Assembly (NCBI GenBank): GCA_019096065.1
Contig: JAGUCH010000007.1
Span: 2,316,501 to 2,380,500, forward strand
Reading direction: 5' to 3'
Source: Paracyclopina nana
Taxonomy: Eukaryota; Arthropoda; Copepoda; Cyclopoida; Cyclopettidae
DNA length: 64,000 bases
Below are positions 1-64,000 of this stretch, piece after piece; positions within the stretch are counted from its first letter, which is position 1, and every line of letters starts with the position of its first letter. A model generated the notes under the pieces. It saw nothing but the letters and a program-made list of their open reading frames with translations. It was not told the DNA's origin and ran no database searches. A program made the position numbers and the translations under genes.

Positions 1-151
1 AATATGTATCTGTCAATTCAAACCATTTTTGGCTCTTTTCATCGCCTAGAAGTCAACCCAATTAGAATTTGAAAATTGGTGGTTAAATGAGAATTCGGGC
101 GATTTGGCGGATTTTCTCGTGCGCGTGAAAATGGCTTTTTGACCCACTGTG
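1..151. mobile_element. Right end of a Transib-like non-autonomous element (copy A, cut by window edge)
   Basis: This stretch is nearly identical to 14791-14919 plus 15305-15325 and ends in the same terminal sequence, ...GACCCACTGTG, which is the inverted form of the CACAGTGG terminus at 14477. The next five bases are CAACG, a possible target-site duplicate whose left partner lies outside the window. This copy runs straight from GCGCGTGAA into AATGGCTTTTTG, so it lacks the 380-bp insertion found in copy B and acts as its natural empty site. No transposase is visible. Confidence 0.7.
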
Positions 152-1301
152 CAACGTAAAAAAAGAAAGAGATGGCTTTCAATCAATGGTGGCAAAGAAA
201 TAGAAATGACAAAGTAGTAGTAGTGTAGTAACTACTACTCCCCCTAAATTACATGTTATTATGGTTCATCTGGTAAGATTGCTTTTTTTTGCTGCCAGCA
301 GCAATCTTCAATCAAAGGATTTTTAAGATTTGACGCGTGTGGCCTGGTGTTGGTTACTTCTGCTGCACAACATACTAATCATGGGTTGCGCTCCACTAAA
401 GTGTCAATTTTGCCAGCAAAGTGAGTTGTCACGAAATTCTTTTTTTTTTTTTTGGCTGCTCCTGCTGCAAGGTAAAAGCTCCCCAAAAAAGCTGCATTGA
501 CCTCTCCGACCTTAACCAAGCTACAAGTGTGGAATGCCACACGTTGTAGTAAATTATGTCAGAAATTGGTGCGTGTTTTTCTTCGGAGCTCCAGCTTCGA
601 TTAGAGGGTTACCGGCCAACGGAGATGGCGGGCTCAAATGCGCCCTAAGGAATTGAGCCTAGGGCTTCCCGACCGAGGTAAAAATATCAAACTTGACGAA
701 ATTCCGCAAATTGAAGAAAGCAGCAAGGTGTAGATTAAAAATCGCCATTGAAAATCGACGCGGGAGTCAGCAGTTTTGCATGGATGTAAAGCTGAGAAAG
801 CCACAATGTGCAATGAAGGTTTTTTTCTCGGCTGTGGCCAACCCTAATTAGAGCTGGTGGTGGGCCACCAAAGAGGATCGCATGCTACTCTCGGTTGATG
901 ATGATGTACCATTTGGTAAAAGGAGATCATCATCGCGCAGCCCAACTCTTATGACATAGTACAGGGTGATTCATAAATCTTTCTAATGATCTCGCAAGTG
1001 TAAAGAATGATTTGTTACTCCATTTGGCCGAGGTTGACTCTTCAAGCCGGGTGTTCATCTTTTCTTATCGTTTAAAGGAACAAAAAACCCGCAATGTCAC
1101 ACTAATTTTAGAAAATGAGCTTGAGGACAGAGAGCCTTAGCTTGCAACTTGTGGTGATTTCAACGCGCGGAGCCAAATAATTTGTGCTACAAAGGAGAAA
1201 CCGAGAAGAAGGGGGATCGAGGAGATGAAGCCATCTTCTTCAGCATGGCATGCAACACGAAATTGCTTTAATTTACCAACAACGGAAAAAAAGAGTCTCA
1301 C
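152..1301. other. Intronic or flanking DNA of Pax3/7, no gene seen
   Basis: I see no coding segment here. The homeodomain exon expected after the octapeptide exon of a Pax3/7 gene is not in this stretch, so it must lie left of the window. If so, this is intron. Confidence 0.5.
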
Positions 1302-1816
1302 CTAGAATGCCATCAATGCTATGGTTGGTGCGTCCGTCCTCCGAATTTAGGTCTGTGGCGTGGCCTCCGCGCAAAACTCGCGAAATGGAAGACACACTGG
1401 GCGCGTTGTTTTTGTCACAAATGCCGTCCTGTTCGGAGTCATAAAATGAGAAAAGTGAAGTCAGCCCATTAATGTAAAGGAAATTGCGGAGGCAAACAGT
1501 ACTTTGATGAGTTGCTCGCGGATCTCCCAGCTGAAAATGCCCGGGTTGTCCTTCTTGTACTCCTCGATCTTTTTCTCCACCTCGGGCGTGGCGACGCGGG
1601 GCTTGGAGCCCCCGATGACCCCGGGCCGAATGCTGCCCGTTTCCTGGTAGCGATTCAGTATTTTCGACACACACCCGTGGCTGACGCGGAGCTGACGCGA
1701 AATGACGCACGGCCTCACGCCAGCCGCGGCCATCTCGATGATCTTCAGCCTCACGTGATTGGGCAGAGGCCTGCCATTGATGAAGACACCCCCGAGCTGG
1801 TTCACCCGGCCTTGAC
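1302..1816 (-). CDS. Pax3/7: Pax3/7 (paired/gooseberry) transcription factor, paired-domain and octapeptide exons (partial)
   Basis: Nuclear DNA-binding developmental regulator. Two exons are present: 1816-1503 and 1428-1302, separated by a 74-bp intron (donor GTACTG, acceptor CAG). The first opens with [20 protein letters not shown], the start of a paired domain, and continues through the PAI helix-turn-helix segment ([17 protein letters not shown]) and the linker ([14 protein letters not shown]). The second holds the RED part ([11 protein letters not shown]) and ends in HSIDGILG. That octapeptide, together with the paired domain, identifies Pax3/7 rather than Pax2/5/8 or Pax4/6. The first-exon acceptor is in phase 1, so an upstream exon must supply the N-terminus; the homeodomain exon should lie below position 1. 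Neither is visible in the window. The paired domain is conserved and shows no damage. Confidence 0.93.
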
Positions 1817-4800
1817 CTGAAATGAGCACAGAGTGAAAATTGAGCCAGTTGGAAGCAAATGTCGATCAGTTTTGAAAATCTCGAATTATAGTTAAAAGTT
1901 TCACTCAATTTTCTGCCTGGTCATTTCAAATCATTACCGAATTGTTCTGAAAAGCAAAAATGGAGAGAAAAAGGTCAAATCACGTCCTCAGCTCTCAAGT
2001 ATTTGGAGTCGTTAATTAATCACCCCAGCTGTATTATGTAGACCACCCAAGGGTGAAAAAAGTGTGTATTGGGCGATGAGAGATGAGATTGGGAATTTGC
2101 TTTTTTGCCCTCTTGCAGTGTAAATTAACACCATTAATGGTGTGCCCTCGAGCCAGCCAACATTACTTTAATGAGGTCCTCTGGACAATATTGGCCACAA
2201 GTTCAATTCAACCAAGGTGGTCAGCACTACTACTGAAATGTCCATTCATTCAGCACAATGGATTCACAACCTGTACTGGTGAAATCCACACAATTCGAGA
2301 CTGAGGCGAAAATTCGGCTGCCAATTTAAAAAAGCCCCGAGAATTGATTGTGATTTAAGGAGAAATTGCCCACAGCAGATATTTGATTGGAATTTTATGG
2401 GCCATCGAGGTGTAAAAGAGCTGTTATTAAATAGGTTTTCCCTCTTGCTCGGTTCAGTCTCTAATTAGTGTGTTCTAGAGGGATCACCACCACCCATAAA
2501 GAAAATTGCGGGTTGACCTTTTGATACTACACTTCTAATACTTGCTTGTTGATAAATGTGCTTTGTTTCCACAAAGGAAGTTGACGATTTTCTACTCTCT
2601 TAAAAGGTCAGACAAAAATCAAATCTCAGCAACGCTCCAAAGTTAATTGAAGCAGCAATCAATTTCAGAGTAAATAAAATTGTGCTGCTGACATCCATTA
2701 AAGATGTCCATTTTTCTAAGGGCCCTCATACATAACATCACATTTTAAAAGGAGTTTACTGAGAGGCCAAAAGCCCAACAATTGCCAAAGTTACAGTTGA
2801 TTAGACTTCCTACCTTGAAAAGGGTATCCTGAGAAGAGTGGGGTCATCATTGATGCAAAATCCGTTCCAATGTTCAGTTTTGTCTCATCGATTCTTCATG
2901 CACCTCCTCAATTCTCCATGGAGTTAAAGTAGCAGCACTTTTAATAAAAGTGGGCTTGGAAAATTAAGGCACGATTTTATGCGATTCTTTACGGCACTCT
3001 TCTGGCCTTAATCCAATACTTAACGCCAAATTATAGGATTAACCAAGGGGTTCGATTCGCTTTGGATGATGAGGTCACAATAAAACAGATTCCACTCGAA
3101 TTTTGCGTGAAAAAGCCAGCGCCGCGCGTTTGGGGGCGCGCGCGCGCGCGCGAAGGGCGCTCCACCACGCGCAACCACGACGGGAAAAGCGCGTGATTGG
3201 TCGGAAAATGACCCAAGTTGGGCGGCAATGGCGCGAGCCTCGAGAAAAAGGGCGGGTTCACGGCGAGGCGAATCTCACTGTGGATAAACCATTTGTACGG
3301 CTCGTTGAAACACCTCACGGTGTTGACATTGCTTTAATTAGGGCCATGAATGATGGCACACCTTGACCATTATGAACCCACGCACGCTTTTTACATAGCC
3401 TCATTAGCCTAAGGTGATCAATGCTCACTACCTTCTGACTATAATTACGAGGCTAATTAATTCATAGCTGATCAGCATCCAATTATATACCTGATTAGGT
3501 GAGACAAAATGGATTAGCAACCACAGCAATTGGCAACAGCCTCAGTGATTTGAACGGTGCAACCTTTTCCTCAGTTACATCGCTACACAAGCCATGATAA
3601 AAAGTAAGGTTCAACACAGTTTTCGAGCTTTTGGAAAGCTGCATTGCCATGGCACGATTTGATTTGGTTCGGCTTGTTCACTGAGCTCAGCCAGAAAATG
3701 CAAATATCTCAGCTTAGCCTGTCAAGCTACTTCTGTGTTCACCTATAAAGGATTTTTTTTCGTTCCGTTAAATTGCGTTTTACTTTAGCCTCCTATTTCA
3801 GTACTGATAATTTTTCTCAAGTTTTCTCAAGCTTCAAGTAGATCATTTTTTCGCCTTTTTTGGTCACTTGAGTTTGAAGTGTTTTGATCAATCAGAAGTA
3901 CGAAAACTTTAGCATTTCATTTATGCTGTGTTCACCTACTAAGGAAATTTTTTCCTTCCGTTAAATTGCATTTTTCTCAAGCCTCCTATTTCAGAACTGA
4001 TCATTTTTACTCGTGTTTCATAGCTTCAATTAGACCACTTTTCCGACCTCTTTTGGTCATGTGAGCTAGAAGTGTTTTGATTAATCAGAAGTATGAAAAC
4101 TTAAGCATTTCGTTTAAGGCTGTCGTAAGATTTTAAGGAAACGAGGCAAAGATGAACACCCTATAATGCTGTGTTCATCTATAAAGGTTTTTTCCTTCCG
4201 TTAAATTGCGTTTTACTCAAGCCTCCTACTTTAGTACTGATCATTTTTACTCACTTTTGATAGCTTTAAGTAAACCACTTTTCCCACCTCTTTTGGTCAC
4301 ATGAGTTTGAAGTGTTTTGAATTAATCAGAAGTACGAAAACTTAGGTATTTCATTTAAGGCTGTCGTAAGATTTTAAGGAAACGAGGCATAGATGAACAC
4401 CCCATAAGTGCCTTGCTAAGAATTGTTAAAAAAAGTGCAGCAAAATAGCCAATTTTCTTTACGAACCTAAGAATTATGGGCTAGTGCATTCAGCTTTGAT
4501 TAGAGTCCTCAAACTTCATAATTGTTATAAGCGCTTCGTTCAGCTGTATACAGAAAAAGGTGAATCAACGAGGTAAGGAAAAAGCTACCAACGTTGCCAA
4601 AAATCAAGTAAAAAACAAACCGAATGAGTAATATTTTTTTTCGTAGCAAACATTTTTTCTTAAGACCCGATAACTTGAACATGTTCAAAATCAATGTAGT
4701 GTCACTAAAAATACTGAAAAATCTTTGAAAAATCTTGCCTAAAGTTATGCGATGGCTAACGCCTGTTCATGTACAAAAAGATGAAGTTTTGTCAAAAAGT

Positions 4801-5724
4801 GAGCTACAAAAAAGGGAGTTGGAAAAGCGATTGTTTGCTTGAGTCAACCAGATTTTTCGAAAACTCTCTCGCTTTTAAATCTTTTCTTGAAAACTATGAG
4901 GTGCTCTAGATGAACAGCGCAAAAATGAGCAGCCCGCAGTGCAGTGTGAAGTAAAAAAAGTTGACCCATATGAAATATAGTGCCATGGTGCTTCTATATG
5001 GGTGGCATATGTGCTCTGTAGTTTCGGCGTGTGCAAGTCAGGCATGGAAAATTGCATCAGACTGCTACGTGAGCGTGAACTCCCCAAAAACTTTGGAGCT
5101 CTCGCAGATGCAACCATCATCATCACGCTCAACTCCGAAAACATACATACAATTACATACAGCTACAACGTTTGGAGCCACGAATAAAAAACGGACTCGA
5201 CGAGAATATTTTCCTACACAGACAATTTCTTCTGACAAACACTACACATTTTTCTCTTTTTCAAGCTGAAAAATGCTTGGTAAAATTAGATCGCGTCGCC
5301 AACATTTTAATGATATTAGCGAAAAACAAAGATTTTTGCGCTTACCTATTTATTCGATGGACAGAACCCAATTTCCAACTTTGAAAGTAGCATCGAAATC
5401 TTATCGCTTGTCTTGATTAAAATGGAATTCCCTCGGTAAGATCGCTTCAATTTCATCGCTTCTTCGCAAGAATTGAATTAAAGTGTTCACCAAAGTTCAT
5501 CTTCTTCTATTATACGAACTTTCGAATCACCAAATGTGTGTTGACTTTTGTTGCCATGTTGTTTACAAAACTGCTTAAACACAGGCTTGCTTCTGCCAGT
5601 TGAACTTCTCAGCACGTTACCATCCCAATCACGACAAAAAGACCAAAGAGCATCAAAATTTGCCAAACCTATGTATAGGAACCCAAAGTCAAGCTGACTG
5701 CACTAGATGGCACTGAGTTCAGAC
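1817..5724. other. Long non-coding stretch upstream of the Pax exons
   Basis: Short reading frames on both strands here have no recognisable protein character. The stretch includes a CpG-rich patch with alternating GC around 3120-3190 and a three-copy repeat at 3735-4400 (listed separately). The Pax3/7 first exon and promoter could lie here or farther right, but I could not identify them. Confidence 0.45.
3735..4400. repeat. Three tandem copies of a ~200-240-bp inverted-repeat element
   Basis: Copies start at 3735, 3928 and 4171 with GTGTTCA(C/T)CTA...AAGG and share the internal blocks CCGTTAAATTGC, GCCTCCTA and TTGAAGTGTTTTGAT. The last two copies end with GAGGCA(A/T)AGATGAACAC, the inverted form of the start, so the unit resembles a miniature inverted-repeat element. 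The first copy lacks the ~45-bp right end. No coding capacity is seen. Confidence 0.6.
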
Positions 5725-6752
5725 GGGTGAACTTTTTATGTTAGAAAGTCAAGTCATTTTAAGTTAGACACGCCAAGTTACTTTAGATTAGACAGCGTCT
5801 ATGCTTTAGTGTAGACACCTTTTGGCATAGTTGGATTTTGTTATAAAGTCAAGATATTTTAATATAGACACCTTTTGGCATAGCACTTTTAGCATAGACA
5901 AATTTCATTGACTAGTGCACTTTATGATAGACACCTTTTGGCACAGTACTCTTTGAGTAGACACAAATTAGTGACTAGCATGTTTTATGTTAGACACCTT
6001 TTTGTAGAGTACTTTTAGTTTAGACACATCAAGACGTTTTAGGTTAGACACCTTTTGGTAAAAGTACTTTTAGCTTAGACACACCAAGACTTTTTAGGTT
6101 AGACACCTTTTGGCATAGTACTATTAGCTTAGACACACCAAGACGTGATTAGTAATTTGTCAGAGTGACAAGACCTCATTCAAGAAAGTAGACAAATTGT
6201 TGGCATTTTGCATAAAACAAGTATTGCTCTTTTACATTAATTTGAATTATTATGCTTTATGCTTTATGATGGTTTTCATGTAAGAATTATCAGGGACTTT
6301 TCTAGTGGGGTGTCTTCACATGTCTAATCTAATAGTGCTATGCCAAAAGGTGTCTAACCTAAAACGTCTTGGTTTGTCTAAGCTAATAGCACTATGCCAA
6401 AAGGTGTCGAACCTAAAACATCTTGGTGTGTCTACTCTAAAAGTACTGTACCAAAAAGTGTCTAACATGAAATGTTCCTGTCCCAAAAATGGTGTCTACT
6501 TAAAAAGTGCTATGCCGAAAGGTTTCTAACTTAAAGTATACCAATTATTAAGATGTGTCTAACCTAAAAGTACTATGCTAGTGTGTCTAAATTAAAACAT
6601 CTTGACTTCATAACAAAATCCAACTATGCCAAAAGGTGTCTATGCTAAAACATGATAGTCATGAAAAATGTGTCTAACCTAAAATGACTATGCTAAAAGG
6701 TGTCTAACTTATTCCGACTGTACAAAATGTGTCTAGCTTAAAGATGGCACCC
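5725..6752. mobile_element. ~1.03-kb foldback element built of short tandem repeats, 8-bp target duplication
   Basis: The left half (about 5750-6150) repeats a ~40-55-bp unit containing TTAGACACCTTTTGGCATAG. The right half (about 6310-6740) holds the same unit in reverse (CTATGCCAAAAGGTGTCTAA), separated by about 150 bp of unrelated DNA. The ends read GGGTG... and ...CACCC, and the element is bracketed by GTTCAGAC at 5717-5724 and again at 6753-6760, an 8-bp target-site duplication. Eight-base duplications are typical of the hAT superfamily, but the ends alone do not prove membership. The 74-residue frame at 6305-6529 is just the repeat read through and is not a gene. Confidence 0.75.
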
Positions 6753-7457
6753 GTTCAGACGGCTTGACGTCATCAGCGCGCGAGCGTAGGTGACACGTTC
6801 ATCAAATGAGCTACTAGATGTGAACTGTAGAAAATAGTCAAAAAGAGCCAGCTTCCAATTATAAAAAAGCCACTTTAATTTGGTGTGTCAATCTGGGAAC
6901 ACTTTTAATTAGTGCTCAAGCTTGCCCGTAAGCCAGCCCAAAGGCCAGACTGGAATTTGAGGAAAAGATGGAATTTCAGGAAAGATACCACTCTTAATAT
7001 AGTAAGATGTAAATATGATTTGTCTATTTGAAACTTAGGCTCTACTTAAGCTAGTGAAAATTATACCTTGCGAAAAATAGTCATGAAAATGAGGCCTTTT
7101 GCTTATTTAGATTGCGCTTCGCAGGTAGTGATCAGCCGTCTGAAATCTTATGAGATCGCCGGTAGGATAAATATGGTATAGTTTACGGTTTCCTATAATA
7201 TACGATCACAATTGGGACTGAAAGTGTATGAACGAAAAAAATTGCTTTAAGAGGCTTTTTAGTTATCTATGGATCATTTCCGATGCTTCTATCTCCTTAA
7301 TTACTATTAGCTTTTTAGGATTTTTGTGCAGCGGCAACATCGCATCATATCATTTTTGTTTCCATGGTTTCACGCAAGAGAGTCAAGTTCTCAGTGAAAG
7401 CTGGGAGCTCCGCTGACCAAGTAGCGAAAAGTAGCTGGAAATTCCTCAATTCAAGAA

Positions 7458-8407
7458 ATGGAAAGCATTGGAAACTTGGAAGTCATCATGAGCGTAAGTC
7501 TCATCGTGAGCTTCATTTCGGCTTGCATTTTGCACCCTTTGGTCATTCTGTACGAAACGAAGGGTGGAGATCCGTTGAAACGAACCGTTTCTAATCAACT
7601 GGTGTCTCTACTGAGTCTCCACGTGGTTCTCAGCAATCTGTGCGTGGGCCCAACTTTGCTGGTTCGGCTTCTGTGTGGTCCCATCAATGCATGGCTTGCT
7701 GGTGCATCTTTTAGATGGTGCAAAACCATTCTGTTGATCAGCAGCACTTTGACACTTTTGGAGTTCATCGTGCTCAGATACTCGAGCATCTGCATTTACA
7801 AACGACCTTTGCCACTCAATGACGTTTTCATGGCGAGATTTTTGGCCGTCAACAACTTCTTGCTTGGCATCTTTTTGGCAGCGGTGCAAAGCTTTGGACT
7901 TGCTTCCGGACGCCTCATCATGGATTTTCTCATCAACCATCAAACGCCATCGACTTCTGAGGACTCGGATTTGCCCAAAATCTGGTAACTCTTTTTTTAG
8001 CTTCTTGAAATTCACCGATTGAAAAAGAAAAAAAATTGTCTTACAACAGGCCTTGGAGGATTTTGGCTTGGCTTTTAGCAGCAGTGTTCATCATGACTGA
8101 AATTCCAGTGACTTGGCGGAGGCGGAAGCAGAAAATCCAGCCTCTGGGCGCAGCCTCACATTTCAACAATCAGGCTCACAACAAGGCCATCAATTGCTCA
8201 TTAGCTCTGCGAGTGAGCATGATCCTGGGTTTCCTGGTCATGGCTTATTTGGTCTTGGATCATGAAGGCGCCGACCCGGTCCTCATCACATTGCTCTACA
8301 AATATGTACTGCCCATGGTCATCCTTTCCGCCGTGGTGCCCATTTTGGTATTGGTAAAAAATCCAGATATCCTCAGGTTCGTCTTGAGGGAATTCGTAGC
8401 AAATTAG
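7458..8407 (+). CDS. Seven-transmembrane receptor-like protein (7TM-C)
   Basis: Two exons, 7458-7984 and 8050-8407 (intron GTAACT...ACAACAG), give 294 residues. About seven hydrophobic segments can be drawn. Landmarks are VILYETKGG after the first segment, SNQLVSLLSLH in the second, RLLCGPINAW before the third, and ICIYKRPLPLNDVFMARFLA before the fourth. The same landmarks recur in 7TM-A (18768-19867) and 7TM-B (23786-25773) as VHYE, INQLA, ELVGPLPSWIC and CKWKRVPVMND. This looks like one lineage-specific receptor family; 7TM-C is the most diverged and has a single intron instead of three. I see no DRY or NPxxY motif of rhodopsin-class receptors and do not know the ligand. A start at 7488 is also possible. 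Confidence 0.72.
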
Positions 8408-11391
8408 GTGTGCCAGTATATATGTATAAGGAAGAAGGTGCTGCTGCATAATAAATGATAGTTTCGTCACGGCCCTCAGAGTCGTCATGAGAAAGCCAAA
8501 TTCCATTCGTGCATACCAAACATTGTTTCAATCGTTTCTGAGCCTTTGTCGGGCTCCATCTCCCGTTGGCACAGTGGGATCAACCAGCCTTGATAGATCC
8601 ACATTTTACTCGGACCTCTGAGGGCCAGGTGCCCACTGTGCACCATCATCATGACTCTGAACTGATGAGGCGCTGAAGATGCTTGAGGTGGCACGTGGTT
8701 TCAAGCCCCTCAAGGCAAATGCAGCAAACAAAAAAGGGCTGACGGATCGACAAATAAATGCTAATTACGGTGAAGACACAATAGCTATAAATACGAGAAA
8801 AAGTCTACCCAACTCTGCTACGCACTTCTACTACAATTGGAAATGGAAAAAAAGTCATCTGTAATAATTCAAAAATGTACACAGGCAATTTCCGAAGAAT
8901 ATTCAAAAAAAAACCTTTCATTGGAGATGAAAGCTCTGGAGGAAACTGTTGTTGGTGTGCATGCATGTGGTGTTTTTTCCAGTTTTGGACCTCCTCCTGT
9001 TAGGGGGCGTGAAATCAATCGGTTCAAACCTCGCCAGCGTGGACTTTTTATGGCTGACTACTCATATTTTATTAAGCCTCCTCGGCCACGACTGACATCG
9101 ACTTGCGAGGCCATAAAAAAAGGCTTTAGCTTGTGTGATGTCATCTATTCTATATAGAGGGAACTTTTGGTGCGTCTTTTGTTCTTTGGCTTGGCAGCGC
9201 AGTAATTACTCGTTGTGGCATTTTCAGCCCTAGGCCAAGTTGACAAGTTTTATAGGCTGACAGGCAGGCTTTGGTAGACAAGTTGGCACCTCCAGTTCCA
9301 ATTCCTAATTGGATTTGGGGTGTCCTCACTCCTTTGCACAGCAGTGTTTGGATCAACTGCAAGGTTTTCAAAAGGACTGGCCGCCACGCTGCGGCCTTTG
9401 ACGAAAACCGCCTTCAATCTCCATTACAATAATGATAATGCTATATGGTGTAACCACTCTCTAAACGGTTGTCTCTTTAACACTGGAGTCGCCGGAAATA
9501 GTCATTAATTTGTCACGAATGCTTCAAAACCGTCATCATCCATTTGAGTTTGCTCATTCATTCATTTATGCGCATTCCAAAGTGGTTTCATGATGCATTT
9601 TCGAAAAAAAAGTCAAAAAAGATCCTTTGTAGCTCAGTATCAATTATTCATATATGGCAAGGAGAGCGAGAAAAGGTCCATCGTTTGCCTTTTTAAAGAT
9701 ATGCATCAAAATACTGAAATGACATATCATTTCAAAGCAGAAGTCAACGCTGCTACATTTTGCAGATGATCCACTTTCTTTTGAAAAAACATGGCGTGGA
9801 ATGTTGTCTGGATGTGCACAATACGATGCAATATACTGGCTTAGTCTTTCGCAAGTTTTGTATAATCACGCTATTTAAATAGCTCATAGCATAAAACGTA
9901 TTTAAATAGCAGCTATTTAAATACATTCAGAGGCTATTTAAATACATTTTATGCTATGAGCTATTTAAATAGCGTGACTATACAAAACTTGCGAAAGACT
10001 AAGCCATAAGGATGATCAGCTAATGATTTTATGAGATTAGTTTGCTGCAGATGCAGATGCAGCGCTAGTGCATCAAGTACAGTAGTGCACTGCGGACTTT
10101 GCTTTGACCTGTTGAAAAGGAATTCCAATCTGAGCTAAATAGTATCATTCATGAGAAAAATTTGTAAAGTTTGCTGCTGCCGCCGCCGCGCTAGGGTGGT
10201 CTCAATTCTCACACATTACAAAGGATAAATGCTGTCGACGTTTTGACTCCTTTTAAAACAAGTTTGCCGCCGCCCTCAAATGGCAGTGGAAGAAGCTTAC
10301 CAGCAAAAAATAACCCCGCACACAACAAAAAAAGAAACAGATTTTTCAGGATTCCAACAACCATTACAGTCGTGCACGTTTAATGCTCAAAAGTCAGCAC
10401 GGCCAGCTGCCCTCTTTTTTGTGTCACCAAAGACGGAAATGGAATTACTTTTCCCATCTCTTTTTAACACGTGTTGAATTTGCGCATTGATTCGATTTAT
10501 TGGTGGCATTATCCTTCTTCTATTGTGCCATCCGAACACCCATTTATTGAAATAAATTGAGATTACCTAAGTCAGCAATAGCTTCAGGTTTTAAAAATAG
10601 TTTGAGTTGGGGAAATTGTGCTGTGCTTATGATAATTTATGATTCTCATTGTTGGTATTAAAAATCAGCGAAGGCTGGCCCGTGTCTAAGTAGCGTTGAA
10701 CAAGGCGACTTGAAATCAATTTGGTCAAGGCTGTTATCTGTATACGTACGAACAGCTTGAAAGTGGTATTAAATTGCTGTTGCCGGCCCGGCCATTCATT
10801 TTTGGCTGGAAATGCATTCAATTTGGCATCGCTCCCTGTGTGGTCCAAGCTCAAGATGTCCTGCAGAGCCTTTCGGCACTTGAAGGACACCCCGCAGGGG
10901 TGTGAACCCAAGACTTACTGAAATACTATAACCCTTACTGCAAATTCCGATTGACTTCTACTGCAGCCTATTTTTAAAAGAAATGAAGCCAGCGTTGCGT
11001 CCAAAAAAGCCATTTCAGAAATCCGCCTGTGGTGATGATTATCTTTTTGGAGAATATTATAAAATTCCTGGCTTTGCAGCATCAAAATTGGATCACTTTG
11101 GTATGCATGCTATTCTGCTTCGCGCGGCTCCTTTTCTCAACTTTTTGGCACGCGATATTCACAGCTCCAACACATTTCATATCCTTGGCTTGTCAATTCC
11201 GCTTTGTATATCTGCCATTGAATGTGTGAGAACGTTCACGTGCTTGTGATTTCATTTGGCTGCACGTTGTATCGCCGTTTTGCTTTTGCGGTCAGCAGAT
11301 ATGTTGCTCGTTTCACCATAGTATAGCTCATCAGTAGATTTCAACAGTTTACTTGCACCCATACTCTATAGTGAAGCTTTTAAAAATAATC
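8408..11391. other. Intergenic stretch without a recognised gene
   Basis: Short frames on both strands (for example at 8837-9157, 10280-10477 and 10983-11249) lack domains, signal peptides or homologous neighbours. The only clear structure is the palindrome at 9838-10005, listed separately. Confidence 0.45.
9838..10005. mobile_element. 168-bp near-perfect palindromic miniature element
   Basis: GGCTTAGTCTTTCGCAAG at the left end returns inverted as CTTGCGAAAGACTAAGCC at the right end, and pairing continues almost to the centre through repeated TATTTAAATA blocks. The transcript would fold into a single long hairpin. No target-site duplication was clear. It carries no coding sequence. Confidence 0.7.
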
Positions 11392-12417
11392 ATGAATTCG
11401 ATCGGGCCTTTGCTTTTGGTCCTTTTCTGTGCAGCCACAATAGAAGCAAACATCGAAGTAAGGAAAAAATGGATAATTATGCGTTCTCATTTATTTAAAA
11501 ATTGGCAAATAATAGATTATTCATAATTCTATTTTTAGGTGATTTCAACGTTATGCCAGACTGGGGCGGCCAAGAAATGGCTGAAATGCCCGGATCAAGC
11601 CAATGTGAAAGCATCTTCAAGCGCGGAATTCCTGGACAACATCCAAAGCAAGGATGAGGACCAGAAATTCTGCTGCGGAGACCCGATGAACCGGTTCTGC
11701 TGCAGCTTCCAAGAGAAGCTCAAAGAGATTCCAGGATTCGACCCCAAGCATCATTTTGATGATGGAGTGCGATACCGATTTCACCGACCCTCCTTCTGGG
11801 GATTCTGGAGCTATACGCTCATGTTTTTCCTCACAGCTTTCACCATCGGGGTTATATTCTGGATTTTCGGATTCGTCCTCTTCGAGGTAACTAATTACGT
11901 AAATTGATTACAAAATGTCGGAGATTTTTCAAGGCGAGGTTGCGTCGCAAGCTCTTGCAAGTTCCGCTATAATGTGACGTTCATCTACGCCTCTGTGGAA
12001 AAAATCCTTCTTTTTTCAACATGGCTGTTTGGGGGCAAAAATTGCCGGATAATACTTTTAAATAGGATTTTTTATTTCCAGATTATTTACATGGTATTTT
12101 GCTGCTTTTGCTGCTGCCGCAAGAAAAAGTCTACAAAAGACTACCAGGATCCAGTGAAGACACCAGCCGCCACCACAAGCAGGTCATCTGCTTCATCCAG
12201 ATCCAATCCATACCCTGACAATCGTCTAGTTGCAGCCACTCCATCAAACCCTCCGAATTATCAGGCAATCAGCACCGCAAGTCAGCCTTACAATTTTGGA
12301 GGCACAGCAGATTTGTATCGCGATGTGTCCAACTTGGAGTTGTCTTCTTCCACACCTCCTCCACCTTCGTACCAGCAAACGTCGACTAATGGCAACATAC
12401 CCAAATTACACGTCTAA
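11392..12417 (+). CDS. Shisa-like type I membrane protein
   Basis: Three exons (11392-11457, 11539-11886, 12082-12417) give 249 residues. In order: a signal peptide (MNSIGPLLLVLFCAATIEA); a Cys-rich extracellular part with FCCGDPMNRFCCS (about residues 60-75); one membrane segment (FWGFWSYTLMFFLTAFTIGV, about 110-135); then a juxtamembrane CCFCCC-RKKK cluster; and a Ser/Pro-rich cytoplasmic tail with PPNY and PPPPSY motifs. This order is the hallmark of the Shisa superfamily, whose members act as adaptors of membrane proteins (for example Frizzled/FGFR maturation or glutamate receptors in vertebrates). PY motifs usually bind WW-domain ubiquitin ligases. The Cys framework is shorter than in classical Shisa proteins. 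Its TAA stop overlaps the stop of the opposing Ly6-like gene. Confidence 0.78.
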
Positions 12418-12860
12418 TTCCACAACAATTGAGTAATTAGCAACAAATTCAAAGATGACAGCAGACGAGTTGACAAACTTGTGGCTATGTCCAGATTTCT
12501 ATTGCAGTATGGCGTATCACAGCAATATTTGCATACCTGAAATATAACCAAATAATAACAGGCAAATAATACCAGTAGTGAGAATAAAATTACCACGGTG
12601 TCATTGCCTTGATGTAGGCAGGTGTTGAAGCATTCATCTTTGTTGGCGCAGGTTTTTCTCACGAAAACCGACGTGTTTTTGCTGAGTAGGTAGTGATTGA
12701 GGCAAACATGAGCCGAGTTGTCACATGGTAAATCCACAGCTTCGCGGTTACATGCAGAGTTATTCTCTGCACCTTTTGGGCACGTGTAGCAGGTGAGCTC
12801 TCTTAATTTGGCGGAGGTCAAATGTTGAAGCAGCAAGAAGAAGAGAACTTTGGCCACCAT
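12414..12860 (-). CDS. Ly6/uPAR-type GPI-anchored three-finger protein
   Basis: Exons 12860-12594 and 12536-12414 give 129 residues. The 57-bp intron (GTAATTTT...TTATATTTCAG) happens to be open, so a read-through frame exists. Features are a signal peptide (about 1-18), then LTCYTCPKG, five further Cys pairs, and the family-typical end CCDTPYCNRN at about residues 95-105. A hydrophobic C-terminus (SSLNLLLITQLLWN) is suited to GPI attachment. Ly6 proteins sit on the cell surface and modulate receptors, channels or junctions; the exact partner cannot be read from sequence. Its TAG stop (complement of 12414-12416) overlaps the TAA of the Shisa-like gene. Confidence 0.8.
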   Translation of the reverse strand: MVAKVLFFLLLQHLTSAKLRELTCYTCPKGAENNSACNREAVDLPCDNSAHVCLNHYLLSKNTSVFVRKTCANKDECFNTCLHQGNDTVVILFSLLVLFACYYLVIFQVCKYCCDTPYCNRNLDIATSLSTRLLSSLNLLLITQLLWN

Positions 12861-13133
12861 CTTTGGCGATGTTTGTCAATCGACTGACTTTTTGTCGCAT
12901 TCAATGAATTCCTACCTGGGAATTCCAAAGCTGCTTCTAATTGGCTACTTGAAAGAAGAAAAGAAAAAGTGGTGGCTCAAAAATATTTCGAATATCTTTG
13001 ATGCTCGTGAGAACATTTTTTCCTTCATGTCGATGTTTGCTCTTAGAAAAATGTCATGTTAGGCAAAGCATCAGCAGATTAATCGTGCTGCTATCAGCGA
13101 TAACCTTTGAAATTAAAATCAAGCTCTTGAAAA

Positions 13134-13946
13134 ATGAGGTCGATCATAATAATAACTTGCATACTTTTGGCGCCCATTCTCGCCACCAAAAGCAATTTTA
13201 AGGAAAGTGCAGAGAGTAAAGCTGGCAACCAATTTGCTGAGTGCTTTGATGGGCTTGGATCAACTGGTGGCTCTTACTTCATTGGAGACTACGTGGAGAG
13301 CTTTGCCACCACAGGATTTGATAACTCTTTCTCTTCATGCTGCGTGTTCGGAGTCTGGATACTTTACACCGAAAGCAGCTTTAACCAAAACAACCAAAAC
13401 GTAAAATATGAGTTAACTTGACATTATTACTTTTAGCTCTTTGTTGCTAGGCTGCATCATATTCTTTGTGGGGAGAAAACTTTTGCGAGGACTTGGGAGA
13501 GTTTGAAAATCAGGCATCTTCAGTGAGGTTTGCAGGTGCTCCTGATGGATACAAATTTGACACTCTGAACCTATACCAATTCACCTACTTCAATGGCAAT
13601 GAGCAATTTTTGTATGATGACGGGATGGAGCTGCAAGGTAGCCTAGGAAAGTAAGCATAAAGGCCATTCTCAAAGGTCATTGGAAACTTTCTTTGTCATC
13701 TCCCAAATTAGGTCTGCAATCGTGACAGGATGCTCACAATGGACCATTTTTGAAAATGCCAACTATGAGGGGGCTTGTGCGTGCATCTTGCCAAGCGATG
13801 AGAGCAATTGCTATCCTGGATTTTACAGGGACTTGAGCAGCGTGCTTCGCTCCGTTTCATCAGCTCGCAAAGGCTGCTTTTGCAACAGAAAAATTGCCCC
13901 TGAACCTGCAGACCGTTCGGCCCAAATTGGAGGAATAATTGACTAG
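13134..13946 (+). CDS. Secreted beta/gamma-crystallin-fold-like protein
   Basis: Exons 13134-13400, 13451-13650 and 13712-13946 give 233 residues starting with a signal peptide (MRSIIIITCILLAPILA). The C-terminal part contains WTIFENANYEGACACI, then YPGFYRDLSSVLRSVSSARKGC. This aromatic-x6-Gly spacing followed by an LSSVLRSV stretch resembles a Greek-key motif of beta/gamma-crystallin-like domains. The N-terminal half (GGSYFIGDYVESF, RFAGAPDGYKFDTLNLYQF) shows similar Gly/aromatic spacing, so two domains are possible. Many Cys residues fit an extracellular protein. Function is unknown; in invertebrates such proteins are often secreted and may bind calcium. The fold call is from motif spacing only. 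Confidence 0.6.
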
Positions 13947-14045
13947 CTCCTTTTTATGATAACTAAGCAAATAACATTATGTTACTTGTATAATACAATT
14001 TTACAGAGAAGCACGCATATAGTATAGCTTAAACTGGATCTATGT

Positions 14046-14427
14046 AGGGCGTTCTCATATCGCAGTTTGGTCTAACCAAAACTGATTTTAGTTAAACCAC
14101 GCGCTGATTCTGGTTAAGGCATGGTTCACCTGCTTATAATATCTGATATTTTGTCAAAATATCGGAGTTAAATACTGAAAAACTGAGAATTTAGATACTG
14201 TTGTAGGATGGCTTTTGGTTCCAAAAGACCGAATCCGATAAAAAAACCTAAAAAATTATTTTGGAAGTACCTGATATTTACAAATATCAGCTTAATATTT
14301 TGATCATAATATCGCAGGTGAACCTTGCCTAAACTAAACACTACAAGAATGCTTGTCCGGACAAAAGTCAGTTTGGTCTAACCAATATCAGTTTTGGTTA
14401 AACTAAAATGCGATATGAGAACGCCCT
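14046..14427. mobile_element. MITE with AGGGCGTTCTCATATCGCA inverted termini
   Basis: AGGGCGTTCTCATATCGCA at the left is mirrored by TGCGATATGAGAACGCCCT at the right. Both ends also carry TTTGGT(C/T)TAACC(A)A(A)-type subterminal repeats. TGT flanks both sides (14043-14045 and 14428-14430), a possible 3-bp target duplication. The termini resemble those of the element at 14923-15303 (AGGGCGGTCTCATAT), so the two are probably related families. It is non-coding. Confidence 0.75.
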
Positions 14428-14476
14428 TGTAGAAGACCAACTTGAAATCGCACTTTTGAGTTGAAAAGCAACTTTG

Positions 14477-15325
14477 CACAGTGGCTCAAAATGCCTTCTG
14501 GACGCGCACGGGAAAAAAACTCGCGAAATCGTAGGAGTCAATTTTCATAGGGCCGTAGCCCGTAAGCTAAAAACTAACATTCTGGGCTCCCAAGTCCGCA
14601 AATTTCCGCAGCCAATTTTGATGAATAATCATTAAATGGGGTCTGATTGACCTCTCAGTCATAAAAGAACAATTCAATTCGATTCCAATCAAAAGTTATG
14701 GATGCCCAAAAAATGGCCAAAAATGGCTATTCTACCATTTTTCTTACTGAACACTTATTCAAGCAAAGTTTGATTTTGAAGTCAAATTTGAATATGTATC
14801 TGTCAATTCAAACCATTTTTGGCTCTTTTCATTGCCTAGAAGTCAACCCAATTAGAATTTGAAAATTGGTGGTTAAATGAGAATTCGGGCGATTTGGCGG
14901 ATTTTCTCGTGCGCGTGAATATAGGGCGGTCTCATATTCGTCAATTGGGCAAGGTAGGTGGACTCACCTTCCCACCTACCTAGGGTAGGTAGGTGAGGGT
15001 AGGCAGGTGAGGGTAGGCAGGTGGGTAGGTGGGTAACCTGGTAGCTTAGTGAACCAGTTAGTGCAGGCAAGTTAAGTCAATTTTTTAAGCATAACAAAAA
15101 GCTGCTTCTACACAAAATGTCTTCTCGTGATTTCTGGGTCAAATTGACTTAACTTGCCTGCATACTAACTGGTTCACTAAGCGACTAGGTTACCCACCTA
15201 CCCACCTGCCTACCCTCACCTGCCTACCCTCACCTACCTACCCTAGGTAGGTGGGAAGGTGAGTCCACCTACCTTGCCCAATTGACGAATATGAGACCGC
15301 CCTAATGGCTTTTTGACCCACTGTG
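14477..15325. mobile_element. Transib-like non-autonomous element (copy B), split by a nested MITE
   Basis: The termini CACAGTGGCTCAAAATGCC (left) and GGCTTTTTGACCCACTGTG (right) are inverted repeats. CTTTG occurs on both flanks (14472-14476 and 15326-15330), a 5-bp duplication. A CAC(A/T)(A/G)TG end with 5-bp duplication fits the Transib superfamily, the relatives of RAG1, although the usual CGNCG preference is not met. The interior is shared with copy A at positions 1-151. The element is interrupted at 14923-15303. No transposase frame is present. Confidence 0.7.
14923..15303. mobile_element. Nested palindromic MITE rich in GGTAGGT repeats
   Basis: This is an almost perfect foldback: AGGGCGGTCTCATATTCGTC at the left and its complement at the right, with arms of about 155 bp containing repeated GGTAGGTGGG and GAGGGTAGGCAGGT blocks, and a central loop of about 65 bp near 15080-15146. 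TA dinucleotides flank the GGGCGG...CCGCCC core. Because copy A (1-151) lacks it, its borders are directly visible. Confidence 0.85.
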
Positions 15326-15948
15326 CTTTGGCATTTGTTAATTGGGCTTTGCTCACGGTGTACTTACATTTTTCCGGATAAGGTAAAAAAGATGGCATTA
15401 GGGGTAACCTCCGATTCTTTTTCAATGTCGCTTCAACTAGTTTTTCGCATAATCGTTATCATTTGGCTTTTTGACTTTTGAAAACTCAATGTTTGGCGTT
15501 CTTGTCAAGAAACGAGAGATTTTCTACCTTTTCCAGAAAGCTCCACAAGGCATCAAGCTTGGTTTTTTTGGGCAAATTGTGTTTCAAAGCACACAATTAT
15601 TACTCAATTAATAAAATGACTACAAAACTAGAATAAAACTTGCTTTTCAAAAATTAGAAGACTAAAATATTAGAAGTAGTTGAAATATATCAAATCTGGT
15701 TGCTTCAATAATTGATCGGAGGTTCAATATTTTTAGATCGGGGCTAGTAGTGGGGGCGGGTGCAAACAAAAACAGATCGAAATTCAGTTTTCAGCCCGCT
15801 TAGCCTACGCTGCAGTCAGTCGCTGCTATTAGCTGGGACAGCGTTAGCTCCTCTTGACGGCAAAATCCATTACTACCAAAGCCTCCGTAAGCAAAGCCCA
15901 ATTAAGGGCACTCGAAAAAGCTTAATGGCATACGTTTTCACATTAATG

Positions 15949-16354
15949 CCCTGTTCATGTATTAGAGAGTGCCTCAAGGTATGGAAAAAATTGTCATAAG
16001 GAAAAGTGAATCTGTTGCTAACTGCCGCTCTACAAGTTCAGCTTGGGGCCGAGCAGCGTTTTTAATGGCAATTTTTGCTATTTTGTCTCATGGTTTTCAG
16101 CATATTTCAACACAAACTATATGTCATCGTGTTTCTTTCATTAAAGTTGAAATTTAACTTTTGTTATGGCTCAAAAGGACTAAAATGTGTAGAATTTACT
16201 AGCAGCAATTAGATTTGTTTACTTTCAAGTTGGCTTAAAGTCGATCTGATTTTTTTAGTATCAGCTGGCGCTTGTCATAAGACAATTTTACTCCTTTCCT
16301 GAAGGTGTTTTTCGTGCATTTTCCTAAGGAGTTTGGGGCGTACATGAACAGGAC
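15949..16354. mobile_element. CCTGTTCATGTA-type MITE, full copy
   Basis: CCTGTTCATGTATTA at the left and TACATGAACAGG at the right are inverted. Nearly the same ~410-bp sequence recurs at 24266-24673, with partial copies at 24068-24265 and 24690-24820, all inside intron 1 of 7TM-B. Shared internal blocks include GGTATGGAAAAAATTGTC and GTATCAGCTGGCGCTTGTC. It is non-coding. Confidence 0.75.
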
Positions 16355-16772
16355 ATAAGGGCCTGTTCACCTGCATTTTATGGCTGGTATTTTGGCAAAA
16401 TTCAGTCTACTGATCCAACTCTGCTTTTTTATGGCACAATTTTTATGTACTGTTACAATTTCCTCGTGTTATAATTGACTCCTCATTCAAAACATTCGAG
16501 CGACGCCTAGCGAAAAAATTCGGGTCGTAACGAAGGCGAAAATTGAATAAAGGCGATGTACCTTTTTTAAGGCAAAATTAAAAAGTAGTAGTATCTCGAT
16601 CCCTCAATGACAAGATTTTCACCTACTATTTTGATGACTAACGTCCGATAGCTGCCTCGCTAGTTGATTGTTATTGTTATGAGTGAGGAGTCTATTTAGT
16701 TCACCCATCCAACTCAGCTCTTTATCACAGTTCTATCTGAGAATTTTGGGAGATATTATAGTTATTTATTTT

Positions 16773-16947
16773 GAGCTGGGGCACGTAAAGTAGGGTCATT
16801 AAATAGCTGAGCGAGGATTTTAAAATGGGAAAACTCGAGTACAGCTTTACTAGCCCGAGCCTGCGAGGGCTGTAATTGTACGAGTGTTTTTCCATTTTAA
16901 AATCCGAGGTCAGCTATTTAATGACCCAATTTTACGTGCCCCAGCTC
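16773..16947. repeat. 175-bp palindrome
   Basis: GAGCTGGGGCACGTAAA at the left is mirrored by TTTACGTGCCCCAGCTC at the right, and the arms pair further through GGTCATTAAATAGCTGA and ATTTTAAAATGG. A diverged inverted copy of its inner part lies at about 18030-18130. It forms the left shoulder of the large foldback described next. Confidence 0.75.
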
Positions 16948-17130
16948 GGAATATACAATTTTATATTCTGTAATACGATTTTTGAGTGTTTTAATGAAGT
17001 TACCGGGCTGCCCCGTGCCCTAGATAATACTGCTCGGTTTTTAGTTGCTATGTGAATATCACTGGCTCTCATTAGCTAATATCCAGTGGGTTGGGAGCAA
17101 TTAAATAGACTTTCAAAATCCATTTCTTCA

Positions 17131-17212
17131 GATGTGTTCCTATGGCACATTGGTTAAAGCGCTAGGCTCTTGATTCAGGAGTCTAGGGTTCAAACCCCAG
17201 TCATTCCTCAAC
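17131..17212 (+). other. tRNA-like sequence 1
   Basis: An A-box-like TGGCACATTGGTTAAAGCGC and a B-box GGGTTCAAACCCC stand at tRNA spacing, with an anticodon-arm-like hairpin (GGCTC...GAGTC) between them. The ends do not form a proper acceptor stem, so it is probably a tRNA-derived repeat head rather than a working tRNA. A mirrored relative is at 17800-17880. Confidence 0.5.
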
Positions 17213-17275
17213 TAACTTTTTTTCTTTATCTCGTCAAAATTATGGTTCCAGTCCAATACATAGCTTTCAATTATC

Positions 17276-17355
17276 ATGATGCTGCCATAGTTCAGTGGTT
17301 AGAGCATTGGGATGCTAATCCAACTGTCTGAGGTTCGAAGCTTGGATGATCCTCT
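17276..17355 (+). other. tRNA-like sequence 2 (anticodon-like GCT)
   Basis: CATAGTTCAGTGGTTAGAGCA is an excellent A-box and D arm. TTGGG-ATGCTAA-TCCAA forms a five-pair anticodon arm with T33 and anticodon GCT (Ser). GAGGTTCGAAGCTT is a B-box with a poorly paired T stem. There is no long variable arm as true tRNA-Ser needs, and the acceptor stem is poor. A tRNA-derived repeat or pseudogene is most likely. A mirrored relative is at 17670-17745. Confidence 0.55.
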
Positions 17356-17669
17356 CTTTTTCCAACTTCTTTGGAATTTGCATTACTTCCATGGAATATG
17401 AGGGGCATTAAATTACTTAAAATCCCTCAAATTTGATTCAAGGGCTGTTAAGTATTTAATATCCCCCAAATTGCTAAGAAAGAACTGTGATATAAAAGAG
17501 CTGAGTCGGATCGGTAAACTGAATTATAACACGAGGAAATCGTATTACAGTATATAAAATGCTTAATTGCCCTGGAATCAAATTTTAGGGTTATAAAGTA
17601 ATTTTATGCCCCTTATATTCCATGGAACTAAGCCAAATTACAAAGAAGCTAGAAAAAAAGGAAAGGGGT

Positions 17670-17745
17670 AACTTAGATTCGAAACTCCAATAGTTGGACT
17701 AATAATCCAATGCTCTAATCATTAAGCCATGGAATCTTCATGTAT
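17670..17745 (-). other. tRNA-like sequence 3 (mirror of 2)
   Basis: On the minus strand it reads ATGGCTTAATGATTAGAGCA, then TTGGATTATTAGTCCAA as anticodon arm and GAGTTTCGAATCT as a weakened B-box. It is the inverted, diverged partner of the unit at 17276-17355. Confidence 0.5.
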
Positions 17746-17799
17746 TTGGGCTGCTATTACAGGAATATTTTAACATTTTTTAAGCCAGATGATGAATCA

Positions 17800-17880
17800 G
17801 AAAAAAGTTAAGGCAGATATGGGGTTCGAACCTCAGATGGCTGAATCGTGAATTCCGATTCTTTGCGTTGTAGGAGCACC
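17800..17880 (-). other. tRNA-like sequence 4 (mirror of 1)
   Basis: On the minus strand, GAGGTTCGAACCCC is a strong B-box, preceded by a region that has lost a clear A-box. Position and flanks make it the inverted partner of the unit at 17131-17212. Confidence 0.4.
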
Positions 17881-18767
17881 TCTGGGAAATTGTTTTAAAT
17901 GCCTATTTTATTGCTCCCAAGCCACAGGATGCTAGCATGTGAGGCCCAGAGGTATTCATATAGCAACTTCAAACCGAGCTGAATTTTATAGGTCACGGGG
18001 TAGCCCGGTAGCTTCATTAAAACACTCAAACATATTACAGAATATAAAAATGTAGATAACGGTTACAGTCCTCGCAGGCTCGGTTAGTAAAGCTGCACTC
18101 ATTTCAAAATCCCCTCTCAGCTCGTAATAAATATGTACACTTACTAGCTGACCCGTCTGCGTAGTAACAGCATGCAAGCCTTGATGACTGCTGAGACTCG
18201 GCTGCAATTTTCTTTAAGTAGCTGTAGCTAGGTTGACTGGCCTGGACATCATATAGAGAGTGGAAGGTTTCTAGCGCGCGCAACTGAGCAAATAGTTTAG
18301 GTCAAAATCTACTGCTCTGGTCAAAATGCAAGGTTACGAAAATAAAAATAAACCAGTCGCTCAACTTCGCCAAGTACATAAGTTTGACCATTGCAATTTT
18401 TCGAGCGTTCGCTATGGTCTTAGCTAACTAAACCCTCCGCTCTCTTTTTCAGTCTTTTTTCGATTCTCAAGAATTTGAATCTCAGCGGAGTTTCTCGCTA
18501 GGTTTAGGATTCAGCAAAGATTGACGTCCGTTTGCTATAGTCTTCACAAGTGAGCTCTGATGTTCCATGACAATTTCGGTAAGGAGTTGATGTATAAGGA
18601 TTACAAAGCGCTTAGAATGCAACATTTATTGGGCAATTTTAGGACATTCGAAGTAGCTGTGCTAGATGCTGCTCCATCCTTTTGGGACTCGACCAGCCTA
18701 AAAAGAATCTAAGAATTGAAGAGCAAAACTGAAAACTTAATTTTGCCAGTTGTTTTGCGAGGTATGA

Positions 18768-19867
18768 TTAGCCAGACTTTATTCTTTTGAATGATTTAGC
18801 TTGCTGTATGGTCATCACTCCTATGACTATGGCAGGCGTAACATGTTTGTGGAAAATAACGTAGACGTTGAAAGGGAATGTATTCCAATCAGCTGGCGTT
18901 GTTCTAAAAGGTGATGCTAAAAAGGTGAAAGAATGATTCGTTGTACTTTTGACCTTACTTGTTGAGCTCAGATGTTTGAAAGATGCCGAGTGAAAATAGC
19001 ACTATGACAATGCCTATGCTAAATAAGCTGCCTAGGCTTTGAGATTTCTCCATTGATGAACCATTTTTCCATCTGTATCTCAGCAAAAACAGAGAAGCTG
19101 CTAGATGTATTGGTAAAAATGCTCCAACGTAATAAGGTTCCAGCAGAAATTTCAGTGGCACGTCACTCCAATCAACATGGTACACCCCTATGCAGTAAAC
19201 CTAAAAACAGGATATAAAAATAATGCAGTGTACGCTGAATATTTTTCTATTTTTAACCTGGTTAAATACGTATCGGCCTGGTAATGACATTTTGACAGTG
19301 ATGCTAGCAGTGCCCATCAGAAAGGCCCAAGAGACCAGAAAGGTTGCCAATAGGTTGTCATTCATGACTGGAACTCTTTTCCACTTGCAAACAAAAAGGA
19401 ATTTTGTGACTGTGATGGAGATGGTGAGGTACCCAAATATTTGTAGCAACATATTCCTGAGGAGGAACGAAGTGTTGCAGATCCAACTTGGCAGAGGGCC
19501 CACAAGCTCTCGCACAGCATCAACTGAGTGAACCGTAAGCACAAAAGAAATAACCTAAAAATTAGGCTTTTAGCGGGCTATAATTTTAACTGATTTCATA
19601 ATGGTTCCTTTCTAAAGGAAAATGACTCCAGACTCATTTTATGAGTTAACTTACCATGATGTTGTTCCATGCAGCCAATTGATTGATCAACGTGCGAAAT
19701 TGCCCCAGCATTCCCGTCCATTCATAGTGGACAATCACACCAAGGACCACGCAGCATGCTATTGTGCAAATCCAGCATATGCCAGCCACCAAGATGGCCC
19801 AGCAATTACGACTGTCTTCAACGAAAATGTTGTACTCAGTTAAATTGGTTATTGAAACCAAAGTCAT
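18768..19867 (-). CDS. Seven-transmembrane receptor-like protein (7TM-A)
   Basis: Four exons (19867-19655, 19554-19258, 19200-18959, 18903-18768) give 295 residues. The first three exons have exactly the same lengths (213, 297 and 242 bp) and phases as in 7TM-B at 23786-25773, and the proteins are clearly paralogous (for example LPGRYVFNQ at the end of exon 2, and LLEPYY plus SLGSLFSIG in exon 3). About seven hydrophobic helices are evident, with N-glycosylation sites near the N-terminus. Conserved landmarks are HYEWTGMLGQFRTLINQLA and KWKRVPVMNDNLLATFLVSW. No motif of a named receptor class was recognised. A chemoreceptor or orphan GPCR-like role is an inference. The start methionine was chosen by alignment with the paralogue. 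Confidence 0.8.
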
Positions 19868-20556
19868 TATTTGAAATCTAGTCAGCTCCCTTGAACTGCT
19901 ACAAATAAACTGGATCTTTCCTCCACCAATTTTGGAACATGACATGGCCACTTGAGAAATAGGGAAAATGATAACCTCATTAGCCTAATCAGCTCTATAT
20001 ATGGATTAGGTTTTATAAAACACAACCAGGTCAAAGTACTGTTGTGCCATGATTTTAAAAGGAGGAAAATCCGCATGCAATTCACAGGAGTGAATACATA
20101 TGCTTTTACAACTTCGTTGCATGCCTGTCTTTTCTTAGCACACATGGTATATGTTCACAGTTCTTGGGACCATTCTATCATTACAGCGAGCTGAGAGAGG
20201 GACAACACAATTTCCAACAAAGAAACAAGGGTGAGTTGCGTCGGCCTGTGCGTATAATATGCTGCAGCAAAACCACAAAACTACAGGGAGACTCTTAATA
20301 ACCTTAAGTTGCACCACGTTGGGCCCTTTGTTAACCTTGGGTGTCTCTTTTGAGACACATTATAGCATGAAAGGACCTCACATACCATACTCATGCACTG
20401 TATATGCTAAACCTTTGTATACCATAAAAGAGCCATTTAGTTGGTACACAGTGCTCAACCAACCAGAATATGCACTCTTCCACCAAAAACAACCAGGTTC
20501 ACATTTAAGTAAGGATATTTTTTGTTTCTCTCCCAGAATCCGACTAATTAATAACC
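19868..20556. promoter_or_regulatory. Shared upstream region of 7TM-A (-) and ODAD4-like (+)
   Basis: The two genes diverge from this 0.69-kb interval. I see no further exon with protein character; the short frames at 19952-20194 and 20259-20633 overlap repeats or the first ODAD4-like exon in another frame. Individual promoter elements were not identified. Confidence 0.35.
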
Positions 20557-21831
20557 ATGCAACGATTACTAGAAGACGATCTCGTCCAAGACGTCAAGCC
20601 TCTGAGGACCACGAGAAAAACATATCAGGATGAAATAAAAGTAAGCAAGATCAAGGTTCTTTCGAGCTTTAAAAATTATAACTTATTTTGGTGGCTGCAG
20701 GAGAAAATGAGGAAGAAGATTGTTGCTCGTAGAAACCCTTTTGCCCAGCTCAATGACGATTTGATGGATGAGGATGCCGATTTACTGAGAGAACGAGCCA
20801 AAATCTACATGGCAAGGAGGGAATGGGACCGAGCCCTGAAAAACCTCAACAGAACTTTGTACCAATGGGGAGCAAAAGGGCCTGAGAAATACGATCCAAG
20901 TGATCCTCCAAACAAACAAGTTTCAATCACATCACTTATAGTACATGCGACCATCTGAGCTATTTTTGATATCATTTCTTAGAGCTTATATTTGCGGTGC
21001 AAAATCAGACTTTTGCTGTGCGAAAATGAAAACGCTCTGTCTGATGCTCTGGCCATTTTGGCGGACCTGAAGCACTCGGATCCCATGTACACCAAAGGCC
21101 TTGCTTGCCAAGGAGATGCGTTGTTCCAAATGGGCAGGTTTGAGCACTCACTCGTGATTTACCATAGAGGCCACCGAATCAGGAATGGAACCGAAGATGA
21201 CTTCAGGGTGGGCATCCAAAAAGCAACAGCTTCCATCAACAACTGTTTGAAAAATGTTAAGAGAAAGGTGATGGATGCCAATTATATCCAGCTATACTTT
21301 CGAAAAGCAACCTGTCAATCTTGATTAATTAGATCAAGGTTGACATCAACGTTGAGGACACTTGCAGTAGCAAGTTTGTTAGCAGGGAGAGTTTTGTCTT
21401 CCCTCATGACTCCAACGAGAGCAAACATCTGTCCAAAAGAGTGGCCAAATTGAAAGCTACATCAGTTGCTAGCTCACTCAGCCAGCTGTCAGCTCAAAAG
21501 AGGAAACAATTCGCTCCACACTCAGCTCCATTCAAGGATGACATTATTGGCTTGACAGTAGGGATTTCTATTTTTTCACATTTTTAGTCATAATACATAC
21601 TTTTGCATGCTATATCTATTGTAGAAAATAGTGAGTCAGTTAAAGGAGGAAAAGAACCAGAGTGAGGTGGAAAAGCTCACTGAAGAGACATTGGACTACT
21701 TGAAAAGTAGAGAGACACTGTGGAAAAATCAGGCGCAAAAGACTTTCTCACAACACCACGTGGTGGACTTTTCTCCCGAAAACTTGGCCAGATTTTATGC
21801 TGACAACGAGCAGGCTCCATTCATTTTCTAG
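20557..21831 (+). CDS. ODAD4/TTC25-like outer dynein arm docking subunit, short form
   Basis: Exons 20557-20640, 20701-20919, 20983-21267, 21333-21557 and 21625-21831 give 339 residues. The tetratricopeptide core contains ADLKHSDPMYTKGLACQGDA and FEHSLVIYHRGHRIRNG, then FRVGIQKATASINN. These correspond closely to the vertebrate TTC25 stretch around FALVFYHRGYKLRP and FRVGIQKAQEAINN. Exon 5 (LTEETLDYLKSRETLWKNQ) corresponds to its LDTHSNFWRQQ region. ODAD4 anchors outer dynein arms on axonemal doublet microtubules. The protein stops where vertebrate homologues continue with a second set of TPRs, so it is about half length. The stop TAG (21829-21831) overlaps that of the K2P gene. The homology rests on my memory of the family. 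Confidence 0.8.
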
Positions 21832-23215
21832 AATTTTCGAACTCCTGCCTTCTCCAGCAGAGAGGAAATCCAGGCTGACACGACGACATAGCCCAAAATA
21901 TGAATAAAATTTCCATAGATCAGTAAGTTCATCCAATTTGACCTGTAGGAGACTCGCTATTCAAAGATAAATAATTGATGCTAATTAATGTATCGCATCT
22001 GTAAGAATGGACACTCACAAAAATGTCCAAGTCTCCAAATCCAATGGTACTGTAGGTAATGAAACAAGCATACATGGCATTAAAGAACTGGTATCCTTCC
22101 ATGTAATACACAAAGTAGGCAGAAATGAAGAGGAAAATCAACATGATGATCCCAATGACTATGGGATGAAACCTTTTGTCATGCTCAAATTGCTCCTTGA
22201 TGCTATTATTAGCCTTGAACAAAATCAAGCCAAGTGTGCTTCTCCTCCTGATGTCTGGAGCTGACTTGACAGCAATCTCTTCTGTAGGACTGTAAAAAAG
22301 TAGAATTAATGACATAATGAGCCAGCTGTCCATGAATTAATTACCAGAAGCATGCTTTCAGAGCACTGAAAATGTTCATAGTTAAAAGTCTGAAAAGGCC
22401 ACCTAGCTTCACAATGTACCACATGAAAACAGGTATTCCAATCAATCCATAAAGCAGTGTGAACATCTTCCCACCGGTGGTTACTGGTACAATGTTTCCA
22501 TACCCTTGAAAAAGTTCAATAGTTGCTAACATTTCATGAAGCTTTTTTTTTGTTGAGAAAAAACACCTGTTGTGGTCTGCACTGAAGTAATGAATGCTTG
22601 AGCATTCAGCAAGTCCCATGGGATCTCATCCTTCATTTGCTTAGCTTCTCCCATAGCCTTGGCAAATTCCTTGATCATTTTCAGTGTTGCATCAGGATTT
22701 GCACTGGGATTGCCAAACTGCTGGCTGATGTTCAACTTCATATCATCTATTTTTCGCATGAAGGCTTCTTTCTCTGCAAACCTGATGTCTTGAGCTGGCT
22801 TTTCTAGCCTCAAAATGAGAGCAGACGAGGCCAAGGACAAAAGGCCATTGATGCTCATGACCACAAACAGCCTCCATAAAGGCCTGTCCTTGAAAAAGGC
22901 CAAAGGTGAGGAACACAGAGGCTCTTCAGTAACCTCATTTGAGGATTGTGAGAGCTCCTCTTTTGCCTCATTGGTGGGCATTGCAGATTCCTCAAAATGG
23001 ACTTTGCCTTGGTCTTCGAGGTCATCAAGGCTGATCAAGGCCAAAGTCATTGCTCGAGTCATTTTCGGCCCATCATCACCTGGGGGAGTCTCAGCTTTGG
23101 GTTTCTGCTGAATCATTTCAACCACTTTGATCGACTGTAGGTTTTCTCGGTCGTTAATCAGGATAACGTTGCCCCATCCACTTACAGTAAATAGTGGAGA
23201 TGGCCTTTTTGTCAT
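21828..23215 (-). CDS. Two-pore-domain (K2P) potassium channel
   Basis: Exons 23215-22567, 22504-22345, 22289-22019 and 21956-21828 give 402 residues. An N-terminal cytoplasmic region of about 120 residues precedes TM1 (LFVVMSINGLLSLASSALIL). The extracellular cap and first pore end in the filter TTTGYG, split by intron 1. TM2 follows, then TM3 (IVIGIIMLIFLFISAYFVYY) and the second filter STIGFGD, and TM4 lies in the last exon (NLLIYGNFIHILGYVVVSAW). K2P channels set resting membrane conductance. The splice acceptor of the last exon (...GAATAG, exon from 21956) was chosen because it keeps frame and restores TM4; the stronger-looking CTACAG 14 bp downstream would not. An alternative start is at 23236. 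The stop overlaps the opposing ODAD4-like stop in CTAG. Confidence 0.88.
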
Positions 23216-23785
23216 TTTACCTCTGCAGCATTTCACTCTACACTGTACAACAAAGGAGCTACAAAGTTACTAGTGTACTCCGCTTCAATAATTAAAGCTT
23301 CCATTTCCAAGCATTGCTTTAATAATGCAGTACGCGATAAGCTTGCAGCATCTTTCGTGTCTGTCTGACATTCAAATGACTATTTTTACTTGCTTCTTTT
23401 TTGGTATCGACAACATTTGCAAAAGCCAACAGAGTCAATATATACTTTGTTCGCGCCACCTATTTGAATATCGGCCGGTCATTTAGAAGACGATAACCTT
23501 CAACTGCTGTTTCCACCTTTCTCAGTCAGTGTCCACAAAAAGTTTCCCAATTCAAAACAATATTTTAATTGTGGATTTATCTATCTCACAGTTTGACCAG
23601 CTATTGTGTTTTTATGCCAAAATAAGGAAAAATGTTTTCAATAGAGTTTCCTTGTAATAGCTTTCTCTCATCTCCTCCAAAACTTCTTCCTACGCATTCA
23701 TCACATAGATGGATTCAAGCAGAAGCTTTTATACCAGTGAACGTGGAGCACCTAACACAACCTGACCAATCAACCGATGTTAAGG
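23216..23785. promoter_or_regulatory. Shared upstream region of K2P (-) and 7TM-B (+)
   Basis: A 0.57-kb divergent intergenic region. No exon was recognised; it presumably holds promoters of both genes. Confidence 0.35.
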
Positions 23786-25773
23786 ATGACTTTGGTAACT
23801 GTTAGCAACTTGACTGACTATAACATTTATGCTGAGGAAAGCTCAGATCCTTGGACTATCTTGATAGCTTGCTCATGCTGGACTTGCCTCATGGCATGTT
23901 GCTTGGTACTTGGCATGATTGTACATTACGAATGTACAGGAATGCTTGGTCAGTTCAGAACTTTGGTCAACCAATTGGCAGTATGGAACAACGTAATTGT
24001 AAGTTGGTGGCAATATTTAGATTAGCTAGCGTGTTTATCTGATACAGCTCAAAAACCTAGATAGATGCCTTGTTCATGTATTAAAAATGCCTTAAGGTAT
24101 GGAAAAAATGTCTTAAGGAAAAGTGAATCTACTGCTGACTGCCACTCTCCCCGATCGAGTTCAGCTTGGGGCCAAGCAGCGTTTTTTGCTATTTTGTCTC
24201 ATGGTTTTCAGCATATTTCAAAACAAATTAGCTTTCTTCAAGTTTCTTTGACAAAATATAAATGCCCTGTTCATGTATTAAGAATGCCTTAAGGTATGGA
24301 AAAAATTGTCATAAGGAAAAGTGAATCGATCTGTTGCTGACTGCTACTCTACGAGTTCAGCTTGGGGCCGAGCAGCGATTTTAATGGCAATTTTTACTAT
24401 TTTGTCCATGGTTTTCAGCTTTTTTTCAAAAGAAACTAGCTTTCTTAACGTTTCTTTCATAAAAGATGAAATTTAACTAGTGATTTTGCTCAAAAGGACT
24501 AAAATGTGGAGCACTTAATAGCCAAAATTAGATTTGTTTACTTTCAAGTTGGCTTAAAGTCGATCCGATTTTTTTAGTATCAGCTGGCGCTTGTCATAAG
24601 ACAATTTTTCTCCTTTCCTTTAGGTATTTTTCGTGCATTTTCCTAAGGAGTTTGGGGCATACATGAACAGGACAGTATACAGTATATACAGAATACTACT
24701 GATTTTGCTCAAAAGGACAACGCTTAATGGAGCCAAATTAGATTTGTTTACTTTCAAGTTAGCTTTAAGTGGTTTTCGTGCATGTTCCTAAGGAGTTTGG
24801 GGCGTGCATGAACAGGACATTATAGTAATGAGAATGCAGTTTCAGAGACACAAGGTGTCTATGCAGAAAATGAGCTTCATAGCTGATAATTATTGCAATT
24901 TTTAAAGGTCATTACATTTGTGCTGACAGTTCAGACAGTGGAAACTGTTAGAGTGCTTGTGGGCCCTCTTCCAATTTGGATATGCCATATTTCTTATTAT
25001 TTGAGGGTAACGTTTTTACAAATATATGGGTGCATTAGCGTCTGCATCACCATCACAAAATTCCTGTTTGTGTTCAAATGGAAAAGAGTGCCAATCATGA
25101 ATGATGATCTATTGGCATTTTTTGTTGTATCTTGGGCCTTTCTGATGGGCATAATTAACCTATTCCTTAAATTGTATTTACCAGGCAGATATGTATTCAA
25201 TCAGGTAAATAAAAATACTTTTATTTTTGCTTGCCATGAAAATGGTTGAATTCACTTTTTCATACAAGCTCTGTATTGCAGTGAAATTGATGCCCAGTAT
25301 TCTATTATAATCCTTAGGTTCATTGCTTTGGGGAATACTATGAGGAGTGGGACCACCAGCCTGTCAAGTTTCTCCTTGAGCCTTATTACATAGCTCTTTT
25401 TCTACCAATACATTTAGTAACAACTGCAGCTTTAATTAAATACAGATGGACCACGGGATCACCAATGGAGAAAACTAAAAGCCTCGGTAGCCTATTCAGC
25501 ATTGGAATGGTCATCCTCATATCTTCAGTTGGTAGCTACCAAATAGCTGAGCTGAACAAGTAAGTAATCATGATAAAGTAATGCCTAAGAACATACAATT
25601 TTCTCATGTATTTGAATAGAACTACTCCAATCAACTGGCTGACATTTCCTTTCAACATCTACATTTTAATTTACAAGCATATTTTGACAACAATACCAAT
25701 TGTGGTGATGACATTGATGCAGGCTAAGTCAATCAAAAGAGTGATGCCTGTCGAATCAAACCACATGAATTGA
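23786..25773 (+). CDS. Seven-transmembrane receptor-like protein (7TM-B), paralogue of 7TM-A
   Basis: Exons 23786-23998, 24908-25204, 25318-25559 and 25620-25773 give 301 residues. Exon 1-3 lengths are identical to those of 7TM-A. Landmarks are MTLVTVSNLTDYNIYAEESS, HYECTGMLGQFRTLVNQLA, VLVGPLPIWICH, KWKRVPIMNDDLLAFFVVSW and LPGRYVFNQ. Seven hydrophobic segments span the protein and the tail is short and basic (QAKSIKRVMP). Intron 1 is 909 bp against 100 bp in 7TM-A because MITE copies of the 15949-16354 family have landed in it. An upstream in-frame ATG at 23777 adds three residues. Receptor class and ligand are unknown. Confidence 0.8.
24068..24820. mobile_element. Cluster of CCTGTTCATGTA-type MITE copies in intron 1 of 7TM-B
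   Basis: A left-end fragment (about 24068-24265), a full copy (about 24266-24673) and a right-end fragment (about 24690-24820) follow one another head to tail. Each carries recognisable blocks of the 15949-16354 element, such as AGTTCAGCTTGGGGCC, TTTACTTTCAAGTT and TACATGAACAGG. The clustering accounts for nearly all the extra length of this intron. Confidence 0.75.
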
Positions 25774-26293
25774 AATGTTTTTGGCATTAAAAGCCCTACC
25801 AAACTTAATCACGCTAACTTGCTTTTGGAAACGGTAAATATTAAAGGCCTGTTTCTATTTTTAGGAACACAATTACATATGCCACATGTTTTGCTCTCTT
25901 CCAGCTGAGAAACCTAAAAAAAGGATATAAAAGTTGATGACAATAATCAAATCAAAGCTTTATTTATAGAGAGGCAAGGCAGGCCATTGAGCTGATTGTT
26001 GAAAATTCAAATTAGGCTTGTTAGACAGAGTTTGTAAAGTACTTTTGAGCCATGGCTAACGAATGATCATGCTTTTAGATACTACAAATTGACGGATGAG
26101 GTCTGTGCGTTTTTATTTCGTATGGGAAAACTTCCATTTATACAATTCAAAATAATAGCCACTTCTGGTGAGTTCTTATAAAAGTTATGTGCCATGGTTT
26201 CTCCAACATTTTACTTTCATAATTGACGCCTTGTTAATCGGAAAAATGCGAGAGATTGCAGAATAAGTACATAAATTATGGGTACATGCAAAT
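25774..26293. other. Convergent intergenic gap, no gene seen
   Basis: A 0.52-kb interval between the 3' ends of 7TM-B (+) and the NADAR gene (-). It presumably holds their 3' untranslated regions. Nothing else was recognised. Confidence 0.4.
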
Positions 26294-26880
26294 TCATGCG
26301 AATAAAGGCTCAAAATCAATTACAGATAGCTCCTCATTCCTCACCAGTTTGTCTCTAATAAACATGAGTATTTTTCCAAGCATATTTTTGCCCTTTTTGC
26401 TTCTCCCACAGCCCCAGAAATAATCAAATGGACTCGTCTCAATGAGTTGAGCGTTGCCAGTTTTGGTGAGAAGCTCAGGGACATCCTTGAACTTGAACCA
26501 AATAACGATGGTCATCCATTTCACTTTGACATCCTCCCAATCTTCCCTTAGCTGGATTCTTCTCCCCAATTCTGAGAAATATTTAAATTGATGTTACACC
26601 TTATCAATTTGGTGAGAAAAATAAAAAATGTACCTTTTGCTTCTTTAGGAGATGATTGTGTGATAAATTGTCTCACTGATTTTTCATCATTAGGACACTT
26701 GAAGGCTTGAAACGCAGCCTCAGAGTTGGGAAAAGTCAAGTCCTCCACAGCCCAGGGGAAAAAGTCATAGTCATGTGGAATTGTCACTGGCAAATCACTA
26801 AAGTTGCTCAGTCCATAATTTTTAGCAGTTTTGTCCTTTTGAATGCCAAAGAAGTTTACGCACTGTTTGTCAGCTGCCAT
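26294..26880 (-). CDS. NADAR (YbiA-like) domain protein
   Basis: Exons 26880-26634 and 26571-26294 give 174 residues, essentially one NADAR domain. Key parts are YGLSNFSD near residue 25, FPNSEAAFQAFKCPND (the SEAAFQA/K-F block) near 60, a DWEDVKVKWM helix near 110, KTGNAQLIETSPFDYFWGCG near 135 and GKNMLGKILMFIRDKL near 155. NADAR proteins such as bacterial YbiA are N-glycosidases that remove damaged riboflavin precursors, and others act on ADP-ribosylated substrates. The acidic residue after TG and the DYFWG motif implicated in that activity are present. Eukaryotic copies are patchily distributed. The start was chosen as the first ATG giving the full domain. It lies 108 bp downstream of the dioxygenase stop on the same strand. 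Confidence 0.87.
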
Positions 26881-26988
26881 TCTGCACCAGACTAATAGTA
26901 ATAGACAAATATAACAGGGGTTATAGCTTTGAAAAAAGGCAATTTCACCATTGTCGGCAATAATCAAAGTCACCGAACCTTTCTAGGT

Positions 26989-27974
26989 TCATAGCTGTGG
27001 CATAAGGCTTTTATTTGGCTTGTGTCTACCAGCAATTGTCACACGGTGCATGACACGAAGGCCCACGAGGTCACGATCCAATTGAGTGTCAGGACCTGCT
27101 TCATGTCCCAGGGCTAAATTATCAGAGATAAGAAAGTCACCAGGCTCCCAATTGTGGCTGTACTGGATAACCTCATTTCTGACAATTTCATCATGAATTC
27201 CCTGGCTGATGAGGCTCGATGCATCTCGACTCAAATGCTGCTCCTGCACAAAAAACACCATTTTTTGTCTGCACGACAAATTTCTAGCTGAGTTCATAAT
27301 GCAGGAAAAAGCTCTTCTAAGTGAGCTGAAATTGGATGTGATACATACAGAATAAGAAATGAGATTATCATGCTCACGTTTGGCTTGCCCAAGTCTATGA
27401 TGTAATGATCAGTCATACCAAGATGGAAGCACATAGTAGGCTGTCTTGTCAAAGGATGAGGATAGATGGTGGGATGAATGACACCCTGATTTGTAGTGGC
27501 CATATACAGCCTCTCCCACAATGCTCGTTTTTCGCATTCCAGCCCCTCTATCAATTCTGTTAAGGGCACAAACACTGTGGGACCCCTTTGAGGGCACTCT
27601 ATAATATGGTAGATTGAATGTGAGAATGGCTTATTCTGAAAGCTGCCATCAATGTGCCACCCTGTTCTGCCCACATTGGTGCAGCCCTCAGACCTGTCAT
27701 TGGACACCCTGAAAATGTCCCTATGTGGAGACTTTGGATGGTTGTAAAAAGTGGACTCTATTTGGCCAAACCATTGGCTGATATCGAGTTGCCTTTGGTA
27801 GTGCAGGACACCCTGATTCTTGAATATCAAAAGCCTGTGTTCAGTGACATCACTTACGATGTCTTCTATCACACTGTCAGGAATGCTCTGGTTCAAATCC
27901 AGACCTTGGACAATCTTGCCAAGCATGTTAGGGTGTAACTCATACGCAGCCCTTTTCACAATTTGTTGAGCCAT
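26989..27974 (-). CDS. TauD/TfdA-family Fe(II)/2-oxoglutarate dioxygenase
   Basis: Exons 27974-27378 and 27243-26989 give 283 residues. The iron-binding WHIDGSF (HxD, about residue 107) and distal histidine in DNLALGHEA (about 250) are present, with the 2-oxoglutarate-binding Arg probable in LRVMHRVTIAG. SDVTEHRLLIFKNQGVL near residue 40 and SHSIYHIIECPQRGPTVFVP near 130 are typical of the taurine/2,4-D dioxygenase fold. Members hydroxylate small acids or sulfonates; the substrate cannot be told here. The joining intron was set by phase 0 at both borders (GTGAGC...TTTGTGCAG). There is no signal or mitochondrial presequence, so it is probably cytosolic. The protein looks closer to bacterial TauD-type enzymes than to gamma-butyrobetaine hydroxylase, which suggests, without proving, an origin by transfer. 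Confidence 0.87.
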
Positions 27975-28253
27975 TTCACCAATTCTAACTTTATAAAGCA
28001 CTATTCAGCAGCTGTAGCACTGAGCACAACATGAAGAGTTACCAGACTGGATTCAAAAGAATAACAACATTTATTTTTGGGACCAATAACTGGGGAAGAG
28101 TATTCAGCACTTGCAATCTCACAAAGTATAGCTCATTTTTGTGTCTTTTTTTCTTCTTCAGTCATTATACATATAACATTCAAAATAAAATCGGAGCATT
28201 TAAAATACATCTAAGCGTTTTTTTGCGCGTCTTCTTTTTTCAAATATGTGCCT

Positions 28254-31096
28254 TCACCAGACCTGACATTTATGCTTTGGATTCATGGGTGAGCCAGCTG
28301 GACACTGAAAAGCATTAGCGAATTCAGCAAAGTTGGAGAGTACTCCAAGCACTCTGAATCTTGCAGGAGAATGGCTGTCTTCGAGCAATTGTAACTTATT
28401 AGCTTGTGGAGTGGACACGGAACACCAAACCTGGCAAAAAAGTGCAGAGGAAGGTATAGCATTTCAATCAAAGTGGGCCTTCTCAACATGATATTATACT
28501 CACTTGTGCAAAAGAAAGAAAGAACAGTTGGTCATGAGTATGATTGAGGCCAGGGAGTGGAGGCTCCACGTTTGCTGACTGCTTGGCCAGCCAAGATTTA
28601 TAGGCAAAAAATGAGGTTTGCAGCCCACCATTGTCAGCTATATTTTCGCCCAGAGTGAGCGTTCCACTGACGTTTTGCGAAGAAATATGGTAGCTCGAGT
28701 ACTGCTTTTCCATGCATTCAGTTCTCTGCTTGAACAGCCAAAATGTTGCGTTGTTCCACCAATCTCTTTTATTGCCAACATCGTCATATTTGCTGCCCTA
28801 CAAAAAAACAGAGGATTATCTAATGGCTCTTTTTAGTACTTTTCGGCCAATTCCGCGCCACAACAAAATGGGAAAGCTTTGCCAGCAGTGACCTGAAGCC
28901 ATTAGGCTGAAAATGGCTTTTTCCAATTACATTTGGCGATTATCACATAAGGATAATCCAATTTGTGCAAACTAGTCCTTTCCTAAAGGTATTTCTCGTT
29001 TATCTTAACTTTTCGAGGTAGTTTACCTGATCATCAAAGGCGTGCGAAAGCTCATGTCCCATCACCACACCCATGGCGCCATAGTTGATACTCTTGGGAT
29101 ACTTGACGTTGAAGAAAGGAGACTGGAGGATCCCTGCTGGAAATGCAATCTGGTTTTTGGTGGGCGTGTAGTAGGCGTTCACCGTGGGCGGGGTCATGCT
29201 CCACTTGGTCCTGTTGACCGGCTTGTCCAACTTGCGCATGTTGTCCATGAAGGAGTACACGTGGGATGCCATGCAGTTGCCAAAGTAGTCAGTGGTGCTC
29301 ACCTCGAGCCCCTTGTACTTCTCGTCCAGCTCCGAGCCATTCTCGATGAACGAGGGGTAGCCAATCATGTCGGAGATGGCCCTGGCCTTGGTCAAGGCCG
29401 CCTCCCTCGTCTCATCGTCCATCCAGGAGAGGTTTTTGAGGCGGCCTTCAAAGGCCCCCTTGACACTGTCAATCATCTCCTGGGCCTCGCTCTTCGACTC
29501 ACCATTGAAGACCTTTCTGACAAAAATGGCCCCCAGGGCATATCCCAAGGCCGAGTCAGTGTCAGTGACGCACTCTCGCCACCGCTCAATGTGGCCTTCC
29601 TTGCCGAGCATGGCCTTTTCGAGGATCTTGCCAGCGTCCCTGTAGGGCTTTGACAGGGCGTTGCGCATGAACTTGATCACGTGCCACTTCATGTAGCTGT
29701 CCAGGGTCTTCCGGCCTTGGCTGGTGTTCTGGTAGGTCCAGATGATCTGCGAGAGCGCCTGGATGAACTCGTTGCCATACATGACCACCTCGGTCTCGTT
29801 GGTGATGCTCTTGTTGACCCGCTTGAATGCGTCCTGGAAGTAGCTCGTCCAGTTGAAGAAATTGGCCTCCGAGTGGAGCACTCCCAAGGCCTTTCGCCGG
29901 TACAGGTTCGAGTCCTCGTGGCGCTCCTCCTGGGGCACAGTGATGTTGGCCAGCTTCGTCTCAAACTCGATGATGGCCTCGACCTCGTCACGGATGCGAG
30001 CCTGCCACTCGTCATCAATCACAATTTCAGCATCTTCCGTGTCGTCCGCGATCAGCAGCTTGACCAGCCGGACCATGACCTTTTTCAGCGCCTCCACCAC
30101 TGGAGTGTAGTTGGCCTTCAAGTAGTGGTCCCTGGTTGGCAAGGTAAGCCCTCCTTGATCAATTTGAATGCTACAGTAGAAAGGTGTAATATCATTTTTA
30201 AGTTGGCTATGAGTCCTGAGTGCTTACACATGGAGCGTGGAGTTTTGGTCATCCTCACCAACGACCCAACTGAAAAAGCCATCGGCTTGCAAGTCGTGGT
30301 GAATCAGGGCGACTTTGGCGGTGAAGTTCTCCATCAAGGTCTCGTTGTCGAAGCTCTCTTGAGAATCTGGAAGAGGATCACGCTGAAATAGGTGCCACCC
30401 CACCAAGTGAGTCCGGATCATGTTGAGGAGAGGCTTGCCATTCAAAGCCTCAATGGTCCCATTGGGATCCAGACACGAGACGTAGTAGGAGTATGCTTTC
30501 CTCTTGGCGTTCTCATCCGGAAGCTTCTTGTCCACTTCTTCTAGAGCGTTTTTCATCACCAGTTGGTTTCGCTCCCAGAGCTTCTCGAACATGCTCCAAC
30601 TGCTATGGCCATCCGGGATGGGATTGAGTTTCTCCCAGCCTCCGCAAGCATGCTTATAGAAATCCTCGCATGGATCAACTTTGGGATCAATGTCCGATAA
30701 GATGGAAGCTGCCACAGTGATGCATTCAGGCGACAAGCACAAGTCGTCGTGCTTGTGCGTCGTCAAGGACACCGACCCCGTCCAGCCACGATCAGTCTCG
30801 CCAATGACAATCATGAGGATGGATATGATGAAAACGAGACCGGCAACGAGGACGAGCAGCGTTTGCTCCAGCCGAGTCCTGCCAGTCCATATGGGGTGGG
30901 CAGCGCCATTTGGCATGTGGTACCTCACTGTGGAGTCCACAAAGCGTACCCGGCCTCCACTGGCTGCGGTGCCAGCCATGGCCTCTCCTGGCTCGCACAA
31001 GTGATCCGAGGAGGCCGAAATGAGGCTGGCGCTTGCATTTTCGAGGCTACTTGCATTCATCTGTGCCTTGGAATTAATTGCATTTGTCGTTAACAA
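28254..31096 (-). CDS. Neprilysin-like M13 zinc metallopeptidase
   Basis: Exons 31096-30228, 30170-29027, 28797-28504 and 28430-28254 give 827 residues. It is a type II membrane protein: cytoplasmic N-terminus of about 75 residues, signal-anchor [20 protein letters not shown], then the ectodomain beginning around [14 protein letters not shown]. The N-terminal M13 domain is followed by [19 protein letters not shown], the zinc site [14 protein letters not shown] (HExxH) and the third ligand in [10 protein letters not shown]. The chain ends in the family-typical CQVW. All catalytic residues are present, so it should be an active ectopeptidase that cleaves small signalling peptides. Intron 2 splits exactly after DDQ. 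A later start at 31060 is possible. Confidence 0.95.
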
Positions 31097-33000
31097 ATAC
31101 TGCTATCGATATTTTGCTGCTTTTTTTGCTGAATAATCGCTTCAATTTGAAGTGCACCACTACAGTTGTATGTCTAGTCTAGAATGTGCATTTTTTTCAA
31201 TTAAGATCTTACCGAGGAGGAGGATCTTTGGTGAGTATGCTCGACACTTCTCTCTGTGGCCTCGATTTCTTCGTCCTCTTGGCGTTTGTAGTGCGCAGAT
31301 TCAAAGACCATAATAATGGATTTAATTGTGCCTCATTATGCGATAAATCTCTGTACCAGCTGTTAGCTATGATTTGGCCATTTTTTTGGGCTGGGATGTC
31401 GCGCGGTGCAACAGCTATAGTATATGTAGTAGCACGCTCCTACAGTTGATCACAGCTGCTTTTCTGAGGCCCAAGTTGGTGAGGCTGGTGGAAAACAGCT
31501 GATTCCTTGGTGGCCTCCTCACACCCATCGATTTCTTACTTCTGCTACTACTATATATGGGTAGATATAGAGAAGAGAAAGCAGCGTCGAAGGCTGAGGA
31601 AGCCGGAGCTCGCGCGAGCAGCGGCTTTCGTTATAATATAGTATAAAGAGCACACTGGGAGCAAGCAAGTGAAAAGGTCAAACTTTGATCATCAACATCA
31701 TATCCGCTTAAATTCGTTGCTTTCTTTCCTCGCCTGGTTTTGCTGACTGACAGATGCTCCCTAGGTACTGAAGAACTTGCGCGATGTTGAAGTATAGTAC
31801 TTGCGTCAATCCTTGAAAAACTACGTAGTTTTCTTCGCAGCTTCTTCTTCAATTGAGCCTCTAAATGTGACACTCAGATTTCACGTCGCAAGCATGGAAT
31901 GTACATATCATATGGAACGAAAGTGTGATAAGACTGCTGTAGTGTATTTTCAACATTGATGACGAATTCAACATCCAAAGTTTAGCGATAATAACGACAA
32001 CAAAAGCTTGAAAATCCAGTGTGCATAAATTGTTGTACTTGTAGTAGTAAAATCTATCTCTATATAATTTGTATGATATTTGAGTACTGACTTTGGAAAG
32101 CATGATCACAATATAATATGTTGAATATTGTGTGTGAAATCGACCTTTCTTTGTTTTCATCCTCTCGTTTGCTATCTAGCATGAATACAATTGTGTATGA
32201 TAATATTCTAAGTTGCCTTTTGAGCAGATCCATGACAAAAGCCATTGTGTTCTTTTTCCCTAGCAGCACATAAGATGCATTTAGGGCATGCTCGTCTACC
32301 CTCTCTGTGCTTTGAGCTGTAGATGAACACAGTATGCGTATATGTGTGTAACAATGCTACCATATATATTACTACGTTATATAATTACGATTCATCTCGC
32401 ATCATATTTATCCTTAGTGGTTTTTCATGCACAGCTCTATACCATACATTTCCCACATATTAGTAGCATCATTCAGATCTCTTTTGTCGAGGAGCAAGCT
32501 CAATGGTGGAAAGGAAAAAAAATCATGCGAAGGAGGCCTTAAAAAATAAGCTGTTGAAATGAATACTAAACTTATGAAGCCTCCTGTCTAATGGGAAACA
32601 CACAGTGTTCAGGCCAAAAATAAATGGTAAACTGCTTAGGTATAGTAGTACAAGATTGATGAAAAATGCTCTTGAGAATAATATTCCCGGCGAATCTCGC
32701 ATGGCTATTGCAGGTGCAGAAGTCGACTGGCGTACGTTTTAAAGCAAGATTTGGTAGGTGTTTTGGTGCAAGGTGCAGTAGCAACAACACAGGTGGTGCT
32801 CAATTTAGATGTGCGTGTCCAAGGTGTCACAAGACAAGTCGATGTTGTTTCTCGTATCATCCTACAAAAGCAGAAGTTAATGTTGTAGTGCGCGGATCGC
32901 TGGGCAAAATGCAAAAAATAGCATATGGCACTACTATAAATGGTTTTAATACTGAATGAACATCTTGTTGGAGTATATGTTAATGGCATTATTGGAGCTA
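31097..33000. other. Intergenic region upstream of neprilysin, no gene recognised
   Basis: Several short frames on both strands lack domains or family resemblance. The stretch contains AT-rich patches with repeated TATATA-type sequence. A TATAAAT at about 32934 precedes the small frame at 33001. Confidence 0.4.
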
Positions 33001-33176
33001 TGAGTGAAGACCTGCGGATTATTGTGCTGCTGATCTTTGCTTTGGTGCTCCTCCTGGTCAATGTCTACTTCAACGTCTCCATTGTTCAGCGGTTTGCGCC
33101 AAAAGAGGAGGACTTTGCGCCAAGACTTGTTGCTATTACTGCTGAGAACAAGCTGCTGCTGCTGAGATCGCCTTAA
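33001..33176 (+). CDS. Candidate 58-residue single-span membrane protein
   Basis: An ATG-initiated frame encodes a short acidic N-terminus, one strong hydrophobic helix (IIVLLIFALVLLLVNVYFNV) and a mixed polar tail ending LLLLRSP. A TATAAAT element lies about 67 bp upstream. The stop is only 6 bp from the acetylcholinesterase stop on the other strand, which follows the tail-to-tail packing of other genes here. I recognise no family, and it could be a chance frame. Confidence 0.35.
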
Positions 33177-33182
33177 CCAGAG

Positions 33183-38022
<4,840 letters not shown>

Positions 38023-41000
38023 TCAAGTAATGATGCAGTAGCTGTTTTCATGGCCACAATTGAGGAGATCATCAGCATTAATGATGCTGGTCAACAACAA
38101 TGGAAGATCGATCATATTCTAAGAGGGGCCAGCAGCATCCTCACGAGGCTGGCGAGGCCGACACGGTGTTGTTGCTCCACCATTATTGATATATACACCT
38201 TGTGTTTGCTTAGGATGATCACTTTTTATCTGAAATGGAAGAATAGATTTCAGCCGCAATTATTGCCAAGGAGAGCCGAGGTCCAGTCAGCGAATATTCT
38301 GCCATCATCTGCATGAATTATGCATTTACTCCTCATTTGCTAAGGGAAAAAGTTCGCCTCAGCTTCCCTTTGAAAAACTTTCATGAGCTGATAGCTTTAA
38401 TTAGGCGATCAAAATGTGCGGCCATATAATAACATGGCTTTTTACCAACGGCGTGACAAAAAAGCCAGCTCATTCATCCACTAAGTTGGGCACTGTCAGT
38501 TGCCATTAGTGTTCTCGCGCAATTTGGCGGCCTCCGGCTGCAGCCAGAGCGGCTCCAAATCAAAAAGAACTATAGTATAACATGGAGCTTGTACACCCAT
38601 GAAGAAGAAGAAGAAGAAAGCTTCAGTCCCTTGGGACTTTTCTTAAGCTTTCTAATTTGCTACAACTACTATACATAGCCGAGATAATGAAAATCTCACC
38701 TGAAGTCAAATGGATGCGAGGCCGCCGAGGCTGCTGCTCCTGTCGCGAGGTCACGATCAATTAACGCGAGGCAAAAAGTCGAGCATCCTCGGCTTTTCGT
38801 TCTATACTGACTTGCAGCACCTAATATGAGCAAAAAGTCCTCCAGCTCGCGCGAGCTCGCGACTGCTGCAAGAAGCCGCGGCCTCAAGCCTCGCTTGTAT
38901 ACATTGCTAGCTCGCTCTGCTGCTGCGGCCTCAGAGGCTGTCGAAGCGCCACCACCGCTCACTCTTTCGCATGCCATGCCCTTACTGCTGCTACTTCTGC
39001 CTTGGATATACTACTACTACACAGGGTATTGCGATTTTAAAATGCCTCTTTGAAATATTGCTGCCCATAAAAGCACGAGCGTGTAACAAGCAGTGGCTTT
39101 CACTTTGTGAAAACGAGCTTTTTGAGCGACTGCACTAGGTTTAAAAAGGCCTAAAGTGTAGTTGGTGGAACGAGTGAAAGCTCAAGGTTCGTACTGTGGT
39201 ATAATTTTCCATGGGAGAGCCACCATTGCTTTTTCAACAAGTAAACTACATTATCTTTCATGGCGCTGCAACAAACCAATCTTGTGATCTCACTCTCATC
39301 TTCTTGCTACAATTGGCGTAACAGCGGTGCTCACCTAAAACTGTTGTTGGGGAGGAGAAAATCGAAGACGAGAAGTAGAGCACACTGATGCACACACTGG
39401 GAATTCGGGGCCTTTAAAGATAACGTGGACACCTCTAGGCTTTATTTTCTCTTGGCCCACAGTGCAAAGTCTCTTAGGCCTCTCTTGCTGTTAGTTTTAT
39501 TGGCGCCACCCATGCTACACATATAGACTACTGCACTGTTGTAGTACACAATGGTTAGTTCTGTTTGATGTAGTGTCAATGGATATATATGACAATCTAC
39601 AACTGGCGCCGTTCATCTATTTGCCCATCGGCCTATCATAATCTGCTTATAAGACTATCAAAGACCATGATTTTTTGTGAGCTTTTATGCCTAATTTTTC
39701 TTCCTAAATGAGATGGGTAGATAATCGGAAGGAAACGTGAGGGCGTGACTTGTCACCGAATAAGGTTGTTTCATCACAAAAACGCACACAGTAAAAACAT
39801 CACGTTCGATATGCTCCCTTGGGACGCATAGCTTTGATTCAAATTCCACCATTTTCCTCTGCTGCGTGCTGATGGATGTGACGGGGGCAACGAGAGGCGA
39901 ATGGCTACTTGCAAGAGCTGCATGCAAAATACCCCATATTTTGTAGCTGGCTCTGCCACTATTGCTACGTTGTAGATCTATCTCGAGCAATCACAAATTG
40001 AGGAAAAAATGCAATCTACTGCACAAATATTCATTGGAGCTAGCTGGGAAATCAGAAATAATAACGCATTGTGCAAAAGTGCATTTCAGAAAAGTTACCT
40101 TTGTGCACATTGTTGAATTTTTGTGGGCAGTCAAATAACTCTGATGTAGTAGTAGTAGTCGCGGCGCGAGCATCAAAACAAAGCTGACCTGCACGTGTTC
40201 GCGCGAGGACCGAAACGTAAACAAACGCCATTGTTACGCGGGTGATCTGGCTGCGATCTCAGTTGGTCGTCGTGCGCTTCTTACTTACGACCTTAAGGAA
40301 GACTAATGTAGGTACATTTTAAGACTTAATACAATAGGAAATGAGGTTTAAATTTCGGCCTCTTTCTGCTTTAATATTTCAATGGCTATTCAACTAAAAG
40401 AGGGCTTTCGGCACCTTTTGTTAGGCTGCTCCTGGTGCAATTTAAGGCCAACTCCAGCCAATTAAAAAAGAAGATTAAAAATGCTTAGAAATTAAAGTAT
40501 GTTTTTACTCTAGCACAACATGTGCCAAGTTCGGAAAATGTTGTGATGAGAAAAAGGGAAACATGTCTCAAATACTTACAACATGGATGTCTGGAAAGTG
40601 AGGGGAAAAGCCAATGCTATTTCTGGCAGGTTCCTTTTAGAACTGGTCATTAGATATTCATTTCCTAGAAGTACTGTAAAATCTGAACATTGCTTCCATT
40701 TTTTATCACTATACCTAGCTTTGAACACTAGGCCCACAAAAATGCCTTCAACTTTGTTTAATAGGCTAAGCCGATATTTTAAGCTGTTCTATTGAAAGCA
40801 ACTAATTGATGTCATTACGACCGAGGCTTGTTTTCGCGTGCCCTCTTTTATTAGACAAAAAACTCTCAAAGATGCTTGATGTGCTGTAGAAGCATATGCT
40901 AGAAGGTTGCAAACAAGAATGTGAAGAAAGTCGGTCGATTCTGAACTCTTTGTGATGCATTCAATATTTTACTGCCAACGTGTGAAGCATAAATGGGAAA

Positions 41001-42054
41001 AAAAACCTTTCCATAGCATTAAAAAATCCAAGTTTATTCCCAATTCTCATGACTCCAAGGTCACTGCGTTGTTTCTTAAATAGGTCACTGCTAGAAAGAA
41101 AAAAAAATGTCCCAGTAGGGTGAACGCTTATATGCAAAGCTGCTGCAGCTAGTATATTACTTTTTCTCAGGCCAACACTCAAAAGAGAAAAGAAGCCCAC
41201 ATCAATAATGGATACATTTCTTAACTGCAGAAGGGGCAATCATCGAAAATCCCTTGTGTCATAAGTAGTCTATGGCCAAGCCCCCAGAAACTGTCTCGAA
41301 AAAACCGGACTGCGCAGTCTAGTATATTAAGTTAAGAAGGCATCTTACCTACAGACTGCCCTGAAGATATATCATGCACAATTCATCCAATATAATACCA
41401 AATGCTGTTCTATTTACAGACAAATGGATATTTTAATGCTACTCCCTAGTTATAAGAAATCTATCTTTTGCATAAACATACCTAACAAGGTAAAATGTAC
41501 ATTGTCTATTCAGACAGATTATTGAATAACACATATAGCAAAACAAGAATATAATGCAAAGGCCCTTGGGAAAGTAACCTTTACCTAAAGTAAAATCTCC
41601 TGGTGTGAGATGTGCATAAAAATATTTAGACGTGACGTCAATATTGTTCTTGGTAGAAAAAAGTCTTTCCCCTCCCTGAAAAAATGACCTCAGTCGTCTA
41701 GAAGAAGGAAAGCAAGCCATGCTCTCAGCCTACAACTGCAGCAGCTGAAAGTGAGAGTCGAACGACGTATTTACATAAACGAGTGAATTTCAACTCCGAG
41801 GTAAATCATTATAACGTCAGAACAGGCACCCTGTAGTTGTCTGGCCAAACCTGTTTTGTCTGGGGGGTTCCACTTGAACATAAGAGTCAGTTTCAGTTGA
41901 ATTCTGCCACGAAAAGAACAAGTTGTTATTATTCTATTAGTGAGGTCAAGTCGTAATTTTTCTGTGAAACAGCAACTCGCAACCTTGAACATTAGAGACG
42001 ACTCAAAATAGAAAATAGAAGGCTTCATGCGAATTTTGCAGGCGATTCAATAAG
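38023..42054. other. 4-kb region without a recognised gene
   Basis: Short frames on both strands were read and none carries a domain, signal peptide or conserved motif. There is a GAA-rich tract near 38600 and a GC-rich patch with CTCGCGCGAGCTCGCG near 38850. It presumably holds acetylcholinesterase and aminotransferase upstream sequences. Confidence 0.45.
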
Positions 42055-43537
42055 ATGACCAGCGGGCTTGGCAAACTGTGGAGGAAAGTTGGACCTCATC
42101 CCGGCTCCTCCTCGGCTAAGAGGCTTATTGGAGGCCATAAACGGCTGCTGTCCTCATTTAGCAGGTGAGTTACACGCTTTAGAGGCCTTTGACGGTGAAA
42201 TGCATTTGGTTTTCAGCGATGACATTCGCATGGAGCTTGCTGGTCCCTCTGAGGTGGGCAAGAAGCCAGCTGTCAAGGACCTTGCTTTTGGCAAGCACTT
42301 CACTGACCACATGTTGAGGATCCGGTGGTCCGAGACCAAGGGTTGGGATCAGCCGGTCATCAGCAAAGTCAAAAACCTTGAGCTGCATCCGGCTGCCAAG
42401 GTGCTGCATTACGCCCAGGAACTCTTTGAGGGCATGAAAGCTTATCGGGGCATGGACAATGAAATTCGCATGTTCAGGCCCATGCATAACATGGCACGCA
42501 TGCTCGTGTCTGCCAAGAGGAGCTGCCTGCCCGAATTCGATGCGGAGCAATTGGCCCAATGCATCAGGAGGCTGATCCAGGTGGACCAGGAATGGGTGCC
42601 TCACTCCGCAAGCTCCTCGCTCTACATCAGACCGACCATGATTGGCACCGAGCCCACCCTGGGCGTGGCAGCCTCTGGCGTCGCTGAGCTCTTTGTCATT
42701 TTGTCCCCTGTTGGACCCTACTTTTCCTCAGGCGTCAAACCGGTCAATCTGCTGGCTGATCCTAAGTACGTGCGATCCTGGCCTGGCGGGTCTGGCTTTG
42801 CCAAAATGGGATCCAACTATGCACCCACCCTATGGATATCCGTAATTTATTATCTCTATTCGCATAAAATCTAGAGTATTCGCCGTTTTTCCAATAGAAA
42901 ATTGCGGCCTCCCACAATTGCCACCAAGCTCTGTGGCTCTATGGTCCGGACGAGGAAATCACCGAGGTCGGAGCCATGAACATTTTCGCGCTCTTCAAAA
43001 GACCCAACGGTCGTATGGAGCTGGTCACACCCACCCTAGATTCAGGCCTCATTTTGCCCGGCGTCACCCGCAGGTCAGTCCTCGAACTGGCTGGCCAGTG
43101 GAACGAGTTCGACATCAGCGAGAGGAAGTTGACGATTCACGAGGTGCTCGAGGGTGCCAAGGATGGAACTCTCGTTGAGATGTTCGGCACTGGCACTGCC
43201 GCCATTGTCAGTCCCGTGGGCAACATCTTGTACGACGGCGAAATGAAAGCTCTCCCCATACCAGAGAACTCATTTAGCCAAAGGTAATTACGCTTCTGTG
43301 TTTTTAGCTGCCTTTTTTGTGGATCCGCCAGCTTAGTGCACAAAATGGCTCGTTTGTCAAGATAATGGCCCATTGAGCCTCGTATTCCCTTTTTCCAGAG
43401 TAATGAACACGCTGTCCGACATTTACTATGGCAAAATCAAGCATCCTTGGGCTATCAATATTGAGGACTGGTCCATTACCGCCGAGGAACGAAAGAGTAT
43501 CGAGGACTACCGCAAATCCCTAGATGCGAGAATTTAA
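42055..43537 (+). CDS. BCAT: Branched-chain amino acid aminotransferase, mitochondrial-type
   Basis: Exons 42055-42164, 42217-42841, 42898-43283 and 43399-43537 give 419 residues. The first exon encodes a basic, Ser-rich leader ([20 protein letters not shown]) that looks like a mitochondrial presequence. The PLP class IV aminotransferase body contains [72 protein letters not shown] (likely carrying the Schiff-base Lys region), [11 protein letters not shown] and [15 protein letters not shown]. It transfers amino groups between Leu/Ile/Val and 2-oxoglutarate. The exon 2/3 junction was set by splice signals and by the exact 26-residue spacing to the YG block of known BCATs. Complete and intact. 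Confidence 0.95.
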
Positions 43538-43815
43538 CAGGTCTCCCAACCGTACTATATGATGAATATTGTCAGTATTGACATTGAAAAACCACACTCA
43601 GACAAGGCTGTACTTAAATAAACCATATAAAGACCTTTAGAAAATGTGTGCGATTTTATAGGCGTTTTTCCAACGGTTCCTGCCGTTTCAATGCAATTAT
43701 CATCTGGTCGCGCTGCAAGTTCTCTCTTGTTTTGAAGAGTGACGTCACTTACAAAAATAGAGAGAGAGATCGAGTAAGACTTTTCCGTCAAATGAGGTGG
43801 TGACACTATGAAAGC

Positions 43816-45414
43816 ATGAATTTACGCTCCTCAGCCGAGCTTTCTCGGCTGATATCGACATGCCTGAGCCCAGTGTCGCCATTGGTGAAGCCCTCGTCGC
43901 TGCACACGCTCTGCCTGCGAACGGCAGCCATTTATGCGACCACCGCTCTCTACGAGTTTCACGACAAGCAAAACTTCGTCGACAACTCGGCCAACATCAA
44001 CGAGTCGATGTGGGACGCCGTGTTCCCGCTGCTCGACGCCCACTTCTTGCAGCTGATCCCGAGCCACCTGTACGAGCAGTTTTTGGACAACGTCCTCTGC
44101 GCCCTCGAGGTCGCCGCCCACTACGACGCCAACGGCAAGAATCTCATGCAGTACGTCATCCTCTTCTTCCCGCCCAAGTCCATGCGACGCTTTAAGGCCA
44201 GGAGGTGCTACAAGGATCGCGTCCTCATGCCCACCATTTGCTGCCTGCACAAGTGCACCAACCTCGAGGAGTTGTACGTGGAGAAGGCCGACTCGCCCGC
44301 TATCACCACATATCTCCTAGCTCACATCCTAAAGTTCCTCACCAAGCTGAGGGTTCTGGCCCTGCCAAAACAGTGCGACGACGATGTGGCCTCAGTCGTT
44401 GGCCTCAACTGCCCGAAACTGGAGTGCATCATCTTGACAGGGACCTCGGTGACCAACCTCGGCCTCTCTTGGTTCTTGTGCTGCAGACAACTCCATACCC
44501 TCATCATGCCCGGCTTCTTTCAGGGCGTCACGCCCAAAGGCGTGGCCTTGCTGTTGAACGGCCTACCCGGCCTCAGACATGTGGTGTACGATGTCATGTC
44601 AGATGTTCTCACGTATATCGACTTTAACACCTCGGACCTGGTGAAGCCCGCCCTAGGCCTTCGCACCATTCTGTTCCACTCCATGGAGCTGCTGTCGTCC
44701 AACCATCTCGAGCTGGTCACCAAACTTTGTCCCCACGTGGAGTGGTTGTCGCTGGACTCTGCTCTCTTTTACAACCTCGAAGGTCTGAGCAGAATGCCGC
44801 AATTGAGGCTTTTGAGACTGAACTACAAAGGACGGCCTATCGATGACACGATAGTCGACTTTTTTCGCATCAGTTGCGACCATTTGACGACGCTCCAGTT
44901 TTTCGACGTGAAAGAGCTCAGCCTGGAAGACTTGAGGCTCACAGTCAGCCAATGTCCTCAACTCGAGGTGATGGTGTTTCAAGATTGCTCAGTGCTACCT
45001 GATTGGAGGTCGAGTGGGCACGGCAATCAGATAAAGGTCATCAGCCGGTCCGTCGATCACCTCCAGATCTTTCAGATGCAAATTTTGCCGTGCCAACTTG
45101 TCGATTTTGTCAGCCTGTTCCGCGACCTCAACGTCCTTGAAATGGACCGGTGCGACCTCGACTTGGGGCAGTTGAAGCAGCTCCTTCTCGACCAGCCTTT
45201 ATTGCATACCTTAAAGTGCTCCCTGTGGACTCACAACAGCGTCCAGCGATCCGGAATGGCAGATCTTCAAGTTGATTTCAGGCATTGCCGGCTCCAGATG
45301 AACAAGCAGTTCTTCGACATTTACGACGAGGATTTTCTCGATCGGAGAACGATGGCTGTAAAGGTTCTGGACGAGTATGCCTCGTTTGCCCCCACCTTGA
45401 ACCATGACCCTTGA
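43816..45414 (+). CDS. Leucine-rich repeat protein, single exon
   Basis: A 532-residue intronless frame, 279 bp downstream of the aminotransferase on the same strand. From about residue 150 onward it has repeated LxxLxxLxLxxC/N-like units, for example CTNLEELYVEKAD, LTKLRVLALPKQCD, CPKLECIILTGTSV, MPQLRLLRLNYKGR, CPQLEVMVFQDCSV and LFRDLNVLEMDRCD. Spacing and Cys placement resemble the repeats of FBXL or ZYG11-type substrate receptors of ubiquitin ligases. I could not see a convincing F-box in the first 100 residues, so the ligase link is only an analogy. There is no signal peptide or membrane span. Lack of introns and high GC at third positions set it apart from its neighbours. Confidence 0.75.
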   Translation: MNLRSSAELSRLISTCLSPVSPLVKPSSLHTLCLRTAAIYATTALYEFHDKQNFVDNSANINESMWDAVFPLLDAHFLQLIPSHLYEQFLDNVLCALEVAAHYDANGKNLMQYVILFFPPKSMRRFKARRCYKDRVLMPTICCLHKCTNLEELYVEKADSPAITTYLLAHILKFLTKLRVLALPKQCDDDVASVVGLNCPKLECIILTGTSVTNLGLSWFLCCRQLHTLIMPGFFQGVTPKGVALLLNGLPGLRHVVYDVMSDVLTYIDFNTSDLVKPALGLRTILFHSMELLSSNHLELVTKLCPHVEWLSLDSALFYNLEGLSRMPQLRLLRLNYKGRPIDDTIVDFFRISCDHLTTLQFFDVKELSLEDLRLTVSQCPQLEVMVFQDCSVLPDWRSSGHGNQIKVISRSVDHLQIFQMQILPCQLVDFVSLFRDLNVLEMDRCDLDLGQLKQLLLDQPLLHTLKCSLWTHNSVQRSGMADLQVDFRHCRLQMNKQFFDIYDEDFLDRRTMAVKVLDEYASFAPTLNHDP

Positions 45415-45873
45415 TAATCGTTCTCGCTACAGTAGTTTATGTTGACAGTTACCCTACCTCATTTGTCTGCATATGGAGAATATGTATGTATCACCAAAGA
45501 CAGTGCTGGTAATTCTGCTTTTTTAATAATCGAATCGAGCGTTGAGCAAATTTTGTTGTTAAATCAGTTTAAATACAATATATAGTATGATAGTCATAAC
45601 CATTCATAGCATCATTGTATTATATGATGAAAAACGAAATGTGATGGACATGCAGAGTAAGATGATGACAGTGTAATGAAATGAGGGGACTCTTTGAATT
45701 TCTTAACCAACAGCCGCAAAAGTCAAGCTGATCCGCCATTATTAATGCCACAAATAATTGTCCAGAAGTATTGCAGCAGCACCACCAAGAATTAGTCATC
45801 TTGCGGGAGAGAGCGTCGTCAACAACAATTAGGAGTTTGAAACATGCTTTGTTCAAGTGCTACGCAGCTACTT
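45415..45873. other. Convergent intergenic gap, no gene seen
   Basis: A 0.46-kb interval between the LRR gene (+) and the TRPC-type channel (-). It presumably holds two 3' untranslated regions. Confidence 0.4.
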
Positions 45874-48800
45874 TCATCCTAGCCTGTCATGCCGATCGTG
45901 TTTTGGCTTGGCATTGTCAATCAGTTGGAAGATCAGCATTGGATACGTTTGATCGACAATTCCATTCAAATTGTCCATGCTATGCTTGTTGTTTTCCTCT
46001 GGGTTCCGCTTCATCATCCGCTTGTGGCACTTTTGGATCAGCACTGTCATCATGGAGAAGAATGTGAAAGGGGGTGGTAGGAGTGAGTCTGTGTCGAAAA
46101 ACTGTATGCCCATGTAGGCTCTGTGATATCTGGAACAAGATAAAATTGAGCTCCGTGGTCCTCTACATATTGGTAAGTAGGTCTTACTTCCACTGCGTGT
46201 CAAGATCGTCATATATTCGTCTGTACGTGATGGTCATCATGACAATCAGAATCCGGAGAAGTACCACACTCACCAGGAACTGGTAGACTGCCCACATGGG
46301 AACTGCAGCAGACTTCAAGTAGCTGGAAATAAGTAAAGAAAAATGTTTGGTCGTAGATAAAACTACATATATAGGGGATTGAGTGATCGATGTACAAAGG
46401 GACATTTATTAGGCATACGATAGCACAAACTTTAGCAATTAAGCCAATTTGCCGCGATTGCTGTATGGCGGCACAACTTGTGATTACATAATAGTAACTA
46501 ATAAGGCATGCTAGTTTTTTATATACTCACTTTATTCTGTAAGTGGCCGATCTGTAAAACAAATCATATTAAATACGATATGGTAATGTATGATTATAGT
46601 TCATTTTTGCGTTGCAGATAGTGAAAACCAACTAGAATAGAAAGTAGTGCAGTCAATGGTAGTAGCGTCTAAAGTATCAAGTGCACAGTGGGAAGCGAAA
46701 GGCTGGAACAATCCGGTGGAGACCAGCAAGCTTCTTCAATTCCACACTGAGCTATAACATATCACGACTTGGTAGAAAAACCATTGATTCCAACTCACCC
46801 AAAGCCCGCATCTTTGTCGAGCAAGCAACTGGCGATATCAGTTCGTCTAATTCGATTTTGGCCCTCGGAGTTCAACCGGTTCATAATGCAGGTGGTGTTG
46901 TAGAGGGCCTCAACGATGCATTTGCCTGAAATATTCGCAAATGTCGAATGTGGGCTTTAATTGACATTCCTCGTGAGCCTTACTCAATGATTTCATGTCG
47001 GTGTGCATAGTTTTAATGGAATGTATGCACGTCGAGTTGTAGGGCAAGTCCGCGACATCTCGGTACTCCGGATTCCCACGAAATGGTTGCAGTAAAACCC
47101 AGAAGAAGTATGTGAAAACCCCAGCAGTAGCGTTGCCAGCTCCATGCTGATCTAAATGCAAATTCATGTCAAATATAATCATCACCATATACAGTCTGTC
47201 CGTTCAAAATTGGACGACGGTATGGGAATCTAAACTTTGTGTCACATATTCAAGAAATACAGATTTTTAAATGATATCAATGGAGGAAAGATTGAGCCTT
47301 TTCCCATCTTTTTTCTAAAAAAATCAATTTAAATGGGAAAAAACCGGGAAAATTCATTTTTCCCAAGGCAACCCAGAAAATTGTCACGAAAAGAACTGAT
47401 ACATCATTTATTTTTTTGCTGTCATGGGGAATTCTTATTAATATTTTTCATTTTGTCAGAAAACATAAAAGATGCCCAAAGGTTTAAGCTTTCCAACGAT
47501 ACCCATTATGCCTTGAAATTCATAAATTCATAACACAAACTTTTGATTCCCGCGCCGTCCAATTTTGAAAGGTCAGACTGTATACCCAACCAGAATTTTT
47601 TCCAAGTTTTCTGAAAGCACTCCTTCGCTTTACCCAAGTTGAGTTTATGTCGTTATGTAACATTAACTACCGTACCACCTAAGTAAAAAAATTGAAAAAA
47701 AAAATCGAAGGTGACACGAACGAAAAATGGGTGTTTTCGATTTTACCTAGGTGTCAAGGAAGTTAACGTTACATAAAATGACTTAAACTCTATGTTGATA
47801 AAACGTATCAGTTTCACTTATAGGGTTTTTTTGGCGCATGAGGGCTCAGAATTTCTGGTTGGGTAGTGCGATTGTGCTCGGCATAATAACTCCAGGAAAA
47901 TTAAGACGCGCAAAGTGTTATTTCTAATGTACTATGCTATACATGCAAGTAATAGGCTTAGAGTGTGCAGTGCTTAATAACATCTGCCAAAGACTTGAGA
48001 GCTGCTGCATATAAAGGATGACCTCTGAAGCAGAAGAAGAAAGCCAGAACAGTCGTTTGTATGTGTCGAAAAGTGTCCTCTCCTCATTGGCCAAGCTTCA
48101 GCTCCACTAAAACACCAGCTAGCTGCTGACTTTTTTGTATGTGTCACTTTGGAATGATGATGAGAATTCACAGCAGCAACGATTATAGCAGTCTCATGCT
48201 GGCCTAAGTTGGAGCTTGAAAAGAGAAAGCTACTTCTTTTGCATAGTACTATGGCACAATAGATAGCGAGCTCAGAGCAGAAAAATATATCTTTGTTGGC
48301 ACAAATAAATTGCTTTCACAATTAATTACGCTGGCTTTGGCTGAATCTGGTTAAAATGTCTTGAACGCATCACTTCGGTCTAATCCAATTAGCTCAAATA
48401 TGGTAACAGTTTCCTTTCTTCAGTTACAAATGAAGCTTTTAACCAACGGAAGCTAAAGCAATATTTCACAAGGTGGCGTACATGCAAAGAATGAAGAAAC
48501 ATCAGTTGACAAATGCATATAGTGTGGTGCCTCTTTTAATATGTAGCAAGATAGCAGAAATTAATGTCAGTTAGGGCCCCAATTCAAGAAAGGCCTCCGG
48601 CCATCAATTTCCCCTCGGAAAATGTTGGAAAGCACTCTTTTTACAGACAGTTGGAGCAATAATTCAAAGACAATGAAAGAAACAAGGCGAACAAATGGCT
48701 CTCTCACAAAATAGTAGCAAGGAAGCATTCGGCCCTTTCAGTAGGAAATACTATATATGTAGTAGTATGCAGTATTAGGAGAAGAGCTAATTATTCTATG

Positions 48801-51800
48801 CCAATATATGCCCGGTCATGGCAACAATAAATATCCCAAATGAAAGCAATCTTCAGAGCAGTGCATATAGTGCTTACCAGATGCCATATTGAAAATGAAG
48901 GAGACTCCCGAAGCAAACGCGAGCATGATGACCGTGAACGTGATGAGGAACAAAAAGACATCTTTCATCATGTGATTGAGACTGAGGAGAATGGGCCCAA
49001 AGTACTTGGAAGCAATGCCAACCTGAAACGCCAATGAAAGCTGATTTCTACATCAATTAGAAGAAAGCATTTACCTTGATTGTCTTGAGTATGGCGAGGC
49101 AAAAAGCAGCTCCCCATAATATTCTGCCCGAGGCCGCGAGGCTGTTCATATCAATCATCCTCGTGGGGTCGTGTGTGTCAGTCACCACAATTTTCTCCAG
49201 GAGTTTCATCATGAGGCCAACCATGAAGAAAGCATTGGCAATCATGTTGTAGATATGCCAGAATGTCAAGTAGCGCTTGAAAAATCGTCTTTCAGACAGG
49301 GGCTTTGGATTCTCCAACTTCCACAGAAAATAAGCTGCAACAACAAGATTGATATTCAAAATAAGGCTTAATCAAGTTATATACTGTACTATAGTGATGA
49401 AAGGGAATTAATTACATGGGTAGATGCATTTCTTAATTTGTATACTACATATACCTGTTCCCATATCCCTCAGAGTGTAGGAGACAATCCAGAGCGCTGT
49501 GAGGCCGTCAACCCAATGGACGGTCGGAGGCTGGACCTCAGCAACATACAAAATAATGTATAAGAGGAAAATCAAGTAGGAGAACGCCGTGTAGATGCAA
49601 CGATTCAGAGGGACCCTCCATTGTTTCACAAACCAGGGGATTTTCGTGGATCCCTGCAATGAAAGAGTTTATGTCAGTTTTCAAAAATGAATGCGGGCGC
49701 AGGCTAATTACGTTCAGCCAAGGGCAACAAGTGGAGAAAAACGGGTAGAGGAAGAGCAAAAAGTAGCATGGAATCTGCTGGATCACGTGCAAGCATCGGA
49801 GGTACCAAGGCATGTAGATCCACAGCAGCTGATGTCTCGTTTTGTACGTTTCTTTCTGAAAGCAATAAAAAACCACATCAAGTCTTCAACAAAAGTGAGC
49901 CCTAAATATTCGGCATGGGTAAAGAGATAAAGCGATAAATCGAGAAAACAATAAATATTCACGCTTAAGTGTGAAATTTTGCGCTTTATTTTGGTGGTCA
50001 ATTTATCGTTTTACTTTGGGGTAAAACGATAAAATGGAATTATTCTTATCACACTACAAAGTGAAATTAGTTTGCGAATTGAAAGGCTCACTCTATTGTT
50101 ACTCTATATATGCCCAGGACCCTGGGCTTAGGCAGGGTGACAAGATGCAATTTTTGCACATAGCAATGATACATGGTAGATAAGGACCCTTATAGTGATA
50201 AAATATACTAAATAGGCTTGGTTAAAGAATTTTTCAATTAAGAATATTGAAGCTGCATCTTATAGACAAAAGTATCATAACAATCATACGCCATCAAGTG
50301 ACATTACTGAAGAAATACTTGGGATTTCAGGGTTCACGGTTTACACAACCGTGCTACTTTTTTGAGGCTGAAATATAAAAACAAGAATCAAAATAATCTG
50401 CAGACTTATCAATTGGCGTGCCAAAAAACTTGCTCCATTGATCTTAATGATTTCTAACAGTTTAGAAAACTTGTAGCCAACATGAAACTAAAAAAATAGC
50501 TAATGCACACAAAAATTGCCCTAAGATCGGTCCTTTTTTTATCCTTTTCTTGTTAGACGATGTAAACGATCCAAAATTCACTGCACGCCCACATCAAGGG
50601 ATCTTGTAGCACTGAATTTTGAATCGACTACTCCCTAATCCCAAATGTTTCAACTTTCCGTCCGCTAGGCGTGCTACTTGCGTTTGTTATTGTTATGTTA
50701 CTGTTGCGAATAGTTATTTTGCTCAATATCTCTGGAACCAGATGACATAAAGACAAACTCTGTAAAGCTGCAAACCCTTAGCTTTCCAACTATTGAAATT
50801 AAAAAGCTGAATTCTATTTAGTTTTGTATTAATAAGCCTTTAAACTTGCTCTATTTTATTTGCATAACTCCTTAGAAGCAGCACGGTGGACATCCTTAAA
50901 AACAATGAAAATGAGTTAAGATTCAAGAAATTGTCCAAAAAAGGTGCTCATACTTTTCAAGTGCAGCGTGAAAAAAATCATTTTATCATTTTACCCCAAA
51001 GTAAAACGAGAAATTGACCATGAAAATAAAACGCAAAAATTCACACATAGGTGTGAATATTTTGCGATTTATCGATTTATCGTTTTAACGCTTTACCCAT
51101 GCCCCTAAATATTACATTTCAGACAACTCTCACTTTTAAGATGGCCATAAAAATGGACTTAACATGCAATGCTTGGAACTCGAGCCGTCGAAGCAAACAT
51201 CTATAACTCACTCAGGGAAAAACTGTAAACATGAGCTAATGCGGCCAAATATTGATAAGACATGTAAAAAGAGGTCGAAAGCAGAGCACCATAACCACTT
51301 GACCGCAGTATGCTGTTAAGTGAATTATGCGTCGAATCAAAGCGTTCACTCATCCTCAGCCATTCACAGATGAAAACACTAATTGATGTTTTTCCTGTGA
51401 ACTAGCCATTTTTTCCCCTTTTCTGAATATTGCGAGAAAACTACTAGGCATTCGTATTATTAGCATATTCAAATGAGCCACACACAACTTTTGCCAAATA
51501 TACATCACATGGCTTAAAAGTGCACCAGTTTTCCCTTGCATAGCCATACTTTAGCACCGTATTAGTCAATTTTGCGCTGTATTCTTCCCTTTATCATCAA
51601 ACATGAGAAGAATGCATTCATTTCCTGACTTTTCATAAAAGTGATTTCTTTACATTTTTCATTGTGTGCATTTTGCGCGTGTATGATATCCGAAAAGCAG
51701 CATCTCTTCCAGACGAGATATTTTCTATGCTGCTTTTATGTAGCGAGCTCTCCAATTTATCACTCTCACTCTACGCAGTAGCTTTGAAGCCTTTAAAATT

Positions 51801-53742
51801 CCTATTATAACTGCACTTGAATTGACTCTTTTTCATTAATTCCTGCATTTACTCACCGCCGGCCCCAGCAAGACGTATAGACACAATGGCACAAAAGGAC
51901 AGATAGAGGCTCACTATTTAGTATACGATATTGTCTTCTTGGCTTTAAGTGTGGAGTCTGCCGGCCAAGCTTTCTGTGAAAGCAATCCAATGTTCTCCCA
52001 CATTGGTCGAGTCGTATTATTGACAACTCCTATATATATAGCATACTATACAGAGTATTTCTTCAAATGGAGCAAGAAGGAAATGACACACAAGGCGATA
52101 TATATTGCTCGCAGATATCCGAGAGTCCATCACAAAAAAGAGATTTTCTCCTAGATCCCCCTTAATGGCCACGATATTGAGTATCAAAGCTTCATGTGTA
52201 TCCACACAGCTATGTATGAAACATACGATGTGCATAGTCAGCTCATTAGCCCTTAAGCTTCTATTATTCCTGGCGCAGCAATGTATTTGACCTTTGCGCT
52301 CCTTAATTCTTACCGGGAGATCCGGCTCGCCAAACTTCTTGAGCAAAACATACTGGAACCGCTCGTGAGCCACGAACGCCTTTCGCGAGTCCAAAATGGC
52401 CAAAATGTAATTGGCATCCTTGTGAGAGTGACTATCAAAGGTTTTGGCTTGCAGAAAGGTCTCCACTTCCTCCAAATTTTCGCACTGCTCCAGCAGAGTT
52501 ATGGCGTAGTTTTCACACCTAAGATGCAAGCACTCCTTTGAAAACGGCTTTCTTTTGCATTGCCATTAAATTACCTGTGTTCAATTTCACTGTACTCCTT
52601 CTTGTACTCGGGCATGGCCTTGCCCTTCGCGTTGGCCTCGCATGCGAACTCGAAGCACTTTTTGACCGGGCAAAAGAACTCGGAGGACACGTCGTTCACG
52701 TTCTCCAACGAGGCCACAATGTAGGCCGGGCTGGTGATGGCCTTGAAGAGTTCGATCCTCTTCAACGGATCCGTCATCTTCTCCATGCGTTCGAGCCTGT
52801 AGCCATAGCGAAACAGGATTTTGGTGCGCTCGTAGTCATTGTGCTTGGCCGCGTAGAGCATGGAGGCCGAGTTGACCTTGGGCCCAGCCGAGCCCGCATA
52901 GGCCTTGCTCTTGTGGGTGAACTTTTTCGTTTTATGGTTCTGAAAAAATAGTTGGCTAAATAGTAATGCATGCTCTCATAATCTCAATGCTAATGCTATG
53001 GCATTGTGCTCGAGAGGAAAAAATTGCGACTGACATGCTATTTCCGTTATGGAAATGACTAAAACACTTGAAGCCCCATGTAGAGATGTTGTACTAGTAC
53101 ATAGTATATGTAGTAGAGGCCTCAAGGAATTTCTGTGAAAATGAAGCACCCACTTGATTCCACTTGAGGATGGTGTGCATGATGGCAGAGTCCTCTTCAA
53201 CGGCCGTACAATAGATGGCATGCTCAACCAACTCGGTGATGTCGCACATAGTTTTGATCTTCTTGTTGTTATAGAAGTTGTTCAAGATACCAATGACCAG
53301 GTTCTCGTTTCGCATTTGGACAGCGCACTGCAGCGCATCCTTGATGCATGCGTCCACGTGGTGCCTATAATTTAAGGAACAAAAATTAAGTGTCAAATTT
53401 ATAACTGGCATTTTGCGCTTGCCTGGTCTCCTCAGAGGTCGAGTAGAGAAAGTCAATCATCTCCTCGACCATCTCCAGCTTTTGCGTGCTTTTCACGCAC
53501 ACGCTGATGCACTCCTTGCAGAACTTCTTGTCGTTGAACAAGGTCTTGTTGATGTCATCCTTGAGCCCGCTGAGGTCGCACTCGCGAATGGAGGCCAGCA
53601 CAGCCTCTCGACTCAGATCGCCCACACGGGTTAATCCGTTGCAAAAGAGTGCGTCGACACTTTTGATTTCCCACGAAAACCTCATGTCGGGGTAGAGGCT
53701 GGACATGGCTGCTCCGGCGATGGCCTCGTTCAGCTGCATCAT
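45874..53742 (-). CDS. TRPC-type cation channel
   Basis: Thirteen exons (53742-53423, 53364-53154, 52939-52575, 52518-52314, 49855-49712, 49653-49455, 49334-49075, 49022-48878, 47151-46984, 46925-46799, 46551-46531, 46322-46188, 46129-45874) join in frame to 851 residues. The N-terminal half is ankyrin-like and ends in the TRPC linker signature ILDSRKAFVAHERFQYVLLK. Six transmembrane segments follow, including YFLLFLYPFF (S1), SYLIFLLYIILYVAE (S2), DVFLFLITFTVIMLAFASGV (S5) and VYQFLVSVVLLRILIVMM (S6). A candidate pore helix is TYFFWVLLQPF. After S6, TQWKYHRAYMGIQFF and LLPPPF match the TRP box and following proline motif (EWKFAR/LPPPF). Intron 1 has a GC donor, and exon 11 is only 21 bp. The segment between pore helix and S6 is unusually long. 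Confidence 0.88.
47192..47580. mobile_element. Tc1/mariner-type MITE with CAGTCTG termini
   Basis: Left end CAGTCTGTCCGTTCAAAATT and right end AATTTTGAAAGGTCAGACTG are inverted. TATA flanks both sides, consistent with TA target duplication. It lies inside the 1.7-kb intron of the TRPC gene and has no coding frame. Confidence 0.8.
47585..47863. mobile_element. MITE with CCCAACCAGAA termini, abutting the previous one
   Basis: CCCAACCAGAATTTTTTCC at the left is mirrored by TCAGAATTTCTGGTTGGG at the right, with TA on both sides (47583-47584 and 47864-47865). Inner arms pair further (GTTATGTAACATTAACT against AGTTAACGTTACATAA). Only the 4-bp TATA separates it from the CAGTCTG element, so the two probably used neighbouring TA sites. 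Confidence 0.8.
49901..51113. mobile_element. ~1.2-kb inverted-repeat element in a TRPC intron, 10-bp target duplication
   Basis: GGCATGGGTAAAG at the left and CTTTACCCATGCC at the right are the ends of arms of about 130 bp that also share TTATCGTTTTACTTTGGGG and its inverse. CCTAAATATT flanks both sides (49901-49910 and 51104-51113). The central kilobase shows no frame of note. The insertion lies within the 1.8-kb-plus intron between exons 4 and 5 of the channel. Confidence 0.75.
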
Positions 53743-56013
53743 CTCGAGGTCCTCAGCCCAGCACCTCGATCATTTTCATGGTAGGTTTGACCAAAACAGC
53801 GCTGTAAACAGAGGGAAAGACTCATTTGCCTGCTGCATCATGGGAAAGTTGGTGCCAAGGCTTTGTTGTGCATAATGACCCTCCTTTTGTTCCTTATTTA
53901 CCTCGGATGTATCTAGCCTCAAAAATCCTTCATTCGGCACCAGGAAAACTGACATGCTCAGCCATGCATGACTCAGATTACGGCCTCAGAATGCATTATT
54001 TTGATCTACAATAGTGCTACTCTTTGCCATTGAGGTCAGAGCTTTTTTCAGGCTCCTGCATGTTCGAATAAAAATGTTTACGATAATTCTATATTGTGAT
54101 ATGGCGCAGTTGGATTTAGCTAATTTGATGGTACGAGTCATCTGCTTTTTGTTGCACTTTGGCGCTTTAATTGGAATTCGTTGGTTGGGCAACCCAGAAA
54201 GCAATTTTCTTATCTGTCTGGCGGCTAGCCCCTACGAAATGCACCAAAAGTAGCTTTGCAGCAGAATAATATCCCATGCACAATCGAGGTTAAAAAGAGA
54301 AGAGTAGTTTGATTCTGCGAATTTGCATTATAAGCCTCTTGGCGGGAAGAATTATTAGCAAGAGGAGAGCTTGCCAAATGGCATTTCATGCAAAAAGCCA
54401 TCTCCAGATGTTGCTTTCGTGGCCAAAGTGCTTTCACCCAAAATAAGGCCACAAATCCTAGTTATCTTCTCCCTTGAAAATGTATCCGATACAGCAGTAT
54501 TTGATCAATCCTGGTCTCGTTAAAGGCCCCGCAGGAGCAACAACAGCACCGAAAAAAGGCCGCCGTCGCAATGCGGCTTCGGCTACTCTCGACCTTGTTA
54601 GAAATTATGGCAAAGCTGTATTTATGTGCGCACTTTGGTTTCCTGTAATTACACACATGTGCACAGCTTTACAGCAGTGCCGCATCATAATTCTTTAATG
54701 GCGCTTATTACTAGTACATATACCATTTCCCCAACGTTAAGCATAAATGTACATGTACAGTGATAAAAAGAAACCACTTCCTTACTCTAGGAAAAAAAGC
54801 AATAAAAGCAGGTGTTCCTTCAAATTACGCCACTGCAAAAGAAAAGTACTAGCGCAGAATAAAAGTTTAAAAAGGAGTTGGTGGGTTTCTGCTATGAAAA
54901 AGGAGCTTGCGATGCACTGCACCTACTGACTGAAATTATCTGCTTTTTCGTGACAAGAAAAAACTGTGGAGGCAGCAGTAGATAAATTATACACGAGAGT
55001 GCCTTAAATGATCATTAAACGCATGCAAGCTCATTTTATTGGGCAGTTAAAGGCTTTCCAAAGTGCTGCTTCCACTGCTCACAACGTGATATTTCTTAAA
55101 ATGAAAAATGAGCCCCAAGAAGAAAGGCCCTATTATGAAGCCATTCAAATACGTTCTACTGCAGAATATTGTGTGGAAGTTGCTCCTTGGAATGCAATAC
55201 GAATATCTTTTGTTGCATGCGATAAAAGACTTAAAAAAAGAGCCTTAGATAGTCGGAGCCTAAGATAGGCAGAATTTGTGTCAGCAGCTTTCTGCTAAAA
55301 AAGCGAGCAAATAAATAAGGTCCTACCTCGATCGCACCGAGTAGTTGTTCACATATCAACTTTTGAGCTGCGCCCAAGATAGCTACTGAATGGGCTTTCT
55401 AAGGCCGCTGGAGGACGAACCGCTCGTCGCAATTCGTGGCCGTCAAAGTCTTTTGGTGGGCCAACCAAGGCCGCGCGCGTTTTTTGAGCGCGCTTCCTTT
55501 TTCCCCCCCAAGGCGCAGCTTTGCAACACATTTTTACACCTAGGATACATATCAAAGGTCATTAGGGAGGCGTGCTAAAACGACCATTACATACGGGCTT
55601 AGTCCAGCATGCGCCAAGCCAATTCGTCAAATACCCTGAATAATTAAAAAAAAATATTTATCCGAAAAATGGCATGCACGCGAGCCAACGATTAATCATG
55701 AATGCGCGCGTGACTCCATTAACAGAGGTGAAAGCAGGATATGCTTGTGATATACACACTCACCCCCGATTTTTCCCACCTCAAACTCTGATGGGAGACC
55801 GAGGAGAATACAAATGAAAATTGAAAATCTTGCACTCAGCCTTGCTAGCATATTGCACATGACCCACTATATATCCTATCGAGCTGACGTTACAAACTTT
55901 GCCAGGCTTTGCAAACCTGAGCTGACAATTACAAATGCAGGCAAGATTTATTCAATCTCTTACGAACAAAAAACGAGTAGTAGAGAGCTGCTACAAATTG
56001 TCATATTGTATTG
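53743..56013. other. Intergenic region upstream of the TRPC-type gene, no gene recognised
   Basis: Short frames only. A GC-rich patch near 55480-55510 contains CGCGCGCG. No domain, repeat element or RNA gene was recognised. Confidence 0.4.
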
Positions 56014-56298
56014 TTAGGGTAGCTCCTCGTACATCCGAGCTTGTCTTCTCTCCAACATAATGGTGGACAGTAGAACTACGATTGAAGTCAGACCAACAAT
56101 AGCGAAGAACATCAGAAGAGCAATGATGACAGCTTCGTCCAACGGGTCCTCGGAATCGTCGCGATAGCAGAGCTCAAAGCCTAAAAAGGTCAAGCTCGAC
56201 ACTGCTAGAGTTGAGTGAAAGATGAGGGCTGCAGTCTTCCAAGCCCTCGCGCAACAGAATTGAAATATATGAAACGGTCCATAACAACGAGGCTCCAT
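56014..56298 (-). CDS. Small two-span membrane protein, unknown
   Basis: A 94-residue frame starting MEPRCYGPFHIFQFC. It has a first hydrophobic segment (TAALIFHSTLAVSSLTFLGF), an acidic loop (RDDSEDPLDE), a second longer span (VIIALLMFFAIVGLTSIVVLLSTIM) and a short charged tail (ERRQARMYEELP). An upstream ATG at 56370 would add 24 residues with no obvious character. I recognise no family. The arrangement resembles small tetraspan fragments or DUF membrane proteins, so an additional exon may be missing. Confidence 0.5.
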   Translation of the reverse strand: MEPRCYGPFHIFQFCCARAWKTAALIFHSTLAVSSLTFLGFELCYRDDSEDPLDEAVIIALLMFFAIVGLTSIVVLLSTIMLERRQARMYEELP

Positions 56299-56515
56299 AA
56301 CGTCACAGCTTGGCGTCACTTGGTCAACTACTAACAGCTGTGACTGTTTGACCCGCGCGCGTCCTTTCAACGCAACAGCTAGCTACAAGAGCTCGCTACG
56401 ATTTAAGTTCTAATACCTGGCATATTCGTTGTTCAAATATGAAATACCATAGCTCCAAATTATAAAAATATAAGATAATCCTTAAAAAAAATTCATACCT
56501 AAGGAGCTGCAACAC

Positions 56516-57742
56516 TCAGTTTTCCTTAACTTTTTTACTGGCTCCCTCCTCCTCTTCATCTTGTTGGTTCCCATCGTCCTTTCGCTTGTGAGAAGAGGAC
56601 TCTTTCTTCAGCCAGTTTTCCATAAGAGCTTTGGACTTTTTGTCAGCCTTGCTAAGTTTGCTCGCCTCTTCGACGATATCAACTTCAGAGTGCAAATCTT
56701 CCCTCTTGTTTCTCACATTGCCTACATCTCTTGACACTGGATGCCACGTGATCTGCATTGCAAGGAAACAACAACCAACAATGTCAGTTAAGCAAGGAAA
56801 CGAACTTTGGCAAGGCTTGACTATTACTTGACTTTTTTGCACTGGCTGCAGCGTCTCAAGAGCCTCGAGTCCATGAAGGCTATCGCTCAGCCAAGCTGAA
56901 ACGGCTTTTTCGTCCGCTAGTATCGCAGGCATTCGATCATGTAGCCAGTCAAGGGTCGCATTGGAGCTCCTTTTCAAAAGAATACTAATCTCGATAACAG
57001 CCTCTTGCGCAGGAGGAAATGTTGATTTACCTCGTTATAATGGTGTAGTTGAAGACGGGCTTTTGTTTCGTTTCGCGATCATTATCCTGATACCAGACTG
57101 AGTAAAGGCCAGCCATAAAAAGTGGCTTAGCTCCGAGCCAGCAGCGCTCGGTTTCGCTCCAGTAGTCGAGGTTCGACGAAGATTTCGTAACGGGAGATTC
57201 ATCATCTTCTTGACGGGCATAGACCAAGTAAGGCTGCTTTTCCCCGCCGCCGCTCTTGTTTGGCTTTTGCCACTCATAAAATCCGTCGCAAACAATGACA
57301 CATCGCCTATCTTGCTCAAGAAGCGGCTTGTACAGCTTGCTCTCCTTCAGCCCTGTGAAGAACAAAAAGCGTTCAAGTTAATTGCCAGCGCTTAGTGGAG
57401 GCGAAATGGCAAAACTTTGCCAGCGCTCCCACTTTCATTACATAAAATTTTACCTTCCAAACGGGCATTGTTGGTCGTGAGCTTATGATCTGTGGCACTT
57501 TTTCCATGATGCCACAAAGGCACGAGGCCCCAAAGCATGGGCTGCACAACCAAATTTTCCTCGTGTTTGGAAGGCTTGAATAAAATGGGTGTGTACGAAG
57601 TCGGGGGAATGTTTGTTGACGGCGAATAATGGCCGCCACAAGGGGCATCTCTCCATTGAGGCACTTGTCGGCCTTTGGTAACAAGAGAGCAGGCAAAAGG
57701 AACCAAGTCAGGCGCCAGAGTGCAGCATGTTCTTCCACACAT
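56516..57742 (-). CDS. HMCES: HMCES, SRAP-domain abasic-site DNA-protein crosslinker
   Basis: Exons 57742-57454, 57352-57031, 56969-56828 and 56752-56516 give 329 residues. The protein begins MCGRTCC; removal of Met exposes catalytic Cys2, which forms a thiazolidine crosslink with abasic sites in single-stranded DNA. NNARLEG (Asn and Arg ligands), RRCVIVCDGFYEWQK (active-site Glu) and HDRMPAIL (active-site His) complete the SRAP site. A basic/acidic C-terminal tail (KKSKALMENWLKKE, EEEEGASKKVK) follows, as in vertebrate HMCES, where it contains PCNA-binding elements. An upstream in-frame ATG at 57808 is ignored because Cys must be residue 2. It diverges from the Abraxas-like gene with 327 bp between start codons. 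Confidence 0.94.
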
Positions 57743-58069
57743 GATTTCGTGATTTTCCCAACCAGCGATTTCGCGGAATATTTTCAAAATAAAACAAATT
57801 GCGTACATCGGTGCGAGCCCATGAATCCTGTCCTTCGGCCTAATTTATAGCTGCCCTCCAACTTTTCGTTATTTATGGCGAAACAATATAGGCGTAAAAA
57901 GGCGAAATCGCAGCAATTTTCAGGGTTTTTTTAGCTAAGGCGCTCTATGGTTATAATGATTGTTTTTCAAAATCACAAAAAATGCATTCACGGGCTCACA
58001 TGTTTTGAGCGAACGAATAAATATTAAATTATTGCGGGAAATGACAACACACGAAACAATAATTACAAT
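57743..58069. promoter_or_regulatory. Bidirectional promoter region of HMCES (-) and Abraxas-like (+)
   Basis: Only 327 bp separates the two divergent start codons, so both promoters must lie here or reach into the opposing gene. No TATA box at a convincing distance was seen for either gene. Confidence 0.6.
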
Positions 58070-59151
58070 ATGAGCGATGTGAACAGAAACGAAATTGGCA
58101 GTAAAGACAAAGTGGCGAAAAATGTAAGTAGATTCTTTTTACAGCAGTGTTTCTAAATAGCTATTGAAGGCTGTGTGAAATAGGTGCAAGTGCACGTTTT
58201 TGGGCCAACCATGGCGGCGATTTTGAGCTCTGCAATTACTGCCGAAGAGGATGAAACGCATGCCATTTTTGGCCAAGTCTCCCGATCAAAGGGCGAAAAA
58301 AGATTGCTCGACGAAGGCCGCGTTTCCAACGAGTCCGAAAATGGAAGCAAGGAGAAAATTGATTTCTCCGTTTCCGTAAGATGTCAGGTGCCAGCAACGC
58401 TTTTTGCGTAACATTTTTGCTGATTTTTCTAGTTTGTGGTGCGACTCCCGGTGAAGGTTTGGGACTCGGAGAGGAAAGAGTGGAGCCAGCCTCACTTCGA
58501 CCGTTGGAACAAGTACTATCAAGAATTGGTGGTGAAAGATGTCTACCTTGTCGGACTTGTCAGGCTACGACGATCAGCTCCTTTGGTGAGTTCAACTAAG
58601 TTGCCTTTCATTTCACGATTTTATCTATTTCTCAGAGCACTCCTTTTGCCATTCGAGACATCCGGCTGAGTCAATATTTATCCAAAACAAGGGACGTTCC
58701 TATGATATTGATGGCTGTCACGTCATGCCCACTCAACTCAAAGAGCGGCTCCACCTCGACCAACATGACTACAGGCTATTTCTTGTACGATAGGGAAAAG
58801 CAAGGATACCACTTTAGCCATGCCGAAGTCGTTATCAAAAACATAGGCTCCAAATCCGCTGCATTTCACCAGGCCCTCGACGAGGCCGTGGCTCCGAGGA
58901 GCTTCGAATTGTCAGATGACGTATGGCAGCCCTTTAAAGACTTGTCGATGACCAAGACGTCATTTGTTGAAAAAATTCACGCGCATTATCAAGACGAATT
59001 GGACTCTCTGGTATCGAGACTTGGCAGTGAACGTGCCACATCCGAGTCTTCTGGGGAAATGACAAAAAACAGCGAAAGCGAGGACTTGTTTGGCAACAGT
59101 CAAGATGACAGGCCAGTGAAGGTGCGAAAACGCTCTTTATTGGATGATTAA
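58070..59151 (+). CDS. Abraxas/FAM175-like MPN-domain protein
   Basis: Exons 58070-58123, 58184-58375, 58433-58585 and 58636-59151 give 304 residues. The start of a degenerate MPN domain is seen in FGPTMAAILSSAI...DETHAIFGQV, corresponding to the SGFVLGAL...TEGFLLGEV stretch of Abraxas. Further correspondence is YFLYDREKQGYHFSHAEVVIKNIG (with the [21 protein letters not shown] region) and, near residue 235, a coiled-coil start, HAHYQDELDSLVSRL. No JAMM zinc motif is present, as in all Abraxas proteins, which scaffold the BRCC36 deubiquitinase in BRCA1-A or BRISC. The C-terminus is basic (VRKRSLLDD) and lacks a final SPxF BRCA1-binding motif. The TAA stop overlaps the ABCF3 stop by 4 bp. Confidence 0.7.
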
Positions 59152-61865
59152 ACAGCGAGCTCCTGCTCCACAAGTTTGCGATACTCGTCTAGCCCACCCT
59201 CCAACCGGTGAACTGATCCTTTCGAGCACACCCATAGCTCAGTGCAGATGGCCCTGATCAGCCGTTCGTCGTGGCTGACAAGGACCACACCTCCCTTAAT
59301 AATAAATCGGAAAAGGCATTATGCAGATCCTATACTTAATTCAGTTAACAATACGACGAATGTCATACCTTGTAGTTATTGATCGCCACCCCCAAGGCTT
59401 CAATTGTCTGAATGTCGAGATGATTGGTAGGCTCGTCCAAGATTAGGAAGTTGGGGTTATGCGCGCAGAGAATGGCAAAGGCTACACGTGATTTCTGGCC
59501 TCCAGACAGGCTCCGAATCTAAAGGAAGGCGAACAACAAAGAGAATAATGCAGGGTGCTCACTTATTCTGCGGCTATTTTTTATACCTGCTGCAACGCCA
59601 AGTCCCCTGAGACTCCAAATGAGCCCAACATGCGGCGGTATTCCTCTACTTTCTTCCCGGGAAACTGTTTTGCAACCAATTCCACGGAGCAAATCTGGAA
59701 TGGAAATATTGCACCCAATGCAGTATAGATTTCCTCTTTTCAAGAACTTACATCCATTTCCAGTTGGTCGACGTGATGCTGGGAAAAGTAGCCAAACTTG
59801 AGGTTGCGATGGCAACTCCGAATGCCTGACGTCGGTGCGTTTATGTCCATCACCAGCTTGAGCAACGTCGTTTTGCCTGCACCATTTTCTCCCACCTAAC
59901 CAAATCAATTATTTCATATTCACGAGAACATGCGCGATCTTGACAAAATAGTAGCAGGCTTACGATACATATTCTAGATTCCATTGTGGCAGACAGATCG
60001 ACATTCTTGAACACCGTGGTATTTTGCCCTGGATACATAAAGGCCACCTCACTCAACGTCAAGATGGGACCAGACAGCTTCTCCACATCTGGAAATTTCA
60101 AATGAACTTCTGTGTCCTTCTCCACTGGTTGAAGTTCTGGAAGCTTTTCCAGCTGCTTGATACGAGACTGCACCAGGGAAGCTCGTTTCGCATTAAACCT
60201 AAACTTGTCTATGAATTCTTGCACGTGCTTTCTATGCTCCATTTGTGCCTCGTATTCCCGTTGTTGAGCCTTCATTCTTTCCGTCATGGTGTTCATAAAC
60301 TCCGTGTAGTTTCCCCTAGAAAATTATAGGCATATACTCTACATTCAGCAAACAGTCTATATTAATAGTCTTCTATTTTCCCACAGCCATGATATGAGAG
60401 GGACATGGAATATGTACCTATAGGCGTCTAGCCGTTGAGAGTGCAAATGGAGCATATCAGTTGGCACTTCGTCGAGGAAGTTACGGTCGTGGGACACAAC
60501 CAGCAAGGTAGTGGGCCAATTTTGGAGGTATCGTTCCAGCCATATAATGGCTTGAATGTCCAACATGTTCGTGGGCTCGTCGAGCAGCAGCAAGTCAGGC
60601 TTACAAAATAAAGCCCGAGCAAGTGCAAGCCTCATTCGCCAACCTCCGGAAAAGCTTTTTGTGGGACGAGCTTGCTTTTCAGCAGTGAAACCGAGACCTG
60701 CCAGAATCACCGCAGCACGACTGGGAGCTGTGTCCGCTTCGATGGCTTCCAACTCGGCATAAACTGCGGTCAAACGGGCGCTTAATTCAGCATCCGCCGT
60801 TCTGGAAAGAATGCATGATCAAAAGAGATCGTAGAATAAGAAAATTGCTCACCCCTCAGCCATTTTCTTGTTGATGTCAATCTCCTCTTTGAGAAGAGAC
60901 TCTCTCTTGGTGTCACTTTCTAGGACGCTCTGTAGTGCCAACGTGTCGTCACCGACAACTTCTTGCTCCACATGAAGAATAGACATGTGACTGGGAATCA
61001 CCAACTGACGGCTGGACATCATGTGCAACAGCGTGGACTTGCCGAGGCCATTGCGGCCCACGAGGCCATATCTGCGGCCAAACGTCAGGCTCAGATCTGC
61101 ATTCTTCAGGAGCACTTTTTCGCCAAAGGCCACGTCAAAGCCCTCAATTTTGATATCTTTCGTGGTGGTGGACCCAGCGTCTTTCTTGCTGATAATTTGA
61201 GAGGCTGAAGCCTCGTTAGTTTTATACCTATTTGTGGGTTGACTGGATGTATTTTCCTTCTTCTCGGCCTTTTTCGCCAACTGCTGCTCGGCCTTTTCCA
61301 GCTTTTTGGAATCAGTGTAACGCTGCAAAAATTCTACTTTTTCCCAAGTCCTGAAGCAACTACTTAATGTGAGAACTCACGAGGGAATCGTCCATTTTTT
61401 GGATCCACAAGCTGCTCGAATCATCCATGGCTCCAGAGGTAGCAACAATGGCTCCAATTTGAACTGGAGCGTCCAGGATTTTCCTTCCATTGTTTTTGAT
61501 GACCCCGTTTTGGCCAGACTCCGGCCTCAAAGTGTGCATCAATTGATCACACAACGATCTGTTATAATTGGCAAAACATGTCATTTTTTCAGCTCTTTTC
61601 TCATGATTGTAACATTATTCACCGTATTTCATCTTCCGATTTGTCTGGGGCAATTTCATTTAATACACTGCCAATGGCTTCGAAAACATCTTCGCCGCTT
61701 TCAAAGTCGTCGCAAGAAGTCTCGAGGACGCCTAAAAATGGGTTGCTTAACTTTAGAATCGACACGATTACCAACAGGAAACTCACTTTGTATGTACTGC
61801 GACAAATCCTCGTCCAGGCTTGGAATTTGCCGTTTCACGATTTGCGTGCACTCTGCAGCTGCCAT
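59148..61865 (-). CDS. ABCF3: ABCF3-type soluble ABC ATPase
   Basis: Ten exons (61865-61787, 61731-61623, 61558-61381, 61322-60853, 60801-60418, 60315-59964, 59895-59752, 59694-59587, 59518-59369, 59294-59148) give 706 residues, close to human ABCF3 (709). The N-terminal region with [20 protein letters not shown] matches ABCF3 rather than ABCF1/2. The first cassette has Walker [12 protein letters not shown], signature [16 protein letters not shown] and Walker [13 protein letters not shown]. The second has [25 protein letters not shown] and [12 protein letters not shown]. There are no membrane spans. ABCF proteins act in the cytosol on ribosome-linked or antiviral processes; the yeast relative Gcn20 aids eIF2-alpha kinase activation. 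All ATPase motifs are intact. Confidence 0.96.
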
Positions 61866-62402
61866 TTTTTGCAATTATTTCAGTGAAATTGCACTAACTA
61901 TAAGTTAAATCTATCAATTTTGAAGGACACGCATGCAAAATTAGCACACGGCACTTTCAATGAGTTTGTTTTGAAAACAGATCAAAAACAGTCACAATAC
62001 GAACCTATTTTCAGTAGAAAATCTCAAAATCCCATCTGATTTAGAGTATTTATGTAATAAGCTTCTGAAAATATTTTAGCAAAATTTCACAATTCAAGGT
62101 TTGCTCAAAAAATCAACATTCATATATCTTTAAATTCAATTGAGCAACAATAACTTGCCTTAGAAAATATAGCACGGATTGACAGCTCGCGGCAAGGAGA
62201 AACAGAAATAAATAACAGAAACACGCAGCTTTTTTACTGACTGGAAGTATTTCAGAAGACTACGCCAGTGAAATAGAAGGTAAGAAAATTTTTGTTCCAC
62301 CAACAACCATTTATTGCTGCCGATTTCTTGTGAAAACTGTGAAAAAATTCTCCTCCCCCAATTTGACAGTGATCTTAATTCAACTTAAGTCAGCATATAG
62401 TT
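61866..62402. other. Intergenic gap upstream of ABCF3, no gene seen
   Basis: This 0.54-kb AT-rich interval separates the ABCF3 start from the stop of the peptide precursor, both on the minus strand. No coding or repeat structure was recognised. Confidence 0.4.
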
Positions 62403-62994
62403 TTAATATTCAAAGTAATTCTTCTTCATGATTCGTAAATTCTGTAGCTGCTGTTGGCTTTGATTCCTCTTGTCCGATTTAACCAGCCATGCGTACTGCA
62501 GAGAATAATTATGATAATTAATGGAGTACTTCATGAATAGGTACCTTTTTCATGACCCTGATTCTGTCCAAAACGTCATTTCTGCCGTTAGGCGAGGCAG
62601 TTGGGTTCGACTTCTTCATGATTCGAATGCCCAAGCCATCGTTAACCGCTTGATTCTCATCTACAGCGAGCCTTTTCATGATCCTCAAGCCGAGGCTGTC
62701 CTCATTGTCACTGTCTTTCTTCATAATCCTCAGACCAAGTGTGTCCTCCTCGTCGTTGTCTTTCTTCATGATTCTGAGGCCGAGGCCGTTACTGTCCTTT
62801 TTCATGATTCGAATGCCCAAGTCTGGAGTCTCTTTCTTCATGATCCGAATGCCCAATGCATCATTGGAGCTTCGCTGGAACCGAGAGAGGCTGTCATCAT
62901 CAAGCAACTCTTTTAGATCCAAGTAGGAGGAGTGGTCGGCGTTGACAAGCACTAAAAGTGGTATCAGGGCCAAAATCAGCCCTCCTAGCTTCAT
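62403..62994 (-). CDS. Secreted multi-copy peptide precursor with LG(I/L)RIM-KK repeats
   Basis: Exons 62994-62545 and 62495-62403 (intron GTACCT...CTCTGCAG, phase 0) give 180 residues. A signal peptide (MKLGGLILALIPLLVLVNA) is followed by eight repeats ending in dibasic sites: DALGIRIMKK (residues 45-54), PDLGIRIMKK (57-66), NGLGLRIMKK (69-78), DTLGLRIMKK (84-93), DSLGLRIMKR (99-108), DGLGIRIMKK (119-128), a diverged VLDRIRVMKK (141-150) and QNLRIMKK (168-175) in exon 2. Acidic spacers (DNDEED, DSDNED) separate them, as in neuropeptide precursors. Cleavage at KK/KR would release peptides ending in RIM. No Gly precedes the dibasic sites, so no C-terminal amidation is expected. I recognise no named family; a neuropeptide or other secreted bioactive peptide is the best inference. 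Confidence 0.82.
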
Positions 62995-63234
62995 GGCTCA
63001 CTTGTGGCTTGGTCAAGGCTCAAGGAAAGTGTGGAGGTCTGAGCTGTTCACCTCCTCAAGATATACACCCGTAGGCAGGAAATCCAGGATAATGAGGTTG
63101 ACAGGATGCTTGCGCGCGCGAGTCTCTTTTTGGCCTATTTTTATATTTCTATCACATGGTTAAAACTCATCAATTTAAAAAGCCAAAAAAGAAAAATCTC
63201 TCTTTCATATATGTGGGGTATGTATATGCCTCTT

Positions 63235-64000
63235 TTATGAAATGTTGTGCATGTCCATGTTGTCCATTAGCTTGAAGAAGAATTCTTGAGACAATCCAGC
63301 ATTGTCGAGCTTGGAAATGCCCTGGATTCGGCTCAAGATTTCGCTTCTCTTCTCATCAATGTGAGCTCTCAGGATCTTTTTCAAGTTGAGCTCTTCATAT
63401 ATCTATATAGAGTCATCTATGTGAGTGAACATTTGATTTTCATGCATGTCATTAGTACCTTTTTGACAAGTTCAGCCTTTCGTTGGTCCCCCCTGCATCC
63501 GTAGTTGGCTTCAAGGATCTGACGATGTTCCGGATTAGCTCTCTGCAAAGCCAACACAATTAGCCACGTCAATCTGCCTTCGTGAATGTCAGCATCCTCA
63601 TCCGTGTGGACGTAGCAGTTAGTGTAGTCCCTGGTGACCTCCACATAATAGCCCATCTCGTGGAGGATGTTGTGTGCCAACTCGTGGAGTTTCTCCTCGT
63701 GCATGCCAGCCAAGTGCAGGGCTAGGCTGATGGGCAGGCAAAAGTTCGTCTCGGACACGTGGCTCCTCAGCAAGGCCTTGTAGTTGCTGATGTTGTACTC
63801 ATCCAGCCTGTTCTCCTTCTGCAAACCGTACTAGTTTAATTCAAATTCATAGCGGTATTCGTATAGACTCACGGCCTCGAAGTTGACCAGTTTGTGGCCA
63901 AGGGTTCGGCCGAGGCAACGCAGCCTTTGAGCCTTGACCACGGCGTCGTAGAAGACGTGAGCGTTCGCACCGAAGTGGTGCTTGAGCAGGACGTAAATGC
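63235..64000 (-). CDS. Farnesyl diphosphate synthase-like protein with degenerate second Asp-rich motif (partial)
   Basis: Three C-terminal exons are visible (64000-63873, 63818-63459, 63402-63235); the N-terminal part lies beyond the right edge. IYVLLKHHFGANAHVFYDAV, LGRTLGHKLVN, FCLPISLALHLAG, LTWLIVLALQRANPEHRQIL and IYEELNLKKI line up one after another with the second half of FPP synthase. At the place of the second aspartate-rich motif (usually DDxxD) the sequence reads RDYTN, retaining only one Asp, and the following K of the NKCSW-like block is R. Canonical FPP synthases use those Asp residues to bind Mg2+ and isopentenyl diphosphate. This protein may therefore have changed substrate or lost prenyltransferase activity. 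The first motif (FARM) is outside the window. Confidence 0.82.

Follow-up and report, generated by a model that had tools for sequence, protein, structure and literature searches.

Does the minus-strand gene at positions 62994-62403 of the window (the whole stretch of 64,000 nucleotides analysed here) encode the precursor of a new peptide family, and, if so, which peptides would be released from it? The original prediction placed a multi-copy peptide precursor in exactly this interval, whose limits coincide with the ATG and the stop of a two-exon gene encoding a product of 180 aa (Table 1).

The gene and its repeat units

An in-frame TGA is found two codons 5' of the ATG of the peptide gene. 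The 180-aa protein retrieved only the two exons of one locus (contig C7) from its own genome (a 92-Mb assembly of 10 contigs, the smallest having 0.27 Mb and the other nine 6-18 Mb), and own-genome searches with the precursor and its relatives detected a single such locus. Upstream of the peptide gene there is a polyprenyl synthetase (FPPS-like) gene (63235-64000), and downstream of it an ABC-domain gene, which is ABCF-like by inspection (~59150-61870); like the peptide gene, both are on the minus strand. In crustaceans, the FPPS pathway results in methyl farnesoate; the position of the FPPS-like gene next to the peptide gene is probably a coincidence.

Table 1. Features of the peptide gene and its repeat units (positions in the window).
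Feature	Positions	Strand	Basis or details
Exon 1, coding part (aa 1-150, 450 nt)	62545..62994	-	open frame, ATG at 62994, GT donor at 62544, ends with MKK
Intron (49 nt, GT...CTCTGCAG, phase 0)	62496..62544	-	predicted from sequence
Exon 2, coding part (aa 151-180 and stop, 93 nt)	62403..62495	-	open frame
AATAAA, polyadenylation-signal-like hexamer, ~90 nt 3' of the stop	62310..62315	-	consensus match only
Signal peptide MKLGGLILALIPLLVLVNA (putative)	62938..62994	-	by inspection; V at -3, A at -1
Unit 1, LGIRIM-KK	62833..62856	-	translation
Unit 2, LGIRIM-KK	62797..62820	-	translation
Unit 3, LGLRIM-KK	62761..62784	-	translation
Unit 4, LGLRIM-KK	62716..62739	-	translation
Unit 5, LGLRIM-KR	62671..62694	-	translation
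Unit 6, LGIRIM-KK	62611..62634	-	translation
Unit 7, DRIRVM-KK (divergent)	62545..62568	-	translation
Unit 8, QNLRIM-KK (exon 2, divergent)	62421..62444	-	translation

The precursor contains eight R(I/V)M-K(K/R) units, i.e. six nearly identical LG(I/L)RIM units (LGIRIM and LGLRIM, three times each) and the divergent DRIRVM and QNLRIM. Eight near-identical repeats and a further NLRIMKK copy in exon 2 had been predicted; the total of eight is correct, near-identity applies to six of them, and the exon 2 copy is present as the eighth unit rather than in addition to the eight. The predicted KK or KR endings are found in all eight units (KK in seven, KR in one), and the N-terminus is signal-like as proposed, judged by inspection of the translation. 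All basic pairs follow a core, except for the KR of VKSDKR in exon 2. The stretch preceding unit 1 ends with RFQR, a furin-type site by inspection. Tandem Repeats Finder reports a 45-nt period across 62675-62786.

Comparison of the units with each other (eight units, 28 pairs, seven codons each) gave a pS of 0.87 and a pN of 0.13; for units 1-6 alone, pS was 0.83 and pN 0.08. As pS greatly exceeds pN, substitutions have accumulated at silent sites and the peptide has been retained, which implies constraint at the amino-acid level. The signal-like N-terminus, the eight units, the constraint on them and the existence of relatives with the same layout (see below) support the original reading, and the gene is thus likely to encode a multi-copy precursor of undescribed, non-amidated (neuro)peptides, with its processing and expression being predicted from sequence. 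That the peptides are neuropeptides, we infer. The same cleavage could as well provide peptides acting outside the nervous system (in a gland, in the gut, in reproductive secretion or as a pheromone): sequence cannot tell neuronal from other secretory cells, and multi-copy dibasic precursors serve non-neural secretions too. However, eight short peptides with one C-terminus, in a layout that is repeated in other clusters of relatives, are usual for the precursor of a receptor ligand, and we regard a non-neural role as improbable.

Relatives of the precursor

At least 51 relatives were found at E <= 10 in three protein searches (21, 37 and 44 proteins, 51 distinct; best E 2.6e-14). One of these searches was limited to the 7997 candidates with most words in common. 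The searches evidently miss members, since P0030, P0032 and P0034 were absent from the results of a search whose query rows included them. Single-linkage clustering, with thresholds of 60% for identity and 60% for coverage of the shorter protein, resulted in 20 clusters, one of which consists of the precursor alone. The 20 representatives possess 137 R(I/V/L/M)(M/L)(K/R) units, 8 in the precursor and 2-10 in each of the other 19. The third core position is occupied by M in 123 units and by L in 14 (the pattern admits only these two). The core is followed by KK (69 units), KR (23), RR (14), RK (3) or a single basic residue (28); a second basic residue is therefore present in 109/137 units and absent in 28/137.

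In the alignments, the core and the basic site recur, whereas the length and sequence of the spacers vary. Conserved repeats with diverging spacers had been anticipated for homologues, though the conservation of the units is partly built in, because the 19 other representatives were retrieved by searching with such units. Judging by the pN and pS values of the precursor together with the 2-10 units in each of 19 relatives, the recurrence of the units exceeds chance. Proteins in 3 of the 19 other clusters carry the label 'merc', which we take to stand for a marine eukaryote metatranscriptome; given this label, the genes of these relatives are probably transcribed.

Two unnamed predicted proteins are particularly similar to the precursor in their units. 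In P0012 (lgn), the (L/I)G(I/L)RIMKK unit occurs four times, between spacers that differ, and P0001 (ena) has nine units, most of them LG(I/L/M)R(I/L/V)(M/L)K(K/R), with spacers that diverge from those of the precursor. By inspection, one end of each of these proteins seems to be incomplete or wrongly modelled. P0034 (gene Tk08648, an unnamed predicted protein in EukProt) resembles the precursor in that its (S)(L/I)R(I/V)M repeats precede KK or KR and that G(K/R)(K/R) is absent, and it ends with a bare -DLRIL. Its cores are, however, mostly DS(L/I)R(I/V)M instead of LG(I/L)RIM, and it was found by profile only (E 1.3e-5). The genome of the copepod Tigriopus kingsejongensis was annotated with MAKER and SNAP (PMC5467011), in agreement with the maker/snap label of P0034, and from the name Tk08648 we infer that it comes from this species, although 'Tk0' does not occur in the main text of that paper. 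P0040 possesses two types of units, YG(I/L/F/V)R(M/L/I)M-K(K/R) and (S/T)RII-KK, so that one precursor may contain two kinds of peptides.

In a core-permutation control covering 11 of the 51 relatives, the six core residues were permuted alike in all units (150 permutations). Permuted cores reached the true score in 0/150 cases for P0001, P0005, P0007, P0012, P0028, P0030, P0035 and P0044, and in one (P0040), two (P0015) or three (P0017) of 150 cases for the others. The single-sequence scores of P0030 (E 120) and P0035 (E 420) against the precursor were not significant, and P0030, P0034 and P0035 join the family only by profile search. With its units masked, the precursor matched none of the 51 relatives (E <= 1000, full database size). 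Therefore, the family is held together by the units alone, and its distant members could be convergent; for the distant clusters, homology is a matter of the repeat motif only, as far as these comparisons go. Reverse searches in the own genome, scoring one or two candidates for each query, revealed the locus as the best match for P0001 (7.2e-10), P0015 (1.5e-5) and P0040 (0.008), and nothing significant with P0041 (E 3.63) or P0035 (E 4.52).

The C-terminus and predicted processing

None of the eight units of the precursor has a glycine preceding the basic site. A C-terminal Met lacking an amidation glycine had been considered unusual in the original prediction; the glycine is indeed absent, and in the predicted proteins this absence is common to the relatives and no oddity of one gene. 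The pattern used to count the units requires a basic residue after the core and is hence blind to amidated variants; the typical amidation signal G(K/R)(K/R) was counted separately and is present in 2 of the 20 representatives (P0012, P0029), never at a core. Furthermore, 5 of the 20 representatives end with a bare core (P0031, RVM; P0032, RIF; P0034, RIL; P0035, RIL; P0045, RIV), as do 10 of the 51 relatives, the ends being those of predicted proteins. Termination of proteins at a bare R-x-hydrophobic core supports the core end as the mature, non-amidated C-terminus; it counts against this that Met is found at just one bare end (two have L, one V and one F).

The bare ends bear as well on the possibility that the gene product is an uncleaved, secreted repetitive protein (structural or matrix), in which the KK pairs are part of a charge pattern. 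The single basic residue after 28/137 family cores would agree with such a protein, and cleavage of the precursor is predicted from sequence. Nevertheless, bare-core ends devoid of basic residues fit processing better than a charge pattern, and the core recurs together with its basic site while the spacers change in length and sequence, which makes an uncleaved protein very unlikely.

As the precursor of multiple peptides, the gene product would be a secreted prepropeptide, from which the signal peptide would be removed first. A prohormone convertase would cut after KK or KR, as well as after the RFQR that precedes unit 1; the basic residues would then be trimmed from the cut ends by a carboxypeptidase. 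KK is the less usual convertase site, which counts against this reading. About eight peptides of 10-20 residues would be released; they would have a free-acid C-terminus in common but differ in their N-termini, most of which are acidic (predicted peptides 1-8: SSNDALGIRIM, ETPDLGIRIM, DSNGLGLRIM, DNDEEDTLGLRIM, DSDNEDSLGLRIM, LAVDENQAVNDGLGIRIM, SNPTASPNGRNDVLDRIRVM and NQSQQQLQNLRIM). Acidic stretches had been predicted as spacers and are present. Since no basic pair is located between a stretch and the following core, they probably belong to the mature peptides as their N-terminal portions (e.g., DSDNEDSLGLRIM-OH) rather than being separate spacers. By analogy with peptide families in which the C-terminus is conserved, the common C-terminus may be recognised by a single receptor, most probably a GPCR.

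Whether these peptides constitute a new non-amidated hormone family in copepods, and perhaps also in other crustaceans, with repeated -R(I/V)M-OH C-termini and a receptor of its own, is in our opinion an even bet, because the copepod-type P0034 is linked by profile only and Met is present in one of five bare ends. If true, this would add a peptide signalling system, probably of planktonic crustaceans, in which a ligand could be matched to its receptor. A free acid, in most cases with Met, is an unusual C-terminus; as it recurs in several clusters, it could be used as a handle for peptidomics and receptor screens.

Known families and the genomic surroundings

The original prediction could name no family for the repeat core, and this agrees with the searches: the precursor protein had two matches in Pfam, both below the curated cut-off, and none in NCBIfam, and the papers that motif and name strings retrieved from 5.39 million open papers were unrelated, judging by title and abstract. 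Topical searches led to crustacean neuropeptidomes. The family may have been named before, for instance in Christie's copepod peptidome papers, which are cited in PMC4696782 and PMC5655441. The search against solved structures gave caltractin as the sole match (E 0.46), which we take as chance; two of the papers retrieved with LRIMKK deal with centrin/centrosomes, in line with this match.

Tachykinin-related peptides and orcokinins of arthropods are likewise encoded by multi-copy precursors with dibasic sites, and orcokinins are non-amidated as well, but the core motifs of both differ from those of the precursor. The C-terminus of tachykinin-related peptides is FX1GX2R-amide, and orcokinins are NFDEIDR-type peptides. 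The absence of an NFDEIDR-type string in the translation led us to reject orcokinin membership. A derived tachykinin-related precursor that has lost its amidation signal might be considered, as LGMR (in LGMRVMKK of P0005 and P0007) resembles the FX1GX2R-amide end and KK sites are present in tachykinin precursors. However, the cores of the precursor have no aromatic residue and carry two extra residues after R, the protein contains no G(K/R)(K/R), and a Pfam match above the cut-off is absent; such a derivation is therefore extremely improbable. Membership in the tachykinin-related family itself was rejected, as the cores end with RIM or RVM, lack the glycine and have no Pfam match above the cut-off. 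FMRFamide-like membership was rejected because of the core motif and the absence of glycine at all eight units. DXXRLamides are described as restricted to copepods, along with FXGGXamides (PMC4696782). What they have in common with the predicted peptides is an R close to the C-terminus, to which the name of these crustacean peptides refers. By name, they have an amidated RL end, in contrast to R(I/V)M without glycine here. DXXRLamide membership was rejected on the core motif and on the lack of glycine, found in 0/8 cleavage sites of the units.

TTAGG is the common arthropod telomere repeat. Among the ten contig starts examined, four (C2, C5, C6 and C7) have CCTAA arrays (= TTAGG); C1 and C10 start with different arrays (a CTGGC array in C1 and a GTGTTTGCT-like array in the 268-kb C10), C3 and C4 have no array, and C8 and C9 read N. 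Chitin_bind_4 has 80 matches in the genome. The TTAGG arrays and the Chitin_bind_4 matches point to an arthropod genome. A copepod is suggested by the relatives alone (the name of P0034 and the 'merc' labels), and the animal may also be a mite. A COX1 search gave no match (its control responded in 8 of 14), nor did an OS-D search (control 0 of 14). Elsewhere in the window, there are a paired-box (PAX) domain exon (1461-1865, minus; E 3.6e-63) and pieces of genes for a TauD-family dioxygenase (27294-28004, minus), an M13 peptidase (29000-30223, minus) and a carboxylesterase (34151-34687, minus). Positions 5734-6742 are occupied by tandem arrays (unit length 24-63 nt), and TTAGACACCTTTTGG-like strings are present in several of them, in both orientations.
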